A stretch of DNA of 37,187 nucleotides from Candidatus Ozemibacteraceae bacterium (GTDB taxonomy: Bacteria > Muiribacteriota > Ozemobacteria > Ozemobacterales > Ozemobacteraceae). Both the position numbers and the translations under genes were made by a program. The notes below the pieces were generated by a model that was not told where the DNA came from, did no database searches, and saw only the letters and a list, made by a program, of their open reading frames with translations. Every line of letters begins with the position of its first letter. The first letter of the stretch is position 1. The stretch covers positions 1 through 37,187 of the forward strand of contig CALLCO010000199.1 of NCBI GenBank assembly GCA_937998695.1, given 5' to 3'. Of the stretch, positions 1 to 37,187 are shown in pieces.

Positions 1-605
1 CGCCAAGCCAGGTTGAACAGGTGGGGCGACAGCAGGTAGAGGCCAACGAAGAACAAGGGGGCAAGCACGAAGGTCTGCAGATTGGAAATACCCGAGAACG
101 ACGCCCGGCCCAGCCAGAGGTCTTCGACCCCCATCCAGAGCAGCATGGGCGGGAAGAACAGGATGGGCAGGGACAGCCGTGCCCGGAAGAACTCGCCCGG
201 TGACTGGTCGGGGTGCAAGAGCGCCCGGAACGCCTGCTGGAAAACCCCCCGGCTCAGCCAGTGCAACCAGACGAACAACCCCGTCGAGACCAGCATCGGC
301 CAGGCCTGAGGCAAGACCCGATTCAGGGCGGGAAAGAGAAGCCGGCCGGGGGCCGACAGCGCCTGCAAGGCGACGATCCAGAGGACCACCCCCCATTGGA
401 AGAAGGCCTGCACGGTCAGGAAGGACACGTTCGGGCCGTCAGGGCCCTGGCGTTCCTCGAGCCATTCGGGCAGCAGCACCCAGAGCATGAGCAGCGTCAC
501 CCACAGCCAGAGCACGGCGAACGTGCCCGGCAGCAGGGCCAGGGTGCCTTCGGCTTCCACCGTGGCATAGGCCAGCAGGATCAGCGGCAAAAAAGCGGAG
601 ATCAT
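1..605 (-). CDS. Integral membrane protein, 3' end cut by the window (possible M48-type membrane domain)
   Basis: An open frame runs from ATG at 605-603 to the window edge without a stop, giving about 201 residues of an incomplete protein. The translation is dominated by hydrophobic stretches (about residues 2-18, 24-46, 62-82, 100-122, 142-166 and 180-199), so it is a polytopic membrane protein. Its last visible segment (a run of L and F ending SPHLFNLAWR) resembles the membrane part that precedes the catalytic domain in some M48 zinc proteases, but the HExxH region, if any, lies outside the window. It is transcribed in the same direction as the preceding operon, 385 bases downstream of it, and could be its last member or a separate unit. 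The frame is also open a little upstream of the chosen ATG. The coding call is fairly sure; the family is a guess. Confidence 0.55.
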   Translation of the reverse strand, partial: MISAFLPLILLAYATVEAEGTLALLPGTFAVLWLWVTLLMLWVLLPEWLEERQGPDGPNVSFLTVQAFFQWGVVLWIVALQALSAPGRLLFPALNRVLPQAWPMLVSTGLFVWLHWLSRGVFQQAFRALLHPDQSPGEFFRARLSLPILFFPPMLLWMGVEDLWLGRASFSGISNLQTFVLAPLFFVGLYLLSPHLFNLAW

Positions 606-990
606 CGGCGTTCCCGGAGGCCGACCCCGATCAGGTCGGAAAACCCCCCTCGCCCCCACGAAGAGCGACGCATAACGCCCGTTTCGCGCACCACCACGGG
701 GCCAACCGACACGAGGTGGGAAGTGGGAGAGACGCGCCAGCCCCGCGGACGCCAGAATGGCACAGCCCTCGCCGCATGGCCGGCCCCCGGGAAGCTCCAT
801 CCTGAATGCCGTGGGAGAACGGCGGGACGGGGACGGAAAGCCGCTTTCGGCCCTGCTGGTGAGGGGCCGCCCCACGACAGACACGGATCGTCCGTTCGAG
901 CGAGAGCCCGATGGCCCGACCCCGGCGAGACAAGCCGGCCGCCCCTGACGGTGCCCCTGGCGGCGGCCTCGACGGGCGACATGGCGGCGG
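606..990. other. 385-base gap between operon end and membrane gene
   Basis: No coding frame here is credible. The open frames on both strands have arginine/proline-rich translations typical of GC-rich non-coding or out-of-frame sequence. I see no strong terminator with a T-run after the operon stop at 991, and no convincing promoter. A short inverted repeat (CCGACC / GGTCGG) lies just before the start of the gene ending at the window edge. Confidence 0.5.
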
Positions 991-2313
991 TCAGGTCTTG
1001 CGCTCCTTCTTCTTGGCGGCGGGGAACAGGATGTTGTTGAGGATCAGCCGGTAGCCGGGGCTGTTCTTGTGCAACTCGAGGCGGGTCGGCCCTTCCCCGA
1101 CGATGTGGCTGACGTCGGCGGGATCGTGCCCGCCGAGGAACGAGAAACTGCCCTTCCCGAAATCCCCCCGCAGGTATTTTACCGAGATCCCATCGTTGTT
1201 CTCGGCCAGGATGGTGACGGAAGGCTTCAGCAGGCTCTTGCGGAAAGCGGTCGTCTGGCCGAAGAAGCCGTCGATGACGTTGCGGTGGCACTGGGTCAGC
1301 ATGGTCGGAATGGGGTCGATCTTGGCCGAGAACTCGAACAGCTTGAAGGTGCCGGGGTCACCCATGTAGTTGTTCGACACGTCGATATCGGAGAACTCGT
1401 AGATCATCGGGTCGGGAATCAACTTGAATCCAGTGAACGCCAGCGATTCACCGTAGTCGAGCTTGGACTCGTACAGCGGGTCGATGGGATCGCCGTCGAG
1501 TTCCGGAGCCACGATGTCGGTGCCGTTGGCGGCAAGCGCGATGTCCAGGGTATCGACGGCCGAACACATGGCGAACAAAAACCCCCCGTTCTGGACGAAC
1601 TTCTTGATGCCGCGCGCCACCGCCAGTTTCAGCTCCGTCACCTTGCGGAACCCATGTTTCTGCGCATCGAGCTGGGCCCGCGTCACCTGCTTGCGGTACC
1701 AGTCGGCGAACCGGAAACTGCCGTAGAACTTCCCGAATTGCCCGGTGAAATCCTCGTGATGCAGGTGGACCCAGTCGTATTTGGCCAGGTCACCGGCCAA
1801 TACCTCTGAATCATAGAATTTCGCAAAGGGGATCTGCGCATATTCGAGGACGAGGGTTACCGCGTCATCCCACGGTTCGGCATAATCAGGAGAATAAACG
1901 GCCACCTTGGGCGCCTTTTCCAGCAGGACGCGTTCCATGTTCTCGTCCTCGATGCGGGCGAAAATGGCCAGTGCCTCGTCCTCGCTGATCGGCTCGACCC
2001 GGACGCCCACCTCGCGGGCCCGGTCACGCAGGGCCGGCAGATCGTCGCACAGGAAGGACCCGTACCGATAGTTCAACAACCATTCGACGTCGATGCCATG
2101 CTTGTCGAGAGCGTGGTATGCCAATCCGTAGGCCCGCAGGTGGTCGGTCTGCGCGTCATCCATCGGAATGAGCAGACGCCCGGCCAGGACAGCCCCGGCC
2201 CAGGGCCAGGCCAGCAGCAGGGCGATCCACAGGCCCAGGGCCAGGCCTCGCCGCCCCCGTCTCACATCTTTGCTCGCATCCCGTATCGTCGTTGCTGATC
2301 GCCGTCGGTTCAT
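991..2313 (-). CDS. Exported protein of the family often misnamed 'asparagine synthetase B'
   Basis: The 440-residue product has a basic N-terminus, one hydrophobic segment (about 24-44) and then a long soluble domain, so it is probably exported or membrane-anchored. The motifs LIPMDDAQTDHLRAYG, WLLNYRYGSF, YDWVHLHHEDFTGQ and NSPGYRLILNNILFPAAKKK match a family common in Bacteroidota that databases often label asparagine synthetase B. I see no glutamine amidotransferase N-terminal Cys and no ATP-pyrophosphatase signature, so that name should not be used. The central part (GGFLFAMCSAVD) recalls the glutamine-amidotransferase-like fold of DUF4159 proteins. Its ATG overlaps the TGA of the preceding TPR gene (ATGA at 2310-2313), so it is translationally coupled as a late gene of the MoxR/VWA operon. 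The biochemical role is unknown. Confidence 0.85.
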   Translation of the reverse strand: MNRRRSATTIRDASKDVRRGRRGLALGLWIALLLAWPWAGAVLAGRLLIPMDDAQTDHLRAYGLAYHALDKHGIDVEWLLNYRYGSFLCDDLPALRDRAREVGVRVEPISEDEALAIFARIEDENMERVLLEKAPKVAVYSPDYAEPWDDAVTLVLEYAQIPFAKFYDSEVLAGDLAKYDWVHLHHEDFTGQFGKFYGSFRFADWYRKQVTRAQLDAQKHGFRKVTELKLAVARGIKKFVQNGGFLFAMCSAVDTLDIALAANGTDIVAPELDGDPIDPLYESKLDYGESLAFTGFKLIPDPMIYEFSDIDVSNNYMGDPGTFKLFEFSAKIDPIPTMLTQCHRNVIDGFFGQTTAFRKSLLKPSVTILAENNDGISVKYLRGDFGKGSFSFLGGHDPADVSHIVGEGPTRLELHKNSPGYRLILNNILFPAAKKKERKT

Positions 2314-4805
2314 TTCTTCCCCTGGGAGGCCTTGGCCCGCATCAGATCGGCCAGGGCCAGTTTGGCGCGCCGGGCGCGCAGATCACCGGGATACCGGTCG
2401 AGAAACTCTTTGTAGTGGTCGGCCAGCACCTCGGGGGCGGCCCCGGTTTCCCGCAGCAGACGGCCACGGGCAATCCACAGGTCAGGGGCCAGCCAGTGAG
2501 CCGGATTGAGCCGCACGAACCCCTCGACCTCTTTCAGGGCCGTCTGGGGGTCGGCCGTGAATTCGGCCTCCACCAGCAGGGCACGAGCCCGGGCGTCGCG
2601 CCCGAACGCCGACTCGGAGGCGACGGTCGCCACCTCATTCCATAGAGACAGGGCGACGGCGGTGCTGCCGACCAGGGCGGCCCGCTCAGCCGCCAGGTAT
2701 TTCTTCAAGGGGTCGAGGTCACCGACCGAGCCCATGGTCAGGGTCAGCGCCAAGTGCAGGCCGTCATTCATCCACATCGACTCGGGGTTGGTCGAGGTCA
2801 GCTCACGCAGCTTGTCGAGAGCTTCCTGGAACTGGCCCTTCTGGGCCAGCAGCCACCCCTCTTCATACTGCAGCCGGGCAACGGCTTCCGAGCCGAGTTC
2901 AGTAAGGTCAAACAGGGCATCGAACTCATCCTCGGGGGTGTACCCGTCGAACTCGGGGGGCACTGGGGGGCCGCCCCCAGGCAAGCGGCGCACTCCAGGA
3001 CGGGGGGCCGGCCCCTGCCCGGTGGCCATCTGACGGGCCCGCCCGAGTGCCTGTTCGGCGGCCTTCATCTCGCCGAGAGCCGCCTGCAGACGCATGGTCA
3101 TCAGCCAGGCGTCGAAAGTCACCCCGGGAGCCGCGGCTGCGCTCTGACTTCCCGTGACCCGGCCTAGCCATGCGAGAGCGGGACCCACCCGGGCGAAGCG
3201 CTCCCAGGCGAGGCGAGCCATTTCCACCAGGAGCCTGTTCTGCAACCCGACATCCGCGACGGCCGGCAGGGCCACGGTGGCCGACGCCTCGGCCAGGGCC
3301 TCTTCGGCCTGGGCGTCGGTCTGGTCGGGCAGGGTCAGCAGAATGAGCTGCAGCCGCAAGCCCAGGGACCCCGCGCGCTCCTGCTTGATCAACCCCAGAA
3401 TCACCGCCCGCAGGAACGGGGTCGGGTGGGTGAACGACTCCTGGCGGATCCGTTCGTAGACCAGTTCCTGGACGGTGCCGTCCCCCGCGGTCAGGCCCAG
3501 CAGGTCGGGCAGGCAGGCCACATCTGCATCCCGGAACCACATCTCGATGAGGGCCCGGCGCACCGCCAGGGTCGGCGTGGCCCGCAACGCCCCCTTCAGC
3601 AGCGAGGCGAGGTCGAACTCGGGCGACCGGTTCTCGTAGAGTTTGTCGAAGACCTCGGTCTTGTAGACTCCGTTGACCAGGGTCAGGAAATACTCGGCCA
3701 GCGCCTCGTACTTGCGGCCCAACGCCTCGAGCACCCCCGCCTTCTCCTCGGCGAACTGGGTGGGGTTGCCGAACAACTGCCGGGCTTCGGCGAACGCGGC
3801 GAGGGCTTCCTCATACAGCCGGTGTTCGATGAACACCTCGACGAGCAGCTGGAAGCCTTCCGTCCCCAGCGCCCCGCGCTTCTGGAAGTGCCCCCGCCAC
3901 TCGCGCACCGCCTCGTCCTGGCGCCCCAGCAGGAACAGGCAGCGCCCGGCCGCCTTGGCGTATTCCCACTGGTCGGGAAACATGTTCTGCAGCAGGCGCA
4001 GGGATTCGAGCGCCCGCGCCGGATCGTTGCGCCCCTGGTCGATCTGGGCGAGCTTGCGCAGCAGGCGCAGTTCGCCCGCCGTCTCTTTTGCCTCCCGCAG
4101 CAGGGTGGCCGCCTTCTCGGTCTCTTTCAAAGCGAGGTGGCAGTCGGAGACGAAATCGAGGTAATCGACGGTGCGGTAGCGGGCCCGCCGCTGCTCGATC
4201 AGGGTGCGCAACCCCTCGACCCGCCCCTGCCGGATGGCCATCTGCAGCAGGTCGTTGAACACGTCGGGCCGGGCGGTGCGCTCGAGCAAGCCCTCGAGCA
4301 GCAACCGGGCCTCGTCGGGCTTGCCCGACGACAGGTAGAACCGGGCCAGCCGCCGCCCAATCTCGACATCGCCGGGATTTTCCTGCCACCATTTCTCGAG
4401 CAGGTCGAGGCCGGCCTTGTAGCGATGCAGTTCGAACAGCAGGTCGAGCAGCATCTCGCGCGCGTTGTGGAACTCGCCGCGCGCCGACTCGTCGGTGACC
4501 AGGGAAGTTAACACCTCGACGGCCCGGTCGAACTCACGCAGGTCCTTGCAGACACGGGCCAGCTCGAGGCGAACCCGCGGCGTCAGGGGATGTTTCGGGA
4601 AACGCCGCGCGATCTCCTCGAGACGGGTGCGGGCGGGCTGCAACCGCCGTTGAGCATATTCTCCCATGGCGTCGTTGAACAGCATCACGGCCTCGTTGGG
4701 GTCGCCGGACGCCTCCGGGGCCTGGGCCAAGCTCCGTCCCCCCAGGCCCAGGAAGGCCGCCAGCAGGAGAAGTCCCGCCAGCCATCGCCGTGCCGCCCCG
4801 GTCAT
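2310..4805 (-). CDS. Exported tetratricopeptide-like repeat protein (831 aa)
   Basis: An N-terminal signal peptide (about residues 1-28, leucine-rich, ending SLAQA) is followed by about 800 residues of helical hairpin repeats. Typical TPR spacing is seen early (FPKHPLTPRVRLELARVC; DRAVEVLTSL) and at the C-terminus (LRELTSTNPESMWM; EGFVRLNPAHWLAPDLWIARGRLL). Such proteins act as periplasmic scaffolds. In classical Bat operons a TPR protein (BatC-like) accompanies the VWA proteins, and this gene takes that place here, although it is much longer. It overlaps both neighbours by four bases (ATGA at 4802-4805 and 2310-2313). No catalytic motif is visible. The repeat class comes from pattern reading, not a profile search. 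Confidence 0.85.
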   Translation of the reverse strand: MTGAARRWLAGLLLLAAFLGLGGRSLAQAPEASGDPNEAVMLFNDAMGEYAQRRLQPARTRLEEIARRFPKHPLTPRVRLELARVCKDLREFDRAVEVLTSLVTDESARGEFHNAREMLLDLLFELHRYKAGLDLLEKWWQENPGDVEIGRRLARFYLSSGKPDEARLLLEGLLERTARPDVFNDLLQMAIRQGRVEGLRTLIEQRRARYRTVDYLDFVSDCHLALKETEKAATLLREAKETAGELRLLRKLAQIDQGRNDPARALESLRLLQNMFPDQWEYAKAAGRCLFLLGRQDEAVREWRGHFQKRGALGTEGFQLLVEVFIEHRLYEEALAAFAEARQLFGNPTQFAEEKAGVLEALGRKYEALAEYFLTLVNGVYKTEVFDKLYENRSPEFDLASLLKGALRATPTLAVRRALIEMWFRDADVACLPDLLGLTAGDGTVQELVYERIRQESFTHPTPFLRAVILGLIKQERAGSLGLRLQLILLTLPDQTDAQAEEALAEASATVALPAVADVGLQNRLLVEMARLAWERFARVGPALAWLGRVTGSQSAAAAPGVTFDAWLMTMRLQAALGEMKAAEQALGRARQMATGQGPAPRPGVRRLPGGGPPVPPEFDGYTPEDEFDALFDLTELGSEAVARLQYEEGWLLAQKGQFQEALDKLRELTSTNPESMWMNDGLHLALTLTMGSVGDLDPLKKYLAAERAALVGSTAVALSLWNEVATVASESAFGRDARARALLVEAEFTADPQTALKEVEGFVRLNPAHWLAPDLWIARGRLLRETGAAPEVLADHYKEFLDRYPGDLRARRAKLALADLMRAKASQGKK

Positions 4806-7800
4806 CGGCCGCCTCCATACAGGCTGAGCGACTTGAAGTAGTCGTTCAGCTGCGTTTCATACGATTTCGGGAAGTCTTCCTTCAGATCGCTGAGGAAGTC
4901 CCGTGACAAGTCGCGGGTGTCGGTGCCGATCTCGGGCAGGGGCTTGTCGGCCCGGGGTTGCTTGACCTCGGAAGCCTTCTCGGCCTTGCGTTCCTCGCTC
5001 TCCTCGTCCCGGTTGCGCAACGATTTCTGCGCCTTGAGCATGCGGTCGTAGACAGATTTTTGCTTCTCGGCAACCTCACGTTTCATGTTCGGATCGAGGA
5101 TCTGGGTTTCGAGATCCTTCATGTCCCGCAGCACGTCGTCCATGCGGCCGAGCAGCTGGCGTTGCTGCTTCCCCTCGCGCATCATCTGTTCGAGCGCTTC
5201 GCGGATCATGCGCTGTTCAAGGGCCATCTGGCGCATCGCCTCGAGGGTCTTCTGGTCGCGGCCCGACATCTGCTGCTGCATGCTCTTCTGGTAGAGGCTG
5301 AGCTGGCGGCGGGTGAGGTCTTTGAACTGCTGCAGGAAGTTGCGGGGGTCGTTGCTCTGTGCCTGCGAGGACTGGGGCGGCAAGTCCTGGGCCCGCATCA
5401 GGTCCATGGCCAGCAGGTTGAACCGCCGGATCACCTCGCGCTGCTGTTGGCGTGATTGCCCGAGGGCGCGGTCCTCGAGGTTCTTGACGATCTCCGAGAA
5501 GATGCCCTGCACACCCTTGAGGGAATCGAGCACCTCGGGGTCGACCATGAAACTGGTGCGCACCAGGGTTTCGAGGCCCTCTTCGAGCGATTTTGCCTGG
5601 TCTTTGACCAGCACCTGCAAAACCGAGACCTCGTCGATCGTCCCTTCGATGGCGGGGCGCTGACCTCGCATGAACTGGTCGGGCAAGCCCTGCAGCTGCT
5701 GCAACAGGAACTCCTGGTCCCGCGAGACCTGGATAGCCCGCCGGATGAACCGCGACAGGTCAAGCTGGGGCGCTGCCCCGCCGCCCGAACAGGCCTGGCA
5801 GATCTTCTGACCGTCCTTGCGCAAGGCCTCCAGGAACTTCAGCATCTGCTGCTGCCCCTGCTGGGCGCGGTCGAGATTCTGCGTTTCGAGGTCTTTCTTG
5901 ATGTCGTCGGCCGTCTTGCGGAAATCCTGCTGTTCGAGCTGGTCGCGCAGGTTCTTCAGGTCTTCCTTGGCGGGGTGGTCCTGCTGTCCGGGGGCGGGCT
6001 TCTTCTCGGCCAGCTCCTTCGACTGCTTCTGCAGTTCGGACAGTTCCTCCTTGATCTTCTCCTGCTGGCGGGCGAGATCCTTCAGGCGGCTGCGGTCTTC
6101 CTCGGACAGGCCGCCTTTCTGTTGCTGCTCGAGGGCCGCCGTCTCCGAGGCCAGCTCCTGTTGCTGCCGGGCCAGCTCGTCGAGCCGCTTCTGCTCGTCG
6201 GCCGACAGGCCGCCTTCCTTGCGCTTCCGCTCGAGGGCGGCGGTTTGCGAGGCCAGTTCGGCCATCTTCTGCGGCAGCTCGGCCAGCTGCTGTTTCTCCT
6301 GATCGCTGAGGCCGCCTTCCTGTTGCTTTTTCTGCAGGGCAGCCGCTTCCGAGGCCAGTTGTTCGGCTTGCCGGGCCAGTTCGTCGAGTTTGGCCTGTTC
6401 CTCGGGGGACAAGCCGCCCTGCTGCTGCTTCTGCTGCAACCCGGCCGCCTCGGAGGCGAGGGTGGCCTGGCGCTGGCGCAGCTCCTCGAGCCGCTTCTTC
6501 TGCTCGGGGGTCAGCCCGCCGGCCTGCTGCTGCTTCTGCTGCAGTGCTGCCGTCTCGGAGGCGATCGCCTCCTGGCGGCGCTTGAGGTCTTCGAGGGCCT
6601 GCCCCAGCGAATGCATCTTCATCTCGTCGCGCAGCTGGGTCAGCAGTTCGACGGTGCGGTCGAGTTCCTTCAGGTAGTTGTCCATCTTGAAGGCTTCCTC
6701 GAACTTCTCCATGTCTTTGGGGTCGAGTTTCATGGCCTGCAGCGAATCGCGTAACTGCTGCATCAGCCGTTTGCCCTCGTCGTCGAGGACCTGGTCCATC
6801 AGTTGGTTGATCTTCTGCAGCTTCTCGATCGCCTCGGGCGACGAAAAAGGGTTCTGCTCGAGATTGCGCTGGATCTGCTCGAACTTCTCGAGGATCTCCT
6901 GCGCCTCGCGATCGCGCATCTCCCCTTCCTTGATGGCCTGTTCGAGCTCCTGCTCGGTCTGCGGATCGAGCTTGCCTTCGTGCTTGATCTTCTCGTAGGT
7001 TTTCTTCAGCGACTCGCGCCGGGTCTTCTGTTCCTGCAGGAGGTGGCGCAACTGGGAGGTCACGTCACCCTGGGCCTCGTCATCCCCCCGGTAGACGTCG
7101 AGCATCGAGGGAATGGCCACCTTGAAGGTCGGGGTGGTTGCCACGTTGGCGACCGGCTGACGGGCATCATCGGCCTTCACGTAGTAGGCGATCTCCGTGC
7201 CGGGAGCCACTGCCAGGGTGTCGAGCATCCAGGGATAGTCGACCTCGAATTCCTTGACCGGGGTCAGATCGGGCTTCATGTTGAGGGGAATGACGTGCCG
7301 GCGGTCGCCCACCGAGTAGTAGAGCACCGTTCCGGCCACGCCGAAATCGTCTTTCGCCACCACCTTGAGATCGAGCCGTTTGCTCTTGGGGAACGGCAAA
7401 TCGGCGGCGGGGCGCAGGATGGTGACGGTCGGCGAGGCATCATGGATGGCGGTGATCTGGTACCGGACCGGCTTCTCGTTGGTCAGCCCGAATTCATTGC
7501 GCAACAGGAGCGAGAAACGGGTGTCGGTCGCCACCTCGAACGTGGTGCGGAACCCATCCCCATGCACCAGTTCGCAAGTCTGGGTGGCACCCGGCTCGAG
7601 CGACACCTCGACCGTCTTCATCCGCTGGCTGGCCTCGCCTTCGATATCGATGCGAGTGCCGACGAGGACCGTGCAGTCGCCCATCCCCTCGGGGAGCTTC
7701 TCGGGTTGCGAAGCGAGATAGGCGGGATGGTGGATGGTCACCTGCAGCCGCTTCACCTCGGGGCGGGGCACGACGGTGACCGCGAAGCGTTCCGAGACGA

Positions 7801-8647
7801 ACCGCTCGGCGGTGACCTGGTAGTCGGTCGATTCCTGCAGGCCGGTCAGGGTGTAGACGTAGCGGGCTCGCGAGGCCGACTCATCGGGATACATCTCGGT
7901 GGGTGTCCCCTCGGGGGCCCCCGGGCGGAAGAGCACCAACACCGGATCACGTTCGAGAGGCTGGTTGGGTACCGCGCTGATCTGGAGATGGTCGCCGCGA
8001 GCCACCAGAGCGTTGCCCGGATAGATGACCAGTTCGAGGTGGGAAAACGCGGCCAGGTCGGCGAAGGGCAGCACCAGGCGCAGCGCCCCCCGCTTCACCT
8101 CGCGGGGAGCGATCCCCGTCCACAAACCCAGCAAAACGGCCAGGCCCACCAGGGTGGCAAGGGCGCGCCGGCGCGAGAAGCGGCCGAGCGCCAGGCCCAG
8201 GTCCTCATCGGACAGGTCCTCGGCCGCCTGGGCGACCGTCAGCTTGCGCAGAGCGGCCGAGGTGCCGGGTTCCTCGGGGGCGGTCTGGAACTCGGCCGCG
8301 CTCGACAGCCCTGACCGAAAGCGAGGGGCCGCTTCCTCGATCTCGACGGCGGCCGCGACCGGCCCGGGCGGGGTGAGGAACACCCGCAGGGTCAAAAACA
8401 GCCCCCCGCCCGCCGTCGCGTAGAGCAGGGCGGCGAACAGCCAGCGCAGGAATTCCGACTGGATCGGGGTGCGCTCGACCAGCAGGAAGACGAGCAGCAG
8501 GCCGGCCAGGCCGGCCAGCGTCCAGAATCCACGCTGCAGGAAGACCCGCACCTGCCGGGAGCGGGTGTAGGAGATCAGCAACCGCTCGAGCTGGTCGCGC
8601 CGTTCGGGATAGGCGGCAAGCAGTTGCCGGGTCTTGCGTTCATCCAT
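4802..8647 (-). CDS. DUF4175-like membrane protein with a giant coiled coil (1281 aa)
   Basis: Two or three N-terminal membrane segments (about residues 40-57, 69-90 and 160-180) are followed by a beta-rich extracytoplasmic region (about 190-500) and a very long charged coiled coil (about 510-1230). The architecture matches the DUF4175 proteins that accompany MoxR/VWA/DUF4159 genes in Planctomycetota and relatives. Residues 685-854 contain five tandem repeats of 33-35 residues. After them comes a CQAC motif in a Gly/Ala-rich linker (near 5775-5800) and a Met/Gln-rich helical C-terminus. The start ATG lies nine bases after the DUF4159 stop with a GAGGTG ribosome site; the stop overlaps the TPR gene. 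It likely spans the inner membrane as a scaffold that the VWA proteins bind. No enzymatic motif was seen. Confidence 0.85.
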   Translation of the reverse strand: MDERKTRQLLAAYPERRDQLERLLISYTRSRQVRVFLQRGFWTLAGLAGLLLVFLLVERTPIQSEFLRWLFAALLYATAGGGLFLTLRVFLTPPGPVAAAVEIEEAAPRFRSGLSSAAEFQTAPEEPGTSAALRKLTVAQAAEDLSDEDLGLALGRFSRRRALATLVGLAVLLGLWTGIAPREVKRGALRLVLPFADLAAFSHLELVIYPGNALVARGDHLQISAVPNQPLERDPVLVLFRPGAPEGTPTEMYPDESASRARYVYTLTGLQESTDYQVTAERFVSERFAVTVVPRPEVKRLQVTIHHPAYLASQPEKLPEGMGDCTVLVGTRIDIEGEASQRMKTVEVSLEPGATQTCELVHGDGFRTTFEVATDTRFSLLLRNEFGLTNEKPVRYQITAIHDASPTVTILRPAADLPFPKSKRLDLKVVAKDDFGVAGTVLYYSVGDRRHVIPLNMKPDLTPVKEFEVDYPWMLDTLAVAPGTEIAYYVKADDARQPVANVATTPTFKVAIPSMLDVYRGDDEAQGDVTSQLRHLLQEQKTRRESLKKTYEKIKHEGKLDPQTEQELEQAIKEGEMRDREAQEILEKFEQIQRNLEQNPFSSPEAIEKLQKINQLMDQVLDDEGKRLMQQLRDSLQAMKLDPKDMEKFEEAFKMDNYLKELDRTVELLTQLRDEMKMHSLGQALEDLKRRQEAIASETAALQQKQQQAGGLTPEQKKRLEELRQRQATLASEAAGLQQKQQQGGLSPEEQAKLDELARQAEQLASEAAALQKKQQEGGLSDQEKQQLAELPQKMAELASQTAALERKRKEGGLSADEQKRLDELARQQQELASETAALEQQQKGGLSEEDRSRLKDLARQQEKIKEELSELQKQSKELAEKKPAPGQQDHPAKEDLKNLRDQLEQQDFRKTADDIKKDLETQNLDRAQQGQQQMLKFLEALRKDGQKICQACSGGGAAPQLDLSRFIRRAIQVSRDQEFLLQQLQGLPDQFMRGQRPAIEGTIDEVSVLQVLVKDQAKSLEEGLETLVRTSFMVDPEVLDSLKGVQGIFSEIVKNLEDRALGQSRQQQREVIRRFNLLAMDLMRAQDLPPQSSQAQSNDPRNFLQQFKDLTRRQLSLYQKSMQQQMSGRDQKTLEAMRQMALEQRMIREALEQMMREGKQQRQLLGRMDDVLRDMKDLETQILDPNMKREVAEKQKSVYDRMLKAQKSLRNRDEESEERKAEKASEVKQPRADKPLPEIGTDTRDLSRDFLSDLKEDFPKSYETQLNDYFKSLSLYGGGR
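6086..6595 (-). repeat. Five tandem 33-35-codon repeats inside the coiled-coil gene
   Basis: Each unit starts L-x-E/D-L, carries (A/L)ASE(A/T)AALxxK/Q in its middle and ends GGL(S/T)xxE/Dxxxx. Unit lengths are 35, 34, 34, 34 and 33 residues, which adds exactly to residues 685-854. The units are similar but not identical in DNA, so the array is old enough to have diverged or is under selection. A sixth, degenerate unit follows (LKDLARQQEKIKEEL). The GGLS turn at regular 34-residue spacing breaks the heptad pattern once per unit. Confidence 0.9.
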
Positions 8648-8656
8648 CGGGGCACC

Positions 8657-9439
8657 TCACTGGGACAGGGCGAAGACCAGGATGTTGAGCGCCATCTGCA
8701 TGGCCTTCTCGCGCACTTCGGGGGTGTCGGTGGGATGGACGCCTTCGTCCTCGAGGCCGTCTCCGATGTCTGATTCATAGGTATAGAAGACGACAAGCCG
8801 TCCTTTACTGAAGATACCATAGGCCTGGGGCGGTTTGCCATCATGCTCGTGGATCTTGGGCAGCCCCTCGGGGAAGTCGTAGACCTGCTTGAAAATGGGG
8901 TGGTCGGGCGGCACCGCCGCCAGTTCCTTGTCGGGGTAGATCTTGCGCAGCTCCCGGCGCACGCTGCGGTCGATGCCGTAGCTGTCGTTGATCCACAGGA
9001 AGCCCCCGTTGTCGAGCCAGGCCGTCAGACGGTTCACCTCCTGGTCGTCGAACTTGACGTTGCCATGCCCGGTCAGGAACAGCATCGGGTAGGAGAACAG
9101 ATCGGGATCGGAAATCCGGATGGCGAAATGATCGGGCCGGGTCGCCAGGCCGAGCCGCTCGGCGGCCGCCTTCAGCAGGTTCGGCATCGAGGTGGGGCCC
9201 GTGTACCAGTCGCCCCCGCCACCATACTGCACCCGCGGAATGGCGATCGCCCCCCACTCGGCGGCCACGGGGCCGGCCGCCACCAACCCCAGCAGGATGA
9301 CCAGCAAGGCCACGTGCCTCAATTCCGACAATTCCGGGGACATGATACGAAATTCTTTGGAATTTCGTATCATGTCCCCGGAATTCCCGGAATTCGCGGA
9401 ATTGCCGGAATTTCGGTGATCGTGCTTCGGCAGAGGCAT
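8657..9439 (-). CDS. DUF4159 domain protein
   Basis: The 260-residue product has a Ser/Asn/Gly-rich N-terminus, a hydrophobic signal segment (about 43-60) and then a DUF4159 domain: IPRVQYGGGGDWYTGPTSM, FLTGHGNVKF, LDNGGFLWINDSYG and a C-terminal ALNILVFALSQ. DUF4159 has a glutamine-amidotransferase-like fold without known activity and is a standard member of MoxR/VWA clusters. The chosen ATG at 9439-9437 overlaps the stop of the upstream VWA gene as TGATG, which favours it over internal Mets at 9373 and 9343 and over the upstream in-frame extension to 9472. Residues 19-37 are encoded by a perfect palindrome, so the odd N-terminus looks like insertion of a repetitive element. The family call is firm; the exact start is moderately sure. 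Confidence 0.85.
   Translation of the reverse strand: MPLPKHDHRNSGNSANSGNSGDMIRNSKEFRIMSPELSELRHVALLVILLGLVAAGPVAAEWGAIAIPRVQYGGGGDWYTGPTSMPNLLKAAAERLGLATRPDHFAIRISDPDLFSYPMLFLTGHGNVKFDDQEVNRLTAWLDNGGFLWINDSYGIDRSVRRELRKIYPDKELAAVPPDHPIFKQVYDFPEGLPKIHEHDGKPPQAYGIFSKGRLVVFYTYESDIGDGLEDEGVHPTDTPEVREKAMQMALNILVFALSQ
9330..9385. repeat. Perfect 26-bp inverted repeat, REP/BIME-like, inside the DUF4159 gene
   Basis: Bases 9330-9355 and 9360-9385 are perfect reverse complements (26 bp each) around a 4-base loop TTTG. The core on the plus strand is GGGGACATGATACGAAATTC. It is AT-rich compared with its surroundings and continues rightward into short AATTCCGG-type direct repeats to about 9416. It is in frame with the DUF4159 gene, and the mRNA would form a strong hairpin 54-109 bases after the start codon. 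The form and the GGGGACATGATAC core recall palindromes mobilised by REP-associated tyrosine transposases; no transposase gene is in the window. Confidence 0.9.
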
Positions 9440-11712
9440 CAGCTCAGTCCTTTCGTGCGGCGCAGGATCCACTCGGCGAGCGGCAGCGCCAACAGCAGGG
9501 CCAGCACCAGGTAGCTGTCACGGAAATCGAGGATGCGGGTCTCCCGCTTCTGGCCGGGGGTGGCCCGCAGCGACCGCACCAGAGCGGCCGACTGTTCCAC
9601 CGGGAAGACGGCACCGCCGGTGGCGCTGGCCAGTCGCTGCATCAGTTCGACCTGCACTTCGGGGTTGTCGAACTCGGCGGTGGGAACCTCGACCAAGAAT
9701 TCCCCCTTGGCCTCGCCCAGCACCTTGCCCTGCGCCCGCGCCGTGGCGGTGACCGAAAACAGTCCACGCCAGGGGGGCACGAAGGTCGCCTCGTAGCACC
9801 CCTTCTCGGAGGTGCCGATGAACGACAGGGTGACCGGCTCGCGTCCTTTGGCCTCGATGATCGCCGAGACCTGGGCGGCGGTGACATACTGCCGCCGGTT
9901 GTCCATGACCCAGACGCGGAAGACGCTCGGCTGGCCCACGAACCCGCGGGCCGACGGGGTCTCGAGGGTGACCAGGGCGTCCTCGCGCCGGTTGGCCAGC
10001 CACTTGCACAAATTGAGCACAAAGGCGGTATAGGGCTTGATCGTCTTGTCGGTCGGGACCATCTTGAAACCCATCGGCCACAACGGGCCACCCAGCAGCA
10101 TCACCACCTGACCCTGCCCGAACCGCTGCCCCAGGAGCGCTGGCGCGGGCCGCCCACCCTGGTCGAGGGTCGAGGCGAGCAGGACCTCGGCGCCCGCCTT
10201 GGGCGGCCCGTAGGTGAACAGGCCGTCGAGCTTGGGGATCGTCTTGAAGAAGAGGGCGTTTTCGATGGGGTCGTCGAGCAGGCGTAGGAACGCGTAGCCG
10301 GGTTCGGCCCCCGGCAGGATCAGACTGGAGGGCACTCCACGCCACGCCTCGGTGCCCAGATCGACCGGGAAGAGCACCGCCATCGGCGACCCAACATAGC
10401 CCAGGGTGCGGTAGCCACGGGCCGACGGCAGGACCAGCAACCCTAGCTTCCCCGCCTCGATTCGCCGGGTGATGACCCCGACGTGGGGAGCGAGCACCCG
10501 TTCGGGGATCCCGGCGACGACCAGCACGTCGGTATCCTCGAGGTCCGGCCCGAGCTCGGGGGCCGGTCGGATGCCCTTCAGGGTAAAGTCTTCCATGCGG
10601 CTCCAGCGCGTGTCGGTGAGGCGCACCCAGGCGTCGACATGGCTGTTGGGGTCGCTTTTGAGGGCCCAGCGCAGGAAGGCGAGATCCCATGACGGGGCGT
10701 TGGCCACGATCAGCACCTTCAGCCGTTCCTTGACCACCTTGATCAGGAAGCCCGACTCGTTGTTCTCGAGGGTCAGCTCGTTCTCGAGGTGCGGCACCGC
10801 CGCCGCGTAGGTGAAGGTGCCCTCGGTCTCGCAGGGGATGTTGAAGGCGAACGGTACCCGTGACTGGCCGGCCGGCACCGGCACGGCGAGGATCTCGACG
10901 ATCTTGCCGTCGCGGCGGATCTGCACCGGCACGGTCGAGGTGGCCACCCGGTGCAGCCGGATCTCGCCGCGCACCCGGGTCATCGAGTTCAGATACCCGA
11001 TAGAGGGCGGCCGCTCCAGGGCGACGGCCAGATCACGGGTCTGCCCCTCCCGCCCGGCGGCCAAGAAGTAGAGTGGGGTGCGCAGGCGCGCCAGCCCCTC
11101 GATCGGGGATTCGCCGTGATTATGGCCTCCGTCGGTCAACACCACCATGCCCAGCAGGCTCCCTTCGCCAAGGTGGTTGGCCACGTCCCCGATCGCCTTG
11201 GTCAGGTTGGTCTGGGTGCCTTCGGCCTGTATGGAGAACGATGCCACATCGTCGGCAGCCAGCGGGGCCACCGACCCGGCGAACGAGAACAGGACGGGCG
11301 ACAGGCCGGTCTGTCGCTCGAGGCCGGCCAGCAGGGCGTCGTCGACCAGGGCGTGCCGCACCCGCTCGAGGCGGCTCTTCCCTTCCTCGACGATGCTCAT
11401 GCTGCGTGAGGAGTCGATCAGCACGGCCAACTTGTTCTTCTGCGGCACCCAGCCGGTCACGGTGCACCGCAGCCCGGCCAGCAGGAAGATGACCCCGACG
11501 ACAAAGCCGATCCGCAGGACGGTCAGTCCCCCCGCCAGCCAGCCGGTGACCGGCTTGCCCTCGAAGGGCCGCAGGAACCACAGGAACAGCGGCAGCAACA
11601 GGGCCAGCAGCAGCACCACCACCGCCCAGCCCCAGCTGAACCCGAGGCTCCATGTATCGACGGCCTGGATCGGCCCCAGATCGAACCCGAGCAGCGCGAA
11701 CAGGGTCCTCAT
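9439..11712 (-). CDS. VWA-domain membrane protein with a C-terminal glutamine-amidotransferase-like region
   Basis: The 757-residue product starts at ATG 11712-11710, overlapping the stop of the BatA-like gene (ATGA). The frame stays open to 12612 but that part lies inside the upstream gene and reads as an out-of-frame shadow. Two N-terminal membrane segments (about 28-48 and 64-82) precede a von Willebrand A domain with MIDAS D100-S-S102-R-S104 and a later TDGGHN motif. Next comes a region like a class I glutamine amidotransferase fold (DVLVVAGIPERV; GLLVLPSARGYRTLG; RFGQGQVVMLLGGPLWPMG), then beta domains and a C-terminal membrane segment. This architecture is known beside MoxR/DUF58 in Planctomycetota. 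Two VWA proteins in tandem suggest a heteromeric metal-dependent adhesion pair served by MoxR. Confidence 0.88.
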   Translation of the reverse strand: MRTLFALLGFDLGPIQAVDTWSLGFSWGWAVVVLLLALLLPLFLWFLRPFEGKPVTGWLAGGLTVLRIGFVVGVIFLLAGLRCTVTGWVPQKNKLAVLIDSSRSMSIVEEGKSRLERVRHALVDDALLAGLERQTGLSPVLFSFAGSVAPLAADDVASFSIQAEGTQTNLTKAIGDVANHLGEGSLLGMVVLTDGGHNHGESPIEGLARLRTPLYFLAAGREGQTRDLAVALERPPSIGYLNSMTRVRGEIRLHRVATSTVPVQIRRDGKIVEILAVPVPAGQSRVPFAFNIPCETEGTFTYAAAVPHLENELTLENNESGFLIKVVKERLKVLIVANAPSWDLAFLRWALKSDPNSHVDAWVRLTDTRWSRMEDFTLKGIRPAPELGPDLEDTDVLVVAGIPERVLAPHVGVITRRIEAGKLGLLVLPSARGYRTLGYVGSPMAVLFPVDLGTEAWRGVPSSLILPGAEPGYAFLRLLDDPIENALFFKTIPKLDGLFTYGPPKAGAEVLLASTLDQGGRPAPALLGQRFGQGQVVMLLGGPLWPMGFKMVPTDKTIKPYTAFVLNLCKWLANRREDALVTLETPSARGFVGQPSVFRVWVMDNRRQYVTAAQVSAIIEAKGREPVTLSFIGTSEKGCYEATFVPPWRGLFSVTATARAQGKVLGEAKGEFLVEVPTAEFDNPEVQVELMQRLASATGGAVFPVEQSAALVRSLRATPGQKRETRILDFRDSYLVLALLLALPLAEWILRRTKGLS

Positions 11713-13871
11713 GCGCGGGCCTCCGAACGCAGGCCGGACGGCCGGTTGGCGACGATCGTCTCGACCAGGGCCGCTACCAGCAGCAACCAGAGCAGGAGGC
11801 GACTGACATCCTTGCCTTCCCGTACCTCCTGGACCTTGTCGCCCAGGCTGGTCGCCGACCCGGCCCGATGCGCCAGCGCCCGAAAGCGCGGCACCTTCTG
11901 CACGGGGAAGCGTTCGAGATCGCTCTCTTCGGGCGGCGGGTTGACGGCGAAGGCCTCGGTGCGCGTCCCTTCCTTGCCTTCGAGCAGCAGTCGGTAGAAA
12001 CCGGGTAGCTCGGTGCGGGTGGTCGAGAAATGGAGCAGGCCTTCCGCCCCGCCCTCGCGCCGGATGGGCAGTTCGACGGGCAGGCCCTGCGGCGGCACCA
12101 GGGTGACCTTGTGCAGGTCCTCCTGCTGGACGACCATCGAGACCGGCATGCCCGGCCGGATGGCCTCGCCGCGCAGGCCGCGCCGCCCCAGCATGCCGGC
12201 CAGGCTCTGATGCAGGAAGGGCAGGAAGGTCGGCTTGAGCGGCCAGTTCGTCCAACTGGTGTCGGCGGTAAAGGCGACCAGCAACACCTTGCCCTGGCCG
12301 CGTCGCTCCTCGACCAGGCCGGGCAGGCCATGGCTCATGCGCGCCAGGACAAGGGCACCCGAGTTGGGCTGCACCTGGAAGAACTCCCAGACGTGGGCCC
12401 GCCGCGGATCGCCGTTGCCCTCGGTAGCGAACAGACTGAAGGCCGGATGCCCGGTGTCGAGGTCGGTCAGCTGGTAGGCGATCGCCTTGCTGACCGCGTT
12501 GCCGACCCGCTTGAACAGCCGCGCCGGCAACAGGTGCCGACCGCCCGGCGTGTCGAGCAGGGCCGAGTTGTACCAGTCGGGATCGGTACGCGATCCCAGG
12601 AAGAGGATGCAATACCCACCCCCCAGCACATAGTCGGCCAGACGCCCGACCAGGGGTTCCGGCAACTGTCGCTGGTTGACCAGGTAGACGGCGGTGTAAT
12701 CGGCCAGGCGCAAGGACAGAGCTTCCTCGGGTTCCCGGCTCTCGACCACGAAGGTGGCCCCCTCGCTGCGGTTGAGGGGGTTGAGCGCGAAGCGCAGGAA
12801 GAGGTCGTCGCGGCTGGGCGTCCCATCGCGATCGGCCGGAGGTTTCAGGATCAGCACCTTCTGGGGCGGCAGCACCTGGACGGCCAGGTAGCGCACATCG
12901 TCATGGGGAAGGGAATCGGCCGGCAGGTGCGCCGTCACCGCCACCATCCCCTCGGCCGGGAAGGTCACCGGCACCTTGACCCGCTGGCGCGAGCGTCCCT
13001 CGACCTCGATGGGAATGTCGTGCTTCTTGTCTCCGTCCACCAGCACCGACAGCCGGGTCGACCGGGCCCGGTCGCCGTGGTTGGCCACCGTGACCCACAG
13101 GGTGGCCGGGCGCCCCTTCATGACGAGCGGCTGGTCGAGGCTCACCTCGGCCACCGCCAGGTTGGGCGGGGTGCCGTCCCCCACAGGAATCAGGACCAGC
13201 TCGATCCCGGCGTCGATGCGGCCCAGCACATCGCCGCTCTCGAGCAGAGGTTTCCAGGCGACCCTGGTCATGTCGGTGATCAGGTAGACGATGCGTTTGT
13301 ACGACCGCACCGGGGCCACCAGTTTGACCGCCGCCTGCAGCACGCCGGGCAGGTTGGTGCCGGAATAGCTGAGCGGGGCGTTGCGCACCGCCTCCTTCAG
13401 ATCCTGTTTGTCCCAGGACAGCTGCGTGAACAAAAGGGTGCCGGGATCGTGCAACAGGGCGACCGAGGCCTTGTCAGACGGCCCCATCCGCTCCAGGATC
13501 TCGAGGGCCTTGGCCTTGGCCGAGTTGAACAGCGAGATGCCCTGGTGAGTGACGCCCATCGAGAGCGAGTTGTCGAGGATGACCACGAAGGCGGCCGGCG
13601 CTCCGGTGTGGGCCAGGCTGCCGAAGGTGCTGCCCAGGTAGGGCCGGGCCAGTCCGATCACCAGAAGCAGCAGCACCAGCAGCCGCAGGGCCAGCAGCAG
13701 CCAGTTGCGCAGCTTGAGCCGGCGCACCACCGCCTCGACCGACAACCGGATCAGCCGCAGGCTCGGGAAGTCCTTGGGCACGGGCGTGCGGCGGTAGGAG
13801 AGGTGCAACCAGATCGGCACCGCCGCCGTCAGCAGCCCGGTCAGGAAGAGCGGATGCCCGAACGTCAGCAT
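11709..13871 (-). CDS. BatA-like VWA membrane protein (aerotolerance regulator N-terminal domain)
   Basis: The 720-residue product begins with the BatA N-terminal domain (residues 1-80): a first membrane segment at about 6-25, the basic LHLSYRRTPVPKDFPSLRL motif, and a second segment at about 56-76. A VWA domain follows with MIDAS D100-N-S102-L-S104 and a YLITDMTRV strand. The middle resembles beta-sandwich and glutamine-amidotransferase-like segments, and a C-terminal membrane helix (LLLWLLLVAALVE) ends the protein. The start is one base after the DUF58 stop. VWA proteins of this type are targets of MoxR ATPases and contribute to envelope stress tolerance or complex assembly in other bacteria. 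Both MIDAS motifs in this operon look intact. Confidence 0.9.
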   Translation of the reverse strand: MLTFGHPLFLTGLLTAAVPIWLHLSYRRTPVPKDFPSLRLIRLSVEAVVRRLKLRNWLLLALRLLVLLLLVIGLARPYLGSTFGSLAHTGAPAAFVVILDNSLSMGVTHQGISLFNSAKAKALEILERMGPSDKASVALLHDPGTLLFTQLSWDKQDLKEAVRNAPLSYSGTNLPGVLQAAVKLVAPVRSYKRIVYLITDMTRVAWKPLLESGDVLGRIDAGIELVLIPVGDGTPPNLAVAEVSLDQPLVMKGRPATLWVTVANHGDRARSTRLSVLVDGDKKHDIPIEVEGRSRQRVKVPVTFPAEGMVAVTAHLPADSLPHDDVRYLAVQVLPPQKVLILKPPADRDGTPSRDDLFLRFALNPLNRSEGATFVVESREPEEALSLRLADYTAVYLVNQRQLPEPLVGRLADYVLGGGYCILFLGSRTDPDWYNSALLDTPGGRHLLPARLFKRVGNAVSKAIAYQLTDLDTGHPAFSLFATEGNGDPRRAHVWEFFQVQPNSGALVLARMSHGLPGLVEERRGQGKVLLVAFTADTSWTNWPLKPTFLPFLHQSLAGMLGRRGLRGEAIRPGMPVSMVVQQEDLHKVTLVPPQGLPVELPIRREGGAEGLLHFSTTRTELPGFYRLLLEGKEGTRTEAFAVNPPPEESDLERFPVQKVPRFRALAHRAGSATSLGDKVQEVREGKDVSRLLLWLLLVAALVETIVANRPSGLRSEARA

Positions 13872-13872
13872 C

Positions 13873-14790
13873 TCAGGCCACCCGCACGCCGCCGGACATG
13901 CGACGGGTGAAGAACTGCCGCAGGCTGGCCTCGATCGGCCGCGAGGTGTCGGCCAGCAGGTAGTCGATGCCGGCCCGGCGCAGCGCTGACTGGAAGGTGG
14001 TCACCAGGTGCTGCACCCGCCGCAGATACTCGCGGCGCAGGGCGTAGGCGTCGGCCACGATCTCGCTGCGGTCCTCGAGGTCGCGGAACAGGATGGTGTC
14101 CTCGAAGGGGAAGGTCAGCTCCTGGCGGTCGAGCACGTGGAAGAGCACGATCTCGTGGCGGCGGGTCCGCAGTTGGCGAGCTTTGCGAATGATGGCGTCG
14201 GCCGAGTCCATCAGGTCGGAGAACATGATCAGCAGGCCGCGCTTGCGCATCGTCTCGGCGACGCGATCGAGCGTTTCGCCAATGTCGGTGGCACCGGTCG
14301 GCTCGGTCGCTTCCAGTTCGCGGCAGATGCCCTTCAGATGGCCCATTCCCGACTTGGGGCGCACGATCTTGCGCACCCCCTCGGCGAAGGTGACGAGGCC
14401 CACCGAGTCCTGCTGTTTCAGCATCAGGAAGGCCAGCGAGGCGGCCAGGGTGGCGGCGTATTCGAGTTTGTTGAAGGCGGCATCGCCCTTGAACGACATC
14501 GACCCGCTGGTGTCGAGGATCAGGTAGCCCGAGAGGTTGGTCTCCTCCTCGTGCTCCTTGATGTAGTATTTGTCGGTGCGGGCGAAGACCTTCCAGTCGA
14601 TGTCGCGGATCGGATCTCCCGGCACATACGAGCGGTATTCGGCAAACTCGACGTTGAACCCCTTGAAGGGGCTCTTGTGCAGGCCTTCGATCGCCCCCTC
14701 GACCACGCTGCGGGCCCGGATCTCCATCGAGGCGATGGAGGCCAGGACCTTGGGATCGAGGAAGCGCGACAGCCGGCGGGTCTTGTCCAT
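13873..14790 (-). CDS. DUF58 domain protein with intact VWA-type MIDAS
   Basis: The 305-residue product carries the DUF58 signature (FNVEFAEYRSYVPGDPIRD, DIDWKVFARTDKYYIKEHE, residues 45-82), then DTSGSMS (MIDAS D93, S95, S97), GATDIGETLD and a SDLMDS strand. I chose ATG at 14790-14788. The frame is open to 14922, but the additional 44 residues are Pro/Arg/Ser-rich and overlap the end of moxR. DUF58 genes almost always follow moxR, as here (55-base gap). The protein is cytosolic, with no signal or membrane segment, and probably forms a complex with MoxR that acts on the two membrane VWA proteins encoded next. The family is certain; the substrate is not. Confidence 0.93.
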   Translation of the reverse strand: MDKTRRLSRFLDPKVLASIASMEIRARSVVEGAIEGLHKSPFKGFNVEFAEYRSYVPGDPIRDIDWKVFARTDKYYIKEHEEETNLSGYLILDTSGSMSFKGDAAFNKLEYAATLAASLAFLMLKQQDSVGLVTFAEGVRKIVRPKSGMGHLKGICRELEATEPTGATDIGETLDRVAETMRKRGLLIMFSDLMDSADAIIRKARQLRTRRHEIVLFHVLDRQELTFPFEDTILFRDLEDRSEIVADAYALRREYLRRVQHLVTTFQSALRRAGIDYLLADTSRPIEASLRQFFTRRMSGGVRVA

Positions 14791-14845
14791 GGTCAGGTGC
14801 GGGGCGGACGGTGGGCCGGACGCGCGAACGACCGGCCCAGGCCGA

Positions 14846-15868
<1,023 letters not shown>

Positions 15869-15896
15869 GGGAAACCTCCTGTGGAGTGGAAAACAC

Positions 15897-15926
15897 ACCT
15901 TACCATGAGGTAGAAGCCCGGGTCAA
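15897..15926 (-). promoter_or_regulatory. Candidate promoter of the MoxR/VWA operon
   Basis: On the minus strand TTGACC (15926-15921) is followed after 18 bases by TAAGGT (15902-15897), with TGG directly before the -10 as an extended -10 element. The start of transcription would fall near 15890, just ahead of the AGGAGG ribosome site of moxR. The -35 is close to consensus; the -10 is weak. Confidence 0.4.
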
Positions 15927-15976
15927 AGTCGGGGACTCCCGACCCAGGGTCATTTGAAGCTCACGCGCTTTTGTGC

Positions 15977-16195
15977 ATGGCCAGGGGCTTGGGCCGGTTT
16001 CGGCCCCAGATCGCCGTCTGGGAGCGCGTGTCGGTGAAACCCGGCGTCGCCCTCTTCGACGAGGGGTTCCTGCCCCTGCACCGCTACCTGTGGGCGGTCA
16101 AGCTCAGCGACGAGCATGGCCGCTGGTCGCCCGAAACCCAGGCTGCCTTCCGTATCATCGAGAAAGACGGCGTCGTCGTCATCGTCGAGGAATAA
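15977..16195 (+). CDS. Small orphan protein (72 aa)
   Basis: A short frame is read from ATG 15977, or TTG 15971 two codons earlier, to TAA at 16193-16195. I do not recognise the family. The translation has normal amino-acid balance with alternating hydrophobic and charged stretches (GVALFDEGFLPLHRYLWAVK; FRIIEKDGVVVIVEE) and the same G/C-rich third positions as its neighbours, which argues for a real gene. No Shine-Dalgarno is visible before either start. The frame is open back to a TAG at 15911, so a GTG/TTG start upstream is possible. It is divergent from moxR and has no membrane segment. The C-terminal half looks like a small beta domain. Function unknown. Confidence 0.55.
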   Translation: MARGLGRFRPQIAVWERVSVKPGVALFDEGFLPLHRYLWAVKLSDEHGRWSPETQAAFRIIEKDGVVVIVEE

Positions 16196-16227
16196 CCACC
16201 CCGGCGTCCTCTTTCCCCCACACCCAG

Positions 16228-16267
16228 CCCGGGTGCTCAGGCTTCCCGCGAAGCCCTGGCACCCGGG
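16228..16267. terminator. Large hairpin between two convergent genes
   Basis: CCCGGGTGCTCAGGCTTC (16228-16245) pairs with GAAGCCCTGGCACCCGGG (16250-16267) around the loop CCGC: 15 Watson-Crick pairs, one G-U and two mismatches. It sits 33 bases after the small orphan gene and before the 3' end of the hybrid kinase gene on the other strand, so it could serve both. T-runs are weak on either side. Confidence 0.55.
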
Positions 16268-16354
16268 TTGATGTATTTTCCGGGACCTGAACCCCAGAAG
16301 GGAGGAAGGAGGCTGCGGGCGTCACGGAGAGCGTTCCTCGACGCCCCCCGTCAC

Positions 16355-16377
16355 CTCGACATCTCGACATCTCGACA
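16355..16377. repeat. Short tandem repeat CTCGACAT x2.9
   Basis: Three near-complete copies of the 8-mer CTCGACAT lie in the 260-base gap between the small orphan gene and the kinase gene. No other function is visible in that gap besides the hairpin at 16228. Confidence 0.6.
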
Positions 16378-16455
16378 ACCAACGGTCGGCCACCCCCAGG
16401 ATCGTCAGGATCGCATCGGGAACGTGCCGCCGGCAGGGCAGAAGAGGGCAACCGG

Positions 16456-18477
16456 TTAACGAGAGGTGCCCGCCCTTGTCCGCCCGCTGCGGGAGCCGAG
16501 GAGATGACGGAGGAAAGCGCCCAGACTCTTGACCTCGAAGGGCTTGGGAATCGCCCCCACGAAGCCGAAGCGCCGGTAGTCGATCATCACCGGGCCGGTC
16601 GAATACCCGCTGGCCACCACCACGCGGGCCTGGGGATCGAGGGCCAGCAGGTGGGGCAGGCACTCGCGCGCGCCCTTCCCCCCAGGGACGGTCAGATCGA
16701 GAATGACCACATCGAAGGGGGTTCCCGCCGCCTGGGCCTGCCGGAACTTCTCGATGGCCTCGTCTCCGCTGCGGGCCAGTTCGACTCCGCACCCCAGGTG
16801 CTGGAGCATTTCGCCGACCACGGCCAGGATGATCTCCTCGTCGTCCATGAGCAGGACCCGCGCCCCAATCTGCCCCACGGGAGCGGTCGCCTGGGTTTCG
16901 TCACGCAGTAAGGTGGAAGTGGGCAGATAGATCCGGAAGGCCGTTCCACCCGCCGGACCCGGCCCGGCGGTCAGCCATCCGCCGTGATTCTTGACGATCG
17001 CGTAGGCCAGAGGCAGATCGAAGCCTTCCCCCGTCGCCGGCGCCTGGACGGCGTAGGGTTCGAACAACTGCTCGAGAGTTCCCTCGGGTAGGGGCTCCCC
17101 CTGGTCCTCGAGGGTGACCACCACATACCGGCCCTCGGGCAGGGGTACTCCTTCGGCCGGGTCGACCCACAGGTTGCCGGCCCGCACTCGCAGCACACCC
17201 CCGGACGGCTGGGCCCGGCCAGCGTGGGCTACCAGGGCGTGGATGACCGGCGCGAATTGAACCTCGTCGAGATCGACCGGGCACAGATCGGAAGCCAGAT
17301 CGAACTCGCAGGTCAAGGCGGTGCCCAGGCGGGCGGTCTGCACCTCCTGCCACACAAAGTCGGCCAGACTGACGGCCCGCGTCTGGGGCGGCCGGGCCCG
17401 GGCAAAGGTGAGCAACTGGTTGGACAGGCCCCTCGCCTTGCCCAAGGCGGACTCGGCCTTGGCCAGGCGGTCGGCCTGGCGTGACCCGGGGAGGGCATCG
17501 GCCTGGGCCAGGCCGATGTACCCGAACAGGCCGGTCATGATGTTGTTGAAATCGTGGGCGATGCCACCCGCCAGCAGGCTGAGGGCATCGAGCCGCCGGG
17601 GTTTTTCGATCTCGCGACGCGACCGGACGAGGAGGGTGATGTCCTGGAAGACAATGGCCGCGCCGTGCCCTGGCCCCGTCAGGCCGGACATCGGCACCGG
17701 GTCGATCCGGCCCATGATCCGGCGCCGGCTCCCCTGCCGGGTGACCAGCAGGCTGGACAGCGCCAGCTCCTGGGAACGGCCGGACCGGCGACAGAGCCCG
17801 GTGGGATCGCCGACCGGGACGGTTCCGTCGTCGGGCAGGATGGTCCAGCATTCGGCAAGGGGTCGCCCCAGGGCTTCGGCGGTCGACCAGCCGGTGAGTT
17901 CGGCGGCAGTCGGGTTCCAGAGACGGATGTGGTCCTCCGGATCGACCAGGATCACCCCGTAGCCCAGGTGGGCGATCAGATCCGTCATCCCGGCCGTCTG
18001 GCGGGCGGCTTCGCTGTCCTGACGATGACGATCGGTCAGATCGCGCAGGCAGCCCTCGACGCAGGTATCCGGGGTTTCGGCGGGTCCGGTCAAAAAGGCG
18101 TCGAGACCGACCCAGCGCTCCTGCCCGCCAGCGAGACGGCAGGCCCCGGTCAGATCATGCACTTCCCCCGTCGCCCGCAGACGATGCCAGGCCTCAACCC
18201 AGAAAGGGTTGTCGCGGACGATCTCGGGCAGACGGCGTCCGGTCAGGCTCGCCGGATCGGCCGGAAACGCGAACCGGTCGGCAAATCCCTGGTTGACCCA
18301 GAGCAGACACTGGTTTTCGAACCCGCATCGGAACAGGCCATCGCGGGTGCGCGCCACATAATAAGGAAAGGTGGGAATCCACGGTACGAACCTCCCCCGC
18401 GGACGTCCGGCCGCGAAGTCTCTGCCGGCCGCTCTACTCCCTGGTACCCTTCTCAAACGTCCACCGAACGGGTTCAT
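16456..18477 (-). CDS. PAS-PAS-histidine kinase-receiver hybrid with degenerate ATP-binding motifs
   Basis: The 673-residue product reads: two PAS-type sensor domains (about 38-150 and 165-285), a DHp helix with the H-box GGIAHDFNNIM (His308), an ATPase-like domain (about 375-520) and a C-terminal receiver (about 540-660). The receiver looks functional, with acidic pocket DDEE (545-548), phospho-acceptor Asp594 in VILDLT, S623 and Lys645 in PKPFE. The ATPase domain does not: the N-box (411-422) has His where Asn is expected, DxGxG is DQGEP and GxGxGL is GEGFDL. There is no signal or membrane segment. The start at ATG 18477-18475 is chosen because the translation upstream (open to 19032) is low-quality sequence overlapping the TerB-like gene. 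It is an orphan, with no response regulator next to it. Confidence 0.85.
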   Translation of the reverse strand: MNPFGGRLRRVPGSRAAGRDFAAGRPRGRFVPWIPTFPYYVARTRDGLFRCGFENQCLLWVNQGFADRFAFPADPASLTGRRLPEIVRDNPFWVEAWHRLRATGEVHDLTGACRLAGGQERWVGLDAFLTGPAETPDTCVEGCLRDLTDRHRQDSEAARQTAGMTDLIAHLGYGVILVDPEDHIRLWNPTAAELTGWSTAEALGRPLAECWTILPDDGTVPVGDPTGLCRRSGRSQELALSSLLVTRQGSRRRIMGRIDPVPMSGLTGPGHGAAIVFQDITLLVRSRREIEKPRRLDALSLLAGGIAHDFNNIMTGLFGYIGLAQADALPGSRQADRLAKAESALGKARGLSNQLLTFARARPPQTRAVSLADFVWQEVQTARLGTALTCEFDLASDLCPVDLDEVQFAPVIHALVAHAGRAQPSGGVLRVRAGNLWVDPAEGVPLPEGRYVVVTLEDQGEPLPEGTLEQLFEPYAVQAPATGEGFDLPLAYAIVKNHGGWLTAGPGPAGGTAFRIYLPTSTLLRDETQATAPVGQIGARVLLMDDEEIILAVVGEMLQHLGCGVELARSGDEAIEKFRQAQAAGTPFDVVILDLTVPGGKGARECLPHLLALDPQARVVVASGYSTGPVMIDYRRFGFVGAIPKPFEVKSLGAFLRHLLGSRSGRTRAGTSR

Positions 18478-18865
18478 TCTACCACACGTTCCCCGAGCGC
18501 GTCGCGAGCCAGTTCCCTGGCAGCCATCCTCGCTTGGGCAACGAAGCGGGTTGGCAGAGCGAATCGCGATTCCCTGAAGGATGGGAGGCGAAACCCCGGG
18601 CGTCTGGAATCGTGCCTCGGCAGGATCCTCGTCGACCCGCTCCTGGGAGGTGCAGCACCCAGACGGCGGCCATGAATAGGCGTTCTGAAGGGGCTTGACG
18701 AGGATATCCAGATGAGGCGAAGGTTCGAGGGCATCGAGCAACCGGCACCTGGGGTTTCGAGCGCAACGCCTGGGGAGCGCGATCGACCGGCCAACCGGGT
18801 GAACAGGGCACTGGAGGAGTGCCGGTTCCCTGACACCCATGGTTCCTGTGGAACAAAGTTCACGG

Positions 18866-18895
18866 TTGCCCGAACAGCGGAACTTCTGGTAGCCT
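18866..18895 (+). promoter_or_regulatory. Candidate promoter of the TerB-like gene
   Basis: TTGCCC (18866-18871), an 18-base spacer and TAGCCT (18890-18895) preceded by TGG, an extended -10. The match is moderate; the position about 50 bases before the start codon is suitable. Confidence 0.35.
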
Positions 18896-18922
18896 TGCGC
18901 CAACCCCACCACCGCACGGGAG

Positions 18923-18942
18923 GAGAGAGAGAGAGAGAGAGA
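18923..18942 (+). repeat. (GA)10 tract between ribosome site and start codon
   Basis: Ten uninterrupted GA units lie directly after GGGAGG (18918-18923) and four bases before the ATG at 18947. GAGAG itself can pair with the 16S anti-Shine-Dalgarno, so the tract is probably the working ribosome site. Slipped-strand changes in unit number would alter its spacing. Confidence 0.9.
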
Positions 18943-18946
18943 AAGC

Positions 18947-19501
18947 ATGTTTTTGAAGGGACTGAACGACAACCAGCAGAAGTTGTTCCTCGGCGTCGCC
19001 CAGCAGTTGATCGAGGCCGATGCCAAGATCACCGACCGCGAACGCGAGATGATCTACGCCCTCAGCGCCGAGATGGGGCAGCAGGAGCTGATCCCCGAGC
19101 CGACCGACGACGTGTTGCGCACCTTCTTCCCCGACCGGGGCTCCCGGACGGCCGTCATGCTCGAACTGATCGGCCTGTCGGCCTGCGACGGCCATTTCGC
19201 CATCGAAGAGGACAAGGTCATCCGCCGGATGCAGAAGCTTTTCGGCATCTCCGACGCCGACCTGAAGGCTTACAAAGCCTGGGTCAAGAAGTTCTTCACC
19301 GTGCGGAACGAAGCGGCGGCCTTCTTCGTCAACTCCCCTGCCCGTCGCGCCCCCAAGCCAACCCCGGTGAAAAAAACCGCCACCCGCCGGAAAGCCAAAA
19401 CCGCCCCGAAACCGGGCAAGGCCCCCGCCCCCAAAGCCACAGCCCGGACCACAGCCCGGAAAGGAAAGACCGTCAAAAAGGCCACCCCCCGCCGGAAGTG
19501 A
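18947..19501 (+). CDS. TerB-like helical protein with a Lys/Ala/Pro-rich histone-H1-like tail
   Basis: Residues 1 to about 130 form an all-helical domain with the paired acidic pattern of TerB-like proteins: EADAKITDREREMIYAL near the N-terminus and CDGHFAIEEDKVIRRMQKLFG near residue 85. TerB-like domains bind metal or scaffold membrane-linked complexes. From about residue 130 to 184 the sequence becomes a basic tail of repeated K/R-A-P-T units (VKKTATRRKAKTAPK and similar), typical of nucleic-acid-binding tails on histone H1-like proteins. The start at 18947 follows the (GA)10 tract. It is monocistronic, with convergent and divergent neighbours. Function unknown; the tail suggests DNA or RNA contact. 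Confidence 0.8.
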   Translation: MFLKGLNDNQQKLFLGVAQQLIEADAKITDREREMIYALSAEMGQQELIPEPTDDVLRTFFPDRGSRTAVMLELIGLSACDGHFAIEEDKVIRRMQKLFGISDADLKAYKAWVKKFFTVRNEAAAFFVNSPARRAPKPTPVKKTATRRKAKTAPKPGKAPAPKATARTTARKGKTVKKATPRRK

Positions 19502-19695
19502 TCGCAGGGGGTGGGGTAGACGGAAAAAGGGCAGCCCGACCGCGCCCCACCACACTCTCTGCTCCCCTCCCCTGGCTCCACTCCTCCTCTGAATCGGGGG
19601 GGAAGATGGCAGTGGGCCGTCCAGATTTCACGACGAAACTAAAGAGGAAGATTGCGCCCCCTGGGATGGCCCGGTGGAAGAGGGGCTACCCAGAT
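19502..19695. other. 194-base gap between convergent genes
   Basis: No gene and no convincing terminator hairpin seen. Confidence 0.4.
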
Positions 19696-20808
19696 TCAGG
19701 GCTTCCCTTTCCCCCTGCCGGCCAGGCTCGAGGAGGACGGCAAGGGGATGGCCAGCCGCGGCACCGCCGTGTCACCAGGCTGCAGCAAGGCCTGCAGCTC
19801 GCGCTGCCGTTCGCCATGGCTGGGGTGAGTCGAGAGGATGGTCAGAAATTCGGGCACCCCGCCATCTTTCTCGAGGCGGGTGAAGAAATCAGGGAAGCGT
19901 GACGGATCGATGCGGGCCCGCCGCAGGATCTCGACCGCCAGACGGTCGGCCTCCCGTTCATCGTCGCGGCTGTAGGAGAGCAGGACGAGCTGCGACCCCA
20001 GATCGCGCACGGCACGGCCCAAGCCGCCGGGGTCGCCGACCAGCAGGATCATCACGGCCGACACCCCCAGCGCCTTGACCACCTGGCGCAGGCCATGCCG
20101 TCGCAAACCGTGGGCGGCTTCGTGAGCGAGAATGCCCGCCAGCTCTTCGGCGCTCTCCATGCGGGCCAGCAGGCCGGTGAAGACCACGATCTGCCCGCCG
20201 GGCGCGGCCAAGGCATTAACCTGGGGTGAGCCAACTACTCGCACCCGGAAAGGGAAAGGGGCCGGGGGAAGCCCTCGCGCCACCGCCTGCCAGACCTGGG
20301 TGACCGCCGTCACCGCCGGTCCGGTGGTGAGCAAAGTGCCGCGCTCGACGAGCCCGTCGGCAATGGCCTCGCCCAGGGCGACCTCGGTCGACACCGGCAC
20401 CAGGCTGGCGATAAGGCCGGTCAGCTGGTTGAAGAACAGGATTCCCCCGAGCACCACGATGGCGACGACGGCCAGATACCTCCGCCAGCCACCGCGCGTC
20501 TCCTCGCCCTGGCGCCGCAGACGGGCCACCGCCGGCCGCAGTTCGCGGGGGACGACCCGAGCCAGGGCGGCGACGAATTCCTCGTCCGACAGGTGGAGGG
20601 CCAGTTCCTGGCCACGGGACTCGCGGCCCGCCACGACGATGGCCAGGTCGTCGAACCCGCCGCGGCTGAGGTCGAGCCCCGGGAACCCGAGAATCCAGTG
20701 TTCGGCCCCGATTTCGACCCGCAGGCCATCGGGCTCGACGCTGACCTGGCCAGACCGTTCCCGGCCGAGATCGCCGGGTCCAAAGACGACTGCCTTGAAC
20801 GAGTTCAT
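19696..20808 (-). CDS. M48 family membrane zinc metalloprotease
   Basis: The 370-residue product has an N-terminal cytosolic region (1-108), a membrane segment (about 110-130) and an M48 catalytic domain: HEAAH (229-233) as zinc site, a following hydrophobic helix, and EREAD (284-288) supplying the third ligand. The region between (PQVNALAAPGGQIVVFTGLL) is the conserved M48 edge strand. M48 enzymes of this layout (HtpX/BepA/LoiP-like) remove misfolded membrane or envelope proteins. I chose ATG 20808-20806 with GGGGGA upstream; the frame remains open to 21816 but that part mirrors the opposite-strand gene. The gene is divergent from the scramblase-like gene at 20902, with only 93 bases between them. 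All catalytic residues look intact. Confidence 0.88.
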   Translation of the reverse strand: MNSFKAVVFGPGDLGRERSGQVSVEPDGLRVEIGAEHWILGFPGLDLSRGGFDDLAIVVAGRESRGQELALHLSDEEFVAALARVVPRELRPAVARLRRQGEETRGGWRRYLAVVAIVVLGGILFFNQLTGLIASLVPVSTEVALGEAIADGLVERGTLLTTGPAVTAVTQVWQAVARGLPPAPFPFRVRVVGSPQVNALAAPGGQIVVFTGLLARMESAEELAGILAHEAAHGLRRHGLRQVVKALGVSAVMILLVGDPGGLGRAVRDLGSQLVLLSYSRDDEREADRLAVEILRRARIDPSRFPDFFTRLEKDGGVPEFLTILSTHPSHGERQRELQALLQPGDTAVPRLAIPLPSSSSLAGRGKGKP

Positions 20809-20835
20809 GACATTTCCCCCCGGACATACTATCAT
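20807..20835 (+). promoter_or_regulatory. Promoter of the scramblase-like gene, overlapping the M48 start codon
   Basis: ATGACA (20807-20812) and TATCAT (20830-20835) are each five of six matches to the sigma-70 consensus, separated by 17 bases. The predicted transcript start is near 20842, giving a leader of about 60 bases before ATG 20902. The -35 covers the start codon of the divergent M48 gene (20808-20806), so the two units share control sequence. Confidence 0.6.
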
Positions 20836-20901
20836 GACGAGGAAGCCCACCGGGCGGCCGGAGGTTGGCCGCCGACACCAGATGAGACGAGGGGAACACG
20901 C

Positions 20902-21477
20902 ATGGCGGACGTCACCTTCCAGATCAAGCAGCACAAGGAGATGGCCGAGATCTTCCTCGGCTGGGAGACCGAGAACAAGTACACGGTCTACGACGATAAG
21001 CTCCGCACCCTGGCCGAAGCCCGCGAGGTCAGCAACTGGCTGAGCCGCAATTTCCTGCGTGGGGCCCGCCCCTTCGAAATGGACGTCTGGGACCGCAACG
21101 GCGATTATCTCATGTTCCTGCAGAAGGAGTTCGCCTTCCTGCTTCATCGCATGGAGGTGCGCGACGGGCAACGCAAATACCTCGGGGCTATCCAGCGCAA
21201 GTTCTCGTTGTTCCAGCGCGATTACATCATCGAGGACGCCCTGCACCGCACGCTCTTCCAGATCGTCGGCCCCTTCTACTGGCCCTGGACCTTCTACATC
21301 ATGGAAAACGGCGTCCAGCGCGGCGAGATCCGCAAGCGCTGGTCGGGCTTCTTCACCGAAGCGTTCAGCGACGCCGACAACTTCACGGTCACCTGCCCCG
21401 CCGCTTGGGAAGGCCCGCGCAGGCTGCTGCTGATGGCCGCCACCCTGCTCATCGATTTCGTCCATTTCGAACAATAG
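20902..21477 (+). CDS. Scramblase/LURP-one-like protein
   Basis: The 191-residue product has the pattern of the scramblase/LURP-one (Tubby-like fold) superfamily: an N-terminal FQIKQHKEMAEIFLGWETEN, a core RNGDYLMFLQKEF, then PFYWPWTFYIMENG and KRWSGFFTEAFSDADNFTV strands, and a hydrophobic C-terminal helix (RRLLLMAATLLIDFVHF). That C-terminal helix is characteristic of the fold. Bacterial members are of unknown function and may bind lipid or membrane. The start at ATG 20902 has GGGG nine bases upstream and a good promoter at 20807-20835. It is 26 bases ahead of amrS and probably cotranscribed with it. No signal peptide. The family call is by motif and layout. Confidence 0.75.
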   Translation: MADVTFQIKQHKEMAEIFLGWETENKYTVYDDKLRTLAEAREVSNWLSRNFLRGARPFEMDVWDRNGDYLMFLQKEFAFLLHRMEVRDGQRKYLGAIQRKFSLFQRDYIIEDALHRTLFQIVGPFYWPWTFYIMENGVQRGEIRKRWSGFFTEAFSDADNFTVTCPAAWEGPRRLLLMAATLLIDFVHFEQ

Positions 21478-21503
21478 GCGACTTCGGCCACGGGAAGAGC
21501 AGG

Positions 21504-22505
21504 ATGCGAGCCGCCGAATTCTGGGAAATCCGGGAGGGGAAGATCGACTGCCGGTTGTGCCCCAACCGGTGCCTGCTCGCCGAGGGCCGGCGCGGGCGCT
21601 GCCACGGCCGCGGCGCCCGGGACGGGAAGATGACCTTGTACAACTACCCGATCGCGGTCGCGGCTCACCTCGACCCGATCGAGAAAAAGCCGCTCTATCA
21701 CTTTTTCCCGGGATCCGCCATCCTGTCGGTGGGCACCTTCGGGTGCAATCTGTCGTGCCGGTTCTGCCAGAACTGCGAGATCTCGCAGCAGGAGGTGCCG
21801 GGCGACGAGGTCCCACCGGCGCGGCTCGCGGAGATGGCCGCCCGCGCTCCCGACAACATCGGCGTTGCCTTCACCTACACCGAGCCGGGCATCTGGTTCG
21901 AGTACATCAAGGACACGGCTCCCCTGCTGCGGCAGGCCGGGCAGCAGGTCGTGCTGGTCACCAACGGCTACCTCGAGGACGCCCCCTGGCGGGAACTGTG
22001 CGGCCTGACCGACGCCATGAACATCGACCTGAAGTCGTTCCGCGAGGCGTTTTACCGCGATCTCTGCGGCGGCCAGCTCGCTCCGGTGCTGCGCAACATC
22101 GAGACCGCGGTGCGCGCGGGGGTCCATGTCGAACTGACCACCCTCGTCGTCACCGGCCGCAACGACGACCCCGCCGAGTTCGAGGAGATGGTGCGTTGGG
22201 TGGCGGCCCTCTCGCCCGAGATTCCGCACCACATCTCGCGGTTTTTTCCCCGCTTTCGCGAGACGGCCCCGCCCACGCCGACCGCCACGCTGGTCACTTT
22301 CGCCGAGATCGCCCGCCGCCACCTGCGGTACGTCTACGTCGGCAACGCCGATCTCGACCAGGGCCAGGACACCCTCTGCCCCACCTGCCGCGCCACGGTC
22401 ATCGAGCGGCACGGCTACCGCATCCGGTCGCACCTCGCGGGAAATCGCTGCCCTTGCGGAACCATGTTGCCCATCCGCCTCCCCCGCCCGACCAGAGATG
22501 CCTGA
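21504..22505 (+). CDS. amrS: AmmeMemoRadiSam system radical SAM enzyme
   Basis: The 333-residue product carries the radical SAM motif C81-NLS-C85-RF-C88 and the AmrS sequence around it (GTFGCNLSCRFCQNCEISQ, FTYTEPGIWFEY, VTNGYL, MNIDLKSF). Four further Cys near the N-terminus (C16, C19, C23, C33) and a CxxC...CxC cluster near the C-terminus are typical extra metal sites. AmrS-type enzymes reduce S-adenosylmethionine with a 4Fe-4S cluster; the substrate in vivo is not known. The usual partners (AmmA and Memo) are absent from the window. The start at ATG 21504 follows GAGCAGG, and the nearest upstream gene ends 26 bases before. All catalytic Cys are present. Confidence 0.93.
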   Translation: MRAAEFWEIREGKIDCRLCPNRCLLAEGRRGRCHGRGARDGKMTLYNYPIAVAAHLDPIEKKPLYHFFPGSAILSVGTFGCNLSCRFCQNCEISQQEVPGDEVPPARLAEMAARAPDNIGVAFTYTEPGIWFEYIKDTAPLLRQAGQQVVLVTNGYLEDAPWRELCGLTDAMNIDLKSFREAFYRDLCGGQLAPVLRNIETAVRAGVHVELTTLVVTGRNDDPAEFEEMVRWVAALSPEIPHHISRFFPRFRETAPPTPTATLVTFAEIARRHLRYVYVGNADLDQGQDTLCPTCRATVIERHGYRIRSHLAGNRCPCGTMLPIRLPRPTRDA

Positions 22506-22531
22506 CGCCCCGGCCGCCCCATCGCCGGGGG

Positions 22532-22561
22532 TTGGCGGGGAGCGGACGGCTGTGATAGCAT
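22532..22561 (+). promoter_or_regulatory. Candidate promoter giving a leaderless SPOR mRNA
   Basis: TTGGCG (22532-22537), an 18-base spacer and TAGCAT (22556-22561) preceded by TGA. The expected transcript start seven bases after the -10 coincides with the A of ATG 22568. No Shine-Dalgarno is seen before that ATG. Confidence 0.45.
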
Positions 22562-22567
22562 CCGCCG

Positions 22568-23167
22568 ATGTCTGGAACGACCGAACCACCGGCCAACCGC
22601 CGGTTCGATTGGGGGCCGACCTCCGACCAATCCCTCGACGGGGTGAAGGAGTGGGCGGTCTATGCCATCCTCGTCGTGCTGATGGGGGTCTGCGGATGGT
22701 GCCTGATCGATTTCGACAAGGCTCCGCTCGCCGTCCGGCCCACGGAAGCACCGCTGCCTGACGCTCCGACGCCGACCGTCGTGGCTGGGGCGGGAGCCGG
22801 GCCCGTGCGCCCGGCGGGCCCGGGTTCTTCCGGCCGGGCCGCGGGGACAGGGGCAGGCACCGAAATGAAGACTGGAGCCGGTCGAGGCACGGCGCCAGGC
22901 GAGGGCTCCCCCGCGGGCGCGGCCGTTCCCGACGCCCCGCTGGCCTTCCATGTCCAGTTGGGGGCCTTTGGCGACGAGGATTCGGCCCGCCTCGCTCAGG
23001 AGCGGGCCCGCAAGAAGGGGTTCGAAGCCGTCCTGACAAAACCGAACGACCAGTATGAGATGTACCGGCTGACCATCGGCCCCTTCGCCGACGAGGCGGC
23101 GGCCGAAAAGGTCGCCCGCCAGTTGAACGAGTTGGATTTCCCTTGTTTTGTGATAGAATCCCCCTGA
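22568..23167 (+). CDS. SPOR-domain membrane protein
   Basis: The 199-residue product has a short cytosolic N-terminus, one membrane segment (about 29-47), a low-complexity Ala/Gly/Pro linker (50-120) and a C-terminal SPOR domain (about 124-199) beginning FHVQLGAFGDEDSA and ending PFADEAAAEKVARQL...FVIES. SPOR domains bind denuded glycan strands at the division septum, so the protein is likely a bitopic inner-membrane septal factor of the FtsN/DedD type. It follows amrS by 62 bases but appears to have its own promoter. The linker accounts for most length variation in this family; nothing is truncated. Confidence 0.9.
   Translation: MSGTTEPPANRRFDWGPTSDQSLDGVKEWAVYAILVVLMGVCGWCLIDFDKAPLAVRPTEAPLPDAPTPTVVAGAGAGPVRPAGPGSSGRAAGTGAGTEMKTGAGRGTAPGEGSPAGAAVPDAPLAFHVQLGAFGDEDSARLAQERARKKGFEAVLTKPNDQYEMYRLTIGPFADEAAAEKVARQLNELDFPCFVIESP
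23132..23159 (+). promoter_or_regulatory. Promoter of the sugar ABC transporter operon
   Basis: TTGGAT (23132-23137), a 16-base spacer and TAGAAT (23154-23159) preceded by TGA (extended -10). It lies inside the last codons of the SPOR gene and would start transcription about 36 bases before ATG 23202. Confidence 0.55.
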
Positions 23168-23201
23168 CGCCCAACCCGGAATACTCTCCAAGGGGAATCA
23201 C

Positions 23202-24137
23202 ATGAAGAAGGAAACCCTCAGTTCCCTCTTGTTCCTTCTGCCGTTCCTGGTCCTGTTCGGTATCTTTCTGCTGTTCCCGATCGCCTACTCGTTCTTCCTG
23301 AGCTTCTTCGGCTCGCCACGGGATTTCAGCCTGTCGAACCTCGAGTTCGTCGGGTTCTCGAACTACATCAACATCTTGGGCATCCACCGGACCCCGACCG
23401 GCTGGAAGCTGAATGATCCGCAGTTCTGGTGGTCGCTGGCCGTGACCGTCCTCTACGGCGGCATCAGCATCCCGCTCGGCATTGCCGCCGCTCTCGGGCT
23501 CGCCCTGCTGCTCAACAACAAACTGCGCGGCAAGGAGTTCTTCCGCAGCGCCTTCTTCCTGCCCAACGTGCTCGACATGCTGGTGGTCGGCGTCATCTGG
23601 TACCTGATCTATGCCCCGAAGTACGGGGCGCTGGCCCAGATCTCGACCGTCTTCCTCGGCCCCGACAATTTCTTCAACACCACCGGCCTGCTGGGTAGCC
23701 CCCTCACCGCCCTGCCGGCCGTCGTCATCGCCATGGTGCTGAAGGGGGCCGGCTTCGGCATGATTCTGTTCCTGGCCGCCCTGCAGAACATCCCCGAGTG
23801 CATCTACGAGGCCGCCGACATCGACGGCGCCAGCAAATGGGAGCAGTTCTGGCGGATCACCCTGCCCCTGCTCAAACCGATCCTGGTCTTCATGGTGATC
23901 ACCGGGGTCATCGGCTCGCTCAACGCCTTCACCGAGATCTACGCCATGACCGCCGGCGGCCCGCAGGTGGTCATCGGCGACGAGACCCTGGGCAGCACCT
24001 CGGTCTCCGGCTACTACCTGTACAAACAGTTCGAGGGCGGCCGCTACGGCTACGCCGCGGCCATCTCCTACGTGCTGCTGACCGTCACCCTGATCATCAC
24101 CTTCGTCCAGCAGAAGTTCTTCGCTGGGGCGAAGTAG
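23202..24137 (+). CDS. Sugar ABC transporter permease, MalF/UgpA type
   Basis: The 311-residue product has six hydrophobic segments and the permease EAA loop YEAADIDGASKWEQFWRI (near residues 200-220), which contacts the ATPase. The N-terminus (LLFLLPFLVLFGIFLLFPIAY) and KGAGFGMILFLAALQNIPE are typical of the carbohydrate uptake CUT1 family. The start has AAGGGG eight bases upstream. Next in the operon are a second permease (12-base gap) and a solute-binding protein. The substrate cannot be read from sequence; a mono-, di- or oligosaccharide or glycerol-phosphate is likely from the family. Confidence 0.93.
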   Translation: MKKETLSSLLFLLPFLVLFGIFLLFPIAYSFFLSFFGSPRDFSLSNLEFVGFSNYINILGIHRTPTGWKLNDPQFWWSLAVTVLYGGISIPLGIAAALGLALLLNNKLRGKEFFRSAFFLPNVLDMLVVGVIWYLIYAPKYGALAQISTVFLGPDNFFNTTGLLGSPLTALPAVVIAMVLKGAGFGMILFLAALQNIPECIYEAADIDGASKWEQFWRITLPLLKPILVFMVITGVIGSLNAFTEIYAMTAGGPQVVIGDETLGSTSVSGYYLYKQFEGGRYGYAAAISYVLLTVTLIITFVQQKFFAGAK

Positions 24138-24149
24138 TAGGAGGCCGCC

Positions 24150-25646
24150 ATGCTCGAAAGCGCCCCTTTCCGCGTCGTCGCCTTCGTCCTGCTAATCGCT
24201 GGCCTCATCGTCCTGTCGGGCGGGGTGGTCGGGCAACTGCTGAAGTTCGGGACCATGGTCGTGGTCAGCCTGACCCACCAGCCCGTCGTCAATCCAGCCT
24301 TCCCCGAGGCGACCCTGCTCAAAGAACTCGACGGGCTCGCCGGCCAGGTCTTCGAAGGGTATCTGGCGCCCCTTCCCGGTGAGCGGCCTGACGTCTTCGC
24401 GACCGACTCGCCCCTTAAGGATGCTTCGGCCTGGGGCGCCTTCCTGGCCACCACCAAAGAACAGTTCGGCCGCGGCGGGGCCCGCTTCCTCGACAAGGAA
24501 GCCAGCTGCGTACAAGCCCCCGGCGCCTCCGTCCGGCTCGTCTACCGCATGGTCTTCGAGAAGAACAAGAAGGGCCGGGTCGCCTTCGACTTCGCCCGCG
24601 GCGAAACCGGGTGGCGCATCACCCAGGTCGAACCGGGCACCCATATCACCGTGATGGACCGCCTCGAACCGGTCGTCGATGCGGCGACCGGGGTCTGCGT
24701 GCTCGCCCTCGTCCTGCTGGTGATCGCCAAGTGGCTGAAAACGCCGGCCCACGGGCGGGCCGACTTCCTCAAGGCGATGGCCCTCTACGAGGCTTTGACC
24801 GTCGGGGTGATCGTCGTCCTTTTCCCCTTCTTCTGGATGTTCTGCACCTCGTTCAAGGCATCGGGCACCGAGCTGATCTTCAACGAGAAGAATCCGTTCG
24901 ACATCGTCCCCAACGAGCCGACCCTCGACAACTTCAAGAAGGTGCTCAAGATCGATCAGGCGGTCGTGCCAGGCGCCCGGGTCGACGACGTGATCGAACA
25001 GAAGAACAACTTCAGCACCTACTTCATCAACAGCCTGTTCGTCGCCACCACGGCCGCCTTCCTGGTGACGCTGTTCTCGGCGATGGCGGCCTACGTCTTC
25101 TCGAAGAAGGAACTGCCATTCAAGAACGGCTTGTTCAGCGTGCTGCTCGGCACGATGATGATCCCCGGCCTGATGTACATGGTGCCGCAGTTCTTCATGA
25201 TCTGCCAGATGGGGCTGACCGGCACCAAGCTGGCGATGTTCCTGCCGCATCTGGCCTCAGTGTTCGGGGTGTTCATGCTCAAGCAGTACATGGACACCAT
25301 TCCCAGCTCACTGCTCGAGGCGGCGCGCATCGACGGCGCCTCGGAGTGGCAGTGTTTCACCGTGGTGATCATCCCGTTGGCCATGCCGATCATCCTGACC
25401 CTGTTCCTGCTCACCTTCCTGTTCCACTGGTCGAACTTCCTGTGGCAGTTGATCGTCACCGACTTCGCCAACCCGCTCAGCATCACGTTGCCGGTCGGCC
25501 TCGCGCTGTTTCGCGGGCAGTATACCTCCGAGACCGGACAGATCATGGCCGCCTCGTGCTTCTCGATCGTGCCCATCGCCGTGCTCTTCCTCATCGCCCA
25601 GAAGTATTTCATCGAGGGCATGACGCAGGGCGCGGTCAAGGAATGA
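24150..25646 (+). CDS. Sugar ABC transporter permease (MalG type) with a ~200-residue N-terminal extension
   Basis: Residues from about 205 to 498 form a normal CUT1 permease with six membrane segments and the EAA loop LEAARIDGASEWQCF (near 388). The first 200 residues are additional: a hydrophobic stretch (8-40), a soluble domain of about 135 residues (45-177) and a further membrane helix (178-196). The soluble part contains VRLVYRMVFEKNKKGRVAFDF...GWRITQVEPG, which looks like a small alpha/beta (NTF2-like) fold, probably on the outer face. Common MalG-type permeases are about 270-300 residues. The start is supported by GGAGG eight bases upstream. No frameshift or internal stop separates the parts, so the fusion is real in this sequence. 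The extension might sense or hold the binding protein; that is inference. Confidence 0.9.
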   Translation: MLESAPFRVVAFVLLIAGLIVLSGGVVGQLLKFGTMVVVSLTHQPVVNPAFPEATLLKELDGLAGQVFEGYLAPLPGERPDVFATDSPLKDASAWGAFLATTKEQFGRGGARFLDKEASCVQAPGASVRLVYRMVFEKNKKGRVAFDFARGETGWRITQVEPGTHITVMDRLEPVVDAATGVCVLALVLLVIAKWLKTPAHGRADFLKAMALYEALTVGVIVVLFPFFWMFCTSFKASGTELIFNEKNPFDIVPNEPTLDNFKKVLKIDQAVVPGARVDDVIEQKNNFSTYFINSLFVATTAAFLVTLFSAMAAYVFSKKELPFKNGLFSVLLGTMMIPGLMYMVPQFFMICQMGLTGTKLAMFLPHLASVFGVFMLKQYMDTIPSSLLEAARIDGASEWQCFTVVIIPLAMPIILTLFLLTFLFHWSNFLWQLIVTDFANPLSITLPVGLALFRGQYTSETGQIMAASCFSIVPIAVLFLIAQKYFIEGMTQGAVKE

Positions 25647-25659
25647 GGGAGGGCCGCCG

Positions 25660-26910
25660 ATGAACCGCCATCCGCTGCTGCTGGCCTTCGCGGTCTTCTA
25701 CGTGCTGCTGGCCATCCTGACCTGGAGCCAGGATGTCACCCGCGCCCCCGACGGCCGCACCGTGCTCACCTTCTGGCATACCTACGGCGACGACGAGACG
25801 GCCGCCCTCAAGGAGATCATCGCCGACTGGGAAAAGCTGCCCGCCAACGCCCGCTGGACGATCCGCCCCATCCGGCTGCCCTTCGACGGGCACAAGCCCA
25901 AGATCCGCACCGCCCTGACCGTCGGGCTCGGCCCCGACATGGCCCGCGTCGACTGGTCGTTCGTCTGCGAGCTGGCCCGCAAGAACGCCTGCGTCGACCT
26001 GAGCACGCTCGGCTTCGACAAGATCAAGGATCAGTATGTGCCCGGACCCCTGCAGACCAACTTCATCGACGGCAAGTACCAGGGCTTCCCGGAACAGACC
26101 AACTGCGTCGCGCTGTTCTACAACAAGTCAATGTTCCGCGACGCCGGTCTCGACCCCGATAAACCGCCCGCCACATGGGACGAGTTCATCGAGATGGGCA
26201 AGAAGTTGACCGACGCGAAGAAGGGCATCTACGCCTTCGGCATGGACAACACCGTCTGGTGGACCCTTCCCTTCTTCAACACCTTCGGGGCCCACATGAT
26301 CTCGGAAGACGGAAAGAAATGCCTGCTCGACTCGCCCCAGGCCATCGCCGCCCTCGAATTGAAGGCTTCGCTGTTCGCCACCCACCAGATCGAGGCGGGC
26401 GCGTGGCGCGCGGGCGGCACGCCGCCCGAACAGGGTTTCCAGAACCAGAAGTATGCGATGATCTTCACCGGCCCCTGGAACCTGCCCCGCTTCGCCAACA
26501 GCAAGCTCGATTTCGGGGTGGGGCTGATCCCGGCGGGGCCGGCCGGCACCAGTTCCAACGTCGGCGGCAACAACGCTGTCATCTTCCGGGCGGGCAAGCA
26601 CCATCAAGCGTGCTTCGACTTCCTCGCCTACTTCACCTCGGCCGAAGTGCAGGCAAAGTGGTGCCAGCGGTTGAACCAAATCCCCGTCAATCTCGGAGCC
26701 TACGACCTGATCAAGGTCGACGATCCGCATCTGAAGGTCTTCCTCGAGCAGATGAAGAGCACCGTCGGGAACCCTGTGGTCACCAGCTTCGAGATGCTCG
26801 AGAATGTGGTTAACCCCGAGATGGAAGCCGTTCTCACCGGCCAGAAGAGCGCCGCCGACGCCATGCGGGATGCCGTCCGCAAGGTCGAGACCAAGGTGCT
26901 GACGTTGTAG
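25660..26910 (+). CDS. Extracellular sugar-binding protein of the ABC transporter
   Basis: The 416-residue product has the solute-binding family 1 pattern: LTFWHTYGDDETAALKEII near the N-terminus, GLGPDMARVDWSF, GFPEQTNCVALFYNKSMF, PPATWDEFIEMGKKL, FTGPWNLPRF and a C-terminal helical end. Residues 5-22 are a hydrophobic signal segment without a lipobox Cys, so the protein is either cleaved to the periplasm or held by an uncleaved anchor. It follows the extended permease by 13 bases, with GGAGGG before its ATG. With the two permeases it makes an importer lacking only the ATPase, which must be supplied from elsewhere (a shared MsmX/MalK-type protein). Substrate unknown. Confidence 0.92.
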   Translation: MNRHPLLLAFAVFYVLLAILTWSQDVTRAPDGRTVLTFWHTYGDDETAALKEIIADWEKLPANARWTIRPIRLPFDGHKPKIRTALTVGLGPDMARVDWSFVCELARKNACVDLSTLGFDKIKDQYVPGPLQTNFIDGKYQGFPEQTNCVALFYNKSMFRDAGLDPDKPPATWDEFIEMGKKLTDAKKGIYAFGMDNTVWWTLPFFNTFGAHMISEDGKKCLLDSPQAIAALELKASLFATHQIEAGAWRAGGTPPEQGFQNQKYAMIFTGPWNLPRFANSKLDFGVGLIPAGPAGTSSNVGGNNAVIFRAGKHHQACFDFLAYFTSAEVQAKWCQRLNQIPVNLGAYDLIKVDDPHLKVFLEQMKSTVGNPVVTSFEMLENVVNPEMEAVLTGQKSAADAMRDAVRKVETKVLTL

Positions 26911-26999
26911 ACGACGGCCCGGCGCCCCCGCCCGCGGCAGCGCCCGAACCGTCACCGCCTGGCCGGCGAGGCCGGCCCCGCCTCAAGGAGGCATGACAG

Positions 27000-27281
27000 A
27001 TGGAAAACCGCTCCGACCTGGTCGTCCGCATCGACCAGACCGAGCACGGGCACCAGGTGCAGGTCTCGCTGCTCACCCGGGTCCTCGATTTCTTCAAGCC
27101 CGAAGACGAGGTGCGGGTCGAATGGACCAGCCCGCAATACGAGCGGGTCGACGTCCTGTGGGGGCTGGTGACCTGGGAGAAAGGCGAGCGGCGCACCATC
27201 GTCATCCGGGGCAAGCCGGGCTTCTGCGCCGCCGTGCTCGACAACCTGCGGCGCCAGGGGCAGCTGCGACAGCTGCCATGA
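27000..27281 (+). CDS. Small uncharacterised protein coupled to acpS (93 aa)
   Basis: The start at ATG 27000 has AAGGAGG at 26985-26991 with an 8-base gap. An alternative ATG at 26993 is only one base from the ribosome site and opens the acpS frame, so it is rejected. The translation is beta-rich and charged (SDLVVRIDQTEHGHQVQVSL; VRVEWTSPQYERVDVLWGLV; RRTIVIRGKPGF) with no membrane segment, signal or Cys motif. I do not recognise the family. Its TGA overlaps the acpS ATG (ATGA at 27278-27281), so the two are translationally coupled. It follows the sugar transporter by 89 bases and may be read from the same transcript. Confidence 0.75.
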   Translation: MENRSDLVVRIDQTEHGHQVQVSLLTRVLDFFKPEDEVRVEWTSPQYERVDVLWGLVTWEKGERRTIVIRGKPGFCAAVLDNLRRQGQLRQLP

Positions 27282-27673
27282 TCCTGGGCGTCGGCATCGA
27301 CCTGGTCGAGCACGACCGGTTCGGGGCGGTGCTGGAGCGCCACGGGAAGCGCTTCCTGGGCAAAGTGTTCACGGCCCGCGAGCTGGCCGAGGGCGAGGCC
27401 AGCCAGCGTGGGCCGCAGGGGTGGGCGGCGCGGTTCGCCGCCAAGGAAGCGGTGTTCAAGGCCCTCGGGTTCCCCGGGTTCATGGCCTGGCACGAGATCG
27501 AGCTGCTGCGCCAGGAGCGGCCCTTTCCCGAAGTGGTGCTGGGCGAGCGCTATGACGCCTACGCCACGCGGCGCGGGCCCTGGCGCTTCCACCTGTCGAT
27601 CACCCACTCGCGCACCGCCTCGGCCGCCGTGGCGATCTGGGAAGGCCTTCCCCCGCCGCCCGATGAAGACTGA
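27278..27673 (+). CDS. acpS: Holo-[acyl-carrier-protein] synthase
   Basis: The 131-residue product has both phosphopantetheinyl transferase motifs: GVGIDLVEHDRF (Asp8, magnesium) and FAAKEAVFKALG (Glu near 58 and Lys). It transfers the 4'-phosphopantetheine arm of CoA to the Ser of acyl carrier protein, activating fatty-acid synthesis in the cytosol. Length and layout are those of normal AcpS. Translation is coupled to the 93-residue gene before it. A possible terminator hairpin follows at 27686-27719. Confidence 0.93.
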   Translation: MILGVGIDLVEHDRFGAVLERHGKRFLGKVFTARELAEGEASQRGPQGWAARFAAKEAVFKALGFPGFMAWHEIELLRQERPFPEVVLGERYDAYATRRGPWRFHLSITHSRTASAAVAIWEGLPPPPDED

Positions 27674-27685
27674 CGGCCGGTTCTT

Positions 27686-27719
27686 GCAGGTGGGCAGCCC
27701 AGCCGGGAAGCCCATCTGC
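27686..27719 (+). terminator. Hairpin after acpS
   Basis: GCAGGTGGGC (27686-27695) pairs with GCCCATCTGC (27710-27719), ten pairs with one G-U and a 14-base loop. There is no T-run, so it is at best a weak or Rho-assisted terminator. Confidence 0.35.
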
Positions 27720-27990
27720 CAGGAAGAGGTCAGGGTGTTTGAAAGAATCAGCAGTTCCGGGTATCAATTCCCTTGGGGGGCTGGGGAACCGCCACCCGCG
27801 CCACCGCCACCGCCTTTACCCTTCGGAGTGGGCAGCTCATTCAACAGCACGCGATAGCGGCTGGAGAAGGGTTGGAGTCGCGGCCGACCTGCCAGAGACG
27901 GGGCGTCCGACCACCCCACGGGGTGACGCAGGCTCCCCAAAACCGCTCCAGATCGCCAAGCGAGAGACTCCTGGCACGTCGGTTCGGCAG
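27720..27990. other. Non-coding gap before tRNA-Arg
   Basis: Frames here are short and proline/arginine-rich on both strands. I see nothing besides the tRNA promoter that follows. Confidence 0.5.
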
Positions 27991-28019
27991 TTGAATTGGC
28001 GCCCTCATTGTGATACCAT
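27991..28019 (+). promoter_or_regulatory. Promoter of tRNA-Arg
   Basis: TTGAAT (27991-27996), exactly 17 bases, then TACCAT (28014-28019) preceded by TGA. The start point would be near 28026, four bases before the tRNA. Confidence 0.65.
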
Positions 28020-28029
28020 GGCGGACAAT

Positions 28030-28103
28030 GCGCCCATAGCTCAGCTGGATAGAGCGACAGCCTCCGGAGCTGTAGGCCAGAGGTTCGAATCCTCTTGGGC
28101 GCG
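28030..28103 (+). tRNA. tRNA-Arg (anticodon CCG)
   Basis: A full cloverleaf of 74 bases: acceptor GCGCCCA/TGGGCGC, D-stem GCTC/GAGC, anticodon stem ACAGC/GCTGT with loop CTCCGGA (anticodon CCG at 28064-28066), T-stem AGAGG/CCTCT with loop TTCGAAT, discriminator G. CCA is not encoded. It reads the Arg codon CGG, which is frequent in this GC-rich genome. A run of seven T (28104-28110) follows directly and may end transcription. Confidence 0.97.
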
Positions 28104-28145
28104 TTTTTTTCTGCCAATTTTTCGAGGCCCTAAATCAACAGCTTC

Positions 28146-28331
28146 ATGATCCTGGCGCTGTTCATACCCATGGTGGCTGACACCGAGGGCAACGTGGGCA
28201 GCCAATCGGCCACTGTTATCGTCCGGGCCTTGGCGGTACGCGAAGTCGCGTTCAAGGATATCGGAACGATCCTGTGGGAAGAATTTCAGATCGCATTGCT
28301 CCTGAGCGTCGTACTGGGCCTGCTCTCCTAG
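28146..28331 (+). pseudogene. Remnant of an MgtE magnesium transporter
   Basis: The 61-codon frame encodes only one or two membrane helices of MgtE: LALFIPMVADTEGNVGSQSAT, then VIVRALAVREV and a hydrophobic end (IALLLSVVLGLLS) before TAG. The GN-x-GSQ-x-T pattern lies in the pore region of MgtE. Full MgtE has about 450 residues with an N domain, CBS pair and five helices; everything else is missing here. The frame is closed by TAA at 28131 upstream, and no ribosome site is seen. It lies 42 bases after tRNA-Arg and 11 bases before a MITE-like element, so it is probably a leftover from deletion or integration at this tRNA. Confidence 0.75.
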
Positions 28332-28342
28332 GGAAAAGTGAT

Positions 28343-28462
28343 GAGCCTGTTGCATGAATCGGTTTTTTGCTCGTCGTGTACATAACGCCCCTGATCCGAT
28401 AGGCATCTCCGAATGGACGGTACACGAACATGGGCTGTTTTGGGCCTTCGCGCAACAGGCTC
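28343..28462. mobile_element. 120-bp MITE-like element with terminal inverted repeats and TGAT duplication
   Basis: The left end GAGCCTGTTGCATGAA (28343-28358) and the right end, read on the other strand, GAGCCTGTTGCGCGAA (28462-28447) match in 14 of 16 bases, including 11 consecutive at the tip. The element is flanked on both sides by TGAT (28339-28342 and 28463-28466), as expected for a 4-bp target duplication. An inner inverted repeat CGTGTA/TACACG (28375-28380, 28421-28426) adds fold-back symmetry. It has no coding capacity, so it would need a transposase in trans; a DDE transposase of an IS5- or IS701-like group is one possibility. Confidence 0.75.
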
Positions 28463-28528
28463 TGATGTTCCTTAAATGGAGCCCCGCAGACACCACCCAG
28501 GAACCGGAGGTGCGCTTCCAGGCAAGGC

Positions 28529-30397
28529 TCAGGACGCCTTGGAATCGTCTCCGGAGGGTGATGTTCCGGGATCGTCCAGTGAGTTCGGGGAATGCTGGGT
28601 GGTCGTGGGCGCATCCCCGGGTAGAGCAGGGGGAGGAGGGGGAGCGGCTCGTGGCGTCCGGCCGGGGCCGGGTGCCCCTCCCGTGGTTGAGGTATCGGAA
28701 GATGGCGGGGTGTCGGCGGAAGGCGCGGGTGGGGGCTGGGGAGCGGGATTCGCCGAGAACAGGTTCAACAGGAAGGGGAGCACGCTTCCCTTCACCGTTT
28801 CCTTGAGCGAGCCCATGGCCTCTTTCATCGCGTCGGGCAAGGTTTCGGCCTGGTCCTTGACGGTCGATTTCAGGGTCGAGACGGTATCTTCGACGACACC
28901 CTGCAACTGCTCGACCTTGCCTTTGACCTTGTCCTCGAAAAAACCGGCGACCGAGCCGGTCAGCCCTTCGACCAGGCCGGGCTTTTCGCCGCGCAGGGCA
29001 CCCGCCGTGGCGGTGTGTCCCGCCGCTTCGGCCAGATCGATGGCCGTCTTGCCGTTGGCGTCAGGGGCCTGGGGGGCGAATCCTTCCTGCATCAGATACC
29101 GAACGGTGTCAGTGGCCCCGGCGGCGGCCGCCACATGCAACAACGTGGCCTGGCCGGCGGCGGCCAGGGTGATCTGCCGGTTGGCCCCGTGATGGAACAG
29201 CATCTTCAGCGAGTCGGGGCGGGGCCGGGCGGCCGCCAGCAGAGCCGGGGTGTAGCCCTCGGGATCGATCGGGTCCGGATCGGCGCCGACGGTCAGCAGG
29301 TCATCAAGAATGCCGGTCTGGCCATCAGCCGCGGCCCAGTGCACAGCGGTGCGCCCGTCAGGGGCGGTCTGGTGCAGATCGGCTCCCACCTCGACCAGGT
29401 AGCGCACCACCTCTCGCTGTCCCACCGCCACCGCGGCCAGCAACGGCGAAACGCCGTGCTCAGCCATGGTGAGGAGTGGGTCGGCCCCTCCTTGCAGCAG
29501 CACCCGGCACATCTCGGGGTTCTTGGTGGGAATGGCCGAGACCAGCGCGGGAGCCGCCGGCCAGGGCAGCCCGGGCAGATCGACGAACGCATTGGGGTCG
29601 GCCCCACGGCTGAGCAGATCTCGGGCGGTCGACAACTGCCCATGCAGGATCGCCTCGAGCAGGGCGCGGTTAAGATCGGGCCGCGTCGGTCGCTCGACCC
29701 GGCGTTGCCGCTCCGCCGCGAACCGCGCCGCCCCGTGCTCGAGGTGCGACGCCGCCTGGTTCCGATCGTCGGCCTCGACCTCCGGGTTGCGGGTCACCGC
29801 CTGCAGGTGGGGCACCATCGTCTGCAGGTACAGGAACACGGTCGGCCGCGGGGCCTTCTCGAAATGCGCCAGCAGAAACCGGAACCCAGCATTGAGCAGC
29901 CAGGCGATGCCGGTTTCGCGGCCGAGATCGGCGAGAGCCCGGGCGTATTCCCAGTTCAGGGCATCCCCCCCACAGCGGTTCAGGAACAGGCAGGTGTTGT
30001 TCCAGGTGTTGACCTGCTCGCGCAGATCGCCTTTGGTTCCTTTCTTGTGGCGCAGGCACAGACGGCCAAACCGCAACACCTCGTGTGGCTTGCCCAGGTG
30101 CGAGGCGATCTCCGAAGCGACCGACAACCGCCAGACGTAGTTCTGGGGCTGATCGCAGTAAGTCACCCGGACGGTTTCGTGGAACTGGTCCCAGGCTTTC
30201 TGGTACTCTTTGAGGAAAAAGAGGCTGCGGAACTGATAGTGCCGCACCCACCCGAACTCGACCGGGTCGATGGACGGGGCCTCGGCCAGCATCGCCTCCT
30301 TCAATGAGGTGGCGATCAGCAGGGTGGTCGTGTGGTCTCCACTCTCCGCCGCCTTGACCAGCGCCTGGAACCGCTGCCGGATATCGGGTGAACTCAT
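28529..30397 (-). CDS. Ankyrin-repeat protein with an amphipathic C-terminal segment (622 aa)
   Basis: Residues 1-230 form an all-helical region (LKEYQKAWDQFHETV; HLGKPHEVLRFGRLCL) that looks TPR-like. Then come about six ankyrin repeats (about 235-455), including LLEAILHGQLSTARDLLSRG, GRTAVHWAAADGQTGILDDL and GKTAIDLAEAAGHTATAGAL. Residues 470-550 are an amphipathic helix region (KVEQLQGVVEDTVSTLKSTV) followed by a hydrophobic VLPFLLNLF, and the last 65 residues are a Pro/Ser/Thr/Asp tail. No signal peptide. Ankyrin proteins mediate protein contacts; the amphipathic segment suggests membrane surface binding. It follows the PheA-like gene by 46 bases and may be in the same operon. The partner is unknown. 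Confidence 0.88.
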   Translation of the reverse strand: MSSPDIRQRFQALVKAAESGDHTTTLLIATSLKEAMLAEAPSIDPVEFGWVRHYQFRSLFFLKEYQKAWDQFHETVRVTYCDQPQNYVWRLSVASEIASHLGKPHEVLRFGRLCLRHKKGTKGDLREQVNTWNNTCLFLNRCGGDALNWEYARALADLGRETGIAWLLNAGFRFLLAHFEKAPRPTVFLYLQTMVPHLQAVTRNPEVEADDRNQAASHLEHGAARFAAERQRRVERPTRPDLNRALLEAILHGQLSTARDLLSRGADPNAFVDLPGLPWPAAPALVSAIPTKNPEMCRVLLQGGADPLLTMAEHGVSPLLAAVAVGQREVVRYLVEVGADLHQTAPDGRTAVHWAAADGQTGILDDLLTVGADPDPIDPEGYTPALLAAARPRPDSLKMLFHHGANRQITLAAAGQATLLHVAAAAGATDTVRYLMQEGFAPQAPDANGKTAIDLAEAAGHTATAGALRGEKPGLVEGLTGSVAGFFEDKVKGKVEQLQGVVEDTVSTLKSTVKDQAETLPDAMKEAMGSLKETVKGSVLPFLLNLFSANPAPQPPPAPSADTPPSSDTSTTGGAPGPGRTPRAAPPPPPALPGDAPTTTQHSPNSLDDPGTSPSGDDSKAS

Positions 30398-30443
30398 GGC
30401 GGGGGTTTTCCCAGGCAGCGGGACAGGACCTCAGGCCCGTCCT

Positions 30444-31517
30444 TCACTTCATGACCGGATAGGTGCCCAGCCACTGGAACAGCTGGCTCTCGGCGGCAAG
30501 GCCGGCCAGCAGCGACTCCCGCTTCTTGGCGTCACCCGTGCAGGCGAAATCGAGCAGGAACAGATCCTGCCAGGGCTTGCCGGTGAAGGGGAACATCTGG
30601 ATGCCTAACAGGTTGCACCGGTGTTCGTGGGCTACCCCCAGCAACCGGTGCAGAGCGCCGGGTTCCTGACGGAGCGTACATCCCACGGTGGTCTTCATGC
30701 CCTTGGCGGTCTCCCGCTCGGCTTTTCCTGAGACGGTCACGCACCGGCGCGGGATATTGGTGTTCGGCTCGAGGTTGCCCTGAATGAGATGATGGCCCAG
30801 GGTCTTGGCCACCCCTTGCGGCAGCAGGCCGGCGTTGGGCAGGTTCTCGACCAGGTTCTCGATGATCTCCTCAACTGAGCGGCAGATGATGATGCGCACG
30901 GGGAACGACAACGACAGCACCCAGTGCCGCAGCGTGGTCAGGGTCTCGCGGGTGGTGAACAGATCGGTCACCTCGGGCAACTCTATGGGCTGGGCCGACA
31001 CCAGCGAGAACCGCGGCAGATACGACGTCTCGGCGATGATCTGCAGTTTCCCGGCCAGGAGGGCTTCGAGCAGCAGGTTGATGTCAGGGCTGGCCGGACC
31101 CAGGTGCAGAAAGGCCATCGCCTGCGGGTCTTTCTTGACGGCCTCGACCACTTCATCGCCACCTTCGACGGCGGTGAAGACGGTGCTGGAGCCGAACTGG
31201 GCCAGCGCGGCGTCGTGCACCCACCCGTAGCGTTCCCCCAACACGATGGTGCGGTCCTGCGATTGGAGCTGACGGCACGCGGAGATGATCTCCCCGAACA
31301 CCGCCCGCAGCGACCCGGTGGGAAAGGGCCCCTGATGACCCTGGGTGACCTGGGCCAGCACCGCGTTCTCGCGGGCCGGCATGAATACGCTTTCCCCACT
31401 TTCGGCTTTGGTCTGCCCGAGGCTGAGGGCGAGGCGGGCTCGCTGGTCGAGGAGGTCGACGATCTGGGCATCGATCTTTTCGATGGACTCACGGGGGGCT
31501 TGCTTGGCGCTACTCAT
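30444..31517 (-). CDS. PheA-like three-domain protein (chorismate mutase / prephenate dehydratase-like / ACT), motifs degenerate
   Basis: The 357-residue product has the order of a bifunctional P-protein: a chorismate mutase helix bundle (about 10-88: IEKIDAQIVDLLDQRARLAL, with Lys37 and the Arg/Glu pair near 49-50), a prephenate dehydratase-like domain (about 90-264: VFTAVEGGDEVVEAV; VENLPNAGLLPQGVAKTL) and an ACT domain (about 270-357: EPGALHRLLGVAHEHRCNLLG). The catalytic TRF triad of dehydratases is replaced by PRR (256-258), and the ACT ESRP phenylalanine-binding motif by QMFP (307-310). It may therefore be a chorismate mutase with a regulatory relic, or a protein with a new role. ATG at 31517 overlaps the end of thyX by eight bases and has AGGAGC upstream. 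Confidence 0.8.
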   Translation of the reverse strand: MSSAKQAPRESIEKIDAQIVDLLDQRARLALSLGQTKAESGESVFMPARENAVLAQVTQGHQGPFPTGSLRAVFGEIISACRQLQSQDRTIVLGERYGWVHDAALAQFGSSTVFTAVEGGDEVVEAVKKDPQAMAFLHLGPASPDINLLLEALLAGKLQIIAETSYLPRFSLVSAQPIELPEVTDLFTTRETLTTLRHWVLSLSFPVRIIICRSVEEIIENLVENLPNAGLLPQGVAKTLGHHLIQGNLEPNTNIPRRCVTVSGKAERETAKGMKTTVGCTLRQEPGALHRLLGVAHEHRCNLLGIQMFPFTGKPWQDLFLLDFACTGDAKKRESLLAGLAAESQLFQWLGTYPVMK

Positions 31518-32229
31518 GGTCTGCTCCTGGTGTCCGGTTGGGGGCGGCGAGGATCTTGGGAAAGCGGGGACAGGCGGTGTCGTGTTCCCGGCAGTAGGGG
31601 CGCTCATACCCGCACGGGGCCCCCGCCGTCTGGAAGATGCGCGGGGCGACCGCCCGCACGGCCGCCAACATCTGGTGAGCCAGGTGGCGGATCTCCCACT
31701 GGGCTTTCTGGCAGCAGCGCTGCTCGAAGAAGGTGAACAGGCTGCGGGCGTTCAGGGTGAAGATCAGCTTGGTCTCGACCGCGTTGGGAAAGACGTAGCG
31801 GGCGTCTTCGGGTGGCATGCCGAGGGCCAGCAGGCCGCGATAGGCGGCGAGGGCATGCTCGGTGGCGCTCTTGAACTGGGCCACCGCCTCTGGGTTGTCG
31901 CGGATGGAAGGCGGCACCACGTAGGGGAGCTGATCGAGCTTGAGATACTCGACGTAGCGTTGGCTCTCTTGCGAATACGAGGCGATGCGGTGCCGTACCA
32001 GCTGGTGCGAAAGAGCCCGCGACACGCCGTCGACACTGAAGGTGAACGAGACGTGTTCAAAAGGGGAGAGGTGGTTGCGCAGCCGCAACAGGCCAAGCAG
32101 ACGATCGACCTCGGCCTCGCCCATCTTCTGGTCGATGGCGGCGGCAGGCAGGCTGGAATAACAGCGACGGGCGGCCAGGGCCACCAGCCGGTCGGGGTCG
32201 GGAGTGTGCTTCAACAGGTGGATATGCAC
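31510..32229 (-). CDS. thyX: Flavin-dependent thymidylate synthase
   Basis: The 239-residue product contains the ThyX signature RHRIASYSQESQRY (79-92) that binds dUMP and FAD, and the later FTLNARSLFTFFEQRCC and AQWEIRHLAHQM helices. It methylates dUMP to dTMP with methylene-tetrahydrofolate and NADPH, replacing ThyA. The start codon is GTG at 32229-32227. The C-terminus carries an added Cys-containing stretch (CGYERPYCREHDTACPRFP) seen in some ThyX relatives. The 3' end overlaps the PheA-like gene. The upstream 97-base gap contains a GC-rich hairpin. Confidence 0.95.
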   Translation of the reverse strand: MHIHLLKHTPDPDRLVALAARRCYSSLPAAAIDQKMGEAEVDRLLGLLRLRNHLSPFEHVSFTFSVDGVSRALSHQLVRHRIASYSQESQRYVEYLKLDQLPYVVPPSIRDNPEAVAQFKSATEHALAAYRGLLALGMPPEDARYVFPNAVETKLIFTLNARSLFTFFEQRCCQKAQWEIRHLAHQMLAAVRAVAPRIFQTAGAPCGYERPYCREHDTACPRFPKILAAPNRTPGADHE

Positions 32230-32267
32230 GGGGATCGTCGATCCTCTGGGCTCCCGGGCCCGCTGCC

Positions 32268-32318
32268 CCGGCCCGGCCGACCGGCCCCTGAGGAAGGAGG
32301 CGGGTCAGGCCGGGCCGG
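32268..32318 (-). other. GC-rich hairpin between rpmE and thyX
   Basis: CCGGCCCGGCC (32268-32278) and GGCCGGGCCGG (32308-32318) are perfect 11-bp complements with a 29-base loop. There is no T-run. It could attenuate or protect the transcript after rpmE. A second short hairpin (GGATCG/CGATCC) lies at 32232-32244, just before the thyX start. Confidence 0.5.
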
Positions 32319-32326
32319 CGAGAACG

Positions 32327-32632
32327 TCACGCTTCGGGAGTGGGTTCGGGGGTCGCGGGGGCGGGCGCCGCGGCGGCCTTGGGGCGGCGGGTCTTCTTCT
32401 CTTTGGCGGCGGCGGCCTGGGCGGCGGCGGCCTTCTGGGCATCGACCTTGGCCTGGAACCGCTCGACGCGGCCGGCGGTGTCGACGAAGCGCTGGGTGCC
32501 GGTGAAAAAGGGATGGCAGGCCGAGCAGACCTCCACCTTCAGTTCCTTGGAGGTGGACATGCTCTCGAAGGCATAGCCACAGGCACAGGTGACGTTGATC
32601 TTGTGGAATTCGGGATGGATCTTGGGCTTCAT
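32327..32632 (-). CDS. rpmE: 50S ribosomal protein L31 with a C-terminal Ala/Lys/Pro tail
   Basis: Residues 1-65 are a normal zinc-type L31 ([20 protein letters not shown]; Cys16, Cys18, Cys36, Cys39; [20 protein letters not shown]). The last 36 residues are a low-complexity tail of Ala, Lys and Pro that standard L31 lacks. ATG 32632-32630 is chosen because the extension upstream overlaps the STAS gene and is not L31-like; GGACC lies nearby. L31 bridges the large and small subunits. It sits 28 bases after the STAS gene, in the same direction as thyX. Confidence 0.95.
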
Positions 32633-32660
32633 GGGACAGGTCCTTTCAAAAAACGTTGGT

Positions 32661-33032
32661 TTAGAGCTCTTTTTCAGCCTCTTCCAGGCTGTCATACGTC
32701 TTGATGATGTGTTGCAGCTGGATGAGTTTGAAAATGCCATAGATGTAGGCGTTGAGATTGACCAGGATGAGGTCGCCGCCCGCGTCCCGCAGCTTCTTGA
32801 GGGTGCCGATGAAGAAGCCGAGACCGGACGAGTCGATATAGTTCATCCGCTCGAGGTCGAGGACGATCTTGACCTTGCCCTCGTTGACCAGGCCGTTGAT
32901 GCGCTCCTTGGCCAGAGGAAGGGTCCACATGTCGAGATCGCCGATCAGGGAGAGGATGGTATAGCCCTTAACGCCGTCACGGCGATCGAAGGACAGTTTC
33001 TCTTTCCCGCCCACGGTTTTCTGGTCTGCCAT
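32661..33032 (-). CDS. STAS-domain anti-sigma factor antagonist
   Basis: The 123-residue product has the STAS fold pattern: [19 protein letters not shown], then [20 protein letters not shown] with the phosphorylatable Ser68 in D67-S-S-G, and [17 protein letters not shown]. Such proteins bind an anti-sigma kinase when unphosphorylated and release the sigma factor. No partner kinase or sigma gene is in the window. The gene is separated by 25 bases from a ComFB-like gene, with AAAGGGG before its ATG, and lies downstream of a sigma-54 activator. The N-terminal 15 residues are an additional basic stretch. Confidence 0.92.
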
Positions 33033-33057
33033 TTGATTCCCCTTTCACCTATTCAGG

Positions 33058-33330
33058 TCAGTGTCTTGGTTTTTTCTTCACGATCTCGATGGACCGCATG
33101 AGTGCCATCATGACATCCGCCGTGGATTGCATTCCATGGAGGTTGACGCTGGTCATCACCTCACCGAGCGTGGTCACCACATACTTTGCCGGCAGGGCAT
33201 TCAACGTCAACGCGATCATGTCAAGGGTGCAACGTTCACAGGAACAGATATCCGGGTGGTCTTGCAGGTAATTCTCCACCACCGATTTTACCACAGATTC
33301 CATTTTGTTGATCATCTGGATTTCTGACAT
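33058..33330 (-). CDS. ComFB-like protein (late competence family)
   Basis: The 90-residue product matches the ComFB family: a helical start (NKMESVVKSVVENYLQDHP), the Cys motif C29-S-C31-ER-C34, then LDMIALTLNALPAKYVVTT and a C-terminal helix. Members bind zinc through the Cys motif and occur near signalling genes in cyanobacteria and spirochaete-like groups; some bind cyclic dinucleotides. ATG 33330-33328 follows a G-rich ribosome site (GGGGGGT) and lies 16 bases after the sigma-54 activator stop. The longer frame to 33492 overlaps that gene and is rejected. Confidence 0.85.
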   Translation of the reverse strand: MSEIQMINKMESVVKSVVENYLQDHPDICSCERCTLDMIALTLNALPAKYVVTTLGEVMTSVNLHGMQSTADVMMALMRSIEIVKKKPRH

Positions 33331-33346
33331 ACGGTGTACCCCCCGC

Positions 33347-34276
33347 CTAATCGGCGTGCAATTTGGTCCGCAAGGTCTTGGGATCGATGTCCAAAAGGCG
33401 CGCCGCCTGGAGTTTGTTCCCCCCGGTGTATTCGAGGACCTTTCGGATGTAGAGCCGTTCCATCTCTTCCAGGGTGAGGATCTGGCCGTCACGCATGGTG
33501 GGATTGGTGCCGCCCGTGGGAACCCGCACCTTGTCAGGGAAATCGGCCGGCTCGATGGTCACCCCCCGGGACAGCACCACCGCCCGCTCGATGACGTTGC
33601 GCAGTTCGCGAACATTGCCCGGCCAGGGGTAACCATGCAGAATCTTCATGCCTTCCTCGCTGACGGTCATGTCTTCCTTGTTGTATTTCTTGACAAAGGT
33701 GGCCAGGAAGGCCTCGACCAGAAGGGTCAGATCTTCGAGGCGCTCACGCAACGGGGGAATACGGATCTCGACGACGTTCAGCCGGTAATACAGATCTTCC
33801 CGGAACCGATTCTTGCGGATCTCCTCCTGCAGGTCTTTATTGGTGGCGGCAATCAGGCGGACATCGACCTTGATGGTGTCCTTCCCGCCGATCCGTTCGA
33901 ATTCCTTCTCCTGCAGGACCCGCAGCAACTTGGTCTGGGTGACCAGGGACATGTCGCCGATCTCGTCCAGGAACAGGACTCCGTGGTTGGCCCGCTCGAA
34001 GCACCCTTCCTGACGGGCCACCGCGCCGGTGAAGGCACCACGCTCGTGGCCGAACATCTGGCTTTCGAGTAACTCGCTGGGGATGGCCGCGCAGTTGAGC
34101 TTGATGAACGATTTCTGGCGGCGGGGCCCGAGCCGGTAGATGGTGTTGGCGACCATCTCCTTGCCAGTCCCGCTTTCACCAGTGATGAGAACGGTGACAT
34201 CGCTGGAGGAGACCTTTTCGACCAAGGACAGGACTTCGCGAATCCCTTTGCTGGCCCCGATGATCTTGTCGTCCAT
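33347..34276 (-). CDS. Sigma-54-dependent transcription activator without a sensor domain
   Basis: The 309-residue product begins almost directly with the AAA+ domain: Walker A GESGTGKE (33-40), the sigma-54 contact loop GAFTGA (80-85), Walker B GVLFLDEIGDM (99-109) and an arginine finger region FREDLYYRLNV. A Fis-type helix-turn-helix ends the protein (GGNKLQAARLLDIDPKTLRTKL). No receiver, PAS or GAF domain precedes it, as in PspF, so control would come from a partner protein or expression level. ATG 34276-34274 is chosen; 13 further codons upstream are possible. tRNA-Thr lies 66 bases upstream on the same strand; ComFB and STAS genes follow closely. Confidence 0.93.
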   Translation of the reverse strand: MDDKIIGASKGIREVLSLVEKVSSSDVTVLITGESGTGKEMVANTIYRLGPRRQKSFIKLNCAAIPSELLESQMFGHERGAFTGAVARQEGCFERANHGVLFLDEIGDMSLVTQTKLLRVLQEKEFERIGGKDTIKVDVRLIAATNKDLQEEIRKNRFREDLYYRLNVVEIRIPPLRERLEDLTLLVEAFLATFVKKYNKEDMTVSEEGMKILHGYPWPGNVRELRNVIERAVVLSRGVTIEPADFPDKVRVPTGGTNPTMRDGQILTLEEMERLYIRKVLEYTGGNKLQAARLLDIDPKTLRTKLHAD

Positions 34277-34342
34277 GGCGCTCCCATGCGTGTCGTGTCT
34301 CGCCAGAAATACCAAAAACGAAGAACCGGCAACGAAAGAGAA

Positions 34343-34414
<72 letters not shown>

Positions 34415-34439
34415 TCGAACAGGTCACGCAATGGGCTCC

Positions 34440-34468
34440 ATGCTAGCACGGTACCGACCTCCTGTCAA
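34440..34468 (-). promoter_or_regulatory. Strong promoter of tRNA-Thr and possibly the downstream operon
   Basis: TTGACA (34468-34463) is a perfect -35, followed by a 17-base spacer and TAGCAT (34445-34440) preceded by TGC. No terminator is evident between the tRNA and the sigma-54 activator, so read-through is possible. Confidence 0.75.
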
Positions 34469-34611
34469 CGCGAACCTTGCCGGTACCAGGCTTCGGAGCA
34501 CCCGGGAAAAAATTCTTCATCCGGCCGCGAAACGCTTCCGGTTCCCCGGGCGTAACCCGGGTGAACTCATCACCCTTCACGAATCATTCCACCGACGCGA
34601 GGAGGCCTCCC

Positions 34612-35601
34612 ATGAATACCTGGCAGAAAACCGGACTCCTGGCCCTGTTGGTTGCCTTGGTCGTCTGCACGCCCCTGACCGCCACGGCGGAAGAGCAACT
34701 CCTGCCATCCGATCAGGAGGCGGTCGGCGCCCCCCTTGCTCCGACGGCTCCCCTCCCGGCGGCCGCCCCCGCGGCAGCGCCGGGCGTGACCCCGGATGAA
34801 GTGCCGGCCGATCCTTCGGTAAGCCCGGCGGTCCCCGGCGGGAAACCGGTGGCCGCCTTCTGCGGGGGCGGGTTCTTCAGCCGCATCTTCCAGTTCCTGG
34901 GCAACCTCTTCCAACGGATCGTCCAGTTCCTGAGCGGCATCTGCGGCGGTGGGGGCTGCGGCGGTGGGGGCTGGACCGGCGGCGGCGACCGCGGTGGCGG
35001 TGGCTGGAGCGGCGGTGGCGATGACGGCGATGACGGTGGTAGCTACGGGGTCGAACCCCCCGACCCTCCTTCGGGCGGCACCGGAATCACCGGGAATATC
35101 CCCAGCGACAAAGCCACCCTGGTTGCCGAGATCCGCTCGAAGTTCGGCGTCTCGATGCGCGACGGCAGCGGCAGCTGGTCGGTCGCCTCCCTGCAGGCCA
35201 CCTACAAGGCTCTCAGCGTTCTTCCCCCGAGCTTCCGCAAGTGGAACCGCACCATGACCATGGAAGGCTACCGCGGCGGTCTGTTGGGCCTGGGCGAGGT
35301 GGGCGGCGGCAACCTCTGGATCTACTCCGGAGCCACCCGCGGATCCTCGGGCATCCGCACCATCATCCATGAGATGACCCATAACTACCAGGGGAACAGC
35401 CGCGTGACCCAGGCCTGGCGCTCCCAGTTCTGGGGTCGCAACCGGACCTCCTCCCCCACCGACTACGGAAACACCAATTATCTGGAGGACATGGCCGAAT
35501 CGGTCAGCCTCTACTACACCAACGGCGCCTGGCTGAAGCGCCGCGACCCGGCCCGTTACGAATTCGTCAAGACCAACATCATGGAAGGCAAGGAGTTCTG
35601 A
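34612..35601 (+). CDS. Secreted HExxH metallopeptidase with a Gly-rich linker
   Basis: The 329-residue product has a signal peptide (1-26), an Ala/Pro-rich stretch (35-80), a short hydrophobic segment (FFSRIFQFLGNLFQRIVQFL, about 90-108), a low-complexity Gly/Asp linker with two Cys (about 109-150) and a peptidase domain (about 160-329). The catalytic motif HEMTH is at 253-257, and YLEDMAES (290-297) supplies a second Glu, the arrangement of gluzincins such as the anthrax lethal factor-like (M34) or Pro-Pro endopeptidase type. ATG 34612 has GAGGAGG at 34599-34605. It likely acts in the periplasm or at the surface; substrate unknown. It is monocistronic, with a possible promoter for the next gene following the stop. 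Confidence 0.85.
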   Translation: MNTWQKTGLLALLVALVVCTPLTATAEEQLLPSDQEAVGAPLAPTAPLPAAAPAAAPGVTPDEVPADPSVSPAVPGGKPVAAFCGGGFFSRIFQFLGNLFQRIVQFLSGICGGGGCGGGGWTGGGDRGGGGWSGGGDDGDDGGSYGVEPPDPPSGGTGITGNIPSDKATLVAEIRSKFGVSMRDGSGSWSVASLQATYKALSVLPPSFRKWNRTMTMEGYRGGLLGLGEVGGGNLWIYSGATRGSSGIRTIIHEMTHNYQGNSRVTQAWRSQFWGRNRTSSPTDYGNTNYLEDMAESVSLYYTNGAWLKRRDPARYEFVKTNIMEGKEF

Positions 35602-35617
35602 CCGGTCCGAAATCTGC

Positions 35618-35623
35618 TACAAT
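35618..35623 (+). promoter_or_regulatory. Candidate -10 box (TGCTACAAT) after the metallopeptidase gene
   Basis: TACAAT is preceded by TGC (extended -10). No good -35 is present at the expected spacing; GTTCTG is the best. It would serve the frame remnant and the methyltransferase. Confidence 0.35.
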
Positions 35624-35709
35624 GGTCTCAAACGTTGCGTCACGGACCCGCCACCCCGAACGTAACACTCTCGGAACCCATTCAGACGGCGGGCTAGGAG
35701 AAGATACCT

Positions 35710-35878
35710 ATGAAACGACACTGGCCTGGGACTGGTCATGGTCCTGATCCTTGCGATGGCGCTCCTGGCAGGTCCGGTCAGCCTCAGGGCGGAAGATGAC
35801 ATCGGCCAGGCGCCTGCGCAAGCACTGGTGGGGGGTTCTCTTTTCTGGGGTCTTTCCCGACCGGCGATCGGTCCCTGA
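35710..35878 (+). pseudogene. Signal-peptide remnant of an exported protein, frameshifted
   Basis: ATG 35710 has a good ribosome site (AGGAG at 35696-35700), but its frame (MKRHWPG...) soon turns into nonsense and stops. In a neighbouring frame, from ATG 35738 to TGA 35876-35878, lies an excellent signal peptide (MVLILAMALLAGPVSLRA followed by ED). A one-base indel between 35710 and 35738 would join the initiation site to it. Even so the frame ends after 46 residues, inside the methyltransferase 5' region. It looks like the front end of a lost exported gene. Confidence 0.55.
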
Positions 35879-36632
35879 CGAGAACCCCTGGATTGGCCCC
35901 GCCTGGGCGGATCTTTCCCAGAGGAAGCTGCGCGCGATTCCCCCCGCAGCCGTACCGGTCGATGGGGTTCCCGCCGCTCCCACCCTGGGCTATCCTGCGG
36001 TCACCTCGCTGGTCATCAACCTGATGTCCCAGGACCGCCCCTGCCGGGTGGTCGATTTCGGTGGAGGCACCGGCTACGAGTGCTTCCGCCTCCTGCCATC
36101 CCTGTCCCGGCCGGAGAACGTCTCGTTTCACGTGTTCGACTCGAACCGCGCCCTGTTCGACCTAGGCCAGGCATTCGGGAAGACGGTTCCCCACGGCGAT
36201 AGGGTGTTCTTCCACCCCGACAGCTTCGACGGCTGGGAAGGGCCCATCGACATTCTGCATATCAACACCGCCCTGCAGTATCTCCCCGACCCGATCGCCG
36301 ATCTGGCTGGCCTGCTGCGGCGCGGTCCGCAATGTGTCGTCCTGACCCGCCTCCTCGCCGGGGAGATCCCCACCTTCACGACCTGCCAGAACGTGCTCGG
36401 GGTGCGCACCCCATGCACGTTCCTCAACGTGCGCGATCTCGTCGCGGGGTGTGCCGCCGCAGGATATCGGGTCGCCTTCCAGGCCCCCTGCCTAGAGGAA
36501 GACCTCACGGGCGATTTCGCCCCCGACATTCCCGCTTCTCATCGGATTCCCCATTCGCTCACGCTGGTCTTGCACCCCATGGCCGCGGCCCAGGCATGCG
36601 CTTCGGCGACGGCATCCGACCAGGGCCTCTGA
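35796..36632 (+). CDS. Methyltransferase of the TIGR04325 type
   Basis: The product (278 residues from ATG 35796) has the TIGR04325 features: an N-terminal WWGVLFSGVFPDRRSVPDE...PWIGPAWADL, SAM-binding motif I VVDFGGGTGYECF (near residues 84-96), a later DILHINTALQYLPDP and VVLTRLLAGE. These methyltransferases are usually found in surface polysaccharide or glycan loci and lie in the cytosol. TTG 35751 is a possible earlier start, but its additional 15 residues overlap the signal-peptide remnant. GGCGGA lies close to ATG 35796. No glycan genes flank it, so it is isolated. Confidence 0.8.
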   Translation: MTSARRLRKHWWGVLFSGVFPDRRSVPDENPWIGPAWADLSQRKLRAIPPAAVPVDGVPAAPTLGYPAVTSLVINLMSQDRPCRVVDFGGGTGYECFRLLPSLSRPENVSFHVFDSNRALFDLGQAFGKTVPHGDRVFFHPDSFDGWEGPIDILHINTALQYLPDPIADLAGLLRRGPQCVVLTRLLAGEIPTFTTCQNVLGVRTPCTFLNVRDLVAGCAAAGYRVAFQAPCLEEDLTGDFAPDIPASHRIPHSLTLVLHPMAAAQACASATASDQGL

Positions 36633-36676
36633 GTTCCACCACCCCATGAACGTATTTCCGCCGTTCCATTTCCGAG

Positions 36677-36699
36677 TGAACGGCATACCATTTCAGGAG
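36677..36699 (+). other. Inverted repeat around the ribosome site region
   Basis: CCGTTC and GAACGG form a 6-bp stem-loop shortly before the AGGAGG site (36695-36700) of the next gene; the arms lie at about 36661-36666 and 36678-36683. It might be an operator or fold-back leader. Weak evidence. Confidence 0.25.
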
Positions 36700-36708
36700 G
36701 TCACCACC

Positions 36709-37122
36709 ATGTTCCGTCGCACCGTTTTCGCCCTGACCATCGCGTTTGCCCTGGCCCTCATCCCTGCCCTCGGGCTGGCCCAGCCGGCCGACGATCGTTC
36801 CTTCCCGCCGCGGGCGGTTCTCGAGAAGCTGGCCCCCAAGCACTTCGTCAAGGTGCTCGGGGCGTATGCCGCCACCCAGGCCCAGCGCGAGAAGAATCCC
36901 CAGATCAAAGTCCCGCTGATGACCTTCCTGCTCGATGGCGGACACCAGCTGACCGGGGTGATCACGAAGATCGACTTCGACCGCAACCGGTTCACGGTGA
37001 TGCTGGCCGAGAAAGGCTTCCGGGTCAACGTCTCCTTCCTCGAGTTCAAGCAGGTCATCACCTTCATCCTGCACGACGTCGATCTCTATCCGGAATTCCT
37101 GGAAAACCTGAACCGGCAATAG
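36709..37122 (+). CDS. Small exported protein with an LSm-like pattern (137 aa)
   Basis: The 137-residue product has a clear signal peptide (MFRRTVFALTIAFALALIPALGLA, cleaved near 24) and a short mature domain. ATG 36709 is preceded by AGGAGG at 36695-36700, eight bases away. I do not recognise the family. The stretch VPLMTFLLDGGHQLTGVITK followed by DFDRNRFTVMLAEKGF and VNVSFLEFKQVITFIL resembles the strand order of LSm/Hfq folds (a conserved turn followed by a beta hairpin), although those proteins are cytosolic. This likeness is weak and structural. No Cys and no membrane segment in the mature part. A GC hairpin follows the stop. Confidence 0.8.
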   Translation: MFRRTVFALTIAFALALIPALGLAQPADDRSFPPRAVLEKLAPKHFVKVLGAYAATQAQREKNPQIKVPLMTFLLDGGHQLTGVITKIDFDRNRFTVMLAEKGFRVNVSFLEFKQVITFILHDVDLYPEFLENLNRQ

Positions 37123-37131
37123 CCCGGAGTA

Positions 37132-37153
37132 GGGGCGCGCGGCGGCGCGCCCC
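37132..37153 (+). repeat. GC hairpin after the last gene
   Basis: GGGGCGCGC (37132-37140) and GCGCGCCCC (37145-37153) are perfect 9-bp complements with loop GGCG. There is no T-run. The GTAGGGGCG... form resembles dispersed intergenic repeats of GC-rich genomes. The window ends 34 bases later. Confidence 0.55.
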
Positions 37154-37187
37154 GGCGGGCGCCGTTCGAACGACCGTAGGCGCGCGG

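Follow-up and report, generated by a model that had tools for sequence, protein, structure and literature searches.

The question raised by this locus is why a MalG-type permease gene in a genome of the Riflebacteria encodes a long N-terminal extension, and what that extension contributes to the transporter. The usual picture of a type I importer is a minimal pair of permeases, in which a large outer domain, for example MalF-P2, is a special case. The gene is located in a window of 37,187 nucleotides, which is the whole stretch of DNA that was analyzed. The extension is genuine, but it varies: related bacteria carry other, unrelated domains on the same subunit of a transporter that is ordinary in other respects.

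The Extended Permease Gene

The extended MalG-type permease gene (24150..25646, + strand) is a single open frame that encodes 498 amino acids, and a Shine-Dalgarno-like AGGAGG (24139..24144, + strand) lies 5 nt before its ATG. Family profiles, relatives, and Foldseek identify residues 206-498 (24765..25643, + strand) as a MalG/UgpE-type CUT1 permease core. Pfam BPD_transp_1 covers residues 309-489 of the 498-residue protein (E 7.8e-13, above the Pfam cut-off). The NCBIfam MalG/UgpE profiles match from residue 207/215 to the C-terminus with E-values of 9e-34 and 4e-31, and because these matches start only there, about 205 N-terminal residues are extra. The scores lie far below the equivalog cut-offs of these profiles and so assign no particular substrate to this sugar-type permease. 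The EAA coupling motif is present as EAARIDGASEW at residues 390-400, within the segment EAARIDGASEWQCFTVVIIP (residues 390-409; 25317..25376, + strand), and D395, G396, and P409 of this region are invariant across 44 aligned permeases.

An AlphaFold model of the full permease was built with 44 sequences as input and has a mean pLDDT of 76.5. Foldseek comparisons of the modeled core with MalG (2r6g_G/3rlf_G) and SugB (8hps_B) gave E-values of about 1e-10 to 1e-11. The model features a helix at residues 5-42, an alpha-alpha-beta-beta-beta-beta segment at 54-161, and a helix at 168-197, followed by the MalG helices, and hydropathy peaks are found at 1-34, 171-201, and 205-238. The first extra helix, TMa (residues 8-26; 24171..24227, + strand), runs from in to out according to hydropathy, the model, and charges, and the second, TMb (residues 171-195; 24660..24734, + strand), runs from out to in according to hydropathy and the model. 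The soluble domain spans about residues 44-167, between these two helices. The first extra helix is long, continuous over residues 5-42 in the model, and its more amphipathic continuation, residues 25-42 (GQLLKFGTMVVVSL; 24222..24275, + strand), includes a Q-[LIMF]-x-[KR] motif that is conserved in the family, as determined from the alignment, hydrophobic moments, a motif table, and the model. This second half of the helix probably leaves the membrane on the outer side.

Profiles, hydropathy, and the model thus agree with the sequence-only reading, which had described about 200 extra residues, a helix, a soluble domain, and a helix, before a normal CUT1 permease in one frame. The same full architecture is found in two congeneric genomes, Candidatus Ozemobacter sibiricus BY5 and riflebacterium AS27yjCOA_28, and because it is kept there at 79-87% identity it is not an assembly error. 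An antisense ORF of 352 aa (24192-25250, - strand) overlaps the gene; nothing supports its status as a gene, and it is probably a by-product of high G+C.

The Operon and Its Neighbors

The partner permease is a MalF/UgpA-type protein of 311 aa (23202..24137, + strand), which was assigned by family profiles and adjoins malG in all relatives examined. Downstream is a solute-binding protein of 416 aa (25660..26910, + strand), assigned by a family profile and its N-terminus. This N-terminus (25660-25740, MNRHPLLLAFAVFYVLLAILTWSQD) is a hydrophobic helix with no lipobox and no clear signal-peptidase site, and it is probably an uncleaved anchor. Similar hydrophobic, lipobox-free N-termini are found on the binding proteins of most genera of family f1, the family of the window, and of some other families. 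Wherever examined in the phylum, malG adjoins malF and a binding-protein gene, and one strong permease ortholog is present in 35 of the 40 genomes compared, including all 17 of good quality. The gene order radical SAM, SPOR, malF, malG, binding protein is largely kept in f1. The SPOR-domain membrane protein directly upstream of malF (22568..23167, + strand; identified by profile and relatives) is of the peptidoglycan-binding type and is kept in most of f1, and a cell-envelope link of the transporter through this neighbor is conceivable. No ATPase gene was recognized within the permease operon; the only UgpC-type ATPase above the cut-off is encoded elsewhere in the genome. This single UgpC/MalK-type ATPase probably energizes the importer, and its location away from the operon would be expected for a shared, MsmX-like ATPase.

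Topology of the Extension

The orientation of the extension was determined from charges summed over 21 orthologs. The N-terminus contains 37 K+R vs 13 D+E, the positively charged linker between TMb and the core (residues 193-209; 24726..24776, + strand) contains 104 vs 29, and the loop between TMa and TMb contains 132 vs 158. This bias places the N-terminus and the linker inside and the domain outside. The homologs of the loop domain are secreted, which agrees with this placement. The charge rule and the AlphaFold model together predict that the loop domain faces outside, as the sequence-only reading had proposed, and a cytosolic topology is not indicated.

Identity of the Loop Domain

The extension alone has no significant match in direct family and PDB searches or in a PDB profile search, and no phage record matches it. 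The best Pfam match of the window domain alone has an E-value of 0.1, and the DUF4019 profile at E 0.1 finds no match over the source genome. The domain does match a secreted protein encoded elsewhere in the same genome (L007, contig C189, - strand ORF 1483-2232) with an E-value of 2e-5. This protein belongs to a secreted DUF4019/DUF3887-like family that is present in families f1, f3, and f6. An HMM made from the secreted family alone finds the three fused domains with E-values of 2e-7 to 2e-6 (1.6e-6 for the window protein), and in the control the best of 2000 shuffles has an E-value of 5. The secreted homologs match DUF4019 and DUF3887 at 1.9e-7, and the members of the joint alignment match DUF4019 (8/12), DUF3887 (6/12), MlaC (4/12), and DUF4864 (3/12). 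The relation to DUF4019/DUF3887 is visible only via several secreted homologs. For DUF3887 an NTF2-like structure has been solved, and a non-catalytic role in extracellular ligand binding has been proposed (PMC3924330).

Judged by these comparisons, the loop domain is homologous to the secreted DUF4019/DUF3887-type (NTF2-like) family, and the HMM and the secondary structure delimit the predicted extracytoplasmic domain to about residues 52-163 (24303..24638, + strand). The label NTF2-like, first given from the window sequence, is well supported through transitivity from the secreted relatives, with no confident model behind the domain. Structure prediction upheld the helix-flanked domain, with the secondary structure order alpha-alpha-beta4, and left its fold at low confidence: the pLDDT of the domain is mostly 42-72 in the full model and 50 when it is modeled alone with three sequences. 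Foldseek matches of this low-pLDDT model include MlaC-type, Tim44, and NTF2-like chains and are not significant.

Distribution of the Hairpin in Riflebacteria

The N-terminal two-helix hairpin, consisting of a helix, the Q-[LIMF]-x-[KR] motif, a loop, a helix, and the positive linker, is present in 21/21 detected orthologs of f1 and was not found on the MalG of families f4, f5, f6, and f7. In a tree of the permease core f1 forms a single clade (support 100/99), and since the hairpin occurs throughout this clade, it was most simply gained once. The loop ranges from 10 to 127 residues across f1 and has 10-75 residues in most genera. In genera g11 and g10 it has 110-118 residues, which are unrelated to the window domain and belong to no recognized family. 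The window-type domain occurs only in genus g1, in 3/3 genomes, and the nearest relative of this genus (G010) features a low-complexity loop of 75 residues. The fusion noticed in the window therefore recurs in related genomes, and the extension is never a separate gene in the relatives examined. To judge from the searched papers, the stepwise series of no hairpin, a hairpin with a short loop, and a hairpin with a domain is new. Some permease frames in f7 and f4 look long only because they read through in frame into upstream sequence; they encode no extra hairpin and were rejected as further cases.

Other MalG proteins of the phylum carry extra residues at a different site. The f3 proteins (L134-L137; genomes G025, G032, G039, and G036) have about 180 extra residues in the presumed outer loop between the first and second helices, and this insert holds a ComEA/GspK-like helix-hairpin-helix domain (Pfam HHH_3, E 4e-15 and 2e-10). 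The f2 protein (L133, genome G024) has an insert in the loop between the first and second helices with an AMPK1_CBM glycogen-binding-like match, at an E-value of 1e-4 that is under the Pfam cut-off. At the G024 locus malF contains an in-frame TAA and malG an in-frame TAG, so that this malG may be damaged or wrongly assembled, and the two parts of the binding protein read as if in exchanged order, beside a run of N. These frame faults are probably an assembly error or pseudogenes; a recoded stop codon was dropped as an explanation, as most long synthetase genes in G024 have no internal stop. If the f3 and f2 inserts are real and outside, then this operon's MalG has acquired additions more than once, at two sites. 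A broader proposal, that the Riflebacteria MalG is a modular outer platform on which independent lineages placed unrelated modules (NTF2-like, helical, helix-hairpin-helix, and glycogen-binding-like) at two sites, with transport gated by an additional ligand or a cue from the envelope, is at present speculative and rather unlikely.

Evolutionary Constraint and Function

Between species of the genus the pN/pS is 0.47-0.72 for the domain vs 0.06-0.12 for the permease core, and the domain evolves about 10 times faster than the core at nonsynonymous sites. Between the window and G001 the domain is 68% identical, the binding protein 94%, and the core 96.6%; within the genus the core is >93% identical. 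The domain is kept, but by these rates only weakly constrained. Its fast divergence argues against a tight conserved interface, and the weak constraint means that the domain may have little function.

The favored reading, which is held as probable with considerable room for doubt, is that the extension is a hairpin-borne, exchangeable accessory NTF2-like outer module on a phylum-conserved CUT1 MalG. The gene product would be the MalG-type subunit of an importer that is conserved in the phylum and consists of MalF, MalG, and the binding protein. The ancestor of the family would have gained the N-terminal two-helix hairpin with its loop outward, on the side where the binding protein docks, and the hairpin may pack beside the permease and serve to mount outer modules that can be exchanged. 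The module mounted in the genus of the window would be NTF2-like and non-catalytic, most likely an accessory domain that contacts a small molecule or the envelope and tunes transport or the capture of the binding protein. Transport probably does not depend on the domain, since the same operon contains, in other genomes, an ortholog with a 13-residue loop or one without the hairpin.

The existence of these domain-free orthologs also fits a different explanation, in which the hairpin has the structural role and the domain is a passenger, close to neutral, among the drifting insertions that the outer loop tolerates. The wide range of loop lengths, the unrelated loop content in sister genera, and the high pN/pS of the domain point the same way. 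However, this pN/pS is <1, all three species with the domain preserve its reading frame and the pattern seen in the secreted relatives, and each of two distinct loop types, about 110-127 residues long, is maintained within a genus. The passenger explanation is a serious competitor that is nonetheless doubtful.

Less probable is the proposal of the sequence-only reading that the domain may hold or sense the binding protein; it would then be a docking platform like MalF-P2 that replaces a lipid anchor. In favor of this, MalE-type proteins dock at the outer face of the subunit, where the domain is predicted to lie, the P2 domain of MalF touches MalE in E. coli (PMC3150292), and the binding protein of the window has no lipobox. 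However, across the phylum the anchor type shows no correspondence with the domain or the hairpin. A canonical lipobox is also missing from binding proteins that accompany 13-residue hairpin loops (G005, G006, G012, G017, and G021) or a MalG that has no hairpin (G028), and binding proteins with a lipobox occur together with the hairpin (G003, G004, G007, and G014). The binding protein is equipped with a hydrophobic N-terminal helix of its own and has diverged much more slowly than the domain. The argument from the missing lipobox is not supported by these comparisons, since lipobox loss shows no association with the domain, and because anchoring does not follow the domain, the accessory exchangeable module is preferred over a holder of the binding protein. 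Finally, translation of the MalG core from an internal start, with the extension either a small membrane protein in its own right or a product of misannotation, could use Met codons inside the frame (e.g., residue 210) and is highly improbable, as a good ribosome-binding site precedes the long start, every family member has one frame, and 0/21 orthologs have a stop between the parts.

Plain, short-loop, and domain-bearing orthologs of one operon are directly comparable, and the acquisition of varied outer modules by one orthologous MalG across the phylum is a natural experiment on the role of such modules.

Comparison with Known Systems

The core resembles MalG/UgpE/SugB of E. coli and Mycobacterium in sequence, predicted fold, and the EAA motif; unlike the window permease, these proteins have no N-terminal hairpin with an outer domain. 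The closest published layout is that of Thermotogales MalG1/MalG2, in which a normal C-terminal MalG part of about 300 residues is preceded by about 525 additional N-terminal residues, with a hydrophilic region of about 500 residues, of unknown function, between the first two predicted helices (PMC2246101). By that description, the Thermotogales proteins and the window permease share a layout in which an extra N-terminal helix and the MalG core enclose a large hydrophilic stretch; however, the Thermotogales region is reported to resemble no known protein, and the window domain has 125 residues and is probably NTF2-like. Enteric MalF is a CUT1 permease of eight helices, with two extra helices and the large outer P2 domain (PMC2246101). 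The window permease is likewise a CUT1 subunit with two extra helices and an outer domain, but on the other subunit and with a different domain, and P2 sits between helices 3 and 4. MalF-P2 contacts the binding protein (PMC3150292), and the window domain resembles it in layout. The domain resembles the secreted NTF2-like DUF3887/DUF4019 domains in its extracytoplasmic placement and in a sequence relation that runs via secreted Riflebacteria proteins. DUF3887/DUF4019 domains are known as fusions to membrane and enzyme domains, and the window domain differs from the architectures described in the consulted part of that source (PMC3924330) in being fused to an ABC permease.

A partial literature search, which is weak evidence, found no NTF2-like fusion to a permease and no extra MalG helices beyond Thermotogales. 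The NTF2-like module on a permease is new as far as the searched papers show, and the layout is not new in kind, because Thermotogales MalG1/MalG2 and enteric MalF-P2 precede it.

Follow-up and report, generated by a model that had tools for sequence, protein, structure and literature searches.

The 120-bp element at 28343–28462 of the window (the whole 37,187-nucleotide stretch of DNA that was analyzed) is very probably a MITE of the IS1182 family, and we infer its movement in trans by the transposase of an autonomous relative. This reading is built on its copies and their common boundaries, target duplications, an empty site in a relative, the ends of related insertion sequences (ISs) and the shared duplication length, all of which are observed. 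The element is short, carries no transposase gene and is bounded by terminal inverted repeats.

Structure of the element and its site in mgtE

The features of the element and its surroundings are as follows.

28029–28104, + strand: tRNA-Arg(CCG); the order tRNA, mgtE, ankyrin-type gene is as in the relative G001
28134–28342, + strand: remnant of an mgtE pseudogene that starts near codon 310 of 459 and contains a TAG in frame; recognized by similarity to G001 mgtE
28339–28342, no strand: target site duplication TGAT, left copy; a single TGAT stands at the G001 empty site
28343–28462, + strand: MITE, 120 bp, in the family-consensus orientation with the ATGAATCGG end on the left; delimited by 64 own-genome copies with the same boundaries
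28343–28358, + strand: left terminal inverted repeat GAGCCTGTTGCATGAA; the IS1182-family IS of G003 has the identical sequence at both of its tips
28447–28462, − strand: right terminal inverted repeat TTCGCGCAACAGGCTC, matching the left repeat at 14/16 positions
28463–28466, no strand: target site duplication TGAT, right copy; a single TGAT stands at the G001 empty site

An earlier note had described a 120-bp element with TGAT on both sides and terminal repeats matching at 14 of 16 positions, and both coordinates and description prove exact: the 16-bp inverted ends at 28343–28358 and 28447–28462 agree at 14 of 16 positions. The 11-base tip GAGCCTGTTGC, searched with zero mismatches, occurs in the window only at these two ends. 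The absence of coding capacity, also claimed there, stands as well; neither a transposase nor a conserved gene lies within the 120 bp, and the open reading frames that cross it are mechanical only.

We compared the insertion site with that of G001, a relative of the same genus in which tRNA-Arg, an intact mgtE (459 aa) and an ankyrin-type gene lie in the same order. When the window flanks are joined with one TGAT, they align to G001 mgtE across the junction (AAAAGTGAT-GTTCCT in the window, GAAAGTGATGTTCCT in G001, one TGAT). The element was therefore inserted into mgtE sequence, duplicating TGAT. The insertion point corresponds to GKV-MFL in the G001 protein, and the similarity runs 6 bp past the right TGAT (28467–28472) and then stops. 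The comparison with an empty site, which had been proposed as a check, thus gives a clear answer, since the intact mgtE of G001 has a single TGAT exactly at this point. The adjoining MgtE remnant is likewise real, showing 83% identity over 54 aa (tblastn) to the intact 459-aa relative and 80% identity over 214 bp at the DNA level. It has TAG where G001 has TGG.

Relative to G001, the window lacks about 1.17 kb of DNA that lies there between tRNA and mgtE codon 309, and at 28105–28342 this deletion joins the pseudogene to tRNA-Arg. The closeness of the tRNA to the element results from the same deletion; the tRNA is an incidental neighbor, with no role found for it. We ruled out the tRNA as an integration site, as it is intact and 234 bp separate its end from the left TGAT. 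Since mgtE is otherwise decayed, with deletions on both sides and a stop codon, the insertion would, judged from the sequence, have no evident host function.

Copies and target sites in the host genome

The window's own genome (G000) is a draft of 4.53 Mb in 324 contigs, 91.8% complete. With the element as the query, 43 places in it match at E < 1e-3, each covering the whole element or almost the whole of it. The tip GAGCCTGTTGC occurs 127 times in the whole genome, against 2 occurrences of the reversed control pattern. By fetching the tip-bearing places, we delimited about 64 dispersed, near-identical copies, nearly all of 118–121 bp; further ends at 120-bp spacing, which the earlier note had suggested seeking, are thus abundant. 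Because about 64 recurrences have the same boundaries, the element is well beyond chance. Identity to the window copy ranges from 97% down to about 62%. The window copy groups closely with the copies at C278, C35:3792 and C61, which are 97% identical and have GGGCCTTCGC near the right end in common. So wide a spread of identities suggests that the family was amplified over a long time and not in a single event.

Individual loci show further arrangements. At C117:6101–6344, two copies stand head to tail with only TATA between them, and TATA is the left flank too; here one MITE was inserted at the very edge of another. Contigs C123 and C80 agree in the flank to the left and carry an almost identical MITE copy, directly followed by different DNA, and each then bears a second, different MITE. 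A strain variant, recombination at the repeat and an assembly misjoin are candidate readings of this divergence.

The target duplications have a constant length. A perfect 4-bp direct repeat borders 28 of the 64 copies, and nine more have one with a single mismatch. When the right flanks were permuted among the copies in 2000 trials, the mean was 1.0 perfect 4-bp duplication and the maximum was 7. The remaining 27 copies lack a 4-bp duplication even with one mismatch allowed, which is ascribed to decay or rearrangement; three of these are flanked by direct repeats of 7, 5 and 5 bp (AATCTAT, GTACA and ATCTT). The duplicated 4 bp are A/T-rich (68–75% per position), and in the flanks C is weakly preferred at −1 and −3, with G symmetrically at the mirrored positions, giving CxC-[4 bp, A/T-rich]-GxG. 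Stem-loop pairing at the targets was not found, with 69 paired flank positions compared with 68.4 by permutation (p = 0.49), and therefore only the symmetric base preference is left. IS1272-like stem-loop targeting was ruled out by this permutation and by slid-centre controls. A preference for intergenic insertion was unsupported, as long open frames span 76% of the joined sites and 81% of random positions; this test is crude and carries little weight, because many frames are open in GC-rich DNA.

Partner insertion sequences and competing explanations

To characterize the partner, we compared the element with ISs in relatives. The search gave a 27-bp match in G003, of the same bacterial family, which leads to a 1,639-bp IS at C19:2219–3857. 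At 2219 and 3857 it bears inverted copies of GAGCCTGTTGCATGAA, so that its tips are 16/16 identical to the left end of the MITE, and it is flanked on both sides by AGTC, a 4-bp duplication. The IS encodes a 455-aa protein (counted from the first GTG) that matches DUF772 and DDE_Tnp_1 and scores 301.6 bits against the NCBIfam IS1182 model NF033551 (cut-off 270). The ends and the duplication length of the MITE are thus common to an autonomous IS. In G001, a 1,560-bp IS at C50:60204–61763 has the same left tip and encodes a 451-aa transposase, which is 58% identical to that of G003 and scores 288.2 bits against the same model and cut-off. Within C50:60057–61763, a MITE copy stands 27 bp from this full IS1182 element, with the left tip in the same orientation. 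The IS has no target duplication, and the adjoining MITE copy has no obvious one either. G002, of the same genus, has two IS left ends, identical at 331 of 335 bases; the contigs of both break off within the transposase gene, at the same base. Another of its contigs starts with a transposase-like 3′ end and right tip flanked by TTGT, as at one of the left ends, and these two parts would belong to one insertion. Among 24 genomes of the family, IS1182 relatives of at least 55% identity are confined to the genus and G003; more distant transposase relatives, with up to 53% identity, lie on plasmids of many genera.

In the window's own genome, there are only two IS1182 transposase fragments, 94.9% and 89.4% identical to the G001 transposase over 39 and 47 aa, respectively, and the whole G001 IS as a DNA query found nothing there beyond them. 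The earlier note had proposed a non-autonomous element cross-mobilized by a full-length DDE IS elsewhere in the genome, and had suggested a search for an IS with the same tips. That it is non-autonomous and bears the ends of a DDE IS is borne out by the copies, the 4-bp duplications, the empty site and the IS1182 ISs of relatives, with both tips found in G003 and the left tip in G001; the full-length IS did not appear in the own genome. Multi-copy ISs are often lost in draft assemblies, so this 324-contig, 92%-complete draft may lack an intact partner. The fragments lie beside two MITE copies (C95 and C244). At C95:25794–26071, the MITE directly abuts an internal transposase fragment and lacks a target duplication; it looks as though the remainder of the IS had been lost in an adjacent deletion.

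According to the mechanism we favor, the MITE would keep only the ends that the transposase recognizes. An IS1182-family DDE transposase from an autonomous relative would bind these ends and move the 120-bp DNA, acting in trans, which is the step we infer. Joining to a 4-bp staggered cut would then duplicate 4 bp of the target. The window copy landed in an mgtE gene or pseudogene. It is possible, though rather unlikely, that the family has outlived or outgrown its partner, as there are about 64 copies while the IS1182 transposase genes visible in this species are all fragments. In that case, the MITE may hold sub-terminal transposase sites in its interior and so be preferred to the IS as a substrate.

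Mobilization by another DDE family with similar tips, such as an IS5/IS1031-like family with GAG ends, would make the IS1182 tip match a convergence. GAG-type ends are also present in some IS5 subgroups, and the own genome has several PF01609 hits, partly from other families. However, none of the fetched own-genome PF01609 loci has the tips within one mismatch, which also removes them as partner candidates, and the G003 element combines 16/16 tips with the same 4-bp duplication length. We consider this explanation improbable. A repeat kept for host function (REP/BIME-like or a hairpin RNA), and not as a transposon copy, is slightly less probable still. The MITE consensus can be folded into one long hairpin, and the interior of the 120-bp element contains the short complementary segments TCGTGTAC and GTACACGA, as such a repeat might; yet DNA folding reached a z-score of only −2.6, and an 11-bp stem already comes from the terminal repeats by themselves. 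Rfam gave no match besides the tRNA, and a non-coding RNA reading was dropped on this result. REPs do not show target duplications, an exact empty site or tips identical to those of an IS. The duplications and the empty site argue against host function as the origin, and a later regulatory role for some copies is possible. Finally, it is scarcely credible that the element belongs to no mobile family and is just what is left of one local IS copy, as a solo remnant or by internal deletion, since the transposase fragments beside two MITE copies are outweighed by 64 dispersed, same-length copies with independent target duplications. The IS1182-family MITE thus stays the preferred reading.

Origin, distribution and relation to known systems

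The MITEs of G001 and G002 have the same length as those of the own genome and are diverged (71–73% identical), with an interior in common. This interior has no visible similarity to the interiors of known ISs, and similarity between MITE and IS is confined to about 16–27 bp at the tips. Since the interior is common to the MITEs of the genus and not to known ISs, the MITE has been in the genus for a long time. With similarity limited to the tips, an origin by simple internal deletion of the known G001, G002 or G003 ISs would seem unsupported. A 285-bp element in G002 (C183:13029–13313) has the ends of the MITE, with matches of 26 and 41 bp, around a different interior; it is a second, longer MITE type.

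We also searched more widely with an exact pattern in which two ends of 16 bases, 14 of them specified in each, are separated by 74–104 bases. Among 84,980 species genomes, a set that may omit the own genome, it occurs only in the Candidatus Riflebacteria record JAAYVD010000019.1. The pattern has no match in IMG/VR viral contigs, and viral carriage was ruled out on that search.

The closest described counterparts are the IS1182-family MITEs of Methanosarcina acetivorans with the partner ISMac2, which are non-coding, 160 bp long and present in 14 copies, with 26-bp inverted repeats and 4-bp direct repeats (Kamoun et al. 2013, PMC3852290, Table 4). The present family is likened to them by description and not by sequence: both are non-coding, have 4-bp direct repeats and have an IS1182-family partner, whereas the present MITEs are 120 bp long, with 16-bp ends and about 64 copies, in a bacterial genus of Candidatus Riflebacteria. 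Within the same bacterial family, the G003 IS shares the tips GAGCCTGTTGCATGAA and the 4-bp target duplication with the MITE, and the G001 IS shares the left tip; both ISs differ from it in their length of 1.56–1.64 kb, their transposase gene and little or no similarity inside the tips. IS1272 of Staphylococcus belongs to the same transposase family as the MITE partner by the classification in PMC5678879, where it is reported to replace stem-loop targets. The present MITE differs, as it makes 4-bp duplications and its targets show no stem-loop pairing.

IS1182-partnered MITEs with 4-bp duplications are thus already known. The present family adds one more, which has a higher copy number and a different host group, and it opens no new class of element. 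It provides a base-resolved example of MITE amplification in the uncultured phylum Candidatus Riflebacteria, one for which the family of the partner, the length of the duplication and an empty site are all established. In the annotation of these genomes, many of the short repeats and some of the broken genes are accordingly to be read as MITE insertions.
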